Assembly (NCBI RefSeq): GCF_021246445.1
Contig: NZ_JAJQXW010000001.1
Coordinates: 1,692,168 to 1,756,167, forward strand
Origin: Rhabdothermincola salaria
GTDB taxonomy: Bacteria; Actinomycetota; Acidimicrobiia; Acidimicrobiales; Acidimicrobilacustridaceae
Reading direction: 5' to 3'
DNA: 64,000 bases
Notes under the pieces: model-generated
Told to the model about the DNA's origin: nothing
Seen by the model: the letters and a program-made list of their open reading frames with translations, nothing else
Databases searched by the model: none
Translations under genes and position numbers: made by a program
Shown: one piece after another, positions 1 to 64,000 of the stretch
How positions within the stretch are numbered: position 1 is the first letter of the stretch
Layout of the letters: the number at the start of each line of letters is the position of its first letter

Positions 1-114
1 GGACCAGTCGTCGAGAGGGAACTCGGTGCGGGCCTCGGCGGCATCGTCGTCGGAGGCGATGCCGGCCGCTGCGCCTTCGGTGTCGTCGGTTCCGTCACGG
101 AGGTGGTCGGCCAC
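1..114 (-). CDS. N-terminal fragment of an unidentified protein, cut by the window edge
   Basis: An open frame runs leftward from GTG at 112-114 off the window edge: 38 codons, no stop. The peptide is acidic and low in complexity (runs of D, E and A), as in the disordered N-termini of many actinobacterial proteins, so the product cannot be named. A -10-like CATACT lies 6 nt before the GTG, which would give a leaderless mRNA like that of the divergent glpX. It could also be a chance open frame in GC-rich DNA. Confidence 0.4.
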   Translation of the reverse strand, partial: MADHLRDGTDDTEGAAAGIASDDDAAEARTEFPLDDWS

Positions 115-191
115 CGTTGCAGTATGGCCCCTCGGACCCGGACGTCGGGCAACGGGCGGCCGCCGGGGCCGGCCCGTTCGGCGCACCCAAG

Positions 192-197
192 TAGTCT
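192..197 (+). promoter_or_regulatory. -10 box of a leaderless glpX promoter
   Basis: TAGTCT lies 6 nt before the glpX ATG and no Shine-Dalgarno sequence is visible. This fits a transcript that starts at or next to the start codon, an arrangement seen repeatedly in this window. Confidence 0.5.
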
Positions 198-203
198 CGG
201 CCC

Positions 204-1193
204 ATGGCAGAGACCAACGACTCCCAGCCGGATCGCAACCTCGCGCTCGACCTCGTGCGTGTCACCGAGGCAGCCGCCATGGCCGCCAGCCGGTGGATGG
301 GTCGGGGCGACAAGGAGGGCGCGGACGGCGCGGCGGTCGACGCCATGCGCCTGGTGCTCGGCACCGTCGCCATGGACGGCATCGTGGTCATCGGCGAGGG
401 GGAGAAGGACGAGGCGCCGATGCTCTACAACGGCGAGCGCATCGGCGACGGCTCCCCGCCCGAGGTCGACATCGCCGTCGACCCGGTGGAGGGGACGACC
501 CTCACCGCCAAGGGGCGGGGCAACGCCATCTCGGTCATCGCCCTGTCCGAGCGCGGCACCATGTTCGACCCGGGCCCCTGCGTCTACATGGACAAGGTCG
601 CCGTCGGCCCCGAGCTGGTCGGAGCCATCGACATCGCCGCCTCGCCGACCGACAACCTTCGCGCCGTGGCCCAGGCCAAGCGGGTAGCCGTCACCGAGGT
701 CACCGCGGTCATCCTCGAGCGTCCCCGCCACGACGACCTGATCGCCGAGGTCCGCCAGGCCGGGGCCCGCGTTCGGCTCATCCCCGACGGCGACGTGGCC
801 GGGGCCATCTCGACTGCGTGGCCCGACTCCGGCGCCGACATCCTCTTCGGAGTGGGCGGCACCCCCGAGGGCGTCATCACCGCCGCCGCCCTCAAGAGCA
901 TGGGCGGCGAGATCCAGGCCCGCCTCTGGCCACGCGACGACGCCGAGCGCCAGGCCGCACTCGACGCCGGCTACGACGTCGACCGGGTCCTCGGCACCGA
1001 CGACCTGGTCGCCGGTGACAACTGCTTCTTCGCCGCCACCGGCATCACCGACGGCGACCTCCTCAGGGGCGTGCACCTCGACGCCAGCAGTGCCACCACG
1101 CAGTCGCTGGTGATGCGCTCCAAGTCGGGCACGGTGCGGCTGGTCAACGCCCGCCACCGCCTCGACAAGTTCCGCTCCCAGTACGGGAGCTGA
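204..1193 (+). CDS. glpX: Class II fructose-1,6-bisphosphatase (GlpX)
   Basis: Hydrolyses fructose 1,6-bisphosphate to fructose 6-phosphate, the dedicated gluconeogenic step in actinobacteria, in the cytosol. The 329 residues match the family length. Visible motifs are the metal-binding [12 protein letters not shown] (about 63-74) and DPVEGT (93-98) of the lithium-sensitive phosphatase fold, followed by the glycine-rich GVGGTPEGV segment. The ATG is preceded by a -10-like TAGTCT and no ribosome site, so the mRNA is probably leaderless. It converges on the desaturase gene and a strong hairpin separates the two. Confidence 0.95.
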
Positions 1194-1286
1194 GCGACCG
1201 GTCCACTCTTCCGAGCGGCCTCGGTCCGAGCGGGCCGGGGCCGCCGGGTGGGGTTCCGCGCTGGGACCCGAGGGCCTGACCGGCCC

Positions 1287-1312
1287 GACGGGCGGGCGGT
1301 GGCCCGCCCGTC
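1287..1312. terminator. Bidirectional hairpin between glpX and the desaturase gene
   Basis: A perfect 11-bp stem (GACGGGCGGGC at 1287-1297, complement at 1302-1312) with a 4-nt loop lies between the two convergent stops and just touches the desaturase end. No U tract follows, as is common for actinobacterial terminators. Confidence 0.6.
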
Positions 1313-1315
1313 GCC

Positions 1316-2491
1316 TCAGCGGTCGATGACCGGGAACTGCTTCTGGCTGCGCTTGGCGACGCGAGCCAGCTCCTCGGCGGGCTCGATCGTGCGGTGCAAC
1401 AGCTCGTCGATGGCCACCTTCTGGGTCTCGATGGCCAGGTCGAGGGCGTCGCGGTCGGCGGCCAGCCCCTCCCCTGCGTCGTCAGCGGTGGCCGACAGGG
1501 CGGCGATGCGGTCGTCGACCCGCGCGTGGGCCACGTAGGCCTGGGCCTTGGCCCAGTGCGCCTTGTACATGCCCACGTCGAAGTTGCCGTCGGCGATGCG
1601 GTTCGACTGGAGGATCTCCTGGGTGGGCACCTTGAGGTCTTTCACGATGCCGACCCAGCTGAGGGCCTTGAGGATGTACCAGGTGACGTCGAGCTCCCAC
1701 CAGAAGAAGCCGTTGCGGGCCGACGACTGGTAGTAGTGGTGGTTGTTGTGCCAGCCCTCACCGAGGGTGGTGACGGCGATGAGCAGCGAGTTGCGGCTGG
1801 TGTCGTCGGTGACGTAGCGACGCCGACCCATCACGTGGGCCAGGCTGTTGACCAGGAACGTGTTGTGCCACAGCACCACGGTGCCGAGGAAGAAGCCGAA
1901 GAACAGCCCCGACCACCCGGCGATGAGGAAGCTGGCCACGCCCAGCACCCAGGGGAACATGCCGTCGTGGCGCTCGACGAAGCGGATCTCGGGGTACTTG
2001 GCGAAGTCGCGGATCTTGTCGGTGGGCGTGTCCTTGTACTTGTCGCACAGGATCCAGCCCACGTGGCTCCACCAGAACCCCCGCAGCGGTGAGTGGATGT
2101 CGACCTCGGTGTCGCTGTAGCGGTGGTGGTTGCGGTGGTGACCGGCCCACCACAGGGGGCCCTTCTGGACGCACATGGCCCCGCCGACGGCCAGGAAGAG
2201 CTGGAAGGCCCGATTGGTCTTGTAGGCCCGGTGGGCGAAGTAGCGGTGGTAGCCGGCGGTGATGAAGAAGGTGCGCCCCCACACCAGCACCACGAACAGC
2301 ACCAGGGCCTTCAGGGTGATGCCGAAGGCCAGCGTGCCCGCGACGGCGATGACGTGCACCATCAGGAACGGGATCGAGGCCCGCCAGTTGACGCGCTCCT
2401 CGGCGGAGCGTTCGAACGGTGCGGTGACCTTGGGGAGCACGGTGGTGCCGACCGCAGGATCCTCCACGACGGGGGTGGTGCTGGTGTCCAC
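1316..2491 (-). CDS. Membrane acyl-CoA/fatty-acid delta-9-type desaturase
   Basis: Inserts a cis double bond into saturated acyl chains at the membrane with a di-iron centre. All three histidine boxes are present: HRYFAH (82-87), HHRNHH (118-123) and HNNHH (248-252), with hydrophobic segments around 42-72 and 183-210. The 391-residue length fits bacterial stearoyl-CoA desaturases, with a C-terminal extension of about 90 charged residues predicted helical. The GTG start at 2489-2491 has a GCGAGG ribosome site. The upstream region carries two near-identical TetR-type palindromes plus a half site, so expression is probably repressed and released by an acyl-CoA-type ligand. The regulator is not adjacent. 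Confidence 0.92.
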   Translation of the reverse strand: MDTSTTPVVEDPAVGTTVLPKVTAPFERSAEERVNWRASIPFLMVHVIAVAGTLAFGITLKALVLFVVLVWGRTFFITAGYHRYFAHRAYKTNRAFQLFLAVGGAMCVQKGPLWWAGHHRNHHRYSDTEVDIHSPLRGFWWSHVGWILCDKYKDTPTDKIRDFAKYPEIRFVERHDGMFPWVLGVASFLIAGWSGLFFGFFLGTVVLWHNTFLVNSLAHVMGRRRYVTDDTSRNSLLIAVTTLGEGWHNNHHYYQSSARNGFFWWELDVTWYILKALSWVGIVKDLKVPTQEILQSNRIADGNFDVGMYKAHWAKAQAYVAHARVDDRIAALSATADDAGEGLAADRDALDLAIETQKVAIDELLHRTIEPAEELARVAKRSQKQFPVIDR

Positions 2492-2533
2492 GGGGCCTCG
2501 CTGACTGGGGGGAAGGTCGTTCGGACCAGTGCG

Positions 2534-2604
2534 TACCTACTGGCGCCTACCTACTGGTCGGTAGACACGATGACCCTACCCTACCTACTGGTCGGTAGGC
2601 TACC
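2534..2604. promoter_or_regulatory. Tandem TetR-type operators upstream of the desaturase gene
   Basis: The 14-mer CTACTGGTCGGTAG occurs at 2551-2564 and 2585-2598. A third partial copy (TACCTACTGG) lies at 2534-2543. The full sites have CTAC/GTAG arms and their starts are 34 bp apart. They lie 43-113 bp upstream of the desaturase GTG, where a repressor would block RNA polymerase. The shape resembles operators of TetR-family fatty-acid regulators. Confidence 0.65.
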
Positions 2605-2756
2605 ACTGCGGACAGTCGTCACACGGTGTTCACCCGCGCCGGGACGCTCCTTTCCCACGCCCGATCCGTCGATGTCATCCAGCATGGCCCTCGGCTCCGT
2701 TCACTCGATGGGTGCCGACGTCGCCGACACCCCACGAGCGACGACACTGGAGCACG

Positions 2757-4421
2757 ATGCCCACCGACGCCTCCGCCCCTCGCTGGCCCGCCTCCCTGGC
2801 CGGCCTGATCGCGGCGGCCGTGGCGCTCGGCGTGGCCGAGCTGGTCACCGGGCTGTCGGCGAGCACCCGCTCGCTGGTGGCCTCGGTGGGCGACCAGGTC
2901 GTCGACCGCTCCCCCGGCGGCGTGGTCAAGTGGGCCATCGAGGTCTTCGGCACGGCCGACAAGGCCGTGCTGTTGACCAGCATCGTCGTCGTGTGCCTCG
3001 GTCTCGGGGCTCTGGTGGGCGCCGCCTCCCAGCGCCGTGCGTGGGCGGGACCGGCGGCCCTCGGCGCCGCGGCCGTCGCCGGCGCGGCCGCCGGCGTCGC
3101 CGACCCGCTCTCGTCCGACGCCGGTGCCGTCACCGCGGCCGTCCTGGCCTGGGCATCGGGCTCGCTCACCCTGTGGGCCCTGCTCGGCGTGGCCCGCACC
3201 GGAGGACCGCTGCCGGTGGCCACCCGCCGCCCGGTGGCAGCCACCGCCACCGCAACCGCCGTCTCGCGCGGGGCGACCGGCCCACGAGCGGCCGAGCCCA
3301 TGCCGGGTCTGCGCACCGACGACCTCGACGTCCCCGGCACCGGACGCGGCGATCGGCGGGCCTTCCTGGCCTGGACGGGTGCCGCCACCGCCTTCGCCGG
3401 GGTCGCCGCCCTGGGCGGACGGTCCCTGGCCGGTCGCACCTCGGCGGAGGCGGCCCGCGCCGAGATCGTGCTGCCTCCCGCCCCCTCCGGCGCCGCGGTC
3501 CCCGGCCCGGGCCTCACCGTCGACGGCGTCAGCCCGCTGATCACCCCCACCGCCGACTTCTACCGCATCGACACCGCCCTGGTGCTCCCGCAGGTCGGCG
3601 TCGACGGTTGGTCCCTGGAGGTCGCCGGGGCCACACCCGAGCCCTACTCGCTCACGTTCGACGAGCTCCTCGACATGCCCATGGTCGAGGCGCCGGTGAC
3701 CATCGCCTGCGTCTCCAACGAGGTGGGCGGCGACCTGGTCGGCACCGCCGTGTGGCAGGGCGTCCCCCTCACCGCGGTGCTCGAGCGGGCGGGGCTGCGG
3801 GCCGGCGAGGTGCCCGACGACGCCGCCCAGCTGGTGGGGCGTTCCGTCGACGGCTTCACCGTCGGCTTCCCCACCGAGACCGCACTCGACGGGCGGGTGG
3901 CCATGGTCGCGGTCGGCATGAACGGCGAGCCCCTGCCCGTGCGCCACGGCTTCCCGGCCCGCCTGGTGGTCGCCGGCCTCTACGGCTACGTGTCGGCCAC
4001 CAAGTGGCTGTCCCGCCTCGAGCTCACCGGCTGGGACGACTTCGACGCCTACTGGATCCCACGGGGCTGGGCCAAGGAGGCCCCGGTCAAGACCCAGTCA
4101 CGCATCGACGTGCCGCGCACCGGAGCGGGCCTGGTGGCCGGACCCGTCGCCGTCGCCGGCGTGGCTTGGGCCCCCACCCGGGGCATCAGCCAGGTCGAGG
4201 TCCAGGTCGACGACGGTCCTTGGCAGGAGGCCCGTCTGAGCGACGGCGCCAACAGCGACGTGTGGCGCCAGTGGGCCATCGACTGGGACGCCACCCCGGG
4301 CGAGCACCGGCTGCGCGTACGAGCCACCGACGGCGAGGGCGAGACGCAGACCGAGGAGCGCTCGCGGGTGGCGCCCGACGGCGCCACCGGGTGGCACACC
4401 CGCACGGTGCAGGTCAGCTGA
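2757..4421 (+). CDS. Membrane-anchored sulfite-oxidase-family molybdopterin oxidoreductase
   Basis: The C-terminal half is the sulfite oxidase/YedY molybdenum fold. The predicted molybdenum-ligand cysteine is C318 in TIACVSNEVGG, followed by the SATKWLSRLEL segment and a dimerisation-type beta domain at the end. The N-terminal 140 residues hold about four membrane helices. A linker and a twin-arginine-like DRRAFLAW plus hydrophobic stretch follow, placing the catalytic domain outside the membrane. ATG 2757 is preferred (GGAG 4 nt upstream); an in-frame GTG at 2712 would add 15 residues. Molybdenum cofactor genes lie at 16.8-19.8 kb. The substrate may be sulfite or another oxoanion or sulfoxide. 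Its end overlaps the convergent sua5 by 8 bp. Confidence 0.88.
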   Translation: MPTDASAPRWPASLAGLIAAAVALGVAELVTGLSASTRSLVASVGDQVVDRSPGGVVKWAIEVFGTADKAVLLTSIVVVCLGLGALVGAASQRRAWAGPAALGAAAVAGAAAGVADPLSSDAGAVTAAVLAWASGSLTLWALLGVARTGGPLPVATRRPVAATATATAVSRGATGPRAAEPMPGLRTDDLDVPGTGRGDRRAFLAWTGAATAFAGVAALGGRSLAGRTSAEAARAEIVLPPAPSGAAVPGPGLTVDGVSPLITPTADFYRIDTALVLPQVGVDGWSLEVAGATPEPYSLTFDELLDMPMVEAPVTIACVSNEVGGDLVGTAVWQGVPLTAVLERAGLRAGEVPDDAAQLVGRSVDGFTVGFPTETALDGRVAMVAVGMNGEPLPVRHGFPARLVVAGLYGYVSATKWLSRLELTGWDDFDAYWIPRGWAKEAPVKTQSRIDVPRTGAGLVAGPVAVAGVAWAPTRGISQVEVQVDDGPWQEARLSDGANSDVWRQWAIDWDATPGEHRLRVRATDGEGETQTEERSRVAPDGATGWHTRTVQVS

Positions 4422-5460
4422 CCGAGCTCTGGGCGGCGCGGCGGAGGCGGTCGCGCACCGCCACCCCGATGCCGGCCGCCGGCGGGGGCACGCACACCAC
4501 CACGTCGAGACCGAGCCGGTCGGCCTGACGGAGGCGGGCGTAGAGCAGCCGGGCGTAGTCGGGTGGTGGCCCGACCGGTTCGAGGACCACCGCGTCGGTG
4601 GCCACGCCGTCGATGGCCCCCGGCGCCAACAGCCCCACGGCGGGACCGTGCCCGGTGGCCGGATCGGTGGCGGCGAGGAGGGTGGCGATCCGGGCGGCGG
4701 CGGCGTCTTCGTCGAGCACCTCCACCCGGGCCCGGGGGGCGTAGTGGGCGGCCAGCATCCCCGGGGCACGAGCCCCGACGGACCCGCGAGGGGCGTCGGT
4801 CGCGGCGGCCGGCTCGCGACCGAGGACCTCGGCGAGGCGCTCGGTGCTGACACCGCCGGGACGCAGCACCACGGCCTCGGCGCCGGTCAGGTCGACGATC
4901 GTGGACTCCACCCCCACCTCGCAGGGGCCGCCGTCGAGGATCAGGTCGACGTGGCCTCGCAGCTCGCTGAGCACGTGCGCCGCGGTCGTGGGGCTGACGC
5001 GGCCGAACCGGTTGGCGGAGGGCGCGGCCACCCCGCCACCGAAGCGGGTCAGCAGGGCGCGGGCCACGGGGTGGTCCGGCACGCGCACGCCGACCGTGGG
5101 CCGCCCACCGGTGACCACGTCGGGGACGTCCGGTGCCCGCCACAGCAACATCGTGAGGGGGCCGGGCCAGAACGCGTCGGCCAGCAGGTGGGCCTCGGGA
5201 GGAACCCGCTCGGCCCACTGGTCGAGGGCTTCGAGATCGCCCAGGTGCACGATCAGGGGGTGGGTCGGCGGTCGCCCCTTGGCCGTGAAGATCGAGGCCA
5301 CGGCGTCCGGGGCGGCCGCGTCGGCCCCCAGGCCGTACACGGTCTCGGTGGGGAAGGCCACCAACCCCCCGTCCCGCAGCACCGCCACGGCGCGATCGAG
5401 GCCCGCCTCGCCGTCGACGATCGCCGCGTCGTCGCCCGTCTCGGCATCGTCGCCCACCAT
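4414..5460 (-). CDS. sua5: L-threonylcarbamoyladenylate synthase (Sua5/YrdC type)
   Basis: Makes threonylcarbamoyl-AMP from threonine, bicarbonate and ATP for the universal t6A37 modification of ANN-decoding tRNAs. The YrdC fold covers about residues 20-215, with FPTETVYGLGADA, the KGRPPTHPL nucleotide loop and SANRFG. The remaining C-terminal part matches the extra Sua5 domain, so at 348 residues this is the long form rather than TsaC. The start is ATG with a -10-like TAGGCT only 6 nt upstream and no ribosome site, hence probably leaderless. Confidence 0.94.
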   Translation of the reverse strand: MVGDDAETGDDAAIVDGEAGLDRAVAVLRDGGLVAFPTETVYGLGADAAAPDAVASIFTAKGRPPTHPLIVHLGDLEALDQWAERVPPEAHLLADAFWPGPLTMLLWRAPDVPDVVTGGRPTVGVRVPDHPVARALLTRFGGGVAAPSANRFGRVSPTTAAHVLSELRGHVDLILDGGPCEVGVESTIVDLTGAEAVVLRPGGVSTERLAEVLGREPAAATDAPRGSVGARAPGMLAAHYAPRARVEVLDEDAAAARIATLLAATDPATGHGPAVGLLAPGAIDGVATDAVVLEPVGPPPDYARLLYARLRQADRLGLDVVVCVPPPAAGIGVAVRDRLRRAAQSSVS

Positions 5461-5466
5461 GAGGGG

Positions 5467-5472
5467 AGCCTA
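5467..5472 (-). promoter_or_regulatory. -10 box of a leaderless sua5 promoter
   Basis: On the minus strand TAGGCT is followed by 6 nt and then the sua5 ATG. There is no Shine-Dalgarno sequence in that interval. Confidence 0.5.
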
Positions 5473-5555
5473 CCGACCACCCGGGAGGAGGCCGCCCGAT
5501 CGAGCGCGGGCCGCCCGGCTGGACCATCCTCACTGCGTCGAGCAAAGGAGGCCAG

Positions 5556-6011
5556 GTGAAGCAACGACCGGAGGGAGCATCGGACGAGGCGGTGGAGGCG
5601 GTCGGGAAGTTCTCCGAGGCCGTGGAGTACCTGATCCGCGCCCGCGGACACCTGTACTCGGCTCATCAGCTGATCGGCCACGCCGATCTGCTCTTCGACG
5701 AGGTCGCCGACGGTCTCGAGCAGGCCGGGCTCGTCGAGGAGGCCGGGCGGGTCCGCGAGGAGGTCATCGGTCGCAACGTGCTCGACGGCCGCTGGACCTT
5801 CCAGATCGTCGAGGAGTTCGACGAGCTCTACTTCCACCCGGTCCAGGCCGAGCTCGATCGCCTCGAGCGCGACCACATGGATGGGCAACGCCACGTCTTC
5901 GAGAGCGAGCTCAAGGAACGACGGCGCTCCCGCGGCCGCCCGGGCCACGAGCCGCGCCCGCGGGCCGCCCACGACCCCCGCGTCGAGACGAACCCCGACA
6001 CCGACGGCTGA
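5556..6011 (+). CDS. Conserved hypothetical protein, alpha-helical, 151 aa
   Basis: I know no named family. The sequence is soluble, charged and predicted almost wholly helical, with no signal peptide, membrane segment or cysteine. Helical heptad-like stretches cover about residues 10-75, then VGRNVLDGRWTFQIVEEFD, then a basic Arg/Pro-rich tail. It resembles a small uncharacterised family I associate with actinobacteria. The GTG start is supported by an excellent AAAGGAGG site 4 nt upstream. The gene stands alone, divergent from sua5 and convergent with the LLM gene 15 bp away. Function unknown. Confidence 0.8.
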   Translation: MKQRPEGASDEAVEAVGKFSEAVEYLIRARGHLYSAHQLIGHADLLFDEVADGLEQAGLVEEAGRVREEVIGRNVLDGRWTFQIVEEFDELYFHPVQAELDRLERDHMDGQRHVFESELKERRRSRGRPGHEPRPRAAHDPRVETNPDTDG

Positions 6012-6026
6012 GCCCGCACCCCCGGC

Positions 6027-6944
6027 TCAGGCGTGGGCCACCACCTCGCGGCGGAACCACTCCACGTTCTCCAGCCAGGCCGCCCGGCTCGGCGACGGAA
6101 GGGTGATCGACAGAGCGGTCACCCCGAGCTCGGCCTGGGCGTGCACCTGCTCGACCAGCGGGCCGGCCTCGGGCAGCTCCTCGCGGAACCCGTCGAGCCC
6201 GATGGGCATGAACACGATGTCGAGGGGGTCGGTGCGGCCCACCTTCTCGACGTGGCCCCGCAGGTAGGCGATGCGGTCGCGGAGGTCGTCGAGGGTCTCG
6301 AGCGGCGGCGTGCGCAACAGGCGCGTGGCCCCGGCGGGGCTCGGCATGGGCAGCCAGCCGTCGGCCCGCTCGACCGATCGCCGGATGGCCAGGTTGGAGT
6401 TGCCGCCGATCCAGATCGGCGGGTTGGGGCGCTGCACCGGGCGTGGGAGGGCCAGGGCGTTCTCCGCGACGAAGTGCGTGCCCTCGAAATCGAACGGCTC
6501 GCCCTTCCAGGCGGCCTTCATGGCGTCGATGGCCTCGTCGGTGAGCAGGTTGCGCTCGTCGAAGTCGACACCCAACGCCGCGAACTCCGAACGCAGGTAG
6601 CCGGCGCCGGTGCCCACGACCACCCGCCCGCCCGACACGGTGTCGAGGGTGGCCACCGCCTTGGCGGTGAGGAACGGGTTGCGGTAGGCGACGATCACCA
6701 GGTTGGTCTGCAACCGCACCCGGGTGGTGGCCGTGGCGGCCACGGTGAGCGCCACGAACGGGTCGAGCGTGTGGTGCCCGCCGCGGCTGAGCCACTTGGC
6801 GTCGGGGATCGGGTGGTCGGTGACGTTGACGGCGTCGACGCCGGCGTCCTCGGCCGCCCGGGCCATGACGGTGATGGCCTCGGCGCTGCACCACTCCTCC
6901 ACCGGATCGACGTTGTGGACCGGCAGGCCGAGGGTGAACTTCAT
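6027..6944 (-). CDS. LLM-class (luciferase-like) F420-dependent oxidoreductase
   Basis: A single-domain luciferase-like TIM barrel of 305 residues, as in actinobacterial F420- or FMN-linked oxidoreductases. Visible family features are the start MKFTLGLPVHN, TNLVIVAYRNPFLTAKAVATLD, the GAGYLRSEFAALG flavin/F420 loop and NPPIWIGGNS. The ATG at 6942-6944 follows GAGGAAG by 9 nt; the longer open frame upstream is Pro/Arg-rich and not used. The substrate cannot be inferred. The gene stands alone, and the 216 bp upstream show no regulator gene. Confidence 0.88.
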   Translation of the reverse strand: MKFTLGLPVHNVDPVEEWCSAEAITVMARAAEDAGVDAVNVTDHPIPDAKWLSRGGHHTLDPFVALTVAATATTRVRLQTNLVIVAYRNPFLTAKAVATLDTVSGGRVVVGTGAGYLRSEFAALGVDFDERNLLTDEAIDAMKAAWKGEPFDFEGTHFVAENALALPRPVQRPNPPIWIGGNSNLAIRRSVERADGWLPMPSPAGATRLLRTPPLETLDDLRDRIAYLRGHVEKVGRTDPLDIVFMPIGLDGFREELPEAGPLVEQVHAQAELGVTALSITLPSPSRAAWLENVEWFRREVVAHA

Positions 6945-7160
6945 GGTGCGGGCTTCCTCTCGCAGGAGATCGACAGCAGGGCGCGACGACGAGCCCGGCC
7001 ACCCTACCGACGCCCCCACCGCCACCCCGGCCCGCCCCGTTCCACCCGTCTGCCCGCCGCGAACCCGCCGGAGTCGAGCGCCACCCCGGCGCCCGGGTGC
7101 GACGACCGCGGGTCCCGGACCCCGGGTCCGGTCGACGACGGGCCGTGCGGTGGTGCTCAC

Positions 7161-7166
7161 TACAGT
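7161..7166 (+). promoter_or_regulatory. -10 box for the small membrane ORF
   Basis: TACAGT ends 7 nt before the GTG at 7174, the same geometry as the other leaderless candidates here. Confidence 0.4.
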
Positions 7167-7173
7167 GCGGTTC

Positions 7174-7332
7174 GTGCTCAGCTCCGACCTCGCCGTCGTG
7201 CTCCTCGCGGTCTCGTGGCCGGCCGTCGTCGCCGCGGTCGTGGCCGTCCTGGCGGTGTTGCTGTGGGGCATGTTGCGGCGCGGCTCGATCGCGGATCGGG
7301 CCCGGCACGACTACCCCGCCGACGACGACTGA
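7174..7332 (+). CDS. Possible 52-aa single-pass membrane protein
   Basis: A short frame encoding a very hydrophobic segment (about residues 6-32, rich in V, A and L), then the basic stop-transfer MLRRG and an acidic tail ending in DDD. The composition is what a real small membrane protein would show rather than a GC-rich shadow, and the TACAGT box 7 nt upstream supports leaderless expression. Its last 22 bp overlap the end of the convergent TetR gene, a mild argument against it. Function unknown. Confidence 0.45.
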   Translation: MLSSDLAVVLLAVSWPAVVAAVVAVLAVLLWGMLRRGSIADRARHDYPADDD

Positions 7333-7997
7333 GAGCTCGTGGGGGGCAGGTCACCGGTGACGGTGACGAAGAGCAGGCGGGCCATGGCCTGGCGGAGGTC
7401 GGTCGCCGGGGCGCCCCACTGCTCGAGGCCCTCGTGGTGGGCCGCCACGTGGGCCAGCATCGAGATGGCCACGCCGGCCTCGGCGCGGGCGTCGAGGCCG
7501 ACCGGCGACCCCGCGGCTCGTCGCTCGGTGAGGATGTCGACGAGCGCTTCGGAGGGTTGGCTCAGGAACCGGGTGCGCAGGGCCCGGAACCGCTGGTCCC
7601 CCTCGTCGGTGGCCAGGTCGACGACCCGCAGCACCGCCCGGTGTCGATCCCAGACATCGAGGAACCCATCGGCCACCCCCATGGCGCTCGACCAGGCGGA
7701 CGGGCCGCCCCACGGGCGGTCGCGGACGAGGGAGGCCAGCTCGGGCCCACAGGTCTCGACCATCTCCTCGGCGAGGGCGAGCACGGCTTCCTCGACGTCG
7801 CCGAAGTACTGGTAGAAGGCCGCCGGCGACATCTGGGCGGCGCGGGCGATGTCGACGACCCGGACCTCGCGGTAGGTGGACGAGCCCAACAGGTCAGCCG
7901 TGCGGTCGAGGAGCCGCTGTCGGGTGCGCTGGCCCCGACGCCCCATGGCGCGCGGCCCCACCACCGTACGGGTGGGCTGCAACGCAGGATCGGACAC
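7311..7997 (-). CDS. TetR-family transcriptional regulator
   Basis: The N-terminal helix-turn-helix is clear: RTRQRLLDRTADLLGSSTYREVRVVDIARAAQMSPAAFYQYF, about residues 24-65, quoted in part: VVDIARAAQMSPAAFYQYF. A 160-residue helical ligand domain follows, ending in VTVTGDLPPTSS. The 228-residue length fits the family. The GTG start sits 6 nt after a -10-like TAGCCT with no ribosome site. The target is unknown: no palindrome was found at its own promoter, and the TetR-like operators in the window (2.55, 2.59 and 10.2 kb) are not adjacent, though the thiolase/LLM site is only 2 kb away. Confidence 0.9.
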   Translation of the reverse strand: MSDPALQPTRTVVGPRAMGRRGQRTRQRLLDRTADLLGSSTYREVRVVDIARAAQMSPAAFYQYFGDVEEAVLALAEEMVETCGPELASLVRDRPWGGPSAWSSAMGVADGFLDVWDRHRAVLRVVDLATDEGDQRFRALRTRFLSQPSEALVDILTERRAAGSPVGLDARAEAGVAISMLAHVAAHHEGLEQWGAPATDLRQAMARLLFVTVTGDLPPTSSQSSSAG

Positions 7998-8003
7998 CCG
8001 GCC

Positions 8004-8009
8004 AGGCTA
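8004..8009 (-). promoter_or_regulatory. -10 box of the TetR gene
   Basis: TAGCCT on the minus strand ends 6 nt before the GTG, consistent with a leaderless mRNA. Confidence 0.45.
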
Positions 8010-8023
8010 GGGCCGCCGACACT

Positions 8024-8110
8024 TTGCTCCGGTCGGCAAGCCTCCCTCCGCCGGCTTCGCCGAAACGCGTGGCCGGTCCGAGCCTCCGTCGCTGCGCTCC
8101 TTCGGCTGTT
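8024..8110 (+). repeat. Intergenic repeat family A, copy 1
   Basis: An 87-bp unit that begins TTGCTCCGGTCGGCAAGCC, contains the small hairpin CGGC-TTC-GCCG followed by AAACGCG, and ends in CCGTCGCTGCGCTCC plus a short tail. It is repeated 15 bp further on and again at 11549. The 510-bp gap that holds it (7998-8506) has no convincing gene. Confidence 0.75.
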
Positions 8111-8125
8111 GCGAGTCGCAACAAC

Positions 8126-8212
8126 TTGCTCCGGTCGGCAAGCCTCCCTCCGCCGCCTTCGGCGAAACGCGAGCGCTGACTGAGGCTCCGTCGCTGCGCT
8201 CCTCCGCCTGCT
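8126..8212 (+). repeat. Intergenic repeat family A, copy 2
   Basis: A tandem copy of exactly the same 87-bp length as copy 1. In its hairpin the change GGC to GCC is matched on the other arm by GCC to GGC (CGCC-TTC-GGCG), which keeps the stem: a compensatory change pointing to selection on structure. Downstream, 8213-8450 holds nothing I can identify. Confidence 0.75.
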
Positions 8213-8450
8213 GCAAGTTGGATGACGGCCTGCGCCAGCAAGTCGGGGCCGAGCGGGTCCCGGGGGGTGGCCCGTACCACTGGTTCTGACGCGCGCACGG
8301 GAGCGAGTGCGGCTCGGCCACCGCAGCCTGCACTCGACGAAGGGTTCGTCGACCCACGCCCGAGCTCGACGAAGCCGCCGCTGCGAGCGACCGAGCACGT
8401 CAGGTTCTGGTGCGGGACAGGACCTGCCGGGACCCCGAGGACCCGACACC

Positions 8451-8500
8451 GGGAGCGCGACCCGCCCACACCGCGTCCCGACGAGCTCGCGAGGAGGGCG
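8451..8500 (-). repeat. Intergenic repeat family B, copy 1 (partial)
   Basis: Fifty bases shared with the two 67-bp copies at 11741 and 11848, apart from a 3-bp deletion. The element ends 6 bp beyond the stop codon of the isochorismatase-like gene, so it would form that gene's 3' untranslated end. Confidence 0.7.
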
Positions 8501-8506
8501 CAGTAG

Positions 8507-9124
8507 TTACGGCCAGGCGGCGAGGACCTCGTCGGTGGTGGTGACGGTGCTGATCAAGCGGAAGGTGTTGTCGAGGAGGGCCTCGGCGTAGTCGCGGGGC
8601 ACCCCGGCGACGGCGTCGCGCGGGACCACCACGTGGTAGCCGTGGTTGACCAGCCCGATGGAGAGCCCGAGCAGGGCCACGTTGACCGACACGCCGACCA
8701 CGATGACCGTGCGGATGCCGAGGTTGCGCAGCACCGGGTCGAGGTCGGTGCCGCCGATCGGATCGAGCCCGTGGTAGCGGCCGAGCACCATGTCGTCGGG
8801 GGCGAGACCGAAGTCCGGGATGGGCGCCGCCGCCTCGCTGCCCGGCTCCATCGCCGGCGAGGACGTGTTCATGGCCACGAACAACCGGCCGTTGGTGTTG
8901 GCCGCCCGGTTGTCGGCACGGCGCCAGAAGACGCCGTGGATCACCTGCACGCCGGCAGTGCGGGCGGCGTGGACGAGGCGGCCCCCGTTGGGCACGACGG
9001 TGTCGGCGGCCGCCTCGGCCAGCTGGGGCAACGCCGACTCGGGTCCGAGGACGCCGTTCTGGCACTCGGAGGCCACCACCGCGGTCGTCGACGGCTCCAG
9101 CAGCGGCCGGAGGTCGACCGCCAT
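8507..9124 (-). CDS. Isochorismatase-like hydrolase lacking the usual catalytic residues
   Basis: The 205 residues have the isochorismatase/cysteine-hydrolase Rossmann-like fold: TTAVVASECQNGVLG at the N-terminus, then RTVIVVGVSVNVALLG and NHGYHVVVPRDAVAG. The usual catalytic Asp is replaced by Glu (E20) and the nucleophilic Cys by Ala (A150). The usual Lys appears as Arg (about R116). Similar Cys-less sequences are, to my recollection, common in actinobacteria, so this is probably a subfamily and not a broken gene. The stop of the upstream LLM gene overlaps this ATG by 1 nt (TGATG), implying translational coupling and a shared pathway. True substrate unknown. Confidence 0.85.
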   Translation of the reverse strand: MAVDLRPLLEPSTTAVVASECQNGVLGPESALPQLAEAAADTVVPNGGRLVHAARTAGVQVIHGVFWRRADNRAANTNGRLFVAMNTSSPAMEPGSEAAAPIPDFGLAPDDMVLGRYHGLDPIGGTDLDPVLRNLGIRTVIVVGVSVNVALLGLSIGLVNHGYHVVVPRDAVAGVPRDYAEALLDNTFRLISTVTTTDEVLAAWP

Positions 9125-10122
9125 CAGCTGTCGTCCTTGAGCCGGGGCAGGACCTTCTCGACGTAGAGCTCGAGGCTGCTCCAGCCCTCGGCCGGATCGG
9201 CGCCGCCGACCATGGGCATGAGGACCAGGCCGCCGAAGGGACCCTGTTCGCGGGCGAAGTCCACCGTCTCGTCGGGGGTGAGCACCTTGTAGATGTGGCC
9301 CTGGCGCAGGTCGTCGATGGTGTCGGCGTCGGTGCTGACCGCCGAGCGGATGTCGGGGGTCTGCCAGGACTTGTAGACGGTGGCGTCGTGGAGCATGTGC
9401 GGGCCCACCTGGGCCCAGGTGCGCTCGGGGTCCTCGCTCACGAACAGGCAGCCGGTGGTCTTCTCCGCCGGCATCAGGCACATGCCCGGCGTGGTGCCGA
9501 GGCGCTCGCACTCGGCCTGGTAGTGAGCGGCCAGGTCGTCGTCGTGCACCGCCAACTGGGCGCTGAGGCCGAAGCGGGCGGCCCGCTCGACCGCCTTCTT
9601 GCCCGACCCCCCCACGAAGAACATGGGGTGCGGCTCGGTGAAGGGCGGAGGGGTGACCTGCACGGTGTCGCCCTTGTACTCGAAGGGCTCGCCCGTCCAC
9701 GCCTTGAGCAGGGTGTCGAGGGCCTCGTCGAGGAGCTTGCCGCGCCGCTTCCAGTCCTTGCTGAGCATGTGGTACTCGATCGGCCGGTAGCCCAGACCGG
9801 TGGTGAAGGTGATGCGTCCACCGGAGATGTGGTCGACCGCGGCGAGGTCCTCGGCCAGGCGCACGGGGTCGTGCTCGGGCACGAGCAGGGCCTGGATGCT
9901 GATCATCACGTTCTTGGTGCGAGCGGCGATGGCGCCGGCCATGACGAGCGGCGACGACATGTAGTTGTCGGGGCTGCCGTGGTGCTCGGAGAGCACACAG
10001 ATGTCGAAGCCGTTGCTGTCGGCGAACTCCGCCATCTCGAGGGCGGCGGCGTACATCTTCTGGATCTCGGCTCGGCTCTTGCCCGGCGCGCGCATGTCGA
10101 AGCGCAGGATGGACATGGTCAT
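9124..10122 (-). CDS. LLM-class (luciferase-like) oxidoreductase
   Basis: A 332-residue luciferase-like barrel: MTMSILRFDMRAPG, then CVLSEHHGSPDNYMSSPL (the EHHG segment of the bacterial luciferase group), ISGGRITFTTGLGYRPIEY and FFVGGSGKKAVERAAR. The EHH motif and length place it nearer FMN/F420 monooxygenase-like members than the shorter enzyme at 6027. It is translationally coupled to the isochorismatase-like gene. It is divergent from the thiolase gene, and the shared 200-bp interval carries a palindromic operator. Confidence 0.88.
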   Translation of the reverse strand: MTMSILRFDMRAPGKSRAEIQKMYAAALEMAEFADSNGFDICVLSEHHGSPDNYMSSPLVMAGAIAARTKNVMISIQALLVPEHDPVRLAEDLAAVDHISGGRITFTTGLGYRPIEYHMLSKDWKRRGKLLDEALDTLLKAWTGEPFEYKGDTVQVTPPPFTEPHPMFFVGGSGKKAVERAARFGLSAQLAVHDDDLAAHYQAECERLGTTPGMCLMPAEKTTGCLFVSEDPERTWAQVGPHMLHDATVYKSWQTPDIRSAVSTDADTIDDLRQGHIYKVLTPDETVDFAREQGPFGGLVLMPMVGGADPAEGWSSLELYVEKVLPRLKDDS

Positions 10123-10204
10123 GACGGCGTCTCCCCCGGTGGTGGCTGTCGTCCTGTTCTAGCCCAGCGTGCGGCAACGGGAGGGCTCGGCCGCGGCTCG
10201 GCAA

Positions 10205-10220
10205 GTTACCGATCGGTTAC
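10205..10220. promoter_or_regulatory. Palindromic operator between the LLM and thiolase genes
   Basis: GTTACCGATCGGTTAC has a perfect 10-bp core (ACCGA/TCGGT) and near-perfect outer arms. It lies 104 bp upstream of the thiolase ATG and 83 bp from the divergent LLM start. Symmetry and core are typical of TetR-family sites, so it may control both directions. Confidence 0.5.
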
Positions 10221-10323
10221 CTCGTCGGGCCGCCACTGCGATAGACAAGACCACGCTGTGGGCCCAGTGGGGGGCGTCCGTCACCGGGCCCGCGTCCAGC
10301 CTCACCCACGACAGGAGCCCCAC

Positions 10324-11544
10324 ATGCCCGAAGCCGTCATCGTCTCGACCGCCCGCAGCGCCATCGGACGGGCCAACAAGGGCTCGCTCACCAAGGTGCG
10401 CCCCGACGACCTCGCCGCCACCATCGTGCGGGCCGCCCTCGACAAGGTGCCGGCCCTCGACGCCTCCACCATCGACGACCTCATGCTCGGCTGCGCCCAG
10501 CCGGCCGGCATGCAGGGCTACAACATGGCCCGCATCGTCTCGGACCTCGCCGGCATGGGCCACGTTCCCGGCGTCACCGTCAACCGCTACTGCTCGTCGT
10601 CGCTGCAGACCATCCGCATGGCCGCCCACGCCATCAAAGCCGGCGAGGGCGACGCCTTCGTCGCCGCCGGCGTCGAGACGGTGAGCCAGTTCATGAGCGG
10701 CATGTCCGACGGTCTCCCCGGCACCCACAACGAGCGCATGGCGTCGGCCGAGGAGCGCACCAAGGCCCGCGCCGAGGGCGACGCTCCCACGTGGACGCCC
10801 TTCGACGGCATCTCCGACTACTACATCGCCATGGGCCAGACCGCCGAGAACGTGGCCCAGTACGAGAACGTCGCCCGTGAGGACCAGGACGAGTTCGCCG
10901 CCCTGTCCCAGCAGCGGGCCACCGCCGCCCAGGAGCGGGGCTTCTTCGAGCGGGAGATCATCCCCATCGAGACCGTCGACGCCGACGGCAACCCGGTCAC
11001 CGTCACCAAGGACGACGGCATCCGCCCCGGCACCACCAAGGAGAAGCTCGCCGAGCTCAAGCCGGTGTTCCGCCCCGACGGCACCGTCACCGCCGGCAAC
11101 GCCTGCCCCCTCAACGACGGCGCCGCGGCCGTGATCGTGATGAGCGACACCAAGGCCCGCGAGCTGGGGCTCACCCCGATCGCCCGCATCATCTCGTCGG
11201 GTGTCTCCGCGCTCGACCCCGAGATCATGGGCCTCGGACCCATCGAGGCCTGCCGTCAGGCCATGGCTCGCGCCGGCATGACCATCGACGACATCGACCT
11301 CGTCGAGATCAACGAGGCCTTCGCTGCGCAGGTGGTGCCCTCGGCCAAGCAGCTCGGCATCAGCTGGGACAAGCTCAACGTCAACGGCGGGGCCATCGCC
11401 CTGGGCCACCCCTTCGGCATGACCGGTGCCCGCATCATGACCACCCTGCTCAACGGCCTCGAGGACTCCGGCAAGACCATCGGCATGGAGTCGATGTGCG
11501 TCGGCGGCGGCCAGGGCATGGCCATGATCGTCGAGCGGCTCTGA
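10324..11544 (+). CDS. Thiolase (acetyl-CoA C-acyltransferase)
   Basis: Cleaves 3-ketoacyl-CoA or condenses acetyl-CoA units. The 406 residues carry all catalytic motifs: nucleophilic Cys in VNRYCSSSLQTI (about residue 90), NEAFAAQ, GGAIALGHPFGMTGAR with the catalytic His, and CVGGGQGMAMIVE with the second Cys. This is a complete degradative-type thiolase, unlike the Cys-poor lipid-transfer relatives at 41.5 and 59-61 kb. ATG 10324 has AGGAG 8 nt upstream. Repeat A copy 3 and a perfect hairpin follow the gene. Confidence 0.95.
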   Translation: MPEAVIVSTARSAIGRANKGSLTKVRPDDLAATIVRAALDKVPALDASTIDDLMLGCAQPAGMQGYNMARIVSDLAGMGHVPGVTVNRYCSSSLQTIRMAAHAIKAGEGDAFVAAGVETVSQFMSGMSDGLPGTHNERMASAEERTKARAEGDAPTWTPFDGISDYYIAMGQTAENVAQYENVAREDQDEFAALSQQRATAAQERGFFEREIIPIETVDADGNPVTVTKDDGIRPGTTKEKLAELKPVFRPDGTVTAGNACPLNDGAAAVIVMSDTKARELGLTPIARIISSGVSALDPEIMGLGPIEACRQAMARAGMTIDDIDLVEINEAFAAQVVPSAKQLGISWDKLNVNGGAIALGHPFGMTGARIMTTLLNGLEDSGKTIGMESMCVGGGQGMAMIVERL

Positions 11545-11548
11545 CACT

Positions 11549-11635
11549 CAGCTCGGGTCGGCAAGCCTCCCCTCGCCGGCTTCGCCGAAACGCGGGACCG
11601 GGCTGAGCCTCCGTCGCTGGCGCTCCTCCGGCTGT
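11549..11635 (+). repeat. Intergenic repeat family A, copy 3
   Basis: A diverged copy of the 87-bp repeat starting 4 bp after the thiolase stop. GGTCGGCAAGCCTCC, GCCGGCTTCGCCGAAACGCG and GAGCCTCCGTCGCTG are conserved. The 374-bp gap between thiolase and DsrE2 genes consists of this copy, a terminator and two B repeats, with no gene. Confidence 0.75.
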
Positions 11636-11687
11636 CACCAGCCGATTCGAGGGTTCTAAGCGCCTGACAAAGAGCGACAACGAACCA

Positions 11688-11716
11688 GAAGGGCCCTCCC
11701 GACGGGAGGGCCCTTC
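11688..11716. terminator. Intrinsic-type terminator between thiolase and the sulfur-relay operon
   Basis: A perfect 13-bp stem with a 3-nt GAC loop (GAAGGGCCCTCCC and its complement). No U run follows. It is symmetrical and sits between convergent transcription units, so it may serve both. Confidence 0.7.
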
Positions 11717-11740
11717 CGCGTTGGTCACCGACGGTGCCCG

Positions 11741-11807
11741 GTCAGGTGGGCGACGGGAGCGCAGCGACCCGCCCACACCGCGTCCCGACGAGCTCGCGAG
11801 GAGGGCG
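11741..11807 (-). repeat. Intergenic repeat family B, copy 2
   Basis: A 67-bp unit identical to copy 3 except at one base. It contains inverted arms GTGGGCG/CGCCCAC around a GC-rich loop, then GACGAGCTCGCGAGGAGGG. Confidence 0.8.
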
Positions 11808-11847
11808 TCATGGACTCGGGTCCGAGTGGGTTCCGGTGGCGTGCGCC

Positions 11848-11914
11848 GTCAGGTGGGCGACGGGAGCGCAGCGACCCGCCCACACCGCGTCCCGACGAGC
11901 TTGCGAGGAGGGCG
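11848..11914 (-). repeat. Intergenic repeat family B, copy 3
   Basis: The second full 67-bp unit, 40 bp after copy 2. It ends 4 bp beyond the DsrE2 stop codon, the same position relative to a minus-strand stop as copy 1 at the isochorismatase-like gene. Confidence 0.8.
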
Positions 11915-11918
11915 CCAT

Positions 11919-12386
11919 CTAGGTGAAGAGGATCTGGCCTCCGGCGGCGATCTCGTAGAAGTCGCCCACGGTGATGATGCCGTCGAGCTCGTCGATGAAG
12001 TCGCTCTCGGTCATGCCGAACAGGTCGACCGAGGCCAGGCAGGCGTACATGCCGGCGCCGGTGTCGCTGATGAGCTCCATGAACTCGGGGATGGAGGGGA
12101 TGTCGAAGTCCTCCATCTTCTTGTTCATCATGTGGGTGGCGATCGCCGACATGCCCGGGAGTCCACCGACCAGGGTGGCCATGTGCATCCCCGGGTTGCC
12201 GACGGTGGCGACCTTGATGTGCTCCATCCTCTTCTTGTGGATGGCGTCGAGACCGAAGAAGGTGAAGAAGAGGTTGGCCTCGATGCCTTCGGCGCGGGCG
12301 CCGTTGGCCATGATCAACCCCGGGTAGATCCCCTCGAGGGATCCCTTGGAGATGATGATCGAGACCTTCTCGATGGCGTCGGACAT
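11919..12386 (-). CDS. DsrE2-like sulfur carrier (DsrE/DsrF/DsrH-like family)
   Basis: A 155-residue DsrE-type fold: KVSIIISKGSLEGIYPGLIM, then ANLFFTFFGLDAI, MEHIKVATVGNPGM and GMYACLASVDLFGM. Its only cysteine, C116 in the last motif, is at the position used for persulfide transfer in DsrE proteins. The pattern fits the DsrE2 subgroup that accompanies TusA/DsrC-type carriers and sulfide-oxidising flavoproteins. It is the last gene of a three-gene operon with the TusE/DsrC protein (46 bp upstream) and an SQR-like flavoprotein. GGAG precedes the ATG. Confidence 0.88.
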   Translation of the reverse strand: MSDAIEKVSIIISKGSLEGIYPGLIMANGARAEGIEANLFFTFFGLDAIHKKRMEHIKVATVGNPGMHMATLVGGLPGMSAIATHMMNKKMEDFDIPSIPEFMELISDTGAGMYACLASVDLFGMTESDFIDELDGIITVGDFYEIAAGGQILFT

Positions 12387-12432
12387 GGGGGCTCCAGTTC
12401 GTGGTGGTCGTGTGGCGGGCGGGGGTCGCGGA

Positions 12433-12750
12433 TCAGATGCAGCCGCGGGGCTTGGGGATGCCGGCGACCTTGGCGGCCACCTTGGCCGGCCCCTTGGGGA
12501 AGAGCTGGTAGAGCTCCTTGACGGTGACGCCGGAGGTCTTGCCGAGCATGCGCACCGTCGGCCCGGTGCCCTTCTCGAAGTACTCCTTGCGCATGAACTC
12601 GATGACCTGCCAGTGCTTGGGGGTCAGCTCCTCGATGCCCTCTTCCTTGGCCACCTCGGTGGCGACCTCCTGGTTCCACTGGTCGGGGTCCTCGAAGAAC
12701 CCTTCGTCGTTGCGATCGATGGTGTGGCCGGCGATGGTCACGGTGGCCAT
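12433..12750 (-). CDS. TusE/DsrC-family sulfur relay protein with a single C-terminal cysteine
   Basis: A 105-residue DsrC/TusE fold: HTIDRNDEGFFEDPDQWNQE, LTPKHWQVIEFMRKEYFE and the conserved tail AGIPKPRGCI. The penultimate cysteine (C104), the sulfur-carrying residue, is present. The second cysteine of true DsrC, eleven residues earlier, is alanine here, so the protein cannot form DsrC's intramolecular trisulfide and behaves as a TusE-like single-Cys relay. No dsrAB lies in the window. GAGGAG precedes the ATG. It probably passes sulfur between the neighbouring SQR-like enzyme and DsrE2. Confidence 0.9.
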   Translation of the reverse strand: MATVTIAGHTIDRNDEGFFEDPDQWNQEVATEVAKEEGIEELTPKHWQVIEFMRKEYFEKGTGPTVRMLGKTSGVTVKELYQLFPKGPAKVAAKVAGIPKPRGCI

Positions 12751-12802
12751 GGCGTGTCTCCTCGTGGGTGCGGGATCGGGGGTGTGCGTGCGGTCGGCGG
12801 GG

Positions 12803-14041
12803 TCAGCGGGGGCCGAGGACCTTGCCCGAGGTGGGCATGTCGGGGCCGATGCCCGGGATGTCTCGACCGGGCAGCAGGGCGTGCCAGTAGAACCACTGGA
12901 ACATGAGCTTGCCGAGGTGGTTGAGGCGGGAGTCCTTCAACAGCGGCACGCCGACCGATGACGGGAAGTGCCCGGTCAACGGCTCGGTGTCGTAGTTGAA
13001 GTCGATGAGCATCGCCTTGTGGAACCCGGTCTCGATGAAGCAGTTGGCGTGCCCGTCGTAGGACGCGTCGAGCTCGTCGCCGTCGAGGAACCGGATGATG
13101 TTCTCGAGCAGCACCTCGCCCTCGAAGTGGGTGACCGACCCGGCCTTGGAGGCGGGGACGTTGGTGGCGTCGCCGATGGCGAAGATCTCGGGGCGGACCT
13201 TGGACTGCAGGGTGCGCTCGTCGGTCGGCACGAAGCCCAGCTCGTCGCCGAGACCGGGTGACCGTTCGACGTACTCGGCCCCGCCGTGGAGGGGGATCAC
13301 GACGGCGAGGTCGAAGGGCACCTCGCGCTCGTCGTAGGAAACGATGCGGCCACCGGGGCCGTCGACCTCACCGGTGTTGAACTCGGTGACCAGCGAGACG
13401 CCCTTTTCCTCGAGCATCCCGCCGAGTGCGGCCGAGGCGGTGGGCTTGGTGAAGGCGCCGTCGAGGGGGGTCACGTAGGTGAGCTCGACCGCGTCTCGGA
13501 TCCCGCGGTCCTGGAAGTACCAGTCGGCGAGGAAGCTGAACTCCAACGGGGCGACCGGGCACTTGATGGGCATGTCGATGACGTTCAGCGCGATGCGGCC
13601 ACCGTCGAAGTCCTCGAGCGCCTGGTGCAGGGCGGTGGCCCCGTCGAGGTCGTAGAAGGTGAAGACCTTCTCGTTCCACCCCGGCCCGGTGAGGCCCTCG
13701 GTCTCCTCGGGCAGCAGGCGAGCCCCGGTGGCCACCACCAGCAGGTCGTAGGGCAGCGTCTCGTTGCCCTCGAGGGTCACGATGCGCTCGTCGATGTCCA
13801 CCCGGTCGACGGCCGCCAGACGGAAGGCGATCCCCTTGTGCAGCTGGCGTTCGCGGCCCCGCACGATGTGCTCGGGGTCGGCGAGGCCGAAGGGCACGAA
13901 GAGCAACCCGGGCTGGTACACGTGACGGTCGTCCTGGTCGACCACGGTGATCTCGGCGTCGGAGCCGTAGTGCTTGCGCAGCCGGTTGGCCATCAAGGTC
14001 CCACCGGTGCCTCCGCCGAGGATGACGATGCGGTGCGCCAT
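12803..14041 (-). CDS. SQR-like FAD-dependent pyridine nucleotide-disulfide oxidoreductase
   Basis: Resembles sulfide:quinone oxidoreductase or the flavocytochrome c sulfide dehydrogenase flavoprotein. The N-terminal FAD site is RIVILGGGTGGTLMANRL (4-21) and the second FAD motif is EIFAIGDATNVP (285-296). Only two cysteines occur, C161 (KCPVAPLEF) and C334 (HANCF), matching the spacing of the two essential redox cysteines of SQRs. The C-terminal segment is amphipathic with FQWFYWHALL, fitting monotopic membrane attachment. Length 412 aa. GGGAGG lies 9 nt before the ATG. It leads the operon with TusE and DsrE2, suggesting sulfide or persulfide oxidation into a carrier pool. Confidence 0.88.
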   Translation of the reverse strand: MAHRIVILGGGTGGTLMANRLRKHYGSDAEITVVDQDDRHVYQPGLLFVPFGLADPEHIVRGRERQLHKGIAFRLAAVDRVDIDERIVTLEGNETLPYDLLVVATGARLLPEETEGLTGPGWNEKVFTFYDLDGATALHQALEDFDGGRIALNVIDMPIKCPVAPLEFSFLADWYFQDRGIRDAVELTYVTPLDGAFTKPTASAALGGMLEEKGVSLVTEFNTGEVDGPGGRIVSYDEREVPFDLAVVIPLHGGAEYVERSPGLGDELGFVPTDERTLQSKVRPEIFAIGDATNVPASKAGSVTHFEGEVLLENIIRFLDGDELDASYDGHANCFIETGFHKAMLIDFNYDTEPLTGHFPSSVGVPLLKDSRLNHLGKLMFQWFYWHALLPGRDIPGIGPDMPTSGKVLGPR

Positions 14042-14167
14042 GGGCCATGCCTCCCTTGTTCGTTGTCCTCGTCATCCTCCTGCGGCTCCACGGTGGCGCC
14101 TAGGGTCCGAAGTCATACCCCCGCGGGTATCGAAGCCCCCGTGGGGCCCGCGTCCACCCCGGGGGCG

Positions 14168-14200
14168 AAAAAGCCAGAAGGCCCGGCGAACCGGGCCTTC
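14168..14200 (-). terminator. Terminator of the tRNA-Ala gene
   Basis: Read on the minus strand, a perfect 10-bp stem GAAGGCCCGG/CCGGGCCTTC with a TTCG loop begins 8 nt after the tRNA and is followed, after TGGC, by TTTTT. This is the only classical U-tract terminator I found. Confidence 0.8.
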
Positions 14201-14208
14201 GGCGGCGG

Positions 14209-14282
14209 TGGAGGTGAGGAGAATCGAACTCCCGACCTCTACGTTGCGAACGTAGCGCTCTAGCCAACTGAGCTACACCCCC
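14209..14282 (-). tRNA. tRNA-Ala, anticodon CGC
   Basis: A 74-nt cloverleaf on the minus strand. The acceptor stem is GGGGGTG against CACCTCC, which gives the G3-U70 pair that identifies alanine tRNAs. The D arm is GCTCAG...CTAGAGC, the anticodon stem CTACG/CGTAG surrounds the loop TTCGCAA (anticodon CGC, reads GCG), and the T arm is TCGGGAGTTCGATTCTCCTCA-like with TTCGATT in the loop. The discriminator is A and the CCA end is not encoded. Confidence 0.95.
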
Positions 14283-14533
14283 GCAGGGGCGCCCACGATA
14301 CTCCTCCCCGGGCCGGGCACGGCAAACCATCCCGGGTCGTGCTCCCGCCGCCGGCGTCGAGGTGACGGGTGCCGCTGCGTCCGGTGCCGCCCGGCGTGCC
14401 GCGCACATGGGAGGAGTCTCAGCCGACCCTCACGTCACCTTCACACGCGCCCGCCAGAACGGTCACCGACGACCACGCGGGTCGCCCGAGCCCCCGGTGC
14501 GCCGGATGGCCGACCGAAAGGAAATCACTCAAG

Positions 14534-15037
14534 GTGAAGGATCGAACGCGCCGAGTAACTGACATGACCTCTGCGACCCTCCCCCAGGCAGCACCGACCA
14601 CCCGCCGGCCGTCCCGCCGGCGTGCCGGTGCCTTCGCCGCGCTGGCGCTCGCCGCCGTGATGCTGTTCGCCGCATGCACCCCCGAGGCCAACCGCACCGC
14701 CGACCTGATCAACCAGGAACGCGCCCAGCGGGGCATCCCGGCGCTGCAGTTCAACACCATGCTCTACCTCAAGGCCCAGGGCTGGGCCGACCACCTCAGC
14801 CGCCAGGGGCACCTCTCGCACTCCAACCTCACCAACGACAACTGGTCGACGACGTGGCGCAAGCTCGGTGAGAACGTCGGCGTGGCCGGATCCATCGAGG
14901 GCGCCCACCAGGCCTTCATGAACTCCAAGGGCCACCGCGACAACATCCTCGACCGTGGCTTCAACAAGGTGGGCACCGGTGTCACCCGTGGCGCCGACGG
15001 CCGGGTGTGGGTCGTCCACGAGTTCATGTACGAGTAG
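14534..15037 (+). CDS. CAP/SCP-domain lipoprotein
   Basis: A secreted CAP (cysteine-rich secretory/PR-1-like) domain. After a lipoprotein signal peptide with lipobox LFAAC (C48 counting from the GTG), the domain runs from TADLINQERAQRGIPAL through KAQGWADHLSRQGHLSHSNL, KLGENVG and SKGHRDNILD to the C-terminus. The conserved CAP His and Glu residues are in HLSHS and GEN. GTG 14534 is chosen because GAAAGGAAA lies at the right distance; ATG 14564 would shorten the N-terminus by 10 residues. The 250 bp upstream, after the tRNA gene, hold no gene; I looked for a riboswitch and saw no convincing one. Confidence 0.88.
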   Translation: MKDRTRRVTDMTSATLPQAAPTTRRPSRRRAGAFAALALAAVMLFAACTPEANRTADLINQERAQRGIPALQFNTMLYLKAQGWADHLSRQGHLSHSNLTNDNWSTTWRKLGENVGVAGSIEGAHQAFMNSKGHRDNILDRGFNKVGTGVTRGADGRVWVVHEFMYE

Positions 15038-15061
15038 CCCCGAGCCCTCCCCCTCTCGTCG

Positions 15062-15089
15062 CAGTGGCGCCGCCCCGGCGGCGCCACTG
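15062..15089. terminator. Hairpin after the CAP lipoprotein gene
   Basis: Perfect 13-bp arms CAGTGGCGCCGCC and its complement around a 2-nt centre, 24 bp after the stop codon. No U tract. Confidence 0.6.
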
Positions 15090-15199
15090 GCGCGTCCGGC
15101 CCGCCGCCGTTCGCCGGTCGGAACCGCGCTCGGGTCCCGCCTTCGCTCACCGGTCGCCCCGACGTCAGCGCGACACGGGCCGGCGCACCAGCGCTGGAC

Positions 15200-15871
15200 T
15201 CAGGGCTGCAGCGGCTCGACCGGGTGGCCGTGGCCCTCGAGGGCCTGCTGGAGGCGCACCTGCACCACGGTCGTGGTGACGTCGCCCCGGGTGCGCTCGA
15301 CCACCGCCCGCAAGGCGTCGACGGTGCGGCGCAGCCCTTCGGTGAGGGCATCGGGGTAGTCGACCGTGACGAGGACGTCGTAGGCGTCGTCCATGGACTG
15401 CAGGAGGGCTTCGGCCCGGTCCATCTCCCCCTCGCGTAGCCGGTCGAGCGTGTAGCGGCGCAGCTCGCTGGCCGCCTCGGCCAGGGCCTTGAGCCAGGGT
15501 GGGCCGTCGATCCCCAGCGCATCCGGCCCGGGAAGGGGCTCTCCGGCCACGAGGGCGGCCGTGAGGTGGGCTTCGGCGACCTCCCGCTCGGCGTCGTGGA
15601 GGAAGCCGGCGTGGGCCACCGCCGGGAACGGGGCCAGCGCGTCCTGGGCCTCGCGCAACGCAGAGGCGGCGTCGGCCGCGAGGGCGGCGGCCCGTTCCGG
15701 CTCACCTCGGTGCACGGCCCGGATCGAGCTGCCCGAGGACCGGATGGCGGCCCGGCAGGCAGGGAGTGCGACCTCGCGGGCGGCGTGGGCTCCGGCCAAC
15801 TCGGAGCGGACCGCCTCCACGGCGGCGAGCATCTCGGCACGCCGGCTCGACGGGGCGTCGGCCGCGAACAC
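15200..15871 (-). CDS. Translin-family protein (TRAX/translin-like nucleic-acid-binding)
   Basis: The 223 residues are all alpha-helical and show the translin family pattern: RAAIRSSGSSIRAVHRGE, then GFLHDAEREVAEAHL with the acidic residues that form the metal site in TRAX-type RNases. RRYTLDRLREGEMDRAE and VDYPDALTEGLRRTVD follow, and VERTRGDVTTT near the end. Translin and TRAX form octameric RNA/DNA-binding barrels; archaeal and bacterial relatives are small and little studied. GTG start at 15869-15871. It lies 18 bp after the GlpR-like gene on the same strand, so they are probably co-transcribed. Confidence 0.78.
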   Translation of the reverse strand: MFAADAPSSRRAEMLAAVEAVRSELAGAHAAREVALPACRAAIRSSGSSIRAVHRGEPERAAALAADAASALREAQDALAPFPAVAHAGFLHDAEREVAEAHLTAALVAGEPLPGPDALGIDGPPWLKALAEAASELRRYTLDRLREGEMDRAEALLQSMDDAYDVLVTVDYPDALTEGLRRTVDALRAVVERTRGDVTTTVVQVRLQQALEGHGHPVEPLQP

Positions 15872-15889
15872 GAGCAGGCCAGCCGGCGG

Positions 15890-16501
15890 CTAGCGCCGAG
15901 CGATCATGTAGCCGGACTGCGGCTGCGGGTAGGCGTGCACGTCGGCGGTCGGGTAGGTGCCGTCCGCGGTGGGCTCGTCGTAGGCCTCGTCGTACCAGGC
16001 CTCGTCGTCCCAGGCCACGGGAGCAACGGGGCTCACGGCGCCCGAGGGACCCAGGTAGCGGACCTTGGAGCGCTGCTCGAGCACTCGCTTCTGGGCCTGG
16101 GCCAGCAGCGCCACGTAGGCGACGGTGAGCAGGAGGGACACGACGAACAGCAGACGCAGCGGACCGCCGAGCACGAGGCCGCCGAGTGCGGTGACCCCGG
16201 TGGCGGCGAGCAGGCCCATCAAGATGTCCTTGCGACGCTTCTTGGCCGCGGCCTGCGCCGAGCGACGAGGCGCCACGCTGGACGAGAGCGGGCCGAGGCC
16301 GGCCGCCGCCCGAGCAGGGCCGAAGTCAGCCGCCCGGGCACCGCCCTGGCGGGCACCGGGAGCCGTGCGCTCGAGGACCGACAGGTGCCGGCTGAACGAC
16401 GAGATGGAGTTGCCGCTACGGGTCTCGGAGCGCGTGCGGAACCACGAGACCAGATAGACCGCCCACACCACCGCGAGGATGAACAGCACCACGAATGTCA
16501 C
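15890..16501 (-). CDS. Single-pass membrane protein, possible GlpR-type receptor of a MoeA-like divisome protein
   Basis: The N-terminus is a membrane helix (VTFVVLFILAVVWAVYLVSW, residues 1-20) followed by a basic patch, SISSFSRHLSVLERTAPG, a low-complexity linker, two further hydrophobic stretches around 110-155 and a Tyr-rich tail. The signature of helix, WxxxR-rich patch and RxLxVLE segment resembles actinobacterial proteins encoded beside galU-moeA, such as mycobacterial Rv0996 and corynebacterial GlpR, which binds the MoeA-like protein Glp at the septum. Identity is inferred from synteny and topology only. GTG 16499-16501 has GGAG nearby; the longer frame upstream lacks support. Confidence 0.6.
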   Translation of the reverse strand: MTFVVLFILAVVWAVYLVSWFRTRSETRSGNSISSFSRHLSVLERTAPGARQGGARAADFGPARAAAGLGPLSSSVAPRRSAQAAAKKRRKDILMGLLAATGVTALGGLVLGGPLRLLFVVSLLLTVAYVALLAQAQKRVLEQRSKVRYLGPSGAVSPVAPVAWDDEAWYDEAYDEPTADGTYPTADVHAYPQPQSGYMIARR

Positions 16502-16759
16502 GCTCCGGGCCTGCGCTTTCGGTGTCGGGGACCGTACCGGGCCGCATGTCACAGGGGGTGGATCCCCTGGGCGGTCCGGCCGATCGGCGGAATCAGAACA
16601 TTACGGTTCTACTACGGAACCACCACGGGTTCCACCGTGCCATCCGTCGCCTCCCCGCCATCGGCGCGCCATCCGCCCGTCACCAGGGACTTCGCGCCGA
16701 CGACGGCGTCCGCCAGGCCCGGACAGGGGCCGGCCGGGCGGCGGCCGGGACGGGCGACG

Positions 16760-17332
16760 TCAGGTCTCGTCGTCGAGATCGAGCCCGAGGCCGAGGTCGT
16801 CGTCGCTGCCCGACAGGCCGCCGAGGCCCTCCACACCGACGCCCGCCTCGTCGAGGGGGTCGCGCCGGTAGGTACCCGAGCGACCGCCGGTCTTCTCCCA
16901 GAGGGTGACGTCACCGATGACCATCGAGCGGTCGGCGGACTTGCACATGTCGTAGATGGTCAGCGCGGCCACGCTGCAGGCGGTGAGGGCTTCCATCTCG
17001 ACCCCGGTGCGGTCGACGGTCTCGACCTGGGCCTCGACCTCGACGTAGCGGTCCTCGATGCGGAAGTTGACGAACACCGACCCGACGAGCAGCGGGTGGC
17101 ACAGCGGGATGAGGTCCGGTGCCTTCTTGGCCGCCTGGATGCCCGCCACCCGGGCGACCGCCAGCACGTCGCCCTTGGAGACGGCGCCGCGAGCGATGAG
17201 CGACGTGGTCTCCGGTTGCATGAACACCTTGCCCCGGGCGATCGCCCGGCGGTGGGTGACCTCCTTGGGGGTGACGTCGACCATGCGAGCCCGACCCAGG
17301 GGGTCGAGGTGGGTGAGACCGCGATCGGACAT
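16760..17332 (-). CDS. moaC: Cyclic pyranopterin monophosphate synthase (MoaC)
   Basis: Completes, with MoaA, the first step of molybdenum cofactor synthesis: GTP to cyclic pyranopterin monophosphate. The conserved [13 protein letters not shown] (69-81) and [24 protein letters not shown] segment (112-135) are intact. Residues 161-190 form an extra acidic, Gly/Asp-rich tail not needed in typical MoaC. The ATG follows a -10-like TACACT by 8 nt without a ribosome site, so it probably has its own leaderless promoter although moaA lies 146 bp upstream on the same strand. The 258 bp beyond its 3' end (16502-16759) carry no gene. Confidence 0.95.
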
Positions 17333-17340
17333 GGGCGCCG

Positions 17341-17346
17341 AGTGTA
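17341..17346 (-). promoter_or_regulatory. -10 box of a leaderless moaC promoter
   Basis: TACACT on the minus strand ends 8 nt before the moaC ATG. Confidence 0.45.
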
Positions 17347-17393
17347 GGCGGCCCGCTCGTGCCCACCCCGCGTACCTGTCAGGGTTGGGCGTC

Positions 17394-17421
17394 ACCTGTC
17401 GACAGCCCGTTCCCGACAGGT
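17394..17421. repeat. Inverted repeat in the moaA-moaC spacer
   Basis: Arms ACCTGTCG/CGACAGGT (8 bp) with a 12-nt centre. Another ACCTGTC lies 13 bp away at 17374-17380. It may be a moaA 3' hairpin or a protein site. It does not fit the moco riboswitch pattern as I know it. Confidence 0.4.
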
Positions 17422-17478
17422 TTGCCGCGCAAAGGGGGGGCGGATCGGTGGGCTCGCCGCGGGTGCCTACGTCTCGGC

Positions 17479-18483
17479 TCAGCCGCCGATCTGGCTCATC
17501 GAGCGCGCCGGGCGGATGAAGTGCACCTGGTTGATCTGGTGGCCGGCCCACTTGGCCCCCACCTCCGCCCGGATGGCGTCGGCCAGGTCGTCGTCGGAGG
17601 CCCCCTCGCGCAGCAACGCCCGCAGGTCGAGCTCCCGGGTGGCGAACAGGCAGTGGCGGAGCATGCCCTCCGCTGTGAGGCGCACCCGGTCGCACGACTC
17701 GCAGAACGCCTGGGTGACGCTGGCGATGACGCCCACGTGGCCACGGCCGTCGCGGTAGCGCCAACGAGCCGCGGGGTCGGCGCCGCGCTCGGCGGCGGGG
17801 ACCTCGTCGAGGGGGTGCACGGCGTCGATGGCGGCCACGATCTCGGCCTGCGACACCACCTGGTCGTCGGTCCAGGCGCCCTGGGCGTCGAGGGGCATGA
17901 ACTCGATGAAGCGGACCTCGACGTCGTGCTCGCGCCCGTAGGTGGCGAAGTCGACGATCTCGTCGTCGTTCACCCCCCGCATGACGACGACGTTGAGCTT
18001 GACCGGTCCGAGGCCGGCTTCGTGGGCGGCGGCGATGCCGTCGAGGACCTGGGGCAGGTCGTCGCGCTTGGTGATGGCCGCGAACCGCTCGGGACGCAGC
18101 GAGTCGCACGACACGTTGATGCGTTGCAGCCCGGCGGCGGCGAGGTCGTGGGCGACGAGGCGGAGGGTGGAGCCGTTGGTGGTCAGCGAGAGGTCGACCC
18201 CGAGCGCGGCGAGCTTCTCGATCAGCACCGGCAGGTGGGCCCTCACGGTCGGCTCGCCACCGGTGAGGCGGATGCCGTCGAACCCGAAGCGCTCGACACA
18301 CACGCGGGCCACCCGGGCCAGCTCTTCGTAGGTGAGCAGCTCCTGGCGGGGCAGCCAGGGCATGCCTTCGGCCGGCATGCAATAGGTGCAGCGGTAGTTG
18401 CAGCGGTCGGTGACCGAGATGCGCAGGTCGCGGTGGACGCGCCCGTACCCGTCGACGAGGTCCGAGGGGGTGGGATCGGTCAC
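17479..18483 (-). CDS. moaA: GTP 3',8-cyclase (MoaA), radical SAM
   Basis: A radical SAM enzyme that rearranges GTP for molybdenum cofactor synthesis. The SAM cluster motif is CNYRCTYC (C28, C32, C35), the SAM-binding GGEP is at 75-78, and the C-terminal second 4Fe-4S cluster uses C261, C264 and C278. The chain ends in the functionally important double glycine (IGG). At 334 residues it has family length from GTG 18483, which follows a -10-like TACGCT by 8 nt; the longer frame upstream is rejected. Together with moaC and moeA it supports the sulfite-oxidase-like enzyme at 2.8 kb. Confidence 0.96.
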
Positions 18484-18491
18484 GGCAGCAG

Positions 18492-18497
18492 AGCGTA
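18492..18497 (-). promoter_or_regulatory. -10 box of a leaderless moaA promoter
   Basis: TACGCT on the minus strand ends 8 nt before the moaA GTG; no ribosome site is present. Confidence 0.45.
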
Positions 18498-18526
18498 TCG
18501 GCGTGCCGCCACGACCACCGGGGCGA

Positions 18527-19777
18527 TCACAGCCCGAGTGCGGCGTCGAGGAGGTGCACCGCCACCTGGTCGCCGACCTCGACGCCGGCACCGTCGGGGA
18601 GCTCGGCCAGACCTCCGGCGTTGGCCATGGCGGTCAGCTGGTGGCTGCCCTGGGCACCGGCCGACGCGACGTGCACCCGTCCGTCCGAGGTGTCCCACCG
18701 AGTCCGGACCCGGACGAAGTGGGTCTTGCCGTCCGCCTTGCGGGCCATGGCCTCGTCGGCGATGGCGACGATCTGGGGCCGGAACCGGTCGATGCCGGTG
18801 CGGCCCGCCATCTGGCGCAGCGCCGGCCGGCAGAACAGCTCGAAGCTCACCATCGACGACACGGGGTTGCCGGGCAGCCCGAAGATCGGCACGACCACGC
18901 CGTCGGCGCGCTCGACGGTGCCGAAGGCGAGGGGCTTGGCCGGCTTGATGGCCACCTGCATCCAGCGCATGGCGCCCAGGCGGTCGAGCACGACCTTCAC
19001 GAAGTCGAAGTCGCCCATGCTCACCCCGCCGCTGGTGACGAGGGCGTCGCACCGCTCGATGCCCGCCCGGATGCCGTAGGTGATCACGGCCTCGTCGTCG
19101 GGGAGCAGCCCGAGGTCGACCACCTCGAACCCCGCGGCCGCGAGCAGCGTGCGCAGCGCCAGGCGGTTGGAGTCGCGGATCTGCCCCGGGCCGAGCGGCC
19201 CGCCTCCGTCGACGAGCTCGTCGCCGGTGGAGAGCACCCCCACCACCGGGCGGCGCACCACGGGCACCTCTTGGACGCCCACGGTGGCCAGCAGGGCCAG
19301 GTGCGCGGCCCCCAGCACCGTGCCGGCCGCCACGACCTCGTCGCCGGGGCGCACGTCGTCGCCCACGGGGCGCACGTGCAGCCCCGCAGCCACCTCCGCG
19401 AGGACAGCCACTCGGTCGCCGGTGACCTCGGTGCGCTCGACCATGACCACGGCGTCGGCCCCCGGCGGCATGGGTGCGCCGGTCATGATGCGGGCGGCTC
19501 GCCCTTCGCCGACGGGAGCGTCGAGCCCGGACATGCCGGCCTGGACGGTGCCCACGATCTCGAGGTCGACCGGGTGGTCGGGTCCGGCTCCGACGGTGTC
19601 GGCGGCCCGCACCGCGAAGCCGTCCATGGCCGTGTTGGCGAACGGGGGCACCGCCTCACCGGCCACCACCGCCGCCGCCAGCACTGCGCCGTGCGCCTCG
19701 GCGACGGGGACGACGGCTTCGGGCCCGCGGGGGCACCCGCCGAACACGACGTCCCTCGCCTCGGCGAGCGAGATCAC
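18527..19777 (-). CDS. moeA: MoeA-family molybdopterin molybdotransferase or its divisome paralogue Glp
   Basis: The 416 residues show all MoeA domains: PPFANTAMDGFAVRA (domain I/II), GAPMPPGADAVVMVE, the MogA-like domain with VGVLSTGDEL, QIRDSNRLAL and TSGGVSMGDFDFVK, then GLPGNPVSS and a beta C-terminal domain. MoeA inserts molybdate into adenylylated molybdopterin. In corynebacteria a MoeA homologue next to galU (Glp) binds FtsZ instead. The same galU neighbourhood and a GlpR-like gene here leave both roles open. Its GTG overlaps the galU stop by 4 nt (GTGA), so the two are translationally coupled. Confidence 0.92.
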   Translation of the reverse strand: MISLAEARDVVFGGCPRGPEAVVPVAEAHGAVLAAAVVAGEAVPPFANTAMDGFAVRAADTVGAGPDHPVDLEIVGTVQAGMSGLDAPVGEGRAARIMTGAPMPPGADAVVMVERTEVTGDRVAVLAEVAAGLHVRPVGDDVRPGDEVVAAGTVLGAAHLALLATVGVQEVPVVRRPVVGVLSTGDELVDGGGPLGPGQIRDSNRLALRTLLAAAGFEVVDLGLLPDDEAVITYGIRAGIERCDALVTSGGVSMGDFDFVKVVLDRLGAMRWMQVAIKPAKPLAFGTVERADGVVVPIFGLPGNPVSSMVSFELFCRPALRQMAGRTGIDRFRPQIVAIADEAMARKADGKTHFVRVRTRWDTSDGRVHVASAGAQGSHQLTAMANAGGLAELPDGAGVEVGDQVAVHLLDAALGL

Positions 19778-20661
19778 CGCAGGCCGCGCTTGTCGAGCAA
19801 CTCGACGAGGAAGTCGCGGAAGTCGGGGCCGAGGTCTTCCCGTTCGAGGGCCAGCTCCACCGTGGCGCGGAGGTAGTCGAGCTTCTTGCCGATGTCGTAG
19901 CGGCCGTCGCGGAACACCCACCCGTACACCGTCTGGCTGGCGAGCAGCACGGCGATGGCATCGGTGAGCTGGATCTCGCCACCGACCCCCGGGCGCACCT
20001 GCTCGAGGGCGTCGAAGATCTCGGGGGTGAACACGTAGCGCCCCATGACCGCCAGGTTCGACGGGGCGTCCTCGGGGGCGGGCTTCTCGACGATGCCGCG
20101 CACCTGCACGAGGTCGTCGCTGATGACTTCGGGATCGACGCAGCCGTAGGCGGAGATCTCCGAGGCGGGGAACTCCGAGAGGGCGACGACCGAACGGCCG
20201 TAGTGGGCGTAGGTGTCGATCATCTCGGTGAGCACGACGCCGTCGTCGACCATGATGTCGTCGCCGAGCATCACGACGAACGGGTTGTCGCCCACGTGCT
20301 TGCGGGCGACCGACACGGCGTGGCCCAGCCCCAGTGGTTCGCCCTGGCGCACGTAGTGGATGTCGGCCATCTCGGCGAGGGCCTTCATCTCGGCCAACTC
20401 GGTCTCCTTGCCCTTCTGGGCCAGGTAGTACTCGAGCTCGAAGTTGCGATCGAAGTGGTCCTCGAGGGTGCGCTTGCCCCGGCCGGTGATGATCAAGATG
20501 TCGTCGATGCCGGCCCGGACGGCCTCCTCGACGACGTACTGGATGGCCGGCTTGTCGACGACCGGCAGCATCTCCTTGGGTTGGGCCTTGGTGGCCGGGA
20601 GGAACCGGGTCCCGAGCCCGGCGGCAGGGATCACGGCCTTGGTGACGTGCGGCGTGGCCAC
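19774..20661 (-). CDS. galU: UTP-glucose-1-phosphate uridylyltransferase (GalU)
   Basis: Makes UDP-glucose for cell-envelope glycans and trehalose. The nucleotidyltransferase signature AVIPAAGLGTRFLPATKA and KEMLPVVDKP are at the N-terminus; VMLGDDI, GVVEKP-type (RGIVEKPAPEDAPSN) and GGEIQLTDAI follow. The 295 residues equal family length. GTG 20659-20661 has GAGGAG 5 nt upstream, so the longer upstream frame is not used. It is divergent from the ruc-type gene, as in mycobacteria, where galU and Rv0991c are near neighbours. Confidence 0.96.
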   Translation of the reverse strand: MATPHVTKAVIPAAGLGTRFLPATKAQPKEMLPVVDKPAIQYVVEEAVRAGIDDILIITGRGKRTLEDHFDRNFELEYYLAQKGKETELAEMKALAEMADIHYVRQGEPLGLGHAVSVARKHVGDNPFVVMLGDDIMVDDGVVLTEMIDTYAHYGRSVVALSEFPASEISAYGCVDPEVISDDLVQVRGIVEKPAPEDAPSNLAVMGRYVFTPEIFDALEQVRPGVGGEIQLTDAIAVLLASQTVYGWVFRDGRYDIGKKLDYLRATVELALEREDLGPDFRDFLVELLDKRGLR

Positions 20662-20723
20662 GGACACTCCTCGTGCGATCGACGTGGCCCCGATGCTAGG
20701 TCGCACCGACCGGGGCGCTGCCG

Positions 20724-20729
20724 TATGCT
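20724..20729 (+). promoter_or_regulatory. -10 box of the ruc promoter
   Basis: TATGCT overlaps the left arm of the CIRCE element by 2 bp, so a bound repressor would cover the promoter and start site. Confidence 0.55.
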
Positions 20730-20754
20730 GGCACTCGCGTTGCTCGAGTGCTAA
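20728..20754. promoter_or_regulatory. CIRCE element (HrcA operator)
   Basis: CTGGCACTC - 9 nt - GAGTGCTAA. The right arm matches the CIRCE consensus in all nine bases and the left arm in seven of nine, with the exact N9 spacer. It sits at the -10 region 27 bp before the zinc-ribbon gene, predicting repression by HrcA and induction by heat or unfolded protein. Confidence 0.85.
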
Positions 20755-20780
20755 CGATCTGGTCCCCACGGAGGACGGCG

Positions 20781-21131
20781 ATGCCCACCTACGAATACCG
20801 CTGCAAGGACTGCGGCCGACACCTCGAGGCGCAGCAGGCCTTCACCGACGACCCCCTGACCGAGTGCCCCGAGTGCGGCGGCACCCTGAAGAAGAAGTTC
20901 GGGTCGGTCGGCATCGCCTTCAAGGGCAGCGGCTTCTACAAGAACGACGCCCGCCAGACGTCGTCGAGCAGCGCGTCGAGCACCGAGTCGAGCAGCGGCG
21001 GCGCCAGCACCACCGACAGCGGCTCCACCAGCACCAGCTCCGACAGCGCCTCCAAGAGCACCAGCTCCGACAGCGCCGGCAGCACATCGGGGTCCGACTC
21101 CACCAGCTCCAGCGGGTCCAGCGCCGCCTGA
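20781..21131 (+). CDS. ruc: FmdB-type zinc-ribbon protein with Ser-rich tail (Ruc-like redox-regulated chaperone)
   Basis: The 116 residues begin with an FmdB zinc ribbon (MPTYEYRCKDCG; cysteines C8, C11, C29, C32). The conserved GSGFYKND follows and then a disordered Ser/Thr-rich tail from residue 60. This architecture matches mycobacterial Rv0991c, described as Ruc, a chaperone activated when oxidation releases zinc from the cysteines. The CIRCE element over its promoter matches the HrcA control of that gene. ATG 20781 has GGAGG 7 nt upstream. Other FmdB-family proteins have unrelated or unknown roles, so function rests on architecture, regulation and galU synteny. Confidence 0.82.
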   Translation: MPTYEYRCKDCGRHLEAQQAFTDDPLTECPECGGTLKKKFGSVGIAFKGSGFYKNDARQTSSSSASSTESSSGGASTTDSGSTSTSSDSASKSTSSDSAGSTSGSDSTSSSGSSAA

Positions 21132-21141
21132 CACGGCGCCC

Positions 21142-21771
21142 TCAGGGCACCGCCCCCACCAGCGCCAGCACGACGGCGCCGTCGAGCACGGCCCGACCCA
21201 CCGCGGGCGCCGCCGAGGCATCGACCGCCACGGTGACGGTGAGCGCGTCGACGGCGAGCACCTCGGCACCCCGCGCCACCCGCCGGGCCCCGGTGGTGGA
21301 CCCCACCTCCGGCGCCAGCACGTCGACGCGGTCGCCGATCTGCAGGACGAGCGACCGGTCGTCGACGGGGACGGCCAGGGCCCGCTGGCCGGGCTCGAGC
21401 CGGGCGGCCGGGCCGGTGCCCCACCCGGCCAGGCGGGCATCGAGCACGACCTCTCCGGCCACGATCGCGTCACCGACCGCCCGGCCGAGGGGGTCCTCGG
21501 CCACCCCCTCGGGCACCATCACCTCGGGGAGGGCTCGGATCTCGACGTCGGCCGGGCCCACGACGTCGCCCACCGCCAGGGACCGCAGCGCCACCGGCAC
21601 CTCGCGCAGGGTGCCGTACGCCGCCCGGGCGGCGTCGGCCCGCGCCACGGCCCCGGCGGCGAGGGCGCCGGCGACGAGCGCGGCGACGACGGTGGCCGCC
21701 CAGCGGATCAGCGGCCGGCGTCGGCCCCGCCGGACGCGACGACGGTCGGGCCCGGCCAAGTGGGTTCCCAC
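21142..21771 (-). CDS. SAF-domain membrane protein (CpaB-like)
   Basis: A 209-residue protein with a basic N-terminus (GPDRRRVRRGRRR), one membrane helix (about 24-44) and an extracytoplasmic SAF domain (LAVGDVVGPADVEIRALPEVMVPEG, then VVLDARLAGW). A beta-rich C-terminal part with LEPGQRALAVPVD and LQIGDRVDVLAP follows. CpaB proteins with this layout belong to Flp/Tad pili, but no tad gene is nearby, and isolated SAF proteins of unknown role are frequent in actinobacteria. GTG 21769-21771 has GGAGG 6 nt upstream; a longer in-frame extension to 21864 lacks support. It converges on ruc. Confidence 0.75.
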   Translation of the reverse strand: MGTHLAGPDRRRVRRGRRRPLIRWAATVVAALVAGALAAGAVARADAARAAYGTLREVPVALRSLAVGDVVGPADVEIRALPEVMVPEGVAEDPLGRAVGDAIVAGEVVLDARLAGWGTGPAARLEPGQRALAVPVDDRSLVLQIGDRVDVLAPEVGSTTGARRVARGAEVLAVDALTVTVAVDASAAPAVGRAVLDGAVVLALVGAVP

Positions 21772-21865
21772 GGTGGTCCTCCGAGACGACGAGGCACAGG
21801 TGGGGGAAGTGGGCCCGAGCCTAGGGGGCACCCGACGCCGGCGAAAGGGCCCGATCGGGGTCAAC

Positions 21866-21871
21866 TAGCGT
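21866..21871 (+). promoter_or_regulatory. -10 box of a leaderless uppP promoter
   Basis: TAGCGT ends 8 nt before the uppP GTG, the same hexamer as before the thioesterase gene at 29107. Confidence 0.5.
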
Positions 21872-21879
21872 GCGACGCC

Positions 21880-22953
21880 GTGCGCGGTTCCCCCCTCCCT
21901 CGTCCGCGGCCCGTCCCGACCCGTGCCGTGCTCGCGCTGGCGACGGTGCTGGCGGTGCTCGCCTCGGCCCTCTGGCTCGCCCCCGCCGGGGCCACGCCCG
22001 CCCGTCCTGGCTCCGACCCCGGGGCTCCCGGCGAGCTGGCGGCCGCGACCGCAGAGGCCGACCCGGCGCCGGACACCGCCGACAGCACGGTCGACGGCAC
22101 GGTCGACGCCGAGGCGGCCGACAGCGAGATGACGCCGTTGAAGGCCGCCGTGCTCGGGGTGGTCGAGGGCGTCACCGAGTACCTGCCGGTGAGCTCCACC
22201 GGCCACCTGCTCGTCACCCAACGGATCCTCGGCATCGGGGAGGACGACGCCACCAAGGACGCCGCCGACTCCTACGCCATCGCCATCCAGTTCGGCGCCA
22301 TCCTGGCGGTGCTGGTGCTCTACCGGCGGCGGGTCGCCACCCTCTTCACCGGCCTGCTGGGCCGCGACCCCGACGGCCGCCGGCTCCTGGTGGCGCTGGT
22401 GTGCGCCACCGCCCCGGCCGTCGTGGTCGCCCTGCTCTTCGAGCGCCCCATCAAGGACAACCTGCTGGGGCCGTGGCCGGTGGTGGTGGCCTGGGTCGTG
22501 GGCGGGCTGGTCATCCTGGCCGTGTCGGGCCGGCTGCGACCGGACCGGCCCGGCTTCACGCTCGAACAGCTCGGACCCCGCCACGCCCTCATCATCGGCA
22601 TCGCCCAGATCATCGCCATGTGGCCCGGCACCAGCCGCAGCCTGGTGACCATCCTCGCCGCCCTGGCCGTCGGTGCCCGCCTCGCCACCGCGGTGGAGTT
22701 CAGCTTCCTGCTGGGCCTGGTGACGCTCAGCGGCGCCACCCTCTACGAGACCGTCAACAACGGCTCGACGATGCTCGACGCCTACGGCGCGGTGGACCCG
22801 ATCATCGGGCTGGTGTTCGCGTTCGTGTCGGCGGTGGTGGCCGTGAAGTGGATGGTCGCCTGGTTGCAGTCGCGGAGCCTGGCGGTCTTCGGCTGGGAAC
22901 GTCTCGCCGTCGCGGCCGTGGCCGTCGGCCTGCTGGTCACCGGCACGATCTGA
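21880..22953 (+). CDS. uppP: Undecaprenyl-diphosphatase (UppP/BacA) with N-terminal extension
   Basis: Recycles undecaprenyl diphosphate for peptidoglycan and wall polymer synthesis at the membrane. The active-site motifs EGVTEYLPVSSTGHL and WPGTSRS are intact within a polytopic region of about 275 residues. Unusually, 83 residues precede this core: a signal-like hydrophobic helix (about 16-36) and an acidic, Ala/Asp/Thr-rich linker ending at MTPLKAA, where normal BacA proteins begin. The GTG start follows a -10-like TAGCGT by 8 nt. If translation really began at the internal ATG (22129) the extension would vanish, but codon bias continues through it. Confidence 0.93.
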   Translation: MRGSPLPRPRPVPTRAVLALATVLAVLASALWLAPAGATPARPGSDPGAPGELAAATAEADPAPDTADSTVDGTVDAEAADSEMTPLKAAVLGVVEGVTEYLPVSSTGHLLVTQRILGIGEDDATKDAADSYAIAIQFGAILAVLVLYRRRVATLFTGLLGRDPDGRRLLVALVCATAPAVVVALLFERPIKDNLLGPWPVVVAWVVGGLVILAVSGRLRPDRPGFTLEQLGPRHALIIGIAQIIAMWPGTSRSLVTILAALAVGARLATAVEFSFLLGLVTLSGATLYETVNNGSTMLDAYGAVDPIIGLVFAFVSAVVAVKWMVAWLQSRSLAVFGWERLAVAAVAVGLLVTGTI

Positions 22954-23449
22954 TCGAGGCCCGCTCCCCCGAGTCGTGGCCCGGCACCACGAAGGCCAGG
23001 GCGGCCGCCGCCACCACGTGGAAGACCGAGTGGCCCGGCACCGGGGCGTCGGTGCCCGCCAGGTGCCGACCGGTGCGGCTCTGGGTGTGCAACAGCACGG
23101 CGGCCGCACCGAGGCCGGCGGCGGCCCGAGGGAAGCGGTCCGGGGGGTCGACGGCGAGGGCGAGGGGCAACGTGAGGGCCACGGCCGCGACCCCGAGGTC
23201 GTGGACGGCCTTGCCGGGCCGGTTGCCCGGACCGTGGAACCCGACGCTGCCGACCCCCACGAGGGCGGTGGCGCCCGCCACCGCCGTCCACGGCCAGGCC
23301 CGATCGCGCCGCCGCGCCCGGCGCACCATCGCCAGCGCCGCCACGACGAACGCCAGGCTCGACGTGGTGTTCGCCGGCTGGCCGATGCGACCGGGGCGGA
23401 TGCGCTCGCCGTCGTCGACGGCGACGTGGACGCGGGGCGGGCCGGTCAC
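22937..23449 (-). CDS. Polytopic CREST/ceramidase-like membrane protein
   Basis: 170 residues with about five hydrophobic segments. The order of polar residues resembles the CREST superfamily (alkaline ceramidases, PAQR): GQPANTTSSLAF near the N-terminus, SVGFHG, then HDLG and finally GHSVFHVV with two histidines four apart. These would be the zinc ligands of a membrane hydrolase. Assignment is tentative because overall similarity is short. GTG 23447-23449 overlaps the stop of the acyltransferase by 4 nt, and the gene overlaps the convergent uppP end by 17 bp. A role in lipid remodelling fits the neighbours. Confidence 0.6.
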   Translation of the reverse strand: MTGPPRVHVAVDDGERIRPGRIGQPANTTSSLAFVVAALAMVRRARRRDRAWPWTAVAGATALVGVGSVGFHGPGNRPGKAVHDLGVAAVALTLPLALAVDPPDRFPRAAAGLGAAAVLLHTQSRTGRHLAGTDAPVPGHSVFHVVAAAALAFVVPGHDSGERASIRSCR

Positions 23450-24792
23450 GACGCCTCGCCCCCGTCGTCGGCGGTGACGGTGCGGGACCCGGCCGTCGCC
23501 GCCAGCTCGCCCGACGGCACCGCCGCCCGCACGGCGTCGATCACCTCGCCGCGAGCCGGGAGGGCCAGCTCGATGCTGCGGGCCCGTTCGAGCTGGGCCT
23601 GCCATCGCAGCAGCATCACGGTCAGGGTGATGGCGCGCTCGACGAGCCAGACGGCGGCCAGGGCGCCGATGGCGGCGAGGAGGACGACGAGGAGCCCGGC
23701 CCCCACGTCGTCGGCGGCGACGATCGCCGCGGTCACCCAGGCCGCCGGGAAAGCCACCAGGCCCACGAGCACCCGCACCGTGCCCTTGGTGACCGGGGTG
23801 CGCACGAACGTGCTCACGGCGGCGACGAGGGCTGCGGGGATGGCGTTCACCACGATCGTGGCGGCCACCACCCCTCCGAGCAGGACCACGAGCACGGCGA
23901 TGCCGAACGCCGAGCGCAGCAGCCGCCGCGGGCTGGTGGGGCTGACCACGTCGGTGTCGGTGAGGTGCAACCCCGACAGCAACGTCAGGTAGCGCCCGAG
24001 GGCCCCCGCCACCCTGGTCTGGGCCTCCGACGGCGCCCGACCCAGGCTCCGGGCCAGGTCGTAGCGGGCCTCGAGGGTGGGCGGGCGCCGACCCGGAGCG
24101 CTCAGGGCGACAGCGGCCGCCTGCTCCATGGCGAGGGCCGATCCCAGGTCGGCGAAGTCGAGGCTCACCGAACGCAGGCCGTGGTCGATGCGAGCGGTGA
24201 GCTCGGCGACGGCCGCGTGGTCGGTGTCACCGGCGTCGGGCGCGACCTCGTCGATCTCGTCGACCTCGATGGGCTCGCCGAACTGCACCAGGGCCGACGA
24301 CCGCAGCGCGGACTTGTCCGGGAAGGTGAGGCCCACCGGCACGACGACCACACCGGCCACGCCGTCGGCCCGGGCACCGAGGGCGATGCGGGCGGCGCCG
24401 GTGCGGATGGGGTCGAGTCGGGGGCGGTCGTGGGTCGTCCCCTCCGGGAAGATGGCCACCGTGTCGTTGGCGGCGAGGGCGCGGTGGCACTCGACGAACG
24501 CGTGGTCGTTGCCCTTCGTGGGGCCGTCCTGGCGGCGTTGGACGAACACCACCCCGACCCGCCGGAGCCAGAAGCCGGTGAGGGGCACCGAGAGCAGGGC
24601 GGCCTTGGCCACGAACCGGGGCAGCCGTCCGAGCACCGCCCCGATCACCAGGGGGTCGACGAACCCGTTGAAGTGGTTGGCCACCAACACCACGGGCCTC
24701 CCGCGTGGCAGGCGATCGCGGTCGGCGACCTCGACCCGGCGGAACAGCAGTCTGGCCGCGAAGCGACACACCAGGGCGATCAGCCGGCGCAC
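23446..24792 (-). CDS. 1-acylglycerol-3-phosphate O-acyltransferase-like protein (PlsC/LPLAT) with C-terminal membrane domain
   Basis: The N-terminal 220 residues are a PlsC domain: NHFNGFVD (H40...D46) is the catalytic NHx4D motif, VVFVQRR follows and FPEGTTH (115-121) is the acceptor-phosphate motif. This transfers acyl chains to lysophosphatidate or a related acceptor. The C-terminal half adds a helical domain and three or four membrane helices (about 290-400), so at 448 residues it is nearly twice a minimal PlsC. GTG start with GGAGGG upstream. It follows the tldE genes by 46 bp and is coupled to the CREST-like gene. Confidence 0.87.
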   Translation of the reverse strand: MRRLIALVCRFAARLLFRRVEVADRDRLPRGRPVVLVANHFNGFVDPLVIGAVLGRLPRFVAKAALLSVPLTGFWLRRVGVVFVQRRQDGPTKGNDHAFVECHRALAANDTVAIFPEGTTHDRPRLDPIRTGAARIALGARADGVAGVVVVPVGLTFPDKSALRSSALVQFGEPIEVDEIDEVAPDAGDTDHAAVAELTARIDHGLRSVSLDFADLGSALAMEQAAAVALSAPGRRPPTLEARYDLARSLGRAPSEAQTRVAGALGRYLTLLSGLHLTDTDVVSPTSPRRLLRSAFGIAVLVVLLGGVVAATIVVNAIPAALVAAVSTFVRTPVTKGTVRVLVGLVAFPAAWVTAAIVAADDVGAGLLVVLLAAIGALAAVWLVERAITLTVMLLRWQAQLERARSIELALPARGEVIDAVRAAVPSGELAATAGSRTVTADDGGEAS

Positions 24793-24838
24793 GAACCCTC
24801 CACGCCGAGAGTCTGGCCCACCGAGGCCGCGCCGGGCG

Positions 24839-26221
24839 TCAGGTGCCGCTGAGGCTGATGTCGCCGAAGACGAGGGTGGGGCAGCCCGTGCCTCCCGGCA
24901 GCCACTCGACCTCTCCGCCGATGGCGTCGATGCCGAGGAGCATCTTCTGGAGGGTGGAGGCGATGGTGACCTCGCGCACCGGTTCGGCCCGCTGGCCGTC
25001 GCGGATCATGACGCCCTCGACGCCGACGGAGAGATCGCCGCTGATGGCGTTGACGCCGGAGTGCCAGCCGGTGATCGACTGGACCTCGACCCCCAGGTCG
25101 ACCGCCCCGACCAGCTCGTCGTGGGTGCCCGCGCCGGGGGTGACCGCCAGAGCCTGGCAACCGACCGACGGGGTGGACGTGACGCCCCGCACGGCCGACC
25201 CGGTGCTCGGGTGGCCGGCGCGGCGGCCGGTCGCGGAGTCGTAGAGGAAGCCCTGCAGCACCCCGTCGGCGACGAGGACGTTGCGCCGGCACGCCAACCC
25301 TTCGCCGTCGAAGGTCTCGGCGGCGAACGAACGGTGATCGGTGGGATCGTCGACGAGGGTGAGGCCGGGCACGGCGATGGTGTCGCCGAGGCGGTCGGCG
25401 AAGGGGGAACGACCCTTCAGGACCCGGTCGCCGGTGAGGGTGCCGCCGAGCAGGCCTACCACGGCGGCCGCCATGCGGGGCTCGAGGACGACCGAGAGGC
25501 GTCGGGAGCTCACCGGCCGGGCACCGAAGAGGCGCACCGCCCGGGTGACCGCGTCGGTCGCGGCCTCGTCGAGGTCGAGGTCGTCGGGTCCGAAGCCGAC
25601 CGTGGAGCCCGAACCGGTGTAGGTCTCGTCGCCTTCGGCGGCGAGGGCGAGCACGCCCATCGAGCACCACGCCGAGCGGGAGGCCCCGGCGATGCCGGTG
25701 CTGGAGGCGACGGCGGCCCGGCTCGACGAGTCGGAGAACGTGGCGACCCGCACCCCGGTGATGCGAGGGTCTCCACCGCGGACCATGGCCTCGAGCTCGA
25801 GGGCCAGCGCCACCTTGCGCTCGGGGGCCAGGGCGGCCACCGCCGGGTCGAAGGCGTCGAAGGGCACGGGCGCCACGCCGTCGGGGTCGGCCAGGCCGAC
25901 CCACTCGTCGGGCTGGGCGAAGGCCGCGTTGTCGCGAGCCTCGGCCAGGGTCTCGGCGACCACGTCCGGGTCGAGGCTCCCCGCCCAGGCGAACCCCTGG
26001 CGGTGGTCGCGCACGACCCGGATGCCCATGCCGGCGGTGGTGGCCGACGAGAACGACTCGACCTCACCGCCGTGGGCCTTGACCGTGGTGTACGAGCTGC
26101 GACCGACGAAGGCCTCGACCTGCTCACCACCGACGGCCTGGCGGGCGACGCCGGCGGCCAGGTCCAGGAGGTCGGCGCACTCGTCGTCGGGGGCGACGGT
26201 GCCCGCATCGGTCGCCGTCAT
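24839..26221 (-). CDS. TldE/PmbA-family protein, paralogue 2
   Basis: The non-metal partner type of the TldD/TldE metalloprotease. The 460 residues show the PmbA pattern: VEAFVGRSSYTTVKAHGGEVESF, GMGIRVVRDHRQGFAWAGSLD, LDEARDNAAF-like (LAEARDNAAFAQ), VLKGRSPFADRLGD and ISGDLSVGVEGVMIRDG. It has no HExxxH, as expected for TldE. About half of its sequence aligns by eye with the preceding gene, from which it is separated by an ATGA overlap, so the pair looks like a tandem duplication that has diverged. Confidence 0.9.
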   Translation of the reverse strand: MTATDAGTVAPDDECADLLDLAAGVARQAVGGEQVEAFVGRSSYTTVKAHGGEVESFSSATTAGMGIRVVRDHRQGFAWAGSLDPDVVAETLAEARDNAAFAQPDEWVGLADPDGVAPVPFDAFDPAVAALAPERKVALALELEAMVRGGDPRITGVRVATFSDSSSRAAVASSTGIAGASRSAWCSMGVLALAAEGDETYTGSGSTVGFGPDDLDLDEAATDAVTRAVRLFGARPVSSRRLSVVLEPRMAAAVVGLLGGTLTGDRVLKGRSPFADRLGDTIAVPGLTLVDDPTDHRSFAAETFDGEGLACRRNVLVADGVLQGFLYDSATGRRAGHPSTGSAVRGVTSTPSVGCQALAVTPGAGTHDELVGAVDLGVEVQSITGWHSGVNAISGDLSVGVEGVMIRDGQRAEPVREVTIASTLQKMLLGIDAIGGEVEWLPGGTGCPTLVFGDISLSGT

Positions 26222-27558
26222 GCGCCCGACACGGTGACGTCGTGGATGACGAGGCTGACCCCCGAGGCGTTCATGGGGAGCCACTGGAGGTCGCCGCCCA
26301 CGGCGGCGACGTCGAGGAGCATGCGCTGGAGGGTGGAGGCGATGGTGAACTCCCGCACCGGCTCGGCCAACTCGCCACCCCGGATGCGCAGGCCCTCGGC
26401 GCCGGTGGAGAAGTCGCCGCTGACCGGGTTGACGCCCGAGTGCAGACCGGCGACGTCCTGGATCAGCACGCCGTCGCCGACCGACGCCACCAACTCGCCC
26501 TGGGAGGCGGTGCCGGGCACGAGGGACACCGCCATGCATCCGACCGACGGGGTCGAGGAGTAGCCCCGCACCGCGTTGCCGGTGCTGGCGCCACCCGACC
26601 GGCGGCCCGTGTAGGCGTTGTGCACGAACATCGACAGCGTGCCGTCGGCCACGAGCACGTTGCGACGGGCGGCCAGGCCCTCGCCGTCGGTGTCGGTGGC
26701 GGTGAAGGCCCGCGGGTCGGTGGGGTCGTCGACCAGCGTGACCAGCGGGGAGGCCACCTGTTCGCCGAGGCGCTCGGCGAACAGCGAGCGGCCCTTGAGC
26801 ACGGCCTCACCGCCGAGGGTGTAGCCGATGAGGCCGAGGAACTGGGCGGTGACCCACGGGTCGAGCACGACGGTGACGCGCTCCGACGGAGGCTGGGAGG
26901 CCCCCAGCAACCGGGTGGCCCGGTCGGCGGCGTCGGTGGCGGCCCGGCTCACGTCGAGGCTCTCGAGGTCGCGGCCCACGGAGAAGCCGAACCCGGTCTG
27001 GGTGTCGGGACCCTCGGTGGCCATGGCGTAGGTGGCGACGTAGCAGCTGGAGTCGCGGCTGCTGGAGCGGATGCCCGTCGTGGTGACGATGGCGGCCTCG
27101 GAGAGCGAGTCGACGTACTCGGCCGACTCGATGCCCGAGATGCGACCGTCGGCGGCCCGCACCGCCCGCTCGAGCTCCAGGGCCAGCCCCACCTTGCGAT
27201 CGGTGGGGGTGTGAGCCAGGGACTCGCGGTAGAGGTCGAGCGTGGGTACGGTCACGCCGTCGGGTTCGGCCAGGCCGGCGAAGGGGTCGACGGTCGCGAA
27301 GCGGGCGTTGTCGCGGGCCTCGGCGAGGGTCTCGTCGAGCACGTCCGGGTCGAGGCTGCCGGCGTAGGCGAAGCCCTGGCGGCCGCCGACGACGACGCGG
27401 ACGCCCACGCCCTGGCTCTGGGCCGAGGCGAGCGACTCGACCTCGCCCTCGTAGACCCGGATCTCGGTGTCGAGGCCGCGCACGACGACGGCTTCGAGCT
27501 GCTCCCCGTCGTTGGCCCGGGCGACCACCTGGTCGGCGATGTCGAGCAGATCGCCCAT
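26218..27558 (-). CDS. TldE/PmbA-family protein, paralogue 1
   Basis: 446 residues with the same domain plan as its downstream paralogue: LEAVVVRGLDTEIRVYEGEVESL, GRQGFAYAGSLDPDVLDETL, VLKGRSLFAERLGEQ and VSGDFSTGAEGLRIRGG. It lacks a zinc site, as TldE does. In E. coli TldD and TldE form a heterodimeric protease that unfolds and trims peptides such as microcin B17 precursor and CcdA. The ATG overlaps the tldD stop by 1 nt (TGATG), so stoichiometric translation with TldD is likely. Confidence 0.92.
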   Translation of the reverse strand: MGDLLDIADQVVARANDGEQLEAVVVRGLDTEIRVYEGEVESLASAQSQGVGVRVVVGGRQGFAYAGSLDPDVLDETLAEARDNARFATVDPFAGLAEPDGVTVPTLDLYRESLAHTPTDRKVGLALELERAVRAADGRISGIESAEYVDSLSEAAIVTTTGIRSSSRDSSCYVATYAMATEGPDTQTGFGFSVGRDLESLDVSRAATDAADRATRLLGASQPPSERVTVVLDPWVTAQFLGLIGYTLGGEAVLKGRSLFAERLGEQVASPLVTLVDDPTDPRAFTATDTDGEGLAARRNVLVADGTLSMFVHNAYTGRRSGGASTGNAVRGYSSTPSVGCMAVSLVPGTASQGELVASVGDGVLIQDVAGLHSGVNPVSGDFSTGAEGLRIRGGELAEPVREFTIASTLQRMLLDVAAVGGDLQWLPMNASGVSLVIHDVTVSGA

Positions 27559-28949
27559 CAGGCCGCGGTGCCGCCGATGGTGAGGCTGGACACCCGCAGG
27601 GTGGGGACGCCGTCGCCCACGGGGACCCCCTGGCCGTCCTTGCCGCACGTGCCCGGAGGACCCATGGCGAAGTCGTTGCCGAGGGCGTCGATGCGTTGCA
27701 GGACCTCGGGCCCGTTGCCGATGAGGTTGCCCTCGCGCAGCGGCTCGGTGACCTCGCCGTCCTCGATGAGGTAGGCCTCGGTCATGCCGAACACGAAGTC
27801 GCCGGTGGCGGTGTTCACCTGCCCCCCGCCGAGGTGCTTGACCAGGACGCCCCGCTCGGTGGAGGCCACGATGGCGTCGGGGTCCTCCTCGCCGGCGAGC
27901 AGGTAGGTGTTGGTCATGCGGACCATGGGCAGGTGCTGGTAGCTCTGCCGGCGACCGTTGCCGGAGCTGGGGCGACCTTCCTTGCGAGCCCGCAGCAGGT
28001 CCCACATGTAGTCGGTGAGGTAGCCGTCCTCGATGAGGACGTTGCGCTGGGCCGGGTTGCCCTCGTCGTCGATGGCGAGGTTGCCCCACTCCTTGGCCAT
28101 GGTGCCGTCGTCGACGACCGTGACCCCGGGGCTGGCCACCCGCTCACCGACTCGCCCCTTGAACACCGATGCGCCCTTGGCCACGAGGTCGGCCTCGAGG
28201 CCGTGCCCGCACGCCTCGTGGAACAGCACCCCGCCGCCGCCGCTGGCGATGACGACGGGCATCTGGCCGCTGGGCGCGGGGCGGGCCTGGAGCTTGGTGA
28301 GGGCCCGTCCGGCGGCGCGACGGGCCATCTCCTCCACGTCGACCATGTCGAAGAGCTCGAAGCCGACGGTGTGCCCGACGCTCTCGCGCCCGGTCTGCAT
28401 GCCGGTGTCGCCGCTGGCGACGGTGCTGACCGAGAACAGGGTGCGCACGGTGTCGTCGGCGGCCAGCACCCCGTCGGAGTTGGCCACCAGGATGCGCCGC
28501 CGGCTGTCGCCGTAGCTGGCCGACACCTGGCTGATGGCCCCGGCCGTGGCCCGGGCGACCTCGTCGGCGCGCTCGAGCAGCTCGACCTTGCGGGCCTTGG
28601 GGACGTCCTCGGGGTAGGTCTCGATGGCGTAGCCACGGTCGGCGTGGCGACGGGTGAGGGCCACGGTGCGGGTGCCGCCCCCACCGCCCCGCGCCGCGGC
28701 GGCCGCCGCCTCGGCGGCGGTGCGCAGGCCGGCCTCGGTGAGGTCGGCGGTGTGGGCGAAGCCGGTGGTGTCACCGACGACGACCCGGATGCCCGCGCCC
28801 CGGTCTCGCCCGGAGGTGAGCTCCTCGACCTTGCCGTCGTCGAACAGGGCGGACGACGACCGCTTGTCCTCGGCGAAGACCTCGGCGAACTCGCCGCCCG
28901 TGCGCAGGGCGGTGCCGAGCACCCGGTCGATGACGGCTTCGTCGATCAC
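27558..28949 (-). CDS. tldD: TldD metalloprotease subunit
   Basis: Zinc metalloprotease subunit of the TldD/TldE complex. The catalytic HEACGH (H244, E245, H249) lies in GGGGVLFHEACGHGLEADL. Other family blocks are GAGIRVVVGDTTGFAHTADL and RMTNTYLLAGEEDP, with GPPGTCGKDGQGVPVGDG near the C-terminus. 463 residues, as usual. GTG 28947-28949 is preceded by GAGGAGG. It heads an operon tldD-tldE1-tldE2-plsC-CREST. I searched the flanks for a short Cys/Ser-rich precursor peptide that the protease might process and found none. Confidence 0.95.
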   Translation of the reverse strand: MIDEAVIDRVLGTALRTGGEFAEVFAEDKRSSSALFDDGKVEELTSGRDRGAGIRVVVGDTTGFAHTADLTEAGLRTAAEAAAAAARGGGGGTRTVALTRRHADRGYAIETYPEDVPKARKVELLERADEVARATAGAISQVSASYGDSRRRILVANSDGVLAADDTVRTLFSVSTVASGDTGMQTGRESVGHTVGFELFDMVDVEEMARRAAGRALTKLQARPAPSGQMPVVIASGGGGVLFHEACGHGLEADLVAKGASVFKGRVGERVASPGVTVVDDGTMAKEWGNLAIDDEGNPAQRNVLIEDGYLTDYMWDLLRARKEGRPSSGNGRRQSYQHLPMVRMTNTYLLAGEEDPDAIVASTERGVLVKHLGGGQVNTATGDFVFGMTEAYLIEDGEVTEPLREGNLIGNGPEVLQRIDALGNDFAMGPPGTCGKDGQGVPVGDGVPTLRVSSLTIGGTAA

Positions 28950-29093
28950 GACGGCGGTCCTCCTCGTCGAGCGGCCCCGGGCCGGACGGTCCGGGGTGTT
29001 GAGTGACACTGTTTCCACCGAAGTGCCTCTGGTAGCAGCGACGCCGGTCACAGAGGCCGACGAGGCCGGTTGGCCCGAGGAGGGTGGGCGGCG

Positions 29094-29099
29094 TAGCGT
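29094..29099 (+). promoter_or_regulatory. -10 box of the leaderless thioesterase gene
   Basis: TAGCGT ends 7 nt before the ATG at 29107. Confidence 0.5.
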
Positions 29100-29106
29100 A
29101 CCGCCA

Positions 29107-29484
29107 ATGCCTGTCGAAGCCGGTCAGTGCGCAGCCGTGACACTCCTCGTCGGCGACGGTGACACCGCCATCGCCCTGCGCTCCGGCGAGGTCCCCGTCC
29201 TGGCCACCCCCCGCCTCATCGGCCTGTGCGAAGAGGCCGCCGTGAACGCCGTGGCCGGGCACCTCAAGGCGGGTGAGACCACCGTGAGCATGAAGGTGCA
29301 GATCGACCACCTGCAGCCCTCGGCCGTCGGCCACGAGGTCACCGCCGAGGCCACCGTCGACAAGGTCGCCGGGCGACGGGTGTCGTTCACCGTCTCGGTC
29401 AACGACGAGCGGGGCCTGGTGGCCGCCGGGCGCGTCACCCGCGTGGTGGTCGACGCCGAGCAGTTCCTCACCAAGTGCTCCTGA
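29107..29484 (+). CDS. Hotdog-fold acyl-CoA thioesterase-like protein (FlK type)
   Basis: 125 residues forming a single hotdog domain: VPVLATPRLIGLCEEAAVNAVAGHL (quoted region 42-66), then TTVSMKVQIDHLQPSAVGHEV and RRVSFTVSVNDERGLVAAGRVTR. The Thr/Glu/His catalytic triad of fluoroacetyl-CoA thioesterase relatives maps to T in ATPRLIGL, E in CEEA and H in VAGHL or DHLQP. It probably hydrolyses a short acyl-CoA in the cytosol. The leaderless ATG is monocistronic, divergent from tldD. Confidence 0.8.
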   Translation: MPVEAGQCAAVTLLVGDGDTAIALRSGEVPVLATPRLIGLCEEAAVNAVAGHLKAGETTVSMKVQIDHLQPSAVGHEVTAEATVDKVAGRRVSFTVSVNDERGLVAAGRVTRVVVDAEQFLTKCS

Positions 29485-29575
29485 GCGTCGTGCGAACCGA
29501 GCTGCCGGCCCGATAGGGCGCCGACAGCGACCGGGGCACCTCGCCCGTCGGGGGCCGCGGACCGGACCAACGGTG

Positions 29576-30622
29576 TCAGGAGCCGGCCGGCTCCGCGTCG
29601 GCCTCGTGCAGCGCGCCGAACACGTCACCCAGCTCGGCGAACCCCTCCTCGCCCGCCATCCCGGCGAAGAGGTCGGCCATGGTCACGACCTCGTCGGCCG
29701 GTGGCACCTCGATGGCGACCGGGCGACCCAGGTCCGAGAACGACATGGTGACGGCCAAACGCAGCTCCCGTGCCGCGCCAGCGTCGGGGGACGTGGCGAA
29801 CGAGGCTCCGTCGAGCCCCTCGAGCACCACCTCGGCCCGACGCACGAGCCCGTCGGCGTCGATCCACACCACGTAGGCGGAGGTCAGCCCGTCCAGGTGG
29901 ACGGCGGCATCTTCGCCGGTGACGTCCTCGCCGACCAGCTCGGCCGCCTCCCGCAGGTCCAGGTCGCCTTCGTAGCGGGTGGTCTCCACGCCGTCGACGA
30001 CCTCGGTACCGCTGTCCACCACTGGTTCGGTGACCGCCTCGAGGGCCTCGAGGACCTCTTGGTCGACCCCGACCATCGCCCCACCGCCCCCCGGGCCCAC
30101 GGCGCCGAAGAGGTCCGAGAACGCGCCGTCGACCCGCACCCACACGGTGCCACCCCCGTCACGGCCGAGCAGGGCGGCGGGCACCTGGTTGTAGACCACG
30201 TCGCCGTCGACGACCGTGGTCAGGGGTTCGTCCAGGAAGCCGTCGATCCCGGGGAGCTCCCCTCCGTCGGTCGCCTCGCCCCAGAGGTCCTCACCGATGA
30301 CCGCGGCCATGGCCGACGGGTCGAGGGTGGTGGTCACCGACGAGCGGTCGGCGCCGGTGTCGAAAGCGGTGTCGACCACCATGACCTCCGTGGGCCCACC
30401 ACCCTCGCCGACAGCCTCCACCGCCACGGTCGCCCGGAGCCGCCCGGTGGCGAGCTCACTCGTGCGCTCGGCGGCGTCGCGGACGACGGACGCCCCGGCC
30501 GCGCCCTCGGAGGCCTCGCCCTCGCCGACGCGGGGCCCGCAGGCGGCGACCACCACGAAGAGAACGGCGAGCAGGCCTGCCATCGCCACCAACCGGCGGG
30601 GAGCCCGCCTCGTCGTCGTCAC
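29576..30622 (-). CDS. Secreted lipoprotein, LppX/LprG-like fold possible
   Basis: 348 residues with a lipoprotein signal (RRAPRRLVAMAGLLAVLF, then VVAAC with C28). The mature part is acidic and beta-rich, with repeats of threonine/valine strands (TGRLRATVAVEAVGEGGG; TEVVDGVETTRYEGDLDL). This is the pattern of actinobacterial LppX/LprG/LprA carriers that bind lipids in the cell envelope, but no residue-level signature proves it. GTG 30620-30622 has GGAGGG 7 nt upstream. It converges with the thioesterase gene and is divergent from the flippase-like gene. Confidence 0.78.
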   Translation of the reverse strand: MTTTRRAPRRLVAMAGLLAVLFVVVAACGPRVGEGEASEGAAGASVVRDAAERTSELATGRLRATVAVEAVGEGGGPTEVMVVDTAFDTGADRSSVTTTLDPSAMAAVIGEDLWGEATDGGELPGIDGFLDEPLTTVVDGDVVYNQVPAALLGRDGGGTVWVRVDGAFSDLFGAVGPGGGGAMVGVDQEVLEALEAVTEPVVDSGTEVVDGVETTRYEGDLDLREAAELVGEDVTGEDAAVHLDGLTSAYVVWIDADGLVRRAEVVLEGLDGASFATSPDAGAARELRLAVTMSFSDLGRPVAIEVPPADEVVTMADLFAGMAGEEGFAELGDVFGALHEADAEPAGS

Positions 30623-30781
30623 AGTGGTTCCCTCCGCTCGGTCCAGGTCCACCCCGGGGGGCGGCACCGGCACCAACGGTAACGGCTGTCGTCGTCGACG
30701 ACGTCGCGCCGACCAGACGGTCGCGGGGCATCCCGGCGTCACCGTCTCGTCGTCCGGGCGACGCTCGGGGCACGGGCTTCG

Positions 30782-30787
30782 TACACT
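30782..30787 (+). promoter_or_regulatory. -10 box of the leaderless flippase-like operon
   Basis: TACACT ends 7 nt before the ATG at 30795, heading the operon flippase-PAP2-dxs. Confidence 0.5.
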
Positions 30788-30794
30788 TCACGAC

Positions 30795-31970
30795 ATGCAT
30801 CGGGCCTCGCGGCACTCCGCCCCTGACGCGGGCTCCGCGACCCCGGCCGGACCCTCGACCGACTCTGTCGCCCGGCCGTGGAGCCCGGAGGCCGAGCTCG
30901 GCGACCTCGTCGAGAGCACTCTGCCCGAGCTCCTGGCCGCCGAGGCGGAGGCGTCGCTGCCCACCGAACCCGGCGACCGCACCCCTTCGGGCCACCGACG
31001 CGGCATGGTGCTCGGGGCCCGCATCGCGGTGAGCGTCGGGATGCTGGGGGTCCTCTACTGGCAGATGCCCGACTTCGACTGGTCGGCGCTGCTGCCCCGC
31101 TGGTCCTCTCGCACCGCGGGCCTGCTCAGCGCGGCCCTGGCCCTCACCCTCCTCGCCCTCGTGCTGTCGGCCGTGCGCTGGTACCAGGTGCTGCGCGCCC
31201 TGGGCCTGCGGTCCCGGCTCCGCCGCCTGGTGCCGCTCAGCTTCGCCGGCCAGTTCGTCTCCAACGTCCTGCCCACCACCGTGGGGGGTGACGTGTTGCG
31301 GGTCAGCCGGCTGTCCAAGGAGAACGGCGACCCGGCCGGCACGTTCGCGTCCGTGGTCCTCGAGCGCCTCACCGGCTGGCTCGTGCTCCCCCTGATCACC
31401 CTGTTCGGGCTGGCCGTGAACCCCGGGCTGCGCGACCTCGGTCGCGCCACGGTGCTCGCCGTCGTCACCGCCGGCGCCACCCTCGTCGCCCTGGCGGTCG
31501 TCCTGCTCCTGGCCGACAGCCCGCGCGTCGGCGGCCGCTTCGGCACCTCCGGCGGCTGGACCCGTTTCGTCGCCGCCGTGCACACGGGCGTCACCCGCAT
31601 GCGCCGCCGGCCTCTCTCAGCGGCGGCCGTGCTCGCCGTCGGCATCGTCTACCAGGTGGTGCTGTGCCTGGCGGCGCTGATGGCGGCGGCCGCCCTCGGC
31701 ATCGGCGACATGGGGCTGACCCCGCTGCTGGCGTTCTTCCCGGCGGTGCTCATCGCCCAGGTGCTGCCCATCGGCATCGCCGGGCTCGGTATCCGCGAAG
31801 CTGCGTTCGTGGTGTTCCTCACGCCCCTCGGGGTGCCCGCCGAGCAGGCCGTGGCCCTCGGCCTGATGCTCTACCTGTTGAACCTCGCCGTCGGTCTCGC
31901 CGGCGTCCCGACGTTCGCCGTCGGTGGACGCACGACCGCCACCGCCCCCATGACCGCCACGCCCCCGTGA
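30795..31970 (+). CDS. Lysylphosphatidylglycerol synthase transmembrane region/UPF0104-family flippase-like protein
   Basis: 391 residues: an acidic N-terminal tail of about 75 residues, then about eight membrane helices with the family marks SAVRWYQVLRALG, FAGQFVSNVLPTTVGGDVLRV and LPIGIAGLGIREAAFVVFL. These are the MprF/AglD2/YbhN flippase-type helices. There is no lysyl-transferase domain, so it may move a lipid or polyprenyl-linked molecule across the membrane. It is coupled to the PAP2 gene by a GTGA overlap. The context with PAP2 and dxs suggests polyprenyl or glycolipid metabolism. Confidence 0.85.
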   Translation: MHRASRHSAPDAGSATPAGPSTDSVARPWSPEAELGDLVESTLPELLAAEAEASLPTEPGDRTPSGHRRGMVLGARIAVSVGMLGVLYWQMPDFDWSALLPRWSSRTAGLLSAALALTLLALVLSAVRWYQVLRALGLRSRLRRLVPLSFAGQFVSNVLPTTVGGDVLRVSRLSKENGDPAGTFASVVLERLTGWLVLPLITLFGLAVNPGLRDLGRATVLAVVTAGATLVALAVVLLLADSPRVGGRFGTSGGWTRFVAAVHTGVTRMRRRPLSAAAVLAVGIVYQVVLCLAALMAAAALGIGDMGLTPLLAFFPAVLIAQVLPIGIAGLGIREAAFVVFLTPLGVPAEQAVALGLMLYLLNLAVGLAGVPTFAVGGRTTATAPMTATPP

Positions 31971-32896
31971 GCCCTGCCATGCGACGACGCGCGTCCGGGT
32001 CCGACGGCCCGCTCGCCGGCACTGCCGAACCGCGCGTCCGGATCTTTCGCGAGGTCCTCTACATCCTGGCCTTCTACCTGCTCTACTCGTTCGTGCGGAA
32101 CCGCTTCGGTTCGGCCACGGTGAGCCCCGAGACGGCCTACGCCAACGCCCTCACCATCATCGACCTCGAGAAGGCGATGGGCATCTTCAACGAGGCCACC
32201 GTCCAGGGGTGGTTCCTCGACGCATCGGTCTTCCTGCGCGGGGTGAACATCTACTACGGCACCTTGCACTTCGTGGTGCCCGTCGGCGTGCTCGTCTTCC
32301 TCGCCCTGCGCCACCCCGCCGCCTACCCCTTCTGGCGCACCACCCTGCTCGCCGGCACCGGCATCGCGCTCGTCGGCTATGCGCTGTTCCCGCTCATGCC
32401 CCCTCGCCTGCTGTGCGACTGCGCCTACGGCGCCGGTCCGCAGGTGCTCCAGGAGGGTCTGCCCACCTTCGTCGACACCCTGGCGGTGCACGGCGGCCTG
32501 TGGTCGTTCGACTCGGGCACCATGCAGGTGGTCTCCAACCAGTACGCGGCCATGCCCAGCCTCCACATGGGATGGGCCCTGTGGTGCGCGATGGCCCTGT
32601 GGCCGTTCCTGCGGGTCTGGTGGGCCCGAGCCCTGGCCGTGGCCTATCCCCTCTTCACCCTGTTCACCATCGTCGTCACCGGCAACCACTTCTGGCTCGA
32701 CGCCGTCGGCGGGGTGGTCGTGATCGCCGCTGGCTACTGGGTCGCCCGGGCCGTCCAGGCCATGATGCAGAATCGGAGAAGAGGTGCCGGTACCGTGGCT
32801 GGTGACGCAGCCGCCCCGCCGGCCACGATCCCGCCGGCGAGCCCCGACGCCTCCGCCGCCGGCCGCTCCACCGCTCAGGAAGCTCCCGCTCCATGA
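31967..32896 (+). CDS. PAP2-family membrane phosphatase/phosphotransferase
   Basis: 309 residues, about six membrane helices. Catalytic elements of the PAP2_3 (inositolphosphotransferase-like) group are MPPRLL, AMPSLHMGWALW (catalytic His) and VTGNHFWLDAVGG (second His and Asp). The C-terminal 45 residues are a Pro/Ala-rich tail. It probably dephosphorylates a lipid phosphate or transfers a phospho-alcohol head group. The ATGA overlap links it to dxs. Confidence 0.88.
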   Translation: MSPAMRRRASGSDGPLAGTAEPRVRIFREVLYILAFYLLYSFVRNRFGSATVSPETAYANALTIIDLEKAMGIFNEATVQGWFLDASVFLRGVNIYYGTLHFVVPVGVLVFLALRHPAAYPFWRTTLLAGTGIALVGYALFPLMPPRLLCDCAYGAGPQVLQEGLPTFVDTLAVHGGLWSFDSGTMQVVSNQYAAMPSLHMGWALWCAMALWPFLRVWWARALAVAYPLFTLFTIVVTGNHFWLDAVGGVVVIAAGYWVARAVQAMMQNRRRGAGTVAGDAAAPPATIPPASPDASAAGRSTAQEAPAP

Positions 32897-34761
32897 TCCT
32901 CGAGACCATCTCGTCGCCCGCTGACCTCCGGTCGCTCACCTACGACCAGCTCGACGTGCTCGCCGCCGAGATGCGTGAGCTCATCGTCGACGCCGTCAAC
33001 GCCAACGGCGGCCACCTGGGGTCGAACCTCGGCGTGGTCGAGCTCACGTTGGCCCTGCACCGCGTGTTCGACTCGCCCCACGACATCATCTTGTGGGACA
33101 CCGGCCACCAGGCCTACCCGCACAAGATCGTCACCGGACGAGCTGGTGACTTCACCGGTCTGCGCCAGTCCGGGGGGATGTCGGGCTACCCCAGCCGCGA
33201 CGAGAGCGAGCACGACTGGGTCGAGAACAGCCACGCCTCCACCATCCTCAGCTACGCCTACGGGCTGGCCGTGGCCCAGGCGGCCGACGGGGCCGACCCG
33301 CGCCGCATCGTCGCCGTCGTCGGCGACGGCTCCATGACCGGGGGCATGGCCTTCGAGGGGCTCAACAACCTCGGCCACTCCGGCCGCGACTGCATCATCA
33401 TCCTCAACGACAACGGGCGCTCGTACGCGCCCACCATCTCCAAGCTGGGCGAGAGCCTGGTGAAGATCCGCAACAACCCCGTGTACATGCGTCGTCAGGC
33501 CAAGCTCGAGAAGGCGCTGGCCGAGATGCCCGTGGTGGGCGGTTTCGCCGAGCGGGGCCTCGAGGCCACCAAGGCCGCCATCCGGGAGATGTGGGAGCCC
33601 CATGCCTTCTTCGAAACGCTCGGTGTGCGCTACGCCGGCCCCTTCGACGGCCACGACATCGAGGCCCTCGAGGAGGCCCTGCACAACGCCACGGAGATGA
33701 GCGGGCCGCAGGTGCTGCACGTGCTCACCCAGAAGGGGCGCGGCTACGGCCCGGCCGAGAACGACCCGATCAAGCGGATGCACGACATCGGGGCCCCCAA
33801 GCCGGGCAGCTACACCGCGGCGTTCACCGAGGCGCTCATCACCGAAGCCGAGATCCACCCCGAGATCGTGGCCATCACCGCGGCCATGCCCGACTCCACG
33901 GGCCTGTTGCCCTTCGCCGACCGCTTCCCCGACCGCTGCTTCGACGTCGGCATCGCCGAGCAGCATGCCGTCACCTCGGCGGCGGGCATGGCCATGGGCG
34001 GCCTGCGTCCAGTCGTGGCCCTCTACTCCACCTTCCTCACCCGGGCCATCGACCAGGTCAACCTCGACGTCGGCCTGCACCGCCAGCCGGTCGTGTTCTG
34101 CCTCGACCGTGCCGGCATCACCGGCGACGACGGCCCCTCCCACCACGGCATCCTCGACATGGTGCTGCTCACCAAGGTCCCGGGCATGACCGTGTTCGCC
34201 CCGGCGTCGTACCAGGAGCTCGGTCAGATGTTCCACGACGCCCTCGAGATCACCGACGGACCGGTGGCCATCCGATGGGCCAAGACCGCCGCCCGCCAGG
34301 CGGCTCCCGGTGAGGTCGGTGCCGGGCTGAAGGCCCGGCGACTGCGTCGCGGCGACGACTTGTGCCTCATCTCGGTCGGCAAGATGCTCGATGCCGCCGA
34401 GGCCGCGGCCGAGCGCCTCGAAGCCGACGGCGTCTCGGTCTCGCTGTGGGATGCTCGCGTGGTCAAGCCGCTCGACCCGGCGATGCTCGACGACGCCGGA
34501 CGCCACCCCTACGTGGTCACCGTCGAGGACGGTCTGCGCGACGGCGGCGTGGGCATGGCCATCGCCGACCAGCTCGCCGAGCTCACCGTGGGCCGGCCCG
34601 AGCCGCGGGTGCGGGTGTTGGGCGTGCCCGCGCAGTACATCCCCCACGCCAAGCCCGACGTCATCCTCGCCGACCTGGGCCTCGACACCTCCGGCATCGT
34701 CGCCTCGGCGGTCTCGTTGATGGCGGCCGACCACCCCGAAGGCGCCTCGGCCACGGTCTGA
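32893..34761 (+). CDS. dxs: 1-deoxy-D-xylulose-5-phosphate synthase (DXS)
   Basis: Thiamine-diphosphate enzyme that condenses pyruvate and glyceraldehyde 3-phosphate, the first step of the MEP isoprenoid pathway. Motifs: TGHQAYPHK, the cofactor site GDGSMTGGMAFEGLNN, IAEQHAVTSAAGMA, DRAGITGDDGPSHHG and VVTVEDGLRDGGVG. At 622 residues it is complete. Translation is coupled to the PAP2 gene. The preceding membrane genes suggest that isoprenoid supply and polyprenyl-lipid handling are expressed together. Confidence 0.97.
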   Translation: MILETISSPADLRSLTYDQLDVLAAEMRELIVDAVNANGGHLGSNLGVVELTLALHRVFDSPHDIILWDTGHQAYPHKIVTGRAGDFTGLRQSGGMSGYPSRDESEHDWVENSHASTILSYAYGLAVAQAADGADPRRIVAVVGDGSMTGGMAFEGLNNLGHSGRDCIIILNDNGRSYAPTISKLGESLVKIRNNPVYMRRQAKLEKALAEMPVVGGFAERGLEATKAAIREMWEPHAFFETLGVRYAGPFDGHDIEALEEALHNATEMSGPQVLHVLTQKGRGYGPAENDPIKRMHDIGAPKPGSYTAAFTEALITEAEIHPEIVAITAAMPDSTGLLPFADRFPDRCFDVGIAEQHAVTSAAGMAMGGLRPVVALYSTFLTRAIDQVNLDVGLHRQPVVFCLDRAGITGDDGPSHHGILDMVLLTKVPGMTVFAPASYQELGQMFHDALEITDGPVAIRWAKTAARQAAPGEVGAGLKARRLRRGDDLCLISVGKMLDAAEAAAERLEADGVSVSLWDARVVKPLDPAMLDDAGRHPYVVTVEDGLRDGGVGMAIADQLAELTVGRPEPRVRVLGVPAQYIPHAKPDVILADLGLDTSGIVASAVSLMAADHPEGASATV

Positions 34762-34771
34762 TTCCGGTCGA

Positions 34772-34800
34772 GCTGCCCCCCGGGTCCGGCTCGGGGCAGC
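34772..34800. terminator. Hairpin between dxs and the DUF35 gene
   Basis: GCTGCCCC/GGGGCAGC arms with a 13-nt loop, 10 bp after the dxs stop and just before the convergent DUF35 stop. Confidence 0.5.
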
Positions 34801-34806
34801 ACCCGG

Positions 34807-35208
34807 TCAGGGCCTCAGCGAGAAGCGCAGCTCGGTCCAGCCGTCGTGGTCGACGAAGCGGGCCTGCACGGACGCGCCGATCGCCGTGTCCTGGTAGGGC
34901 TCGACCCGACCGAAGACGCGACCGCCGCCGTCGAGGTCGACGGTGGCCACGCAGTACGGCACCTCGTCGGCCGAGGCCGGGGTGAGCGGGCGGTGCACCC
35001 GCACGAACGAGTACACGGTGCCGGTGCCCGGCACCTCGAGGTCCTCGCCGCCGGCCGCGCCCTGGGCCCCGCAGTAGGGGCACGACGGCAGGCGCTGGAT
35101 GCGGCGGCGGTCGCAGGACGGGCAGCGTTGGACGACGACCCGGTGGGCGGCGAGGTGCTCCCACCAGGGGGCGGACAGCTCGTCGGGCGTGGGGACGGGG
35201 AGGGTCAT
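34807..35208 (-). CDS. DUF35 OB-fold/zinc-ribbon acyl-CoA-associated protein
   Basis: 133 residues: rubredoxin-like ribbon with CPSCDRRRIQRLPSCPYC (two CxxC pairs) followed by an OB fold (GTVYSFVRVHRPLTP, VPYCVATVDLDGG, GRVEPY). DUF35 proteins bind CoA esters and partner thiolase-like Ltp proteins to form retro-aldolases. The closest candidate partner here is the Ltp2-like protein 6.3 kb away at 41.5 kb. It is the last of four minus-strand genes (amidohydrolase, ligase, hydratase, DUF35). Confidence 0.88.
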   Translation of the reverse strand: MTLPVPTPDELSAPWWEHLAAHRVVVQRCPSCDRRRIQRLPSCPYCGAQGAAGGEDLEVPGTGTVYSFVRVHRPLTPASADEVPYCVATVDLDGGGRVFGRVEPYQDTAIGASVQARFVDHDGWTELRFSLRP

Positions 35209-35215
35209 GGTCGTC

Positions 35216-36061
35216 TCACCGTCCCTCGAAGCGCGGCGTGCGCTTCTCGCGGAAGGCGGCCAACCCCTCGGGGGCGTCGTGGGAGGTGAGGCAGTAGTAG
35301 ACGTCGCGCTCGAGCTCGTAGCGCAGCCCGGCGTCCACGGAGCCGTTGTCGGCCCACAGGTCGTGCATCACCGCTTTGGCGTTGGCCACTGCCAGCGGGC
35401 TCTTGGCCGCCACCTCGGTGGCGAAGGCCAACCCCTCGTCGAGGAGGTCGGCGTCGGGGACGACCCGGCTGGCCAGACCCCACTCGACGCACTCGGGGGC
35501 CGTCAGCAACCGGCCGCTGAAGACCAGCTCCGCGGCTCGGGCCCGACCGATGGCCCGGGGCAGCAGGGTGAGCACCCCTCCCCCGCCCATCTGGCCGAAG
35601 TTGAGGTGACCGTCGCCGATGCGGGCCGACTCGGCCACCAGGGCGAAGTCGCAGTTGAGGATCAGCTCCAGCCCGCCGGCGACGGCGACGCCGTTGACCA
35701 GGGCCACGGTGGGCACCGGCAGCTGGCGGAAGCGACCGAACACGCGGTGCAGGTCGGCCACGAAGCGAGGGAACGCCACCGGGTCCTGCTGCAGCTCCTG
35801 GTAGCCCTTCAGGTCGCCGCCGGCGCTGAACGCCCGTCCGTTGCCGGTCACCAGGACCGTGGCCACCTGCGGGTCGAAGGCGATCTCGTCGAGCGCGGCG
35901 TCGAGGGCGGCGAGCACGGACGTGTCGATGGGGTTGAGGCTGTCGGGGCGGTTGAGGCGCACGACCGCCACCGTGCGGGCGCCGTCGCCCACCGACAGGC
36001 GCTCCCACACGACGGGATCGTCGCCGCCCGTCGGGGCGCGGTCCTCGGGGGTCTCAGCCAT
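35216..36061 (-). CDS. Enoyl-CoA hydratase/isomerase family protein
   Basis: 281-residue crotonase fold: VVRLNRPDSLNPIDTSVLAAL, the oxyanion-hole segment GNGRAFSAGGDLKGYQEL, VNGVAVAGGLELILNCDFALVAE (in part) and FGQMGGGGVLTLLPRAIG. At the second catalytic position the motif reads DGHLNFGQMG; I see no Glu where classical hydratases have it, so isomerase or lyase chemistry is possible. It overlaps the upstream ligase gene by 8 bp and ends 7 bp before DUF35. Confidence 0.85.
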   Translation of the reverse strand: MAETPEDRAPTGGDDPVVWERLSVGDGARTVAVVRLNRPDSLNPIDTSVLAALDAALDEIAFDPQVATVLVTGNGRAFSAGGDLKGYQELQQDPVAFPRFVADLHRVFGRFRQLPVPTVALVNGVAVAGGLELILNCDFALVAESARIGDGHLNFGQMGGGGVLTLLPRAIGRARAAELVFSGRLLTAPECVEWGLASRVVPDADLLDEGLAFATEVAAKSPLAVANAKAVMHDLWADNGSVDAGLRYELERDVYYCLTSHDAPEGLAAFREKRTPRFEGR

Positions 36062-37700
36062 GGGTGTCGTCTCCGGGGGTGAGGGCTCGCACCAGTTCGT
36101 GCTTCTGGATCTTGCCCGATGCGGTGGTGGGCAGGACGTCGACGACCTCGAGGCGCTCGGGGCGCTTGTAGACGGCCAGCCCGGCGGCGTCGAGGCGTTC
36201 GATCATGGTGTCGAAGTCGAGCGTGGTGCCGCCGCGCAGCACCACGCAGGCGCAGGTGCGCTCACCCAGGCGGGCGTCGGGCAAGCCGATGACCGCGGCC
36301 CGCTCGACCTCGGGGAAGGCGACCAGCAGCTCTTCGATCTCGCGCGGGGTGATGTTGATGCCACCCCGGATGATGATCTCCTTCTTGCGGCCCACGACCG
36401 TGAGGTAGCCCTCGTCGTCGACCCGGACGAGGTCGCCGGAGCGCACCCAGCCATCCGGGTGGAAGGTGGCCGCGGTGCGGTCGGGGTCGGCGAAGAAGCC
36501 GACGCACGTGTCGGGACCGCGCACCTCGAGCTCCCCGCTCTCACCCGGGTCCACGATCGCACCGTCCTCGTCGACCACGCGGAGCTCGACGTGGCTCATG
36601 GCCCGGCCGTCGGTGTCGCGCTGGTGGTCGGCGCTCGAGTCCGGCCGGTTCCAGGTGGCTACCAGCACCTCGGTGGAGCCGTAGAGGCGCAGCACGCCGA
36701 TGCCCCGCTCGGCGGCCGCGTCGACCAGGGCCGCCGGCACGGGCGCCCCTCCGCTGCCGAACAGGCGCAGCGAGTCGAGCCGCACCTGGCGGCGGTGGGC
36801 GGCCTCGGTGAGGTCCTGGAGGAAGGTGGTGGCGGCCAGGGTGTAGGTGCACCCCTCCGCCGTCACCAGGTCGATGGCCTCGTCCGCGTCCCAACGGTCC
36901 TGCAGGACGAGGGGGAGCCCGTGGTGCAGGGCGAAGCGCAACCCGTAGTTGAAGCCGGTGGAGTGCCCCACCGGGGAGGGCATCCAGACCACGTCGGCGT
37001 CGCCCACCCCCAGGTCGGTGTGGGCGATGCGCACGCTGAACCCGGCGGTCTGCTCGGTGTGCATGATGGCCTTGGGTCGCGCTTCGGTGCCCGAGGTGAA
37101 GATGAGCTCCGACACCGTGCTCGGGTCGCGGTCGCCGAGAACAGGACCGGCGTCGAGCGCGACGGGCTCGCCCTCGCCGACGACGGAGAACCCCGACGCC
37201 GCCGGGTCGGCGGGGACCACCACGATCAGCGGGTCGAGACCGGTGGTGGCGGCGACCTCGGCGGCCAGCGCCACGTGGTCGCATCCCCGGTACTCGGCCG
37301 GAACCACGACCGCGGCCGGGCGGGCCGTGGTGAAGACGTGGGCCAGCTCGCGCTGGCGGTAGTTGGGGAGCAACGGGTTGATCACCGCACCCAGGGAGAG
37401 CACGGCCACGGCCACCACCGCGGCCTCGTGGCGGTTCGGCAGCTGCACCGACACCACGTCGCCCGCCCCCACCCCCCGCGCCGCCAGGGCGGCGGCCAGA
37501 GCGGCGGCCTCGGCGGCCAGCTCGGCGTAGGTCGTGCGGCGATGCCCGTCGACGACGGCCAGCCCCCCGGGTCGGGTGGCGGCGTGGTGCGCCACCCGAC
37601 CGGGCAGGGTCGTGTGGTCCCACCAGCCCGCGTCGCGATAGGCCGCGGCGCGTGCCGGCGGGGTCACCAGGTCGGTGAGTGCCCCGTGGCTGTCCCCCAC
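36054..37700 (-). CDS. Acyl-CoA synthetase (AMP-forming)
   Basis: 548-residue ANL-family ligase that activates a carboxylic acid as an AMP ester and then a CoA thioester. The P-loop is IFTSGTEARPKAIMHTE (a variant of TSGTTGxPK), A5 is YGSTEVLVATW, A7/A8 is SGDLVRVDDEGYLTVVGRKK (in part) with the RGGINITPREIEELL hinge, and A10 is PTTASGKIQKHEL with the catalytic Lys. Substrate unknown. Context with hydratase, DUF35 and amidohydrolase suggests it activates the product of the amidohydrolase. Confidence 0.92.
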   Translation of the reverse strand: MGDSHGALTDLVTPPARAAAYRDAGWWDHTTLPGRVAHHAATRPGGLAVVDGHRRTTYAELAAEAAALAAALAARGVGAGDVVSVQLPNRHEAAVVAVAVLSLGAVINPLLPNYRQRELAHVFTTARPAAVVVPAEYRGCDHVALAAEVAATTGLDPLIVVVPADPAASGFSVVGEGEPVALDAGPVLGDRDPSTVSELIFTSGTEARPKAIMHTEQTAGFSVRIAHTDLGVGDADVVWMPSPVGHSTGFNYGLRFALHHGLPLVLQDRWDADEAIDLVTAEGCTYTLAATTFLQDLTEAAHRRQVRLDSLRLFGSGGAPVPAALVDAAAERGIGVLRLYGSTEVLVATWNRPDSSADHQRDTDGRAMSHVELRVVDEDGAIVDPGESGELEVRGPDTCVGFFADPDRTAATFHPDGWVRSGDLVRVDDEGYLTVVGRKKEIIIRGGINITPREIEELLVAFPEVERAAVIGLPDARLGERTCACVVLRGGTTLDFDTMIERLDAAGLAVYKRPERLEVVDVLPTTASGKIQKHELVRALTPGDDTHG

Positions 37701-37716
37701 TCGTGCCCCCTCCGGC

Positions 37717-38835
37717 TCAGGAGCCGAAGCCGTACAGGCGCTGGGAGTTGCCGGCGAGGACCAGCTGGCGATCAGCGGGGTCGATGCCGGCCATCGACGA
37801 CTGGATGACCCGCCAGGAGTTCGGCCAGTCGGCGCTGATGTGGGGGTAGTCGTTGGACCACAGCACCCGCTCGGCCCCCACGTAGTCGAGGTTGCGCAGG
37901 CCGAACGTGTCGGTCATGTAGCCGAAGTGGAAGTGTCGCGAGATGTACTCGCTGGGGGGCATCTCCAGTCCGAAGTCGCTGACCGGGTCGAGTCGGAAGT
38001 AGTTGTTGTCGATCTGCTCCTTGACGTAGGGCACCCAGCCGAAGTCGGTCTCGGCGAACATCACGTCGAGCTCGGGGAAGCGGTCGAAGACCCCGGCGAA
38101 GATCATCTCGATCATGCGGTTGGGGGCGTCGAAGAAGCGGCCGTAGCCGGGGAGCTTGGCCTTGTGGGCGGCCGGGAAGGACTGCGTCATGGTGACGTGG
38201 ATGCTCAACGGGAGGCGACGCTCGGCCAGCACCCCGAAGACCTTGTCGTCCTCGGGCTGGATCTGGAGCGTGCCGTGGGGCCAGCAGCCCATCATCACGC
38301 CGCGCATGCCGGGGCGGTCCATCACCCGGTCGATCTCGGCCAGGGCTTCCTCGACGCCCCGGTTGGGGATGATGGCCAGTCCGCCGAAGCGCTCGGGGGC
38401 GTAGCCGACGTACTCGCTGATCCAGTCGTTGTAGGCCCGGATCATGGCCAGGTGGTACTCGGCGTCGGTGTTGGCGACGATGGCGTTGGACAGCCGGGGA
38501 GTGGGGTACATGACCTCGGCGTCGACGCCGTCGCGGTCCATCTCCTCGAGGCGGGCTGCGGGGTCCCAGCCGCCGCGGCGGATGTCGTCGAAGCGGGCCC
38601 AGCCCTTCATCTCCTCGGGAGCCAGGCCGGCGCAGGCGTTCATGCCGAAGTTGATGGGGTCCTTCACGCCTTCGATGACCCAGGCGTCGCCCTCGTCGAA
38701 GTGCTCGATGCGAGGAGCCCGGTCCTTGAACGCGGCCGGCACCCGGTCGATCCAGAGGTCCGGCGGCTCGTTGACGTGGCTGTCGCCGGAGATGACCCTG
38801 TAGCGGCGTCCCTTGGTCTGATCGGTCGTACCCAT
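37717..38835 (-). CDS. Amidohydrolase-2 family metal-dependent hydrolase/decarboxylase, paralogue A
   Basis: 372-residue TIM barrel of the ACMSD/gamma-resorcylate decarboxylase type. Metal ligands are visible as SGDSHVNEP near residue 16-24, SIHVTMTQ in the middle and SNDYPHISADWP near the end (catalytic Asp). It shares the SHVNEPPxLWxDRVP, GVKDPINFG and YPTPRLS blocks with paralogue B at 54.3 kb. ATG with AGAGGGG upstream. Its promoter overlaps that of the divergent acyl-CoA dehydrogenase. It leads the ligase-hydratase-DUF35 operon (16 bp to the ligase). Confidence 0.9.
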   Translation of the reverse strand: MGTTDQTKGRRYRVISGDSHVNEPPDLWIDRVPAAFKDRAPRIEHFDEGDAWVIEGVKDPINFGMNACAGLAPEEMKGWARFDDIRRGGWDPAARLEEMDRDGVDAEVMYPTPRLSNAIVANTDAEYHLAMIRAYNDWISEYVGYAPERFGGLAIIPNRGVEEALAEIDRVMDRPGMRGVMMGCWPHGTLQIQPEDDKVFGVLAERRLPLSIHVTMTQSFPAAHKAKLPGYGRFFDAPNRMIEMIFAGVFDRFPELDVMFAETDFGWVPYVKEQIDNNYFRLDPVSDFGLEMPPSEYISRHFHFGYMTDTFGLRNLDYVGAERVLWSNDYPHISADWPNSWRVIQSSMAGIDPADRQLVLAGNSQRLYGFGS

Positions 38836-38895
38836 GTGATTCCCCTCTGGTGGCCGGAGCGTGGCGGGACGCCCTGCGCCCCACCCCAAGTGTTC

Positions 38896-38905
38896 TAAGA
38901 TTATA
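38896..38905. promoter_or_regulatory. Overlapping divergent -10 boxes
   Basis: TAAGAT (plus, 38896-38901) and a perfect TATAAT (minus, 38900-38905) overlap by 2 bp in the 132-bp gap between amidohydrolase A and the dehydrogenase. Each would give a leader of about 60 nt, and both genes have ribosome sites, so only one can be occupied by polymerase at a time. Confidence 0.6.
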
Positions 38906-38967
38906 AGGAAAGAGCGGAGGCTGTCCACCGGGGAGCCGACCCCACGCCGATCCCACGAGGAGCCCCC

Positions 38968-40113
38968 ATGGACCGAGACGTGTTCGAACCCGAGCACGAG
39001 GAGCTGCGGCGCACGGTGCGGCGGTGGGTGCAGGACGAGGTCGCCCCCGAGCACCCCCGCTTCCGCACCGAGCACGTCATCGACCGGCAGGTCTGGCGGC
39101 GCGCCGGCGAGCTGGGGCTGCTCGGGCTGGCGGTGCCCGAGGCCTACGGCGGAGGGGGCATCGACGACTTCCGCTTCAACGCGGTCGTCAACGAGGAGCT
39201 GTGCCGCCAGGGGCTGGCGCTGGGCTCCGCGTTCCAGATCCACAGCGATGTCGTGGCCCCGTACCTGCTCGAGCTCACGACCGACGAACAACGCCAGCGC
39301 TGGCTCCCGGGGTTCTGCACCGGCGAGACGTTGTGCGCCATCGCCATGACCGAGCCCGGCGCGGGCAGCGACCTGGCCGCTCTGCGCACCAGCGCGCGAC
39401 GCGACGGCGACGACTGGGTGCTCGACGGCGCCAAGACGTTCATCACCAACGGCACCACCGCGGACCTCGTCGTGGTCGCCGCCCGCACCACGCCCGACTC
39501 GCGCAACCGGGGCATCAGCCTCTTCGTGGTCGAGAAGGGCATGGCCGGCTTCCAGCAGGACCGCCAGTTGGAGAAGATCGGGCAGCCCGAGGCCGACACC
39601 GCCGAGCTCTTCTTCGACGGCGTCCGGCTCCCGGCCGGGAACCTCCTCGGTGACGTCGACGGCGGCTGGGCCGCCATGATGCAGCGCCTCCCCCAGGAGC
39701 GCCTCTCCACCGCCATCTCCAACGTCGCCCACGCCGGACGCGCCGTCGAGCAGACCCTCGAGCACGTGCGGACCCGGGAGGCCTTCGGATCGCCGATCGG
39801 CTCGTTCCAGCACAACAAGTTCCTGCTGGCCGAGCTCGTCACCGAGCTCGAGGTCACGCAGGTCTACGTGGACCGCTGCCTGGCCCTGCACGTCGAAGGC
39901 CGTCTCGACGCCACCGGTGCGGCCAAGGCCAAGTACTGGAGCGCCGACGTGCAGAACCGGGTGATCGACGCCTGCGTCCAACTGCACGGAGGCTACGGCT
40001 ACATGGCCGAGTACGACGTGGCCCGAGCCTGGGCCGACGCGCGCGTCTCGCGCATCTGGGCCGGGTCCAACGAGATCATGAAGGAGCTGATCGGGCGATC
40101 GCTCGGGCTCTGA
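38968..40113 (+). CDS. Acyl-CoA dehydrogenase
   Basis: FAD enzyme that introduces the alpha-beta double bond into an acyl-CoA. 381 residues with the FAD loop CAIAMTEPGAGSDLAALRTSA (in part), the FITNGTTADL segment, RTREAFGSPIGSFQHNKF and the C-terminal GGYGYMAEYDVARAWADAR and RIWAGSNEIMKELIGRSLG. ATG with GAGGAG 7 nt upstream. It is transcribed alone, away from amidohydrolase A, and its product would feed the enoyl-CoA hydratases in the region. Confidence 0.95.
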   Translation: MDRDVFEPEHEELRRTVRRWVQDEVAPEHPRFRTEHVIDRQVWRRAGELGLLGLAVPEAYGGGGIDDFRFNAVVNEELCRQGLALGSAFQIHSDVVAPYLLELTTDEQRQRWLPGFCTGETLCAIAMTEPGAGSDLAALRTSARRDGDDWVLDGAKTFITNGTTADLVVVAARTTPDSRNRGISLFVVEKGMAGFQQDRQLEKIGQPEADTAELFFDGVRLPAGNLLGDVDGGWAAMMQRLPQERLSTAISNVAHAGRAVEQTLEHVRTREAFGSPIGSFQHNKFLLAELVTELEVTQVYVDRCLALHVEGRLDATGAAKAKYWSADVQNRVIDACVQLHGGYGYMAEYDVARAWADARVSRIWAGSNEIMKELIGRSLGL

Positions 40114-40114
40114 C

Positions 40115-40147
40115 GGGCGCTCGCGGCCGGGGTGGGGCCGCTCGCCC
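40115..40147. terminator. Imperfect hairpin after the acyl-CoA dehydrogenase gene
   Basis: GGGCG plus GCGGCC pair with GGCCGC plus CGCCC around an internal loop, directly after the stop codon and before the convergent SDR end. Confidence 0.4.
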
Positions 40148-40151
40148 CGCG

Positions 40152-40919
40152 TCAGATCGACGTGGCCACCCCACCATCGACCTGCAACGTCTGGCCGAGG
40201 ACGTAGCTGGCATCCTCGGACGCCAACCAGGCGATGGCGGCCGCCAGCTCCTCCGGTTCCCCGATGCGGCCCACGATGGTCTGGGTGGCCGCGATCTGGT
40301 CGATCTCGTCGGGGGTGCGGTTGCGACGCATCAGTGGGGTGGCCACCGGACCCGGCGCCACGCAGTTGGCCCGGATGCCCTCGGGGCCGTGGTCGATGGC
40401 CAGCGAACGGGTGAGGGCGATCACCGCGGCCTTGGCCGCGATGTAGCCGGGGTTGGCCTTCATGCCCCGGATCGCAGCCCCCGACGACACGTTCACGATG
40501 GCCCCGCCTCCGGCGGCGCGCATGTGGGGGATGGCCGCCCGGCACATGGCGTAGACGCTCGTGAGGTTGAGGTCGACGAGGCGCTGCCAGGCCTCGGGGT
40601 CGAGCGCGTCGATGGTGACGCCGGGCCGGGAACCGCCCACCACGTTGACCAGCACGTCGAGCCCGCCCAGCTCGACGACGACGTCGTCGACGAGGCGCTG
40701 CGCCTCGTCGGCGGAGGTGGCGTCGAGGTGGCGCGGGTGCACCCGGGCGGCGACACCGGCGTCGCCGTCCCAGCGTCGGGCGAGGCCGTCATCGTCGATG
40801 TCGGCCGCCACCACCGTCAGCCCGTCCCGAGCCAGGCGCTCGACCACGGCCGCACCGATGCCGTCGGCGCCGGCGGTCACCAGCGCCACCCGACCCGGCG
40901 CCCCTCCCTGGTCGCTCAC
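40152..40919 (-). CDS. Short-chain dehydrogenase/reductase, near the Ltp2-like gene
   Basis: 255 residues, classical SDR: nucleotide site VTAGADGIGAA, NVVGG for the usual NNAG, catalytic SS and YIAAK in the region NVSSGAAIRGMKANPGYIAAK (split by positions 140-160), and PGPVATPL near the end. Probably an NAD(P)-dependent hydroxy/keto oxidoreductase of a CoA ester or ring alcohol. GTG 40917-40919 overlaps the SnoaL stop by 4 nt. Confidence 0.9.
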   Translation of the reverse strand: MSDQGGAPGRVALVTAGADGIGAAVVERLARDGLTVVAADIDDDGLARRWDGDAGVAARVHPRHLDATSADEAQRLVDDVVVELGGLDVLVNVVGGSRPGVTIDALDPEAWQRLVDLNLTSVYAMCRAAIPHMRAAGGGAIVNVSSGAAIRGMKANPGYIAAKAAVIALTRSLAIDHGPEGIRANCVAPGPVATPLMRRNRTPDEIDQIAATQTIVGRIGEPEELAAAIAWLASEDASYVLGQTLQVDGGVATSI

Positions 40920-41470
40920 CGGCTGGCGAAGAGCGGGTTGCGGGCGTTCTCGGAGAAGACGGTGAAGTGCGAGACCTTCCAGCGACCGTCGACCTTGCGG
41001 AACTCGAAGACGTAGGCGCCCTCGTGCTGGCCGCGCACGAAGTCGGGCACCTCGCCCTTGGAGGCCACCATCGAGTAGGCGGCGACTGCCCAGGCCGTGG
41101 TGCCGTCGTCGGCCAGCCGGACCATGTCGCCCACGATCAGGTGGCGCAGCTCGTAGGTGTTGAGCTCGGCCGCCGGCGGGGCCTCGCCTCCCTCGCGGGG
41201 GAGCACGGGGGCCTCGTAGACCTCCTTGAGGGCCTCCTTGCCCTGGATCCGCTCGGCGAGAGTGCCTCCGAGCACCCGCTCGATGTCGTCGGTGTAGTGC
41301 TCGAGCAGCTCGTCCCAGCGCCGGGCGTCGCACAGGTAGCCGTAGGCCATGATGACCTCGCGGATGGCCGTCTTGTCCTCGAGCGCGGTCAGGCGCTCCT
41401 CGACGGTCGAGCGTCGTCGCTCGGGCCGCCGGAACACGTCGAGCACCTGGTCCAGCTCCTGATCCTGCAT
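40916..41470 (-). CDS. SnoaL-like (NTF2-fold) protein
   Basis: 184 residues with an NTF2-like alpha+beta cone: EERLTALEDKTAIREVIMAY, CDARRWDELLEHYTDDIE, then strands such as VEGAYVFEFRKVDGRWKVSHF-type sequence near the end. Members act as hydratases, isomerases or dehydratases, often on polycyclic substrates, but active residues vary too much to assign. It sits between the SDR (GTGA overlap) and the Ltp2-like gene (45 bp). Confidence 0.8.
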   Translation of the reverse strand: MQDQELDQVLDVFRRPERRRSTVEERLTALEDKTAIREVIMAYGYLCDARRWDELLEHYTDDIERVLGGTLAERIQGKEALKEVYEAPVLPREGGEAPPAAELNTYELRHLIVGDMVRLADDGTTAWAVAAYSMVASKGEVPDFVRGQHEGAYVFEFRKVDGRWKVSHFTVFSENARNPLFASR

Positions 41471-41515
41471 GGTTCCCCCTGTCGGCCACGGTGGGCCGGT
41501 GTCGTGTCGCAGTTG

Positions 41516-42670
41516 CTATCGGTCGGCCGTGAGGATCATGGCCGATCCGTCCATCAGCGCCCCCGAGGTCACGACCGCCACCTCGTGGCGGGCGACCTGG
41601 CGCTCCCCCCCTCGCCCCTGCACCTGCAGCGCAGCCTCGGCGACGGTGTTCATGCCGTGCAGGTAGCCCTCGGAGAGCAACCCGCCGTGGGTGTTCACGG
41701 GGAACACCCCGCCGGGACCGGTGGCCCCGGAGCGGAACAGCTCCCCCGACTGGCCCCGCTCGGCCAGGCCCAGGCCCTCGATGCCCATCAGCACGGTGGT
41801 GGTGAAGCAGTCGTAGATCTCGGCGAACTGCACGTCGGCGGCGCTCACCCCGGCCCGCCCGTACAGGTCGTCGGCCAGGTACGACGTGTAGTTGCGGGTG
41901 TAGTCGTCCCACAGCAGGTGGTCACCGATGTCGAGCCCCGGTCGGGGGCCACCCCGGTAGGTGCCCGACGCCACCACCGCCGGTGGGTGGGCCAGGTCGC
42001 GCGCCACGTCGAGAGCGGACACCACCACCGCACAGGCGCCGTCGACCTCGACGGTGCAGTCCGGGCCGCGGTAGGGCTCGGCCACGAAGGGCGCCGCCAG
42101 GTACTCGTCGACCGTCAACGGGTGGCGCCGGTAGGCGCGGTCGTTGCGCTCGGCCCACTGGCGCTGTGACACCGCCACCGCCGCGGTGTCGAGCTCGCCC
42201 TGGCCGGTCTCGTGCAGGAAGCGCTGGCCGAACATGCCCACGTACATGAGGTAGGCGTCGTAGCCGATCGGGTAGCGGTGCTGGGCCCCCATCCCGTGGA
42301 ACTGCATGGTGCCCACCCGGTTGCCGGAGCGGCCGTTGAGGGCCCGGAACACCACGACGTGGTCGGCCTGGCCGGTGGCGATGGCGGCCGCGGCCTGGGT
42401 GACGAGGTGGCAGGGGGCCTGCCCGCCGAGGTCGATGTCGAGCGAGAACCGCAGCTGGGGCAGGGCGAGCGTGGTGGCCACCGCCTGGGTGGGCACCGAG
42501 TCGTGCATCACCGCGAAGCTGGCCACGCCGTCGACCTGGGTCGGCGCCAGGCCGGCGTCGTCGATGGCCCCCCGGCACGCCTCGGTGGCCAGGTCGAGCA
42601 CCGACCGCCCGGATCGCTTCTCGAGCGGCGTGTACCCCACGCCGGTGATCGCTGCCTGCCTCAGAGCCAC
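41516..42670 (-). CDS. Thiolase-like lipid-transfer protein (Ltp2-like)
   Basis: 384 residues of thiolase fold without the catalytic cysteine pattern. Marks shared with mycobacterial Ltp2 are the start MALRQAAITGVGYTPLEKRSGRS, GGQAPCHLVTQAAAAIATGQAD, VVFRALNGRSGNRVG, AEIYDCFTTTVLMGIEGLG, and VNTHGGLLSEGYLHGMN (all quoted in part). Ltp2 with its DUF35 partner cleaves a steroid side-chain beta-hydroxy-CoA by retro-aldol reaction. The adjacent partner gene is missing here; the DUF35 gene at 34.8 kb may supply it. GTG with GGGAGGGG ribosome site. Confidence 0.85.
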   Translation of the reverse strand: MALRQAAITGVGYTPLEKRSGRSVLDLATEACRGAIDDAGLAPTQVDGVASFAVMHDSVPTQAVATTLALPQLRFSLDIDLGGQAPCHLVTQAAAAIATGQADHVVVFRALNGRSGNRVGTMQFHGMGAQHRYPIGYDAYLMYVGMFGQRFLHETGQGELDTAAVAVSQRQWAERNDRAYRRHPLTVDEYLAAPFVAEPYRGPDCTVEVDGACAVVVSALDVARDLAHPPAVVASGTYRGGPRPGLDIGDHLLWDDYTRNYTSYLADDLYGRAGVSAADVQFAEIYDCFTTTVLMGIEGLGLAERGQSGELFRSGATGPGGVFPVNTHGGLLSEGYLHGMNTVAEAALQVQGRGGERQVARHEVAVVTSGALMDGSAMILTADR

Positions 42671-42691
42671 ACGCCCCTCCCTTTCCTCGCA

Positions 42692-42697
42692 ATCATA
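42692..42697 (-). promoter_or_regulatory. -10 box of the Ltp2-SnoaL-SDR operon
   Basis: TATGAT on the minus strand in an AT-rich island, 21 bp before the Ltp2-like GTG. A strong ribosome site lies between, so the leader is about 15 nt. Confidence 0.5.
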
Positions 42698-42788
42698 GAG
42701 AGAACAGCGGGGGCCCTGCTCGTTCTCGCTCCCCCATCACCCCGGGACCACCCGCTCCACCCCCGAGACCCCCAGGGACGGAGACCGC

Positions 42789-42836
42789 TTCTTGCATGGT
42801 TTCGGCGTGCTCCAGCACGCCGAAACCATGCAAGAA
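42789..42836. terminator. Long perfect inverted repeat between GntR and Ltp2-like genes
   Basis: Arms of 23 bp match perfectly around a 2-nt CC centre: left 42789-42811 (starts TTCTTGCATGG), right 42814-42836. It lies 46 bp after the GntR stop on the minus strand. With no U tract it could be a terminator or an RNA-processing hairpin, and as DNA it could extrude a cruciform. Confidence 0.65.
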
Positions 42837-42882
42837 CCCTCGGGGTGGGGGTGCAGTAGGGGGCAGCGTGAGGGCGACGGGG

Positions 42883-43659
42883 TCAGCGGCCGTCGAGGAA
42901 CTCGGCGCGAACGGTGCGTTGGGTCTCCACGGCTCGTTCCCAACCGGGGTCGGGCTCGGAGAAGTGGGAGCGGGCCAGCTGCTCGGCGCCCCGCACGTCG
43001 CCCTTCTCGATCTTGACGTAGAGCCGCTCGTGCTCCTTGGCGCTGTGGCGGCGCGCCGCCAGGTCCGAGTAGGCCCCGTGCTCCTCGCGCTGTCGGGCCA
43101 GGGCGTCGACGTGACCGGTCCACAACGACTCGAGGGCACCGACCACCAGCGACATGGCCTCGTTGCCGCACAGGTCGGCGATCTGGATGTGGAACGTGCG
43201 GGCCAGCCCGGCGTAGGCCGTCGGGTCGTCGATCGCCGCCTCGGCCGCGTCGAGGGTGGCCCGCAGGGCGGGCAGCACGGTGGTGGCCCGATCCGGTCGA
43301 GCCGCACAGGCGGCCGCACAGGCCGGCTCGAAGGCGATCACCGCGGAGAGCACGTCGCTGAGGGGGACCTGACGCGACTCGAGGACCATCCCCATCATGA
43401 ACACGACCTTGCCCCGCTGAGGGGCGTGGACCACGGCACCGCCCACGTTGCCGCGCTGCACCGTGATGAGCCCCTCGGTCTCGAGGATGCGCAGCGCTTC
43501 GCGGATGGGCGGGAGGCTGACCCCGAACTCCTCGAGCAACTCGTCCTGCTTGGGCAGGAGCGACCCGTCGGCCAGCTCCCCCGAGAGGATCCGCGACCGC
43601 AGGGTGCTGGCCACCATCTCGGCCAGGCGAGGTTGACGCAGTTGGTGGCGAGCGCTCAC
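42883..43659 (-). CDS. GntR-family regulator with FCD ligand domain
   Basis: 258 residues: winged helix at about 12-78 (RLAEMVASTLRSRILSGELA, LLEEFGVSLPPIREALRILE, TVQRGNVGGAVV), then an all-helical FCD domain with metal-binding His/Asp positions such as TFHIQIADLCGN and SAKEHERLYVKI. FadR/VanR-like members respond to organic acids or acyl-CoA. GTG 43657-43659 is chosen because GAGGGAAC precedes it; a GTG at 43689 would add 10 residues. It is divergent from the DapA-like gene and is the natural candidate regulator of the surrounding cluster. Confidence 0.9.
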   Translation of the reverse strand: MSARHQLRQPRLAEMVASTLRSRILSGELADGSLLPKQDELLEEFGVSLPPIREALRILETEGLITVQRGNVGGAVVHAPQRGKVVFMMGMVLESRQVPLSDVLSAVIAFEPACAAACAARPDRATTVLPALRATLDAAEAAIDDPTAYAGLARTFHIQIADLCGNEAMSLVVGALESLWTGHVDALARQREEHGAYSDLAARRHSAKEHERLYVKIEKGDVRGAEQLARSHFSEPDPGWERAVETQRTVRAEFLDGR

Positions 43660-43788
43660 CGGACCGTTCCCTCGTGCCACGTCACACACCTTCTCTCATC
43701 GTCCGCCTGCCCGAGCAAGGTACTGCTCGGTGCCGGGGCACCCGATCCGCTGGTGCGCTGATCGGCCGCCGGGCCCCGCTCTTCCATC

Positions 43789-43794
43789 TAAGAT
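43789..43794 (+). promoter_or_regulatory. -10 box of the leaderless DapA-like gene
   Basis: TAAGAT ends 7 nt before ATG 43802. The same hexamer is the plus-strand -10 of the acyl-CoA dehydrogenase gene. Confidence 0.5.
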
Positions 43795-43801
43795 TGCCAT
43801 G

Positions 43802-44710
43802 ATGGAACCCTCGGTGTTCGTCATCAGCATCACGCCCTTCGACGCCGAGGGCCGCCTCGACGAGACGGCCCTGCGGGCCCACCTCGACCGCATGGCCGAT
43901 GCCGGCGTCGGTGTCTACCTGGGCGGGGGCGGCAGCGGCGAGGGCTTCACCCTGACCCCGGAGGAGGCCCGCCGCGTCCTCGAGATCGGCGTGGACCAGA
44001 TCGGGGGACGGGTGCCGGTGCGGGCGATGGGCATCGAGCCCCGCACCGCGGAGCAGATGATCGACTACCTCGACGTCGCCGCCGGGGCCGGGGTGGACGC
44101 CGCCCAGATCTACTCGCTCGATCCCGGCCATGGCCACCGCCCGAGTCCCGAGGAGGTCGAGACCTACCTGCGCACCGTGCTCGAGGCCACCACGCTCCCC
44201 TGCGTGGTGTCGAGCCACCAGTCCGTGGGCTACAAGGTGCGCCCCCGGCTCCTGGGCGAGCTGGCCGACGAGCACGAGCACCTCGTCGGCGTGAACTGCA
44301 GCCACGGCGACGTCGGCGCCCTGGTGGCCCTGTGCGACACGGTCGGTGGCCGGCTCAGCATCCATGTCGGTGGGCCCATGCAGGGACTCACCGCGCTGTC
44401 GCTCGGCGCCCAGGGCTACCTGAGCTCCGAGGCCAACCTGGCGCCACGGCTGTGCGCCACGGTCATCGACGCCCACCGGCGCGGCGACCTGGCCGCCGCC
44501 TTCGATGCCTTCGGCCAGGTGGTTCGCCTGTCGGGGCTGCTGTACGGCCACGGCGGCATCCGGGCCACCAAGGCGGTGCTCGATCGGTTGGGCCTCCCGG
44601 GCGGCACGGTGCGCCTGCCCCAGCTCACCGTGTCCGACGAGGTGGTCGACGCCATCGTCGAGCACCTCGACGCGGCCGGCATCCCGGCGATCGAGGGCTG
44701 GGTGGGCTGA
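43802..44710 (+). CDS. DapA/NAL-superfamily TIM barrel without the Schiff-base lysine
   Basis: 302 residues aligned along their length with dihydrodipicolinate synthase/N-acetylneuraminate lyase: VFVISITPFDAEGRLDE, GVYLGGGGSGEGFTLTPEEA (family GTTGE loop altered to GSGEG), and VGVNCSHGD where the family has GIKxSxGD. The residue at the catalytic lysine position is N165, and no Tyr occupies the usual proton-relay site (SSHQ, 137-140). The rest of the fold is intact, so this is a divergent or non-aldolase member rather than a decayed gene. ATG 43802 is preferred over 43799 from the -10 spacing. Confidence 0.8.
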   Translation: MEPSVFVISITPFDAEGRLDETALRAHLDRMADAGVGVYLGGGGSGEGFTLTPEEARRVLEIGVDQIGGRVPVRAMGIEPRTAEQMIDYLDVAAGAGVDAAQIYSLDPGHGHRPSPEEVETYLRTVLEATTLPCVVSSHQSVGYKVRPRLLGELADEHEHLVGVNCSHGDVGALVALCDTVGGRLSIHVGGPMQGLTALSLGAQGYLSSEANLAPRLCATVIDAHRRGDLAAAFDAFGQVVRLSGLLYGHGGIRATKAVLDRLGLPGGTVRLPQLTVSDEVVDAIVEHLDAAGIPAIEGWVG

Positions 44711-44738
44711 CCTGCCGCCGAGGTCCACGCTCAGGGCC

Positions 44739-45119
44739 TCACGGGTCGGCCAGAGCCGTGCGGGCCAGGGCCTCCACCACCCGGGCGTACTGCTGGCCAC
44801 CGGTGATGTCGGTGTCGGGCAGGTCGCCGCTCACCACGCGACGGGGGAAGCTCACCTTGATGGCGCTGATGGCCTCGACCGGATGCACCTCGACGACCGA
44901 CGGGTCCTGGTCGTAGGCCGCCGCCCAGAAGGCGACGTCGAGCAGGCCGGCGTCGACCGCTCGGGCGTAGGCCTCGGCGTCGTGGCAGAACAGGTCGGTC
45001 GTCAACATGAACGGGCCGGCGTCCTTGCTGCGGATGAGGCGGAAGTGGCGCGTCAGGTTGGGGGCGCGCGCCACGATGTCGTCCCACCCGAGCTCGGCCC
45101 GGTGCGGCGCGCCGCTCAC
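44739..45119 (-). CDS. DUF4387-family protein
   Basis: 126 residues: DIVARAPNLTRHFRLIRSKDAGPF, LTTDLFCHDAEAYAR, VAFWAAAYDQDPSVVEVHPVEAISAIKVSFPR (in part) and a C-terminal segment ending TDITGGQQYARVVEAL. DUF4387 proteins are found next to, or fused with, AtuA/DUF1446 proteins; a subunit role is presumed, no activity is established. GTG 45117-45119 overlaps the AtuA stop by 4 nt. It is the last gene of the ABC transporter operon. Confidence 0.82.
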   Translation of the reverse strand: MSGAPHRAELGWDDIVARAPNLTRHFRLIRSKDAGPFMLTTDLFCHDAEAYARAVDAGLLDVAFWAAAYDQDPSVVEVHPVEAISAIKVSFPRRVVSGDLPDTDITGGQQYARVVEALARTALADP

Positions 45120-46483
45120 GCCGCCCCCACCCGGTGCGTCTCGAGTCGGAACAACCCGGTGATCTCGTCGTCGCCGAGCACGGCCGCGTGGTTGAGGGTG
45201 AAGCGGTACACGGGCCCACGGTCGACGACCGGCGCGCTGTAGGGGTGGGCGAAGGAGGTGACGGAGCCGCCGCTCCAGCCCTGGATGGGCCAGTGCAGGG
45301 CCACGTGGTACGCCGCTCGGGCCATGGCCGAGGCTGCGTCCTGCGTCTGGCCCACGACATCGACCACCAGCACCGCCTCGCGCGGCACCGCGCCGTGCTG
45401 GGCGGTGGTGGCCCCGGCACCGTAGGTGCGCACCGCCACCTCGAACGAACCCGCCCCCACCTCGCCGAGGCGGACCCGGAGACGGTCCTCGACCGACGCG
45501 CACCAGGCGTCGAGCTGGCCGAGCAGCAGCGGATCGCTGATGGAGCCCCAGAACGACGACAAGAAGCCGAGCGGTGCCGATCCCTCGAGCTTCACCGTGT
45601 ACTGCTCGCTCGGCGTCCAGCGACCGCCCGTGACCCTCACCCGACGATCGTCGAGCGCCTCGTAGCGAGCCTCGCGGCTGTCGAGCACACCGGACGGCAT
45701 CACCAGGCGGTAGGGGTCCGAGACCTCGTAGAGGGTGTGGGCGGCCACACTGGCGGGCGTGCACACGAGGTCGGGGTCGGGAGCTTCGAGCACGAAGCCG
45801 TCGGCGTCAAGGGTGCACAGCAGCGAGTCCTGGCCGCGACGGTTGAGGGCGGCGGCGGCTCCGCACTCCATGATCTTGGCTGCGTTCCACACCAGCGCGG
45901 GGTCGTGGCCGGCGGCCAACGGGATGGCGGCGTAGAGGGCGGCGTCGGCGACCCGACCCATGAGCACGACGTCGGCCCCCGTGTCGAGGGCCCACTGCAC
46001 CTGTTCGGCGCCCGCCATGGCGACGATGTGGCCGTCGGCGGAGAAGGTGCCACGATCGATGGCCGGCGCGCCGGGGAGCTCGACCAGACGCCCGCCGTCG
46101 TACTTGGCGGCCAGCACCTCGCGATCGGGCTCACAGAAAACGCACGCCACCGTGGGCGACCAGCCCAGCTCGGCGGCCAGCCGGTCGACCATCTCGAGGT
46201 AGCCGGCCACGGCCCGGTCGCCGCCCCCGCCGCCGCAGGATCCCACGATCAGTGGCACCCCGGCCCGACGGGCGCCGGCCAGGCCGAGGCGGAGGTCGCG
46301 CTCGTAGGCCGAGTCGGCCCAGATCCAGGCGTCGCTGCCGAGGTAGTAGGGACCACCGTCGGTGGAACCCGAGTCGCAGGCGATGAAGGCGAGGCCGGCG
46401 TCGACCCCGCGCTCGAGCGAACGCTCCTCGAACCCGCAGCCGAGGCTGCCCGACAGGGCGAGGTAGCGCAGCGGGTCCGTCAC
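45116..46483 (-). CDS. AtuA-like protein (acyclic terpene utilization, DUF1446)
   Basis: 455 residues of the DUF1446 family: SGSLGCGFEERSLERGVDAG, CDSGSTDGGPYYLGS, VGSCGGGGGDRAVAGYLEMV, VLMGRVADAALYAAIPLAAGH (in part) and GSISDPLLLGQLD. AtuA is required for citronellol/geraniol growth in Pseudomonas, although its reaction is not defined. GTG 46481-46483 overlaps the stop of the transporter ATPase by 4 nt, so uptake and this step are produced together. The Cys- and Gly-rich N-terminal half probably forms a nucleotide or CoA pocket; that is inference. Confidence 0.85.
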   Translation of the reverse strand: MTDPLRYLALSGSLGCGFEERSLERGVDAGLAFIACDSGSTDGGPYYLGSDAWIWADSAYERDLRLGLAGARRAGVPLIVGSCGGGGGDRAVAGYLEMVDRLAAELGWSPTVACVFCEPDREVLAAKYDGGRLVELPGAPAIDRGTFSADGHIVAMAGAEQVQWALDTGADVVLMGRVADAALYAAIPLAAGHDPALVWNAAKIMECGAAAALNRRGQDSLLCTLDADGFVLEAPDPDLVCTPASVAAHTLYEVSDPYRLVMPSGVLDSREARYEALDDRRVRVTGGRWTPSEQYTVKLEGSAPLGFLSSFWGSISDPLLLGQLDAWCASVEDRLRVRLGEVGAGSFEVAVRTYGAGATTAQHGAVPREAVLVVDVVGQTQDAASAMARAAYHVALHWPIQGWSGGSVTSFAHPYSAPVVDRGPVYRFTLNHAAVLGDDEITGLFRLETHRVGAA

Positions 46484-47523
46484 GAACCCCCACCGGGCGC
46501 GTCGGCGGCCGGGGCGGCGACGGCGACCTCGACGAGCGGCTCGTCGTGGGGGTGGTGGCAGGCCACGAAGTGGTCCGGTCCGACCTCGGTCAGGACGGGT
46601 TCTTCGTTGGCACAGCGTTCGTCGGCTCGGGGGCAGCGGGTGCGGAACCGGCAGCCGCTGGGCGGGTCGATGGGCGACGGCAGCTCGCCGGTCACGGCGA
46701 TGTCGGCCTCCGGCGCGTCGGGGTCGGGCTCGGGGATCGACGCCAACAGCACCCGCGTGTAGGGGTGGGCCGGGTGCTCGTACAGTGCCGCCGACGGCGC
46801 CACCTCGCAGGCCTTGCCCAGGTACATGACCATCACGCGGTCGGAGATGTTCTTCACCACCGCCAGGTCGTGGGCGATGAAGACGAGGCTCAGGTCGTAC
46901 TCGGCCTTCATCTCCTCGAGCAGGTTGAGGATCTGGGCCTGCACCGACACGTCGAGGGCGGACACGGGCTCGTCGCAGATCACCACCTGGGGGTCGAGCA
47001 CCAGGGTGCGGGCGATGCACACCCGCTGGCACTGGCCACCGGACAGCTCGTGGGCCCGGCGGTCCCAGACCTGGTCGGGATCGAGCCCGACGGAGGTGAG
47101 GGCCTTGCGGACCCGCTCGGTCTCGTCGGGGGTCTTGCGCCCCTCCCAGACCCGGATGGGCTCGGCCACGATGTCGTGGATCTTGCGGCGCGGGTTCAAC
47201 GAGGAGATGGGGTCCTGGAAGATCATCTGCATGCGCGAGCGGACCCGGCGCAGCTTCTCCTCACCCAGGTCGGTGAGCTCGACCAGCCCGAGGCTGACCG
47301 AGCCGGAGGTCGGCGACGGCAGCTGCATCACGGCCCGCCCGGCGGAGGACTTGCCGCAGCCGGACTCGCCGACGAGACCGAGGGTCTCGCGGGCGGCGAG
47401 GTCGAAGCTGATGCCGGAGACCGCGTGCACGATGCCGGCGTTGGTCTGGTACTCGACGACGAGGTCCTGCACCGAGAGGATGGCGTCGTCGGGTCGGAGG
47501 TGGGCGTTGCCGGTGCCGGCCAT
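46480..47523 (-). CDS. Peptide/nickel-type ABC transporter ATPase (DppF/OppF-like)
   Basis: 347 residues: Walker A GESGCGKSS, Q-loop QDPISSLNPR, signature LSGGQCQRVCIARTL, Walker B VVICDEPVSALD, H-loop FIAHDLAVV. The C-terminal oligopeptide-transporter motif has Cys-rich CRFRTRCPRADERC, typical of DppD/F proteins with an iron-sulfur-like site. It pairs with the DppD-like ATPase encoded just upstream (TGATG overlap). Confidence 0.95.
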   Translation of the reverse strand: MAGTGNAHLRPDDAILSVQDLVVEYQTNAGIVHAVSGISFDLAARETLGLVGESGCGKSSAGRAVMQLPSPTSGSVSLGLVELTDLGEEKLRRVRSRMQMIFQDPISSLNPRRKIHDIVAEPIRVWEGRKTPDETERVRKALTSVGLDPDQVWDRRAHELSGGQCQRVCIARTLVLDPQVVICDEPVSALDVSVQAQILNLLEEMKAEYDLSLVFIAHDLAVVKNISDRVMVMYLGKACEVAPSAALYEHPAHPYTRVLLASIPEPDPDAPEADIAVTGELPSPIDPPSGCRFRTRCPRADERCANEEPVLTEVGPDHFVACHHPHDEPLVEVAVAAPAADAPGGGS

Positions 47524-48542
47524 CAGCGTGCTCCTGTGGCGAGGGGGGCCCGGCTGTCGACGTCGACCGGGTGGTGGCAGGCCACGAAGTGGCCCGGGTC
47601 CGCGGTGGCCGGTTCGAGCGGCGGGTGCTCGACCCGGCAGATGTCGGTGGCGTAGGCGCAGCGGGGGGCGAACGGGCAGCCGACGATGGCCCGGGTCAGG
47701 TCCGGGGGCGTGCCGGGGATGGCCGCCAGCCGCGTGTGGGGCTCGTAGGTGAGCCGGGGCACGGACGCCAGGAGGGCCTCGGTGTAGGGGTGCGTGGTGT
47801 GGTGGAACAGCTCGCGCACGGCGGCGCGCTCGACGGCCCGACCGGCGTACATGACGATGATGCGGTCGGCTCGCCGGGCCACCACGCCCAGGTCGTGGGT
47901 GATGAGGATGGTGGCCATGTTGGTGTCGGCCGTGACCTGCTCGAGCAGGTCGAGGATCTGGCGCTGCACGGTGACGTCGAGCGCGGTGGTGGGCTCGTCG
48001 GCGATCAGCAGCTTGGGCCGGCACGCGAGGGCCAGGGCGATGCACACCCGCTGGCGCATGCCGCCGGACAGCTCGTGGGGGTACTGGTCGAGGCGCCGGA
48101 CCGGCTCGGGGATGCCCACCTCCACCAACAGCTCGGTGGCCCGGGCCCGGGCGTCCTTCTTGGACAGGCCCAGCGTCTTGCGCAGGCCCTGGTCGAAGTG
48201 GGCGCCGATCTTCTTGACCGGGTTCAGCGAGGTCATGGGGTCCTGGAAGATCATGGCGATCTCGGCGCCCCACAGGCTGCGGTAGGCGTTGGTGTCGGCG
48301 GCGGAGAGGTCGCGGCCGTCGAAGGTGACCTGGCCGGTGACCTTGGCCTGGGGCACGTGGTTGGTGAGCCCCATCACGGAGCGCACGAAGACCGACTTGC
48401 CCGAGCCGGACTCACCGACGATGCCGATGGTCTCGCCGGCGGCGAGGTCGAGGTCGACCCCGTCGACGGCCGGGACGGGACCCCGCGGGGTGTTGAAGGT
48501 GGTGTGCAGGTCGCGGACCTGCAGCAGCGGCGTGTCGGTCAC
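47523..48542 (-). CDS. Peptide/nickel-type ABC transporter ATPase (DppD/OppD-like)
   Basis: 339 residues: Walker A GESGSGKSV, QDPMTSLNPVKKI, signature LSGGMRQRVCIALAL, Walker B LLIADEPTTALD, switch ITHDLGVV, and C-terminal GCPFAPRCAYATDIC. With DppF it forms the heterodimeric motor. GTG 48540-48542 overlaps the stop of the permease gene by 4 nt. Confidence 0.95.
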   Translation of the reverse strand: MTDTPLLQVRDLHTTFNTPRGPVPAVDGVDLDLAAGETIGIVGESGSGKSVFVRSVMGLTNHVPQAKVTGQVTFDGRDLSAADTNAYRSLWGAEIAMIFQDPMTSLNPVKKIGAHFDQGLRKTLGLSKKDARARATELLVEVGIPEPVRRLDQYPHELSGGMRQRVCIALALACRPKLLIADEPTTALDVTVQRQILDLLEQVTADTNMATILITHDLGVVARRADRIIVMYAGRAVERAAVRELFHHTTHPYTEALLASVPRLTYEPHTRLAAIPGTPPDLTRAIVGCPFAPRCAYATDICRVEHPPLEPATADPGHFVACHHPVDVDSRAPLATGAR

Positions 48543-49750
48543 AGCTCCACCTGCTTTCCGCTGGCCAGCCTGGCTCGCATCCGCTCGCCGACCAGGTTGA
48601 ACGACAGCACCGTGAGGAACAGCGCACCCGCCGGGACCAGCACCAGGTGGGGCTCGCGCTCGAACACGCCGTTGCGGCCCTCGGCGATCATGTTGCCCCA
48701 CGTGGGGCTGGGGGGCGGGATGCCCAGGCCGAGGAAGCTCAACGAGGCCTCGGCCACGATCAGCACCGCGATCACGATGAACGCGTAGCTGAACAGGGGC
48801 ACGAAGACGTTGGGCAGCAGCTCGCCGATCATGATCCGGCGCCGTTTGGCGCCGATGGCCCGGGCGGCCAGCACGAACTCACGCTGGGCGAAGCTGAGGG
48901 TGGTGGCTCGGGCCAGACGCACGTTGATGGGGATGACCAGCAGGGCGAGGGCGAGGGCCTGGTTGCGCGACGTGCGGGGCAGCACGGCGGCGAGGGCCAG
49001 CAGCAGCACCAGCGGGGGGAAGGCCAGCAACACGTTGGTCACGACGCCGATGACGGCGTCGGAGGCGCCGCGCAGGTACCCGCTGATGAGCCCGAAGGTG
49101 CCACCGAGGGTCATGCCGATGAGAGCGGCGAGCAGGGCGACCATGAGCGACGTGCGAGCCCCGTAGATGGTGCGGGCCAGCATGTCGAGACCGAGCTTGT
49201 TGGTGCCCAACGGGTTCTCGCTGAACAGCTCGGGGCGGGCGTTGATGGGGTCGGCGAGCGTGGCCGCGCTGTTCTCGGCCTCGCCGAGGGGCAGCACCGG
49301 GGCGAACAGCGCCGCCCCCACCAGCAGGACCAACCAGAGCACCGACAACCAGAAGGCGACATCGGTGCGAGGGCCCCAGATGCCCCGCACGACACGAGCG
49401 AGGCCCACGTAGGCGAGCACCAGGCCGACCAGGACGAACGCCACCCGGGCGTTCATCACGAGCTCGTTGCGCAGCGCAGAGGCGCCGAGGACGACCAAGA
49501 CGATGCCGACGACGAAGAGCGCGGCGCCGATGAGGACGGCGAGCGCCTTGGAGCGCGGCGCCCCGTGCTCGGCTGCCTGCTCGGGCAGGAGTGGCTCGCC
49601 GAGAACGGCCTCGGCCTCCACCAGGACGTCGCCCTGGTGGGGCGAGCGCATCACCAGCTCGGCGTTGGCGTCCTCGTTGTCGCGGGACGGCCGGGAGGGA
49701 GCGGTGGCGAGGTCCGGGGTCGTACCCCGGTCGTCGTCACGCCCCCGCAC
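48539..49750 (-). CDS. Peptide/nickel-type ABC transporter permease (DppC/OppC-like)
   Basis: 403 residues. The C-terminal 280 form the DppC permease core, with ENPLGTNKLGLDMLARTIYGAR (in part) and the EAA-type loop EFVLAARAIGAKRRRIMIGELLPN (in part). The first 120 residues are unusual: an acidic cytosolic segment, then two extra membrane helices (about 70-115) before the normal first helix, longer than standard OppC. It overlaps the DppB-like gene by 14 bp. Confidence 0.93.
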   Translation of the reverse strand: MRGRDDDRGTTPDLATAPSRPSRDNEDANAELVMRSPHQGDVLVEAEAVLGEPLLPEQAAEHGAPRSKALAVLIGAALFVVGIVLVVLGASALRNELVMNARVAFVLVGLVLAYVGLARVVRGIWGPRTDVAFWLSVLWLVLLVGAALFAPVLPLGEAENSAATLADPINARPELFSENPLGTNKLGLDMLARTIYGARTSLMVALLAALIGMTLGGTFGLISGYLRGASDAVIGVVTNVLLAFPPLVLLLALAAVLPRTSRNQALALALLVIPINVRLARATTLSFAQREFVLAARAIGAKRRRIMIGELLPNVFVPLFSYAFIVIAVLIVAEASLSFLGLGIPPPSPTWGNMIAEGRNGVFEREPHLVLVPAGALFLTVLSFNLVGERMRARLASGKQVEL

Positions 49751-50780
49751 GACGGAGCCTCGGATCGAGACGGCTGTAGGAGAGATCCACGAACGCGTTC
49801 ACCACCACGTAGATGACGGCCACCGTCACCACGGCGCCCTGCAAGAGGGCGAGGTCCTTGGTGAGGGCGGAGGAGACGATGAGGCTGCCCATGCCGGGGA
49901 GCCCGAAGAGCGACTCGGCGATGACCGTCGAGCCGATGAGGCGCCCGAGGCTCACGCCGGCCACGGTGACCAGCGAGAGCGACGACGGGCGGAATGCTTC
50001 GCTCACTAGGACCCGCTTGGGCGACATGCCCCGGGCCCGGGCGGCGGTGACGAAGTCCTGCTGGAGCGTCTCGACGAGATCGCCGCGCAGCACCCGCAGG
50101 AACACGGGGATCTCGCCGACGGCCACGACGAGGGCGGGCAGGAAGGCGTGGCGCAGGTTGTCGGGCACCGACTCGGTGAGGCGCACCCACTCGGCCCGGG
50201 GGAACAGCGGCCACACCTTCACGAAGAACAAGATGAGCAACATGCCGGCCACGAAGCTCGGCAGCGACACCAATCCGAACGTCATCGTGGTGATGATGCG
50301 GTCGACCCTCCCCCCTGGTCGCCACGACGACCACAGCGCCAGCGGGATGGAGACACCGAGGGCGATGACCAGGCCCATGATGGCGAGCTGGATGCTCACC
50401 GGCAGGGCGGAGGAGATGCGATCGACGACCGAGCCGCCGGGCGGGATGATCGACTCACCGAGGTCGCCCTGCAGGGCGTTGCCCAGCCACTCGCCGTAGC
50501 GGACGAAGAGCCCGTCGTTGAGGCCGAGCTCCTCCTCGAGGGCCGCGTAGGCCTCGGGGGGCTGGCTGTCGCCCAGGATGGCCACGGCGGCGTTGCCGGG
50601 CACCAGGTCGACCAGCACGGCGGTGGCGAAGGTGACCAGCAGGATCACCAGCACCAGTTCGCCGAGCTTGCGCATGATGGCCTTGCCGGCCCGCACGCGC
50701 TTGTTCCGACTGGCCCGGTTCGCCGCGTCCTTGTTGTCCGTCGATGTCGTGGCGACGGCCGTCATCGTTGTCTCCCCCAT
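49737..50780 (-). CDS. Peptide/nickel-type ABC transporter permease (DppB/OppB-like)
   Basis: 347 residues: membrane helix after RKLGELVLVILLV, periplasmic LGLNDGLFVRYGEWLGNALQGDLGESI (in part), the EAA loop DFVTAARARGMSPKRVL and C-terminal AVVTVAVIYVVVNAFVDLSYSRLDPRLR (in part). An in-frame ATG at 50765 (MTAV) with GGGGGAG 6 nt upstream is an equally good start. An 18-bp hairpin separates it from the binding-protein gene, and the other transporter genes overlap, so hairpin position sets relative expression. Confidence 0.94.
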   Translation of the reverse strand: MGETTMTAVATTSTDNKDAANRASRNKRVRAGKAIMRKLGELVLVILLVTFATAVLVDLVPGNAAVAILGDSQPPEAYAALEEELGLNDGLFVRYGEWLGNALQGDLGESIIPPGGSVVDRISSALPVSIQLAIMGLVIALGVSIPLALWSSWRPGGRVDRIITTMTFGLVSLPSFVAGMLLILFFVKVWPLFPRAEWVRLTESVPDNLRHAFLPALVVAVGEIPVFLRVLRGDLVETLQQDFVTAARARGMSPKRVLVSEAFRPSSLSLVTVAGVSLGRLIGSTVIAESLFGLPGMGSLIVSSALTKDLALLQGAVVTVAVIYVVVNAFVDLSYSRLDPRLRRAGA

Positions 50781-50808
50781 GGGTCCTGCTGAAAGGTGAG
50801 GGCCCCCG

Positions 50809-50849
50809 GGCCCCTGGTTACGGAGACACTATCTCCGTAACCAGGGGCC
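50809..50849. terminator. Perfect 18-bp hairpin between binding-protein and permease genes
   Basis: Arms GGCCCCTGGTTACGGAGA and complement, loop CACTA, no U tract. It lies 58 bp after the binding-protein stop and 29-44 bp before the permease start on the same strand. The location is that of a partial terminator or 3'-stabilising structure in transporter operons. Confidence 0.7.
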
Positions 50850-50907
50850 GACGGCCGGCTCGTCACGAGCGGCTGACGACGGGCGTCAGAGCTCGCCACG
50901 ACAGGCG

Positions 50908-52542
50908 TCAGACCTTGAAGGCCTCGCCGAAGAGGAGCAGGCCGTTGACCGTCGGCATGAGGCCGCCGACCTGCTGGGTGGTGATGGTGGTGAACGGCTG
51001 GGCGCCGGTGAGCACGAAGGGCTGCTCGTCGAGCCAGAGCTCGCCGAGGCGACCGAGGACCTCGGCCTGGCCGTCGGGCACCGACGCGGTGCGCAGCTCC
51101 TCGACGATGGCGTCGAACTCGGGGTTGGCGTAGCCCGAGTAGTTGCTGGCGCTGTCGCTGGTGAGGCTGCGAGCCAGGGACTGGTACACGTTGGTCTCGT
51201 AGGCCGTGATCACGTGGATGGAGACGTCGAAGTTGCTGGTGAAGTTGGTGCGCTCGACGAGCTCGAGGAACGACGCCACCTGGTCGATGGTGACGTCGAA
51301 GCCCACGTTGTTGAGCAGGGCCTGGTAGGACAGCGCGTAGTCGGTGGGCACCGGGGTGAGCAGCTCGAAGCTGCCGTCCCAGCCGGTCTCGGCCTTGACC
51401 TCTTCGACCAGGCGACGGGCCTCGTCGGCATCGAAGGCGGAGAAGGGCTGCTCGGTGTACAGCGGCGAGGAGGGCGGGAAGTAGAAGTCGCCCATGATGC
51501 CCTGGTCATTGTTGACCCGGGCGTTGATGGCATCACGGTCGAGGGCCAGCGAGATGGCCTGCCGCACCCGGGGATCGTCGCCGGGGAAGGCACGATCGGG
51601 GGCGGAGTTGATGGCCATGCCGGAACCGGCGACGAGCTGGGAATAGGCGGCGAAGCCCTCTTCGATGGCCCGCACCTCCTCGGGGACCGAGGTCAACATG
51701 GCGACGTCGGTCTCACCGTTCACCATCTTGTCGACGCTGGCGCCCTGCTCGGGGTTCCAGACGAAGCGGATGGAATCGAGCGGCGGGGTGCCGAGCGAGT
51801 AGTTCTCGTTGCGGACGACGACCAGGGCCTCCTGGGCGTTGAAGCTGTCGACCACGAACGGACCGGCGCCGACGGGGTTGGTGTTGAAGCCATCGGGGTC
51901 GGCTGCGACCGCGGTGGGCGACACCATGTAGCCGAGCTCGCCGGCGAGGAGGGCGTCGAAGTTGTTGAGCGGCTCGACCATGTTGAAGATCACGGTCTGG
52001 GCGTCGGGCTTGTCGTAGGACGCGATGTACTCGGGGTAGGTGGCGGCGCTGCCCCGGCCGTTCCTCATGCGCTCGACGCTGAACTCGACGGCGTCGGCGT
52101 CGAGCGGCGTGCCGTCGGAGAAGACGACGTCATCGCGCAGCTTGAGCGTCCACTGGCTGAAGTCCTCGTTGGACTCGATGCTCTCGGCCAGCTGACCGGA
52201 GTACTCGTTGGTGAGCGGATCCCAGCGCAAGAGCGTGTCGTACAGGGCGGCCAGCGGGGCGCCACCGGTGGTCACGCCGAGCGAAGCCACGGTGGGGTCG
52301 AGGCCGAAGGGGGCGGCGGGAAGGGTGACGTCGAGGGTGCCGCCCTGGGTGGTCTCGAGGTCGGTCTCGTTGACCCAGCCGGCCTGGATGACCGAGCTGG
52401 ACTCTTCGACCTCGGGGGTGGTGCCACCGTTGTCGGTGCCTTCTGTGCTGCTCGAGTCGTCCGAAGCGCACGCTCCGAGCAACAGGGCTCCGGCCAGCGC
52501 CAATGCGCCGAACCGGGTCCTCTTCCTGGACATCAGGTTCAT
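50908..52542 (-). CDS. ABC transporter substrate-binding lipoprotein, family 5 (SBP_bac_5)
   Basis: 544 residues. Signal peptide ends in the lipobox LLLGAC (C25), followed by an acidic Ser/Thr linker. The family 5 core includes GGTLDVTLPAAPFGLDP, LAESIESNEDFSQWTLKLRDDVVFSDGTP (in part), AVEFSVERMRN, PVGAGPFVVDSF and RQAISLALDRDAINAR. The family binds peptides, nickel, glycosides or other organics. Nothing in the sequence identifies the ligand; neighbours argue for a degradable organic compound. ATG with GGAGGAAC upstream. Confidence 0.94.
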   Translation of the reverse strand: MNLMSRKRTRFGALALAGALLLGACASDDSSSTEGTDNGGTTPEVEESSSVIQAGWVNETDLETTQGGTLDVTLPAAPFGLDPTVASLGVTTGGAPLAALYDTLLRWDPLTNEYSGQLAESIESNEDFSQWTLKLRDDVVFSDGTPLDADAVEFSVERMRNGRGSAATYPEYIASYDKPDAQTVIFNMVEPLNNFDALLAGELGYMVSPTAVAADPDGFNTNPVGAGPFVVDSFNAQEALVVVRNENYSLGTPPLDSIRFVWNPEQGASVDKMVNGETDVAMLTSVPEEVRAIEEGFAAYSQLVAGSGMAINSAPDRAFPGDDPRVRQAISLALDRDAINARVNNDQGIMGDFYFPPSSPLYTEQPFSAFDADEARRLVEEVKAETGWDGSFELLTPVPTDYALSYQALLNNVGFDVTIDQVASFLELVERTNFTSNFDVSIHVITAYETNVYQSLARSLTSDSASNYSGYANPEFDAIVEELRTASVPDGQAEVLGRLGELWLDEQPFVLTGAQPFTTITTQQVGGLMPTVNGLLLFGEAFKV

Positions 52543-52842
52543 CCGTTCCTCCGGTGAGGGTTTCGGACCGTGCGGGCACGACCCGGGTGGTGGGGCGATC
52601 GATCGCCGAGGCGACGACTCCCCTGGACTACGGGGCTCGAGAGACGTGGGACGTCCCTGTCACGTTGTCTGGCGCTGTGGTCATCGACGAACCCCCGACG
52701 GGGAAGCGCCCGGCGGCCTGCGGCCACGTCGGTCGCCGACGAGCGATCCCCCCTGGGGCGAGCCCGCACACGACGCTGTGCTTCCTGTGACCGATGACCC
52801 TAGCGTGCGTTCGGGAGGCTGTCGATACTGCCCCTGTCATCT

Positions 52843-52863
52843 TTGTAATGTTTACACTTACAA
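52843..52863. promoter_or_regulatory. AT-rich 21-bp palindrome upstream of the ABC operon
   Basis: TTGTAA, nine bases centred on GTTTAC, then TTACAA. It lies in the 250-bp gap between cupin and binding-protein genes, 300 bp upstream of the latter. Such AT-rich symmetry stands out in this DNA and fits an operator, for example for a GntR-type protein. The rest of 52543-52870 holds no gene that I can support. Confidence 0.55.
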
Positions 52864-52870
52864 CGCCCGC

Positions 52871-53620
52871 TCAGGGCTGAGCGACCCGTTCGAAGCCATG
52901 GGCCCGCGCCCCCTCTGGTCGAGGCCGGCCCCCTCGTTCGGCCGTCATCGACGAGGGGCCCGGGCGGTAGTTCAGGAACGTGAAGGCACCGTCGCTGCGG
53001 AACCCGTACCGGCGATCGGCGGCGATGCCCACGGCGTCGCCGGGCCCGAGGCGGCGTCGACCGAAGGCGATGGTGCCGTCGACGACGTAGAGGATCTCGG
53101 GCGCCGAGTGGCTGTGGGGCGCCGACGTGTAGGCGCTGGTGCGCCCGGTGGTGAAGAGGGTGATGGCACAGCCGTCGCAGTCGGAGTCGGCGAAGAACCG
53201 CGTGCGGCGCTCGTCGTCCTCGCGGGCGTAGGTGCCTTCGGGCCCGACGACGTGGTGGGTCGCAGGACGGGCGACGTCCGCTTCGCGGCGATCCGCCGCC
53301 TGGCGCCCGAAGTGGACGAGGCGGGCCGGCTCGTCGGCCCGGACCCGGGGCCGGGCCCCGGCCTCCACGATCACCGCACCGCCCGCGCCACACCCCTCAC
53401 CGTCGACGTCGACCACTCCCTCGAGGACGAACAGCGCTTCCTCGCCGTGGTCGGGACGGAAGACGAGCTCGGACCCCGGCGCCAGCTCGACGTCCTCCAG
53501 CCACAGGGGGACGTCGCCGAGGTCGGCCGCCGTGCGCTGCACCCCCGTCACCGGTTCGTAGGAGGAGGGCCGCCGGGCCGGACCACGGTCTCCCACCGGC
53601 GCGAACACGATGCCGGCCAC
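52871..53620 (-). CDS. Bicupin-fold protein
   Basis: 249 residues with two cupin barrels. The first has ELAPGSELVFRPDHGEEALFVLEG (in part) and GGAVIVEAGARPRVRADEPARLVHFG (in part). The second has SAPHSHSAPEILYVVDGTIAFG (in part), with the His-x-His...Glu metal pattern, and LGPGDAVGIAADRRYGFRS. Only the second barrel keeps the full set of metal ligands. It could be a dioxygenase, an isomerase or a sensor. GTG 53618-53620 lies 2 bp after the aldolase stop, hence co-translated. Confidence 0.8.
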   Translation of the reverse strand: MAGIVFAPVGDRGPARRPSSYEPVTGVQRTAADLGDVPLWLEDVELAPGSELVFRPDHGEEALFVLEGVVDVDGEGCGAGGAVIVEAGARPRVRADEPARLVHFGRQAADRREADVARPATHHVVGPEGTYAREDDERRTRFFADSDCDGCAITLFTTGRTSAYTSAPHSHSAPEILYVVDGTIAFGRRRLGPGDAVGIAADRRYGFRSDGAFTFLNYRPGPSSMTAERGGRPRPEGARAHGFERVAQP

Positions 53621-53622
53621 GG

Positions 53623-54324
53623 TCAGTCCAGGTGCTCGAAGAGGTCCGGGTCCGATCGGCGCAGGCGCCGGAAGTTGGCGTCCCACATGTTGGGCAGGAA
53701 GAACTGCCGGTAGCGGTCGCGCCCCCGTCGCACCTCGCGCTCCTCGAACTCCGTGCCCCCGATGGCCTCGGCGGCGAGGTGGTACTCGGCGCAGGCCTCC
53801 AGCATCATCGCCTCGATGGTGGCCTGCTCGAGCGACTGCGAGGCCACCACGGCACCGTGGTTCTTCATGAGCACCACCCGCTTGTCGCCGAGCGCAGCGG
53901 CGAGACTGTCGCCCATCTCGTGGCGGCTGGGGTCGTCGCGGTCGAAGCAGACCTGGTCCTCGAAGAACAGCACTGCGGCCACGTTGTACATGCCGATGGG
54001 GCGGGCCCGGGTGACGAACTTGGACAGCTCGTGGGAGTGGGTGTGGATCACCGAGGCCACGTCGGCCCGGCGCTGGTAGATCTCGGCGTGGAACTCGACC
54101 GCGGGCGACGGCTCCCAGTCCCCTTCCAGGCGGTCGAGGTCGAACGAGACCTTCACCACCATGTCGGGGGTGGTCTCGTCGAAGTAGCCGAAGGGCGACA
54201 CCCAGAAGGCGTCCTCACCGGCCGCCCGTTCGCTGACGTGACCGGCGACGCGGCTCTCGCACCCGGCGCGGGCCAGCATGCGGCGAGCGGCGGCGATGCG
54301 GAAACGGGGATCCATTTCGTCCAT
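53623..54324 (-). CDS. Class II aldolase/adducin-family protein
   Basis: 233 residues: RRMLARAGCESRVAGHVSERA, the HTHSHELSKF zinc motif (two of the His ligands), KRVVLMKNHGAVVASQSLEQA (third His, in NHG) and a helical C-terminus. Members include fuculose-phosphate aldolases and decarboxylases of hydroxy acids. ATG 54322-54324 is preceded by GAGGGCGG. It lies 11 bp after amidohydrolase B and 2 bp before the cupin gene. Confidence 0.87.
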   Translation of the reverse strand: MDEMDPRFRIAAARRMLARAGCESRVAGHVSERAAGEDAFWVSPFGYFDETTPDMVVKVSFDLDRLEGDWEPSPAVEFHAEIYQRRADVASVIHTHSHELSKFVTRARPIGMYNVAAVLFFEDQVCFDRDDPSRHEMGDSLAAALGDKRVVLMKNHGAVVASQSLEQATIEAMMLEACAEYHLAAEAIGGTEFEEREVRRGRDRYRQFFLPNMWDANFRRLRRSDPDLFEHLD

Positions 54325-54335
54325 GGTCGCCGCCC

Positions 54336-55475
54336 TCAACGCTCGCCGAAGCGGTAGAGCCGCTGGGCGTTGCCGGCACAGATGGCGTGGCGCTCGTCGG
54401 CCGGGACGTCGTCCATGACGGCGGTGATGGTGCGCCACGAATCGGGCCAGTCGGCCCCCGAGTGGGGGAAGTCGCTCGACCACATCAGCCGATCGACGCC
54501 GATGGCGTGGCGGTTGCGGATGGCGTAGGAGTCGGTGATGTAGGTGAAGGAGAAGTGCTCCTCGACGTACTCGCTCGGCAGCTTCTTGAGCCGCGACTTC
54601 GGGTCGACCGCCCGGCGGCGGAAGCGGTTGTCGAGCTGCTCCTTGACGTAGGGCACCCACCCGGCGTCGACCTCGACGAAGACGACCTCGAGCTCGGGGA
54701 TGCGGTCGAAGACCCCGCTGTTGAGGAACTGCACCATGGTGGCGGGGGCCTGCAGGAAGCGCAGGTCGGCGGCCGCCCGGCCCTGGGTGATCTTGCCCGG
54801 GGCGTAGATGTCCTCGGGCATCTCGTTGACCAGCTTCACGTGGATGTGGGGCTTGAGGCCCGACTCCACGACGGCTTCCCAGACGGGGTCGTCCTCGGGT
54901 GACAGGTCCGGGTCACCGTGGGGGTAGTTGCCGATCAGGAGTCCGGCGATGCCCGGCATCGTCGCGACCCGTCGGATCTCGGCGACGGCCTGCTCGACGC
55001 CCCGGTTGGGGATGATCGCCACCCCGCCGAGCCGGGTGGGCTCGTAGCCGGCGTACTCGGCGAGCCAGTCGTTGTAGGCCCGCACCATGGCCAGGTGCAG
55101 GTCCGGATCCTGGGTGGCGATGGCCAGGTGGCTCAGGCGCGGCGTGGGGTACAGCACGGCGGCGTCGACCATGTCGAGGTCGAGCTCGGCGAGGCGGGCC
55201 GCGGGCTCGTACCCGCCGGCGGGCAGCTCTTCGAAGCGCACCCAGGGGCGGCGCTCGGTGCGACTGAAGGTGGCCCCGGCGTTGAGGCCGAAGTTGATGG
55301 GGTCCTTGACCCCTTCCATGACCCAGGCGTCGCCCTGCTCGAAGTGCTCCATGCGCGGCACCAGGTCGCGGTACTGCGCCGGCACCCGGTCGACCCAGAG
55401 GCCCGGGGGCTCGTTGACGTGGGAATCGGCGTCGATGAGGCGGTAGGACGCGCCGGCGGGGGTTGACGTGGACAT
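54336..55475 (-). CDS. Amidohydrolase-2 family metal-dependent hydrolase/decarboxylase, paralogue B
   Basis: 379 residues, close relative of paralogue A at 37.7 kb: LIDADSHVNEPPGLWVDRVP, GVKDPINFGLNAG, YPTPRLSHLAIATQD, IIPNRGVEQAVAEI, then HIHVKLVNEMP and WSSDFPHSGADWPDSW. Ligand residues D, H, H and catalytic D are all present. AGGAG precedes the ATG by 5 nt. It is the second gene of a run with paralogue C upstream (58 bp) and aldolase and cupin downstream. Confidence 0.9.
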   Translation of the reverse strand: MSTSTPAGASYRLIDADSHVNEPPGLWVDRVPAQYRDLVPRMEHFEQGDAWVMEGVKDPINFGLNAGATFSRTERRPWVRFEELPAGGYEPAARLAELDLDMVDAAVLYPTPRLSHLAIATQDPDLHLAMVRAYNDWLAEYAGYEPTRLGGVAIIPNRGVEQAVAEIRRVATMPGIAGLLIGNYPHGDPDLSPEDDPVWEAVVESGLKPHIHVKLVNEMPEDIYAPGKITQGRAAADLRFLQAPATMVQFLNSGVFDRIPELEVVFVEVDAGWVPYVKEQLDNRFRRRAVDPKSRLKKLPSEYVEEHFSFTYITDSYAIRNRHAIGVDRLMWSSDFPHSGADWPDSWRTITAVMDDVPADERHAICAGNAQRLYRFGER

Positions 55476-55533
55476 CGTGCTCCTGGGGCAGGTGGCGGGC
55501 GGGGACGGACGGTGGCGAGCGGTCGCGCGCCGG

Positions 55534-56790
55534 TCAGTACGACTCGGGGTCGGCGGCGACGGCGGCGGGCACGGGATGGTCGAAGAGCCGTGCCGCGTTC
55601 TGCCAGGTGATCTTGCGGACCTCGTCGGGTGGGAACCCGGTCAGGGCCTCACCCACCATGCGCTGGGTGTTGGGCCAGGTGGAGTCGAGGTGGGGGTAGT
55701 CGCTCTCGACGCAGATGTTCTCGACCCCGATGCGGTGGCGCAGCTGCATGTTGGAGGGGTCCTCGAGGGCGCAGAACCAGAAGTTGCGCTGGAGGACCTC
55801 GGCCGGACTGAGCTCGTAGCCGTCCCAGGTGCCGTAGAGCTCCTGGTAGCGGGCCACGTGGTCGAGGCGGTCCAGCAGGCCGGGCACCCAGGCGATCCCG
55901 CCTTCGGAGAGGCAGATCTTGAGCCCGGGGAACTTGAGCGGCAGCAGCGAGTAGAGCCAGTCGACGGCGGAGAACATGGCCGACGCGAAGAACAGCACGC
56001 CGAGGGCGTCGGGGGGCGCTTCGGGGTTCACCGGCGGCGGGGACGACGCCGAGCCGATGTGCAGGCAGATGACGGTGCCGGTCTCCTCGCAGGCGGCCAT
56101 GAAGGGGTCCCAGTGGCCGGTGTGCAACGACGGCAGGCCGAGCTTCTCCGGCGCCTCGGGGAACGTGACGGCCCGGAAGCCGCGCGAGGCGTTCTCCCGG
56201 ATCATCGACGCCGCCTTCTGCGGGTCGAGCAGCCACGGGATCTGCACCGGGATGATGCGATCGGGGTGGGTGCCCGCCCACTCCTCGAGGTGCCAATCGT
56301 TCCACGCCCGCACCACCGCGTCGGCCAGCGCCTCGTCCTTGGTGCCGAGCTGGAGGCGCTGTCCGGCGAAGCCGGGCAGGGCCGAGGGGAAGCAGACCGA
56401 GGCGTACACGCCGTTGAGGTCCATGTCGTGGACGCGGGCATCGATGTCCCACGCCCCCTTGCGCATCTCGTCGAACCGGGAGGGCTCGAAGGAGGCCTCG
56501 AGGACCGGGCGCCCCACGACGGCGTTGAGCCCGACGTTGGGCTGGGTGCCGTCGAAGTGCCACTGCTGGCGCCCGTCGTCCTCCTCGATGATGCGCGGCG
56601 CCCGTTCGACGAACCGCTCCGGCACCCGCCCCTCGAACAGGTGGGGAGGTTCGACCACGTGGTCGTCGACCGAGATGAGCAGGTAGGGCCGGGCCCGACG
56701 CTGGGGTTCGGGCAGGAAGGTCACCGTCTTGGGCCGACCCTGCGCGCCCCGGGTGAGGCCTCGCTTCTGCTCGTCGTTGAGCACGACCAT
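55534..56790 (-). CDS. Amidohydrolase-2 family protein, paralogue C
   Basis: 418 residues, more distant from A and B: LLISVDDHVVEPPHLFEGRVP, MDLNGVYASVCFPS, TVICLHIGSASSPPP, IALSEGGIAWVP-like (LSEGGIAWVPGLLDRL) and CVESDYPHLDSTWPNTQ. The metal ligands DxH, H and D are retained. An amphipathic N-terminal extension of about 35 residues precedes the barrel. GGGGGATC precedes the ATG. An AT-rich promoter (TAAAGT) lies 51 bp upstream. Confidence 0.9.
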   Translation of the reverse strand: MVVLNDEQKRGLTRGAQGRPKTVTFLPEPQRRARPYLLISVDDHVVEPPHLFEGRVPERFVERAPRIIEEDDGRQQWHFDGTQPNVGLNAVVGRPVLEASFEPSRFDEMRKGAWDIDARVHDMDLNGVYASVCFPSALPGFAGQRLQLGTKDEALADAVVRAWNDWHLEEWAGTHPDRIIPVQIPWLLDPQKAASMIRENASRGFRAVTFPEAPEKLGLPSLHTGHWDPFMAACEETGTVICLHIGSASSPPPVNPEAPPDALGVLFFASAMFSAVDWLYSLLPLKFPGLKICLSEGGIAWVPGLLDRLDHVARYQELYGTWDGYELSPAEVLQRNFWFCALEDPSNMQLRHRIGVENICVESDYPHLDSTWPNTQRMVGEALTGFPPDEVRKITWQNAARLFDHPVPAAVAADPESY

Positions 56791-56840
56791 CTGATCCCCC
56801 GATCAGGTCTGCCACCGCCGCCGACTGCTGCGGTTTCAAT

Positions 56841-56846
56841 ACTTTA
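56841..56846 (-). promoter_or_regulatory. -10 box upstream of amidohydrolase C
   Basis: TAAAGT on the minus strand in an isolated AT-rich patch (56834-56850) between SDR and amidohydrolase C; likely start of the amidohydrolase-aldolase-cupin unit. Confidence 0.45.
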
Positions 56847-56891
56847 CATGATGGGTGGTCGGGTTCCGAAGGCTCCCGGCGCGGACTGCGG

Positions 56892-57704
56892 TCAGCGGTT
56901 GCGAGCCGGCCGACGCACGCCCGCGGTGGCCCCCCCGTCGACCACGAAGGACCCACCGGTGCAGTAGGACGCGTCGTCGGAGGCGAGGAAGGCGGTGAGG
57001 GCGGCGACCTCGTCGGGACGGCCGAGGCGGGCGATGGCCTGGTTCGAGAAGTACGACGCGATGGCGTCGTCGTCGGCGCCGTCGACGAGGCGGGTGCCGA
57101 TGGCCCCCGGGTGCACCGAGTTCACCCGGATGCCGTCCGGTCCGAGCTCGAGCGCCGCCGCCTTGGTCATGCCCGTGATGGCGAACTTGGTGGCCGTGTA
57201 CGCCATCAGGTCGGTGGCTCCCACCAGGCCCCGCACCGAGGAGGTGTTCACGATGGACCCGCCGCCCCGGGCCCGCATGGGGGCGATCACCGCCTTCATC
57301 CCGAGGAAGGTGCCGACCTGGTTGACGTCGACGCTGCGGCGGTAGTCGTCGAGCGAGCACTCCTCGAGGGGAGCGTGCACGACGATGCCGGCGTTGTTGA
57401 CCGCGATGTCGAGCCCGCCGTGGCGGGCGGTGATCTCGGCCATGGCGCGTTCCCAGTCGGCCTCGGACGACACGTCGAGGGCCACGAACCAGGCTGAGTC
57501 GTCGCCGTGCTCACGGCGGAGGTCGCTGGCCAGCGACTCCCCTGCCCCGGCGTCGAGGTCGGCCACGACCACCACGGCGCCCTCGGTGGCGAAGCGCCGG
57601 GCGATCGCCTCGCCGATGCCGTGGGCCGAGCCCGTCACCAGTGCCACCCGGCCGGTGAGCCGGGTCGGGACCGGGGTGGTCGAGGGGCGGCTCGGATCGG
57701 TCAT
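56892..57704 (-). CDS. Short-chain dehydrogenase/reductase, in the patatin-MarR operon
   Basis: 270 residues: cofactor motif VTGSAHGIGEAIA with DLDAG after strand 2 (Asp favours NAD), NNAGI, catalytic Ser in NTSSVRGL, YTATK, and HPGAIGTRL. Closest in style to 3-alpha/20-beta-hydroxysteroid and cyclohexanol dehydrogenases, but the substrate is not assignable. It overlaps the MarR gene (ATGA). Confidence 0.92.
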   Translation of the reverse strand: MTDPSRPSTTPVPTRLTGRVALVTGSAHGIGEAIARRFATEGAVVVVADLDAGAGESLASDLRREHGDDSAWFVALDVSSEADWERAMAEITARHGGLDIAVNNAGIVVHAPLEECSLDDYRRSVDVNQVGTFLGMKAVIAPMRARGGGSIVNTSSVRGLVGATDLMAYTATKFAITGMTKAAALELGPDGIRVNSVHPGAIGTRLVDGADDDAIASYFSNQAIARLGRPDEVAALTAFLASDDASYCTGGSFVVDGGATAGVRRPARNR

Positions 57705-58288
57705 CGGTCTGCTCTCCCGCGCGAGCCCTTGCTCGCGCTGTCGTCGGTGTCGGTCTTGGTCTCGGCGGCCCCGGACCCCGGGGCCACCCGGGAGCGTCCC
57801 GTCCGCGATGCGGGCACGGCCCGCAGGTCGCCGACCAGGCGGTCGAGCTGGTCGACCAGGGCGGCCAGCTCGGTTGGCGACCAGCCCGACAGCTGCTCGG
57901 CCATGATGGCATCGGTGGACGCCTCGACCCGGCGGTAGGCACCCCGTCCCGAGGCCGTGGCCACGATGACGCTGGCCCGCCCGTCACCCGGGTCGGCCCG
58001 CCGTTCGACGTAGCCCTCGGCCTCGAGGGCCTGGACCTGCCGGGTGAGGGCGGCGGGGTGCATGCGACCGGCTGCGGCCAGATCGCTCATGCGGATGGGG
58101 CCGCCCTCGATCACCCGGCCCAGCACGGAGACGGCGCCGTAGCCGATGGAGACACCCGAGCGGGCGGCGTTCAGGCGCTCGAGGCGGGCGCTGCCGGTGA
58201 TGCGGTGCAGCGCCTGCAGCGCGTCGCGCAGCCGTCGGCGGGCGGCGGCGGGGTCGGCGCCGACGTCGGTGGGCCGGGCCGCGCTCAT
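57701..58288 (-). CDS. MarR-family transcriptional regulator
   Basis: 195 residues: helices, then the winged helix GAVSVLGRVIEGGPIRMSDLAAAGRMHPAALTRQVQALEAEGYVERRADPGDGRAS, quoted only in part as ALTRQVQALEAEGYVER, and RRVEASTDAIMAEQLSGW in the dimer domain. A disordered charged C-terminus of about 45 residues follows. Both gene borders overlap (ATGA on each side), so patatin, MarR and SDR form one unit that MarR may autoregulate. Confidence 0.9.
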   Translation of the reverse strand: MSAARPTDVGADPAAARRRLRDALQALHRITGSARLERLNAARSGVSIGYGAVSVLGRVIEGGPIRMSDLAAAGRMHPAALTRQVQALEAEGYVERRADPGDGRASVIVATASGRGAYRRVEASTDAIMAEQLSGWSPTELAALVDQLDRLVGDLRAVPASRTGRSRVAPGSGAAETKTDTDDSASKGSRGRADR

Positions 58289-59121
58289 CGCCACACCTCG
58301 GCCACCGTCGCCGCCACCGCGGCCCCTTGAGCCCGTCCGGCCTCGGCCGCCGGCCGGCGGGTGGCCGGATCGAGGGGGTTCGGCCCGAAGGCCGCTTGCG
58401 CCGCCTCGTCGGCGGTCACGACCGCGACCCGGGCACCGGAGGCGCGCAGCTCGGCCACCTCGTCGTCCACCGGTCCGGCGATGCCCCACGCGAACGGCGC
58501 CACCACGACGACCCGGTCGTGGCCGGCCGCCAGGTCCGCGTTGATGGTCGAGCGCACCCCACCGTCGATGTAGCGACGGACGCCGATCGTCACCGGGGGC
58601 CAGACGCCGGGGACCGCGCAGCTCGCCCCGACGGCCTCGACCAGGCTCGCCCCACCGTCGGCGTCGAAGGCCACGAACTCGCCGGTGGCGGCGTCGACGG
58701 CGGTCACCACCACCTTGCGGTCGGGCCACTGGTGCACCGGCAGGCGGGCCTCGATGACCCGGCGCCGGTCGGCCTCGGGCACGGTGTCGGCGGCCAGGGC
58801 CACCTCCCCCAGGCGACGCCGTAGCTCCTGGGGTGCGGGTCGGTCGGACAGCAGCTCCACCAGGGTGGCGGTGAAGGCGTCGGTGTCGAACTCGACGGCC
58901 AGCTCGCCGGTCTGCTCGGGGGCCACCAGCTGGGCCTCGTACAGCTCGGCGAGGTCGTTCCCGGTGGTGATCTGGGCGGCGACGACCGACCCGGCCGACG
59001 TGCCCACCACCAGGTCGGCATCGGTGAGGTCGACCCCGGCGTCGCGCAACCCGAGCAACAACGCGGTCTCCCAGGCCACGCCGGCGACCCCGCCCCCACC
59101 CAACACCAGTGCCTTGCCCAT
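58285..59121 (-). CDS. Patatin-like phospholipase/esterase
   Basis: 278 residues: oxyanion GGGGVAGVAWETALLLGL (8-25), nucleophile in GTSAGS (S42), and catalytic Asp in the DGGV motif (D186). No signal peptide, so a cytosolic acyl hydrolase. GAGGG precedes the ATG. Leading gene of the patatin-MarR-SDR unit; the acyl ester it hydrolyses is not indicated. Confidence 0.9.
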   Translation of the reverse strand: MGKALVLGGGGVAGVAWETALLLGLRDAGVDLTDADLVVGTSAGSVVAAQITTGNDLAELYEAQLVAPEQTGELAVEFDTDAFTATLVELLSDRPAPQELRRRLGEVALAADTVPEADRRRVIEARLPVHQWPDRKVVVTAVDAATGEFVAFDADGGASLVEAVGASCAVPGVWPPVTIGVRRYIDGGVRSTINADLAAGHDRVVVVAPFAWGIAGPVDDEVAELRASGARVAVVTADEAAQAAFGPNPLDPATRRPAAEAGRAQGAAVAATVAEVWR

Positions 59122-59148
59122 GACCCTCGTCTCTTCACCAGATGCGGC

Positions 59149-59228
59149 GGGGGCCGGTCACCACGTCGTGACCGGCCCCCGTCGTCCTTACGCGGCCTCG
59201 GTGCGGGACCTCTCGGGCCCGCACCGAG
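59149..59228. terminator. Two consecutive hairpins between the Ltp3 and patatin genes
   Basis: First 59149-59180: 13-bp perfect stem GGGGGCCGGTCAC, loop of 6. Second 59197-59228: 11-bp stem CTCGGTGCGGG with 10-nt loop, 10 bp from the Ltp3-like stop. They lie in tandem in the 117-bp gap between two minus-strand units and should insulate the patatin operon from read-through. Confidence 0.65.
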
Positions 59229-59238
59229 CACCCGAGCC

Positions 59239-60396
59239 TCAGCCCAGCGGCTTCTGCGTGGAGCCGACGGCCCACATCGCGTAGAACTGGGCGTTGGCGC
59301 CGTAGGCCTGTGCGATGGCCAGCTTGGCGTCGGGGACCTGGTGGTCGCCGGCCATGCCCCGCACCTGCAGGGCCGCCTCGGCGAAGCGCAGCAGACCCGA
59401 CGCCCCGATGGGGTTCGACGACAGCACGCCGCCGGACATGTTGACCGGGAAGTCGCCGTCGAGGGCGGTGGCCCCCGAATCGGTCATCTTCCAGCCCTCG
59501 CCGCGCGCCGCGATGTCGTGGGCCTCGAGCCACATGGGCTCGTACCACGAGAACGGCACGTACAGCTCGGCGCAGTCGATCTGCTCGCGGGGGTTGGTGA
59601 TCCCGACCTGGTCGTAGATCTCCTGCGAGCACATGTGGGCGCCCTTGGGGCTGACGGGGTCGCGACCGGCGAAGGTCGACGGTTCGGACTTCATGGCGGT
59701 GGCCAGGACCCAGGCCGGCGGGTTCGGTGCCTTCTTGGCGCCGTCCTCGTCGGTGAACACCACCGCGCACGCTCCGTCGGACGACGGGCACGACTCGAGG
59801 AAGTGCAGGGGGTCCCACATCATCGGGGACTCCTTGACCTTCTCGATGGTGATGTCGGCCAGCTTGAGGTGGGCGTAGGGGTTCTTGGCGCCGTTGAGGC
59901 GGTCCTTGACGGCGACCTTCCAGCCGACGTCCTCGGGAGCCCCGGAGCGACGGATGTAGGCCCGGATGAACGGGGCGAACGCCCCGCCGGCGCCGATGGA
60001 CCCGCCCTTGCCGCCACCGAGGGCGAACTGGGCGTTGCCCTCGGACTGCTTTTCGAAGGCGACCGAGAGCACCCGCTTGTGGCGCCCGGCTCCCACGAGG
60101 TGGGAGCCCACGATGCCGGTGGAGCCACCGACGGAGCCGGCGGTGTGCACTCGGAACATGGGCTTGCCGTTGGCGCCGAGGGCGTCGGCGAGGAACATCT
60201 CGGGCTTCATGACGCCTTCGAACAGGTCCGGGGCCTTGCCCAGGACCACGGCGTCGATGTCACCCCAGTCCATGCCGGCGTCCTCGAGCGCCCGTTCGGC
60301 GGCCTCGCGCACGAGGCCGGCGATGGACACGTCGCCGCGGCGACGCTTGTGATGGGTCTGGCCGACGCCGACGACGGCTACAGGCTGGTGGCTCAT
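59239..60396 (-). CDS. Thiolase-like lipid-transfer protein (Ltp3-like)
   Basis: 385 residues. Shares with mycobacterial Ltp3 (Rv3523) blocks such as VVGVGQTHHKRRRGDVSIAGL, DIDAVVLGKAPDLFEGVMKPE, RVHTAGSVGGSTGIVGSHL, AYIRRSGAPEDVGWKVAVKD and SCPSSDGACAVVF. The classical catalytic Cys is absent at its usual place; such proteins act with DUF35 subunits in side-chain retro-aldol or thiolysis. ATGA overlap with the Ltp4-like gene upstream. Ltp3/Ltp4/Rv3521 synteny is known from cholesterol-regulated mycobacterial genes. Confidence 0.88.
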   Translation of the reverse strand: MSHQPVAVVGVGQTHHKRRRGDVSIAGLVREAAERALEDAGMDWGDIDAVVLGKAPDLFEGVMKPEMFLADALGANGKPMFRVHTAGSVGGSTGIVGSHLVGAGRHKRVLSVAFEKQSEGNAQFALGGGKGGSIGAGGAFAPFIRAYIRRSGAPEDVGWKVAVKDRLNGAKNPYAHLKLADITIEKVKESPMMWDPLHFLESCPSSDGACAVVFTDEDGAKKAPNPPAWVLATAMKSEPSTFAGRDPVSPKGAHMCSQEIYDQVGITNPREQIDCAELYVPFSWYEPMWLEAHDIAARGEGWKMTDSGATALDGDFPVNMSGGVLSSNPIGASGLLRFAEAALQVRGMAGDHQVPDAKLAIAQAYGANAQFYAMWAVGSTQKPLG

Positions 60397-61463
60397 GCGT
60401 CACCCTCCAGGATGGCTACGAGGTTCTGCTGGAGGCAGGGGCCGGACGTGGTGTGAGCCAGCGTGCGGCGCTTGCCGTTCTCCATGATCTGGCGGGCGGC
60501 CTCGATCATGCGGATGATGCCGGTGACCATCACCGGGTTGGCGGCGAGGGCGCCGCCGGAGGGGTTGACGAGCGTCTGGTCGTCGAGACCCAGCGACTCG
60601 CGCAGGATGAGCTCCTGGTAGCTGAACGGGGCGTGCAGCTCGGCGACCTCGATGGGTCCGTCGCCGGCCCCGGCTCCCTTGGCCGCCTGCGTGGTGGACA
60701 CCGAGGTGGTGAGGTCGCGCAGGGTGGGCAGGTGGGGCTCGATGCGGTGGTCGATGCCCGTGATCCAGGCCGGACGCTCGCAGAGGTCGTAGGCCCGCTT
60801 GCCCCGGGCCAGGACCACGGCGGCGCAGCCGTCGGTGGTGGGCGGCAGGTCGTGGCGACGCAGCGGCTGACGGATGTAGTCGGCCGCCAGGAGCTCGTCG
60901 ACGTCGAAGTCACCCGAGACCTGGGCGTGGATGTTGTCCTTGGCGGCGGCCCGGTTGCGGGCCACCACCTCGGCCACGTCGCGCTCGGTGGCCTTCCCGG
61001 ACTCGAGCAACGCCTGGTACTGCAGGGCGTGCAACGACCAGGGGTCGGCCCCGAGCGGGGTCAGGTAGTAGGGGTCCATCTCGATCGTGTAGAGCGTGCT
61101 CGGATCGGAGTTGGAGTTCTTGCCGACGCCGGCGGCGACGGCGGTGTCGATGTCGCCCTGGAGGAGGCGCACGAACGCCTCGTAGAGGGCGAAGGAGCCG
61201 TCCATCTCGACGTGGGACTCGTTGATCGGCGGCCAGGCGCCGTACGCGTCCACGTTGGAGACGAACGAGAAGGCCTGGCCCGACAGGTAGTCGCAGGAAC
61301 CCGACACGGTGAACCCGATGTCGTCCTTGGTCAGACCGGCGCTCTTGATGGCTCCCTGCACGGTGGGCAGCATCATCAGGGTCTCGGTGTCCTCGGTACG
61401 GCGCACCAACGGTGAGATGGCGTAGCCGACGATGGCGATGTCGTTCTCGGTGCGGGGCATCAC
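60393..61463 (-). CDS. Thiolase-like lipid-transfer protein (Ltp4-like)
   Basis: 356 residues with blocks like mycobacterial Ltp4 (Rv3522): AIVGYAISPLVRRTEDTET, DDIGFTVSGSCDYLSGQAFS, PPINESHVEMDGSFALYEAF, HAPFSYQELILRESLG and VNPSGGALAANPVMVTG. It overlaps both neighbours (ATGA). The two thiolase-like proteins probably assemble with the DUF35 protein encoded just upstream. Confidence 0.88.
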   Translation of the reverse strand: MMPRTENDIAIVGYAISPLVRRTEDTETLMMLPTVQGAIKSAGLTKDDIGFTVSGSCDYLSGQAFSFVSNVDAYGAWPPINESHVEMDGSFALYEAFVRLLQGDIDTAVAAGVGKNSNSDPSTLYTIEMDPYYLTPLGADPWSLHALQYQALLESGKATERDVAEVVARNRAAAKDNIHAQVSGDFDVDELLAADYIRQPLRRHDLPPTTDGCAAVVLARGKRAYDLCERPAWITGIDHRIEPHLPTLRDLTTSVSTTQAAKGAGAGDGPIEVAELHAPFSYQELILRESLGLDDQTLVNPSGGALAANPVMVTGIIRMIEAARQIMENGKRRTLAHTTSGPCLQQNLVAILEGDA

Positions 61464-62476
61464 ATCATCCGTTCCACGTAGTTCTCTTCCGGCTCATCCG
61501 GCTCTCCGGTGGGTCGCCAACCGCGCATGCAGTCTCCGGCGACACCCCAGCCGCGGTTGCCGACGTCGTCGACGTTGCGCTCCTCGGGCGGGGCCCACAC
61601 GCACTCGACGTGCATGCCCACCCGGATGTCGTAGGCGTCGACGTCGAGCATGGCCTGCTGGTTGAGCACCGCATCGGTGCCGTCGAGCAGGATCGAGCAG
61701 CGGGCGAAGGGCTCCGTCTCGGTCTGGCCCGGGTACGGCGTCGGGGTGATGACCGTGAAGTTGGTGATCACGCCCTTGTCGGGCACGTCGACGAGGTGGC
61801 TCTCGTCGAGCTCGATGGCGTCGACGCAGCACATCCCCCGGGGACCGACGTAGATGCGCTCGCACTGCGGGCACTTCTGGCCGATGAGCTTGCCCTCGAG
61901 GAGCGACTTCATCCAGATGATGGTGGCCGGGGCGGTGTTGTCGACGTAGGTGAGGTCGCAGAACATCTCCATGGCGTCGACCGGGAGCTCCTCAGGAGCG
62001 CTCCACGGGTCGCCGGCGCCCTCGGAGGGGCCACCGTCGCTCGCCGGCACGAAGGCCTCGAGGTCGTCGATGCGGCCCTGGCGCTCGCTGCGCCACCGCG
62101 GCTCGACCCGCATGCCGATGCTCATGGCGTCGGCCGAGTCGACATCGACGGCGTGGAACATCGGGGTGTCGGCGCCGTCGAGGGTGACGAAGGCGAAGGC
62201 GAACGGCTTCTGCAGCGGGTGCAGGTGGGTGGGTTCGGGAACCCAGGTCCAACCGGTCACCGTGCCCTTGGGGCCGACCTTGACGAAGTCGGTGCCGGCG
62301 GCGGCGCCGTTCTCGGGGTCGTACTCGAGCGGCGGGGTGATGACCCGGTCACCGACCTTGACCCCGATGAGGGTCTGGTCGGCCAGCGCGGATGCGAAGG
62401 CCCCGACGGTGGGGCCCAGCGTGCGCTGGAAGGGGAATTGGAGTCGGAAGACCGACTCTCGGACGACATCTGCCAT
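61460..62476 (-). CDS. Two-domain DUF35 protein (Rv3521-like partner of Ltp3/Ltp4)
   Basis: 338 residues, two DUF35-like OB domains. The N-terminal half (about 35-150) has the OB strands (PKGTVTGWTWVPEPTHLHPL, FAFAFVTLDGADTPMFHAVD) but no Cys ribbon. The C-terminal half has the zinc ribbon GQKCPQCERIYVGPRGMCC and OB strands (GVITNFTVITPTPYPG, PFARCSILLDGTDAV). GAGGAG precedes the ATG. First gene of the tight Ltp trio, 73 bp after the hydratase. Confidence 0.87.
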   Translation of the reverse strand: MADVVRESVFRLQFPFQRTLGPTVGAFASALADQTLIGVKVGDRVITPPLEYDPENGAAAGTDFVKVGPKGTVTGWTWVPEPTHLHPLQKPFAFAFVTLDGADTPMFHAVDVDSADAMSIGMRVEPRWRSERQGRIDDLEAFVPASDGGPSEGAGDPWSAPEELPVDAMEMFCDLTYVDNTAPATIIWMKSLLEGKLIGQKCPQCERIYVGPRGMCCVDAIELDESHLVDVPDKGVITNFTVITPTPYPGQTETEPFARCSILLDGTDAVLNQQAMLDVDAYDIRVGMHVECVWAPPEERNVDDVGNRGWGVAGDCMRGWRPTGEPDEPEENYVERMM

Positions 62477-62549
62477 GTGGTTCTCCTCGTGGGTTGAGGC
62501 GTCGTGGTGGGTGGGTGGATCGGTGGGCGACGAGACGGCGACGGGGCCG

Positions 62550-63353
62550 TCAGCGGCGCCGGTAGACGGGTGGGCGCTTCTCGGCGAAGGCCCGGGGGCC
62601 TTCCCTGGCGTCCTCGGTGGCGAAGACGGCCTGGCCGTAGGCGAACTCGTGGTCGAGCGCTTCTCGTTCGGTCATGCCCTCGGTCTCGCGCAAGGTGCGC
62701 AGCACGGCCTCCACCGCCAGCGGACCGTTGGCGGCGATCTGGTGGGCGATCTCCTTGGCCCGGGTGAGGGCCTGGCCGTCGGGCACCACGTGGCCGACGA
62801 GGCCGTAGTGCAGCGCCTCGTCGGCGGTGAGCTCGCGCCCGGCGAGGAGCACCTCGGCGGCGATGGTGTAGGGGATCTGGCGGCGCAGGCGGACGGCCGA
62901 GCCGGCCATCGGGTACAGCGAGCGCTTCACCTCGCTGACGGCGAAGCGGGCGCTCTGCCCGGCCACTCGGATGTCGGTGCCCTGCAGCAGCTCGGTGCCC
63001 CCGGCGAAGGCGATGCCCTCGACCGCGGCGATGAGCGGCTTGGTGGGCTGGTAGTGGCGCAGCAGGCACTTCCACATGAGGTCGGGATCGTCGGCCAGGC
63101 GGGCCCGCACGTCGATCTCGGTGTCGGCGTCGGGGCCTTCGTCGCCGGCCATGGCCTTGAGGTCGGCCCCGGAGGAGAAGTTGCCCTCGGCTCCCGTGAG
63201 CACGAGGGCGTGGACGTCGTCGTCGGTGTCGGCGGCGACCATGGCGTCGTGCAGGCGGATCAGCATCGCCCCGGACAGGGCGTTGAGCCGCTTGGGCCGG
63301 TTCATGGTCATGACCAGGACGGGACCGTCGCGCTCGATCAGGGCATCGGGCAT
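62550..63353 (-). CDS. Enoyl-CoA hydratase/isomerase family protein (EchA-like)
   Basis: 267 residues: VMTMNRPKRLNALSGAMLIRL, GAEGNFSSGADLKAM (oxyanion hole), EGIAFAGGTELLQGTDIRVAG (in part) and PMAGSAVRLRRQIPYTIAAE. The segment VSEVKRSLYPMAG supplies a Glu at the catalytic position. C-terminal GPRAFAEKRPPVYRRR is typical. ATG 63351-63353 with GGGAGG 7 nt upstream. By context it hydrates the enoyl-CoA that the Ltp proteins later cleave. Confidence 0.92.
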   Translation of the reverse strand: MPDALIERDGPVLVMTMNRPKRLNALSGAMLIRLHDAMVAADTDDDVHALVLTGAEGNFSSGADLKAMAGDEGPDADTEIDVRARLADDPDLMWKCLLRHYQPTKPLIAAVEGIAFAGGTELLQGTDIRVAGQSARFAVSEVKRSLYPMAGSAVRLRRQIPYTIAAEVLLAGRELTADEALHYGLVGHVVPDGQALTRAKEIAHQIAANGPLAVEAVLRTLRETEGMTEREALDHEFAYGQAVFATEDAREGPRAFAEKRPPVYRRR

Positions 63354-63435
63354 GCGTTGCCTCCCATGGCGTCGTGGCCCCCCGGGGTGCCGGCGGAATG
63401 CGGCAGTCGACTGGCGACCACCGGCTCGCCGCACC

Positions 63436-63465
63436 CTAATTTACTTCACACCGCATAGCAATTAG
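63436..63465. promoter_or_regulatory. AT-rich inverted repeat in the divergent hydratase/FUSC promoter region
   Basis: CTAATT and AATTAG 18 bp apart, in the only AT-rich part of the 168-bp gap. TTTACT (63440-63445) and TTAGAT (63462-63467) could be -35 and -10 of the rightward gene, and TAAATT a leftward -10. Confidence 0.4.
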
Positions 63466-63521
63466 ATGCCGTCGCTCCCCCATCAGCCGCGAGACCCGGA
63501 CGGTCGACCATCATCGACGAG

Positions 63522-64000
63522 GTGCCCCTGGTCCACGATCCCGATCGGCTCGCCCTGCACAAGGGCCTGCGGGCCGGCTTGGCCGTGCCCGTCACCTACG
63601 GGGTCGTCGGCGGGGCGATCGGCGGCACCGCCTCGCTCTTCGCCGCCTTCGCCTGCTTCTCGGCGCTGGTCTTCGCCGACTTCCAGGGCCCTGTCCGACG
63701 CCGCCTCGGCGGCTACGGCTTCCTCCTCGTGGGCGGGGCGGCCCTGGTGGTGCTGGCCGGAGCGGTGGCCGACAGCCTCCCCGCGGCGGTCGTCACCGTC
63801 TTCGTGGTGGCGTTCGTCCTGCGCTTCGTCGGCTGCCTGGGCGGCTACGCCACGGTTGCCGGCACCACGTTGATGACCGCGTTCGCCCTCGCCGTGATGG
63901 CCACGCCCGTCGAAGAGATGGACCAGCGGGTCGCCGGCTGGGCCATCGGGGTGCTGGTGGCCACCGCGGTGGCCGTGCTGACCACTGCCCGCTACCGCTA
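63522..64000 (+). CDS. FUSC-family membrane protein, N-terminal part (runs off the window)
   Basis: 159 codons without stop, from GTG 63522. The product starts HDPDRLALHKGLRAGLAVP and then shows four or five closely packed membrane helices (VTYGVVGGAIGGTASLFAAF, FLLVGGAALVVLAGAVAD, AAVVTVFVVAFVLRFVG and more). This is the pattern of FUSC/aromatic-acid-exporter-type proteins, which usually continue to 600-750 residues with a second helical set. The start codon has only a weak GACGAG upstream. It is divergent from the catabolic genes and could export an acid or stress compound. Confidence 0.65.
   Translation, partial: MPLVHDPDRLALHKGLRAGLAVPVTYGVVGGAIGGTASLFAAFACFSALVFADFQGPVRRRLGGYGFLLVGGAALVVLAGAVADSLPAAVVTVFVVAFVLRFVGCLGGYATVAGTTLMTAFALAVMATPVEEMDQRVAGWAIGVLVATAVAVLTTARYR

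What the first reader, a model, noticed from the sequence alone, without database searches (positions are those of the whole stretch)
20724..21131. Ruc-like redox chaperone under a CIRCE element, divergent from galU
The zinc ribbon plus Ser-rich disordered tail matches mycobacterial Rv0991c (Ruc). A CIRCE element with 16 of 18 consensus arm bases and the exact N9 spacer overlaps its -10. Conservation of gene, operator and galU neighbourhood outside mycobacteria would show an old heat/oxidation circuit.
Basis: partly seen in the sequence, partly recalled or inferred. Interest (0 to 1): 0.66.

Follow-up and report, generated by a model that had tools for sequence, protein, structure and literature searches.

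The report
Heat-repressor-controlled redox chaperone gene, Acidimicrobiia
A small zinc-binding protein that resembles a tuberculosis chaperone switched on by oxidation sits behind the same heat-shock repressor site as the cell's main chaperones, and this wiring recurs in many Actinomycetota, so it is probably an old part of their stress response.

Summary
Window 20781-21131 (+) encodes a 116-aa FmdB/Zn-ribbon protein (TIGR02605, PF09723, above cut-offs) with Cys8/11/29/32 and a Ser-rich tail, the Ruc (Rv0991c) layout. A CIRCE with 16 of 18 arm bases and N9 lies at 20728-20754 and overlaps a TATGCT -10. The genome has hrcA and four CIRCE places at up to 3 mismatches: two at groES-groEL, one at a second groEL, one here. 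Becker 2020 reports the same kind of HrcA target set for M. tuberculosis, so the circuit is known there. The survey adds its spread: a CIRCE (up to 4 mismatches) precedes ruc in 48 of 110 sampled Acidimicrobiia loci (24 of 41 families), with named cases in Streptomyces, Micromonospora, Pseudonocardiales, Mycobacteriales and Solirubrobacterales; controls give 0-1. A SigH/SigR-type promoter, GGAAT-N18-GTT, accompanies CIRCE in Streptomyces- and mycobacteria-like loci, stands alone in one Acidimicrobiia family, and is absent here. So this ruc probably has heat derepression at the promoter and oxidation sensing in the protein only. galU is a frequent neighbour, not the constant partner. HrcA binding and chaperone activity are inferred. 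New member of a known kind.

The parts
20724..20729 (+). -10-like hexamer TATGCT of the ruc promoter (sigma-A type, inferred)
   Evidence: a TA...T hexamer at one of two neighbouring offsets to CIRCE in 42 of 49 Acidimicrobiia CIRCE-ruc promoters, this one included
20728..20754 (+). CIRCE operator, 16 of 18 consensus arm bases, N9 spacer
20781..21131 (+). ruc homologue: FmdB-family zinc ribbon with Ser-rich tail, 116 aa
19774..20661 (-). galU, divergent neighbour (UTP-glucose-1-phosphate uridylyltransferase); start chosen by eye
21142..21774 (-). SAF/CpaB-like gene, convergent downstream neighbour (start uncertain); not part of the circuit
   Evidence: SAF 22.8 bits, cut-off 21; pilus_cpaB 51.8 bits, below its cut-off of 71

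Best explanation
The gene is an orthologue of mycobacterial ruc. In unstressed cells HrcA binds the CIRCE that overlaps the -10 and blocks transcription, as it presumably does at groES-groEL and the second groEL (sites shown; binding inferred). Protein-damaging heat titrates or inactivates HrcA and ruc is derepressed together with the chaperonins (inferred from HrcA biology). The protein holds one zinc with Cys8/11/29/32 and is idle while reduced; oxidation would release zinc, link cysteines and let the Ser-rich tail help hold unfolded proteins for DnaK (inferred from M. tuberculosis Ruc). Unlike the M. tuberculosis promoter, this one has no SigH-type element, so amount is set by heat and activity by oxidation. 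The CIRCE-ruc link is probably ancestral in the Actinomycetota lineages that share the galU-ruc neighbourhood and was lost several times.
For: Family hits above cut-offs; cysteine numbers as in the published Ruc mutants; CIRCE beyond chance; hrcA present; other CIRCE sites at groES-groEL and groEL (read by eye). Survey: CIRCE up to 4 mismatches before ruc in 48 of 110 Acidimicrobiia loci and 26 of 82 other loci of the phylum; reversed arms, gaps 8, 10 and 11, in-gene and far-upstream controls 0 in both sets, gap 7 gives 1 of 110 and 0 of 82. Named hits in Streptomyces, Micromonospora, Amycolatopsis, Tsukamurella, Conexibacter and others. Another genome, G656 (its ruc contig is titled Acidimicrobiales), has three CIRCE places at up to 2 mismatches: groES-groEL, groEL and ruc. 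-10 overlap in 42 of 49. Shared galU neighbourhood in Acidimicrobiia, Pseudonocardiales and Mycobacteriales, and an unnamed family outside the class, f64. M. tuberculosis precedent (passages).
Against: 62 of 110 Acidimicrobiia loci have no CIRCE at 4 mismatches or fewer, and a strict composite pattern finds it in only 22 of 396 genomes of the phylum, so it is patchy and repeated gain is not excluded. The threshold of 4 was set after seeing the two-humped distribution. In 36 of 110 loci the third Cys is His, so the four-Cys switch is not universal in the family. Genome-wide, the reversed pattern at 3 mismatches also has 1-3 hits in many class genomes, so single 3-mismatch sites elsewhere are not safe evidence. 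No transcript, binding or chaperone data for this organism were available to me. Foldseek found no match at E <= 0.001.
Confidence: 0.75

Rival explanations
1. The protein is an HrcA-controlled zinc-ribbon protein with another job (for example a regulatory or RNA/protein-binding partner), not a holdase.
For: A member is annotated as 'putative regulatory protein, FmdB family' (passage seen); Foldseek's weak matches are mostly MCM N-terminal domains and an RNA polymerase subunit.
Against: The one member whose tests I saw, M. tuberculosis Ruc, is an oxidation-activated holdase whose tail is needed for activity; the same cysteines and a disordered-looking tail are kept here; its operator is of the kind found at the chaperonin genes.
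Confidence: 0.17
2. The CIRCE serves galU, or both divergent genes.
For: Only 119 bp separate the galU and ruc starts, and the site lies between them.
Against: In 31 of 48 CIRCE-bearing Acidimicrobiia loci the galU motif is over 400 bp off or not found within the 1.5 kb or less of upstream sequence held; in L246 plsY lies between; yet the site stays 12-145 bp before ruc and the conserved -10 points to ruc.
Confidence: 0.05
3. CIRCE at ruc was gained independently in several lineages, so there is no ancestral circuit.
For: Patchy distribution: 24 of 41 sampled Acidimicrobiia families, 22 of 396 genomes of the phylum with the strict pattern, 1 of 301 genomes, the seed itself, in the phylum of a Dehalococcoidia hit.
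Against: The site occurs in the same galU-ruc neighbourhood in Acidimicrobiia, Pseudonocardiales, Mycobacteriales and the unnamed family f64 outside the class, which fits descent better than repeated gain.
Confidence: 0.25
4. The CIRCE is a chance match.
For: Two arm bases differ from consensus.
Against: 0 in 100 shuffles, genome-wide reversed control 0 in this genome, and the site is kept in 5 of 5 other sampled loci of the same family f1 at 2-4 mismatches.
Confidence: 0.01

Closest known systems
Ruc (Rv0991c) of Mycobacterium tuberculosis, Becker et al. 2020 (PMC7448276; passages read)
   Same: Zinc ribbon with Cys8/11/29/32, hydrophilic disordered tail, HrcA control, coregulation with Hsp60/Hsp10 genes.
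   Different: No SigH-type promoter here; a sigma-A-like -10 instead; class Acidimicrobiia; activity untested.
HrcA-CIRCE regulon
   Same: Consensus TTAGCACTC-N9-GAGTGCTAA (recalled), hrcA in the genome, chaperonin genes as the other targets.
   Different: In the papers I saw, ruc is named as a target only for M. tuberculosis; the hrcA-dnaJ region of this genome has no CIRCE at 3 mismatches or fewer.
SigH-type ECF promoters, GGAAYR-N17-GTT (PMC4803200; passages read); SigR as the Streptomyces counterpart is recalled
   Same: Found at exactly this spacing before ruc in the sampled f73 (Streptomyces-like) and f78 (mycobacteria-like) loci and in 9 of 11 loci of Acidimicrobiia family f34, which lack CIRCE.
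   Different: Absent from the window's ruc promoter.
Hsp33
   Same: Working principle: zinc-bound and idle when reduced, holdase when oxidised (from PMC7448276).
   Different: No sequence relation, according to the same paper.

Membership tests
Ruc / FmdB zinc-ribbon family (TIGR02605, PF09723) | Profile match over curated cut-off | tested here: met
   TIGR02605 71.3 vs 31.3 bits; PF09723 59.1 vs 34.4 bits
Ruc | Two CxxC pairs 17 residues apart | tested here: met
   Cys 8, 11, 29, 32; published layout
Ruc | Hydrophilic, disordered C-terminal tail | tested here: met
   30 Ser in the last 58 residues; AlphaFold pLDDT 92-94 for residues 1-40, 52-63 in the blocks beyond; prediction only
Ruc | Oxidation-activated holdase that works with DnaK | not testable with these tools
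   needs protein
HrcA regulon | CIRCE in the promoter region | tested here: met
   2 mismatches of 18, N9, on the -10
HrcA regulon | hrcA in the same genome | tested here: met
   163.4 bits, cut-off 22.2
HrcA regulon | HrcA binds the site and the gene rises in an hrcA mutant | not testable with these tools
   needs experiment
SigH/SigR regulon | GGAAY-N17..19-GTT promoter | tested here: not met
   none with N18 in the window, either strand; none with N17-19 in the 200 bp before ruc

The most novel reading that the evidence does not exclude
The ruc promoter is an ancestral two-input node of Actinomycetota: HrcA repression (heat) and a SigH/SigR-type ECF promoter (heat and thiol oxidation). Lineages have since divided the inputs. 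Mycobacteria-like and Streptomyces-like families keep both, most CIRCE-bearing Acidimicrobiia (45 of 48 sampled loci, and this genome) keep HrcA without the ECF element, and one Acidimicrobiia family (f34) dropped CIRCE for the ECF promoter.
Probability: 0.45. Interest if true: 0.55.

Novelty: new member of a known kind. Interest (0 to 1): 0.42.

Why it matters
It moves an HrcA target known from one pathogen to a feature found in many Actinomycetota, which argues that Ruc belongs to the core proteostasis set beside GroES/GroEL. The lineages with only one of the two promoter inputs, and those with a Cys-to-His zinc ribbon, are natural tests of which stress Ruc answers and which cysteines its switch needs.

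Tried and rejected
Chance match: rejected. CIRCE for galU: judged unlikely. CIRCE-ruc as a pan-bacterial link: the strict pattern found 1 of 301 genomes in the phylum of the Dehalococcoidia hit, the seed itself, so outside Actinomycetota it looks sporadic. Conserved -35: none seen in the Acidimicrobiia promoter profile. Solved-structure relatives by sequence: none better than E 0.14; fold search, none at E <= 0.001. Family-level association of CIRCE with galU: not significant, p = 0.18 (by locus p = 1e-8, but loci are not independent). A tree of the short protein was not attempted.

Full report
Observation. The stretch 20724-21131 holds what was described. TATGCT lies at 20724-20729, a CIRCE with 16 of 18 arm bases and an N9 spacer at 20728-20754, and an ATG-TGA frame of 116 aa at 20781-21131. 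The pattern at up to 3 mismatches occurs once in the window and in none of 100 shuffles. The two off-consensus bases are the first and third of the left arm; the first lies in the CT that the site shares with the -10.

What the gene is. TIGR02605 (71.3 bits, cut-off 31.3) and PF09723 (59.1, cut-off 34.4) both pass. The four cysteines are at 8, 11, 29 and 32, the same numbers as the C8S,C11S and C29S,C32S mutants of M. tuberculosis Ruc, and 30 of the last 58 residues are Ser. In an alignment of 41 sequences, the window's included, M1, P2, Y4, Y6, C8, Q19, C32, G49, S50, G51 and D56 are invariant. The model is confident for residues 1-40 (pLDDT 92-94) and low beyond (52-63), as expected for a ribbon with a disordered tail; fold search gave no match at E <= 0.001.

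Regulon in this genome. hrcA is present and is followed by a DnaJ-like frame (read by eye). At up to 3 mismatches there are four CIRCE places: a tandem pair before groES-groEL, one before a second groEL, and this one; the reversed pattern gives none (groES and groEL read by eye). Becker et al. 2020 state that M. [quoted passage not shown] The target set is therefore of the same make-up.

Survey, Acidimicrobiia. TIGR02605 matches 205 of 296 genomes of the class at E <= 0.001, 188 over the cut-off. In 110 loci sampled from them, the best CIRCE in the 200 bp before ruc has 4 mismatches or fewer in 48, 5-6 in 2 and 7-10 in 60; reversed arms, gaps of 8, 10 and 11, the first 200 bp from the start codon and a far-upstream window (108 loci) give 0 at that threshold, gap 7 gives 1. 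The threshold was chosen after seeing the gap in the distribution. The 48 loci fall in 24 of 41 families and 41 of 77 genera. At whole-genome scale 259 of 296 class genomes have some CIRCE at up to 3 mismatches, but the reversed pattern also has 1-3 hits in many of them, so that tally alone proves little.

Survey, rest of the phylum. Of 82 loci, 26 have CIRCE at 4 mismatches or fewer, all seven controls 0 (far upstream on 79 loci); one of the 26 (L178, AT-rich, 4 mismatches) is doubtful. The strict CIRCE-plus-start pattern finds 22 of 396 genomes, reversed control 0; it is a lower bound because it asks for exact bases. In the Dehalococcoidia genome (G654) the other CIRCE places at up to 2 mismatches precede hrcA-grpE-dnaK and groES-groEL; in the Eremiobacterota MAG (G655) they precede groES-groEL and an Hsp20 gene. 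Mis-binning of these MAG contigs was not tested. The strict pattern finds 1 of 301 genomes, the seed itself, in the phylum of G654.

Neighbourhood. Of the 48 CIRCE-bearing Acidimicrobiia loci, the galU motif is divergent within 400 bp of the ruc start in 17, at 400-1500 bp in 21 and not found in 10; some loci hold less than 1.5 kb upstream, so the 10 may include contig ends. In L246 the gene between is plsY on the galU strand (L071 and L100 look the same by eye); in the Pseudonocardiales locus L232 it is a 5-formyltetrahydrofolate cyclo-ligase on the ruc strand, and L237 (Tsukamurella) and L159 carry a similar frame by eye. The partner that stays is ruc.

Promoter. In 42 of 49 Acidimicrobiia CIRCE promoters (48 plus the window) a TA...T hexamer ends on the first or second base of the CIRCE. 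The offsets were chosen after seeing the profile, but T and A are rare in these GC-rich flanks. A repressor on this site would block the -10.

Second input. GGAAT-N18-GTT, the spacing of the SigH consensus GGAAYR-N17-GTT (passages), occurs before ruc in 13 of 110 class loci (11 of them without CIRCE, 9 of these in family f34, where 11 loci were sampled), in 12 of 82 other loci (all with CIRCE: f73 8 of 8, f78 4 of 4) and in 17 of 80 named loci; all other spacings from 12 to 25 together give 1, 3 and 2 loci, and reversed or far-upstream sequence gives 0. I noticed the element when reading the promoters, so the first sighting was not blind; the spacing test is the control. In PMC4803200 Rv0991c is listed at 40.3 +/- 12.2 in the section on SigH-dependent transcription. 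The window has no such element.

Mechanism, shown and inferred. Shown: gene, operator, -10-like overlap, hrcA, conservation. Inferred: HrcA repression, heat derepression, zinc release and holdase action on oxidation. The most likely reading is that heat sets the amount of protein and oxidation its activity.

Prior work. In the library held, no paper has both FmdB and HrcA, CIRCE and FmdB, SigR and FmdB, or zinc ribbon, HrcA and Streptomyces. Subscription journals and regulon databases were not searched, so an earlier report of CIRCE at ruc outside mycobacteria is possible. Becker et al. report broad Ruc distribution and linkage to chaperone genes and hrcA in other phyla (passages); the word CIRCE does not occur in that main text, and the passages I saw treat HrcA control of ruc for M. 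tuberculosis only.

Noticed in passing
L037, L048, L074, L089, L096, L099, L101, L106, L113 (family f34): ruc without CIRCE at 4 mismatches or fewer but with GGAAT-N18-GTT, in 9 of 11 sampled loci of one Acidimicrobiia family.
   Followed up: partly
L113, 26 bp before the ruc start: A symmetric TTGGCAGTC-N9-GACTGCCAG (5 mismatches from CIRCE) beside a GGAAT-N18-GTT element: perhaps a decaying or altered CIRCE.
   Followed up: no
class loci, third Cys of Ruc: His in place of the third zinc-ribbon Cys in 36 of 110 class loci, 16 of them with CIRCE; a natural variant of the redox switch.
   Followed up: partly
L223 and L258: CIRCE before ruc in a Dehalococcoidia and an Eremiobacterota MAG, with other CIRCE sites at hrcA-grpE-dnaK and groES-groEL, and at groES-groEL and Hsp20.
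   Followed up: partly
G000 (whole genome): TIGR02605 has a second, weaker match in the window's own genome that the listing did not show; not examined.
   Followed up: no
window 21142-21774; L232 458-1087 after the ruc start: A SAF/CpaB-like gene lies next to ruc in both, in opposite orientations.
   Followed up: no
window about 16900-19900 (-): moeA and, by eye, moaA- and moaC-like frames beyond galU; galU next to moeA1 is also the M. tuberculosis order as I recall it.
   Followed up: no
G000:C1:491800-495600 (L325): The hrcA-dnaJ region of the genome has no CIRCE at 3 mismatches or fewer, so hrcA is apparently not autoregulated this way.
   Followed up: no
window 14207-14282 (-): tRNA-Ala (CGC), the only RNA gene found in the window.
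   Followed up: no
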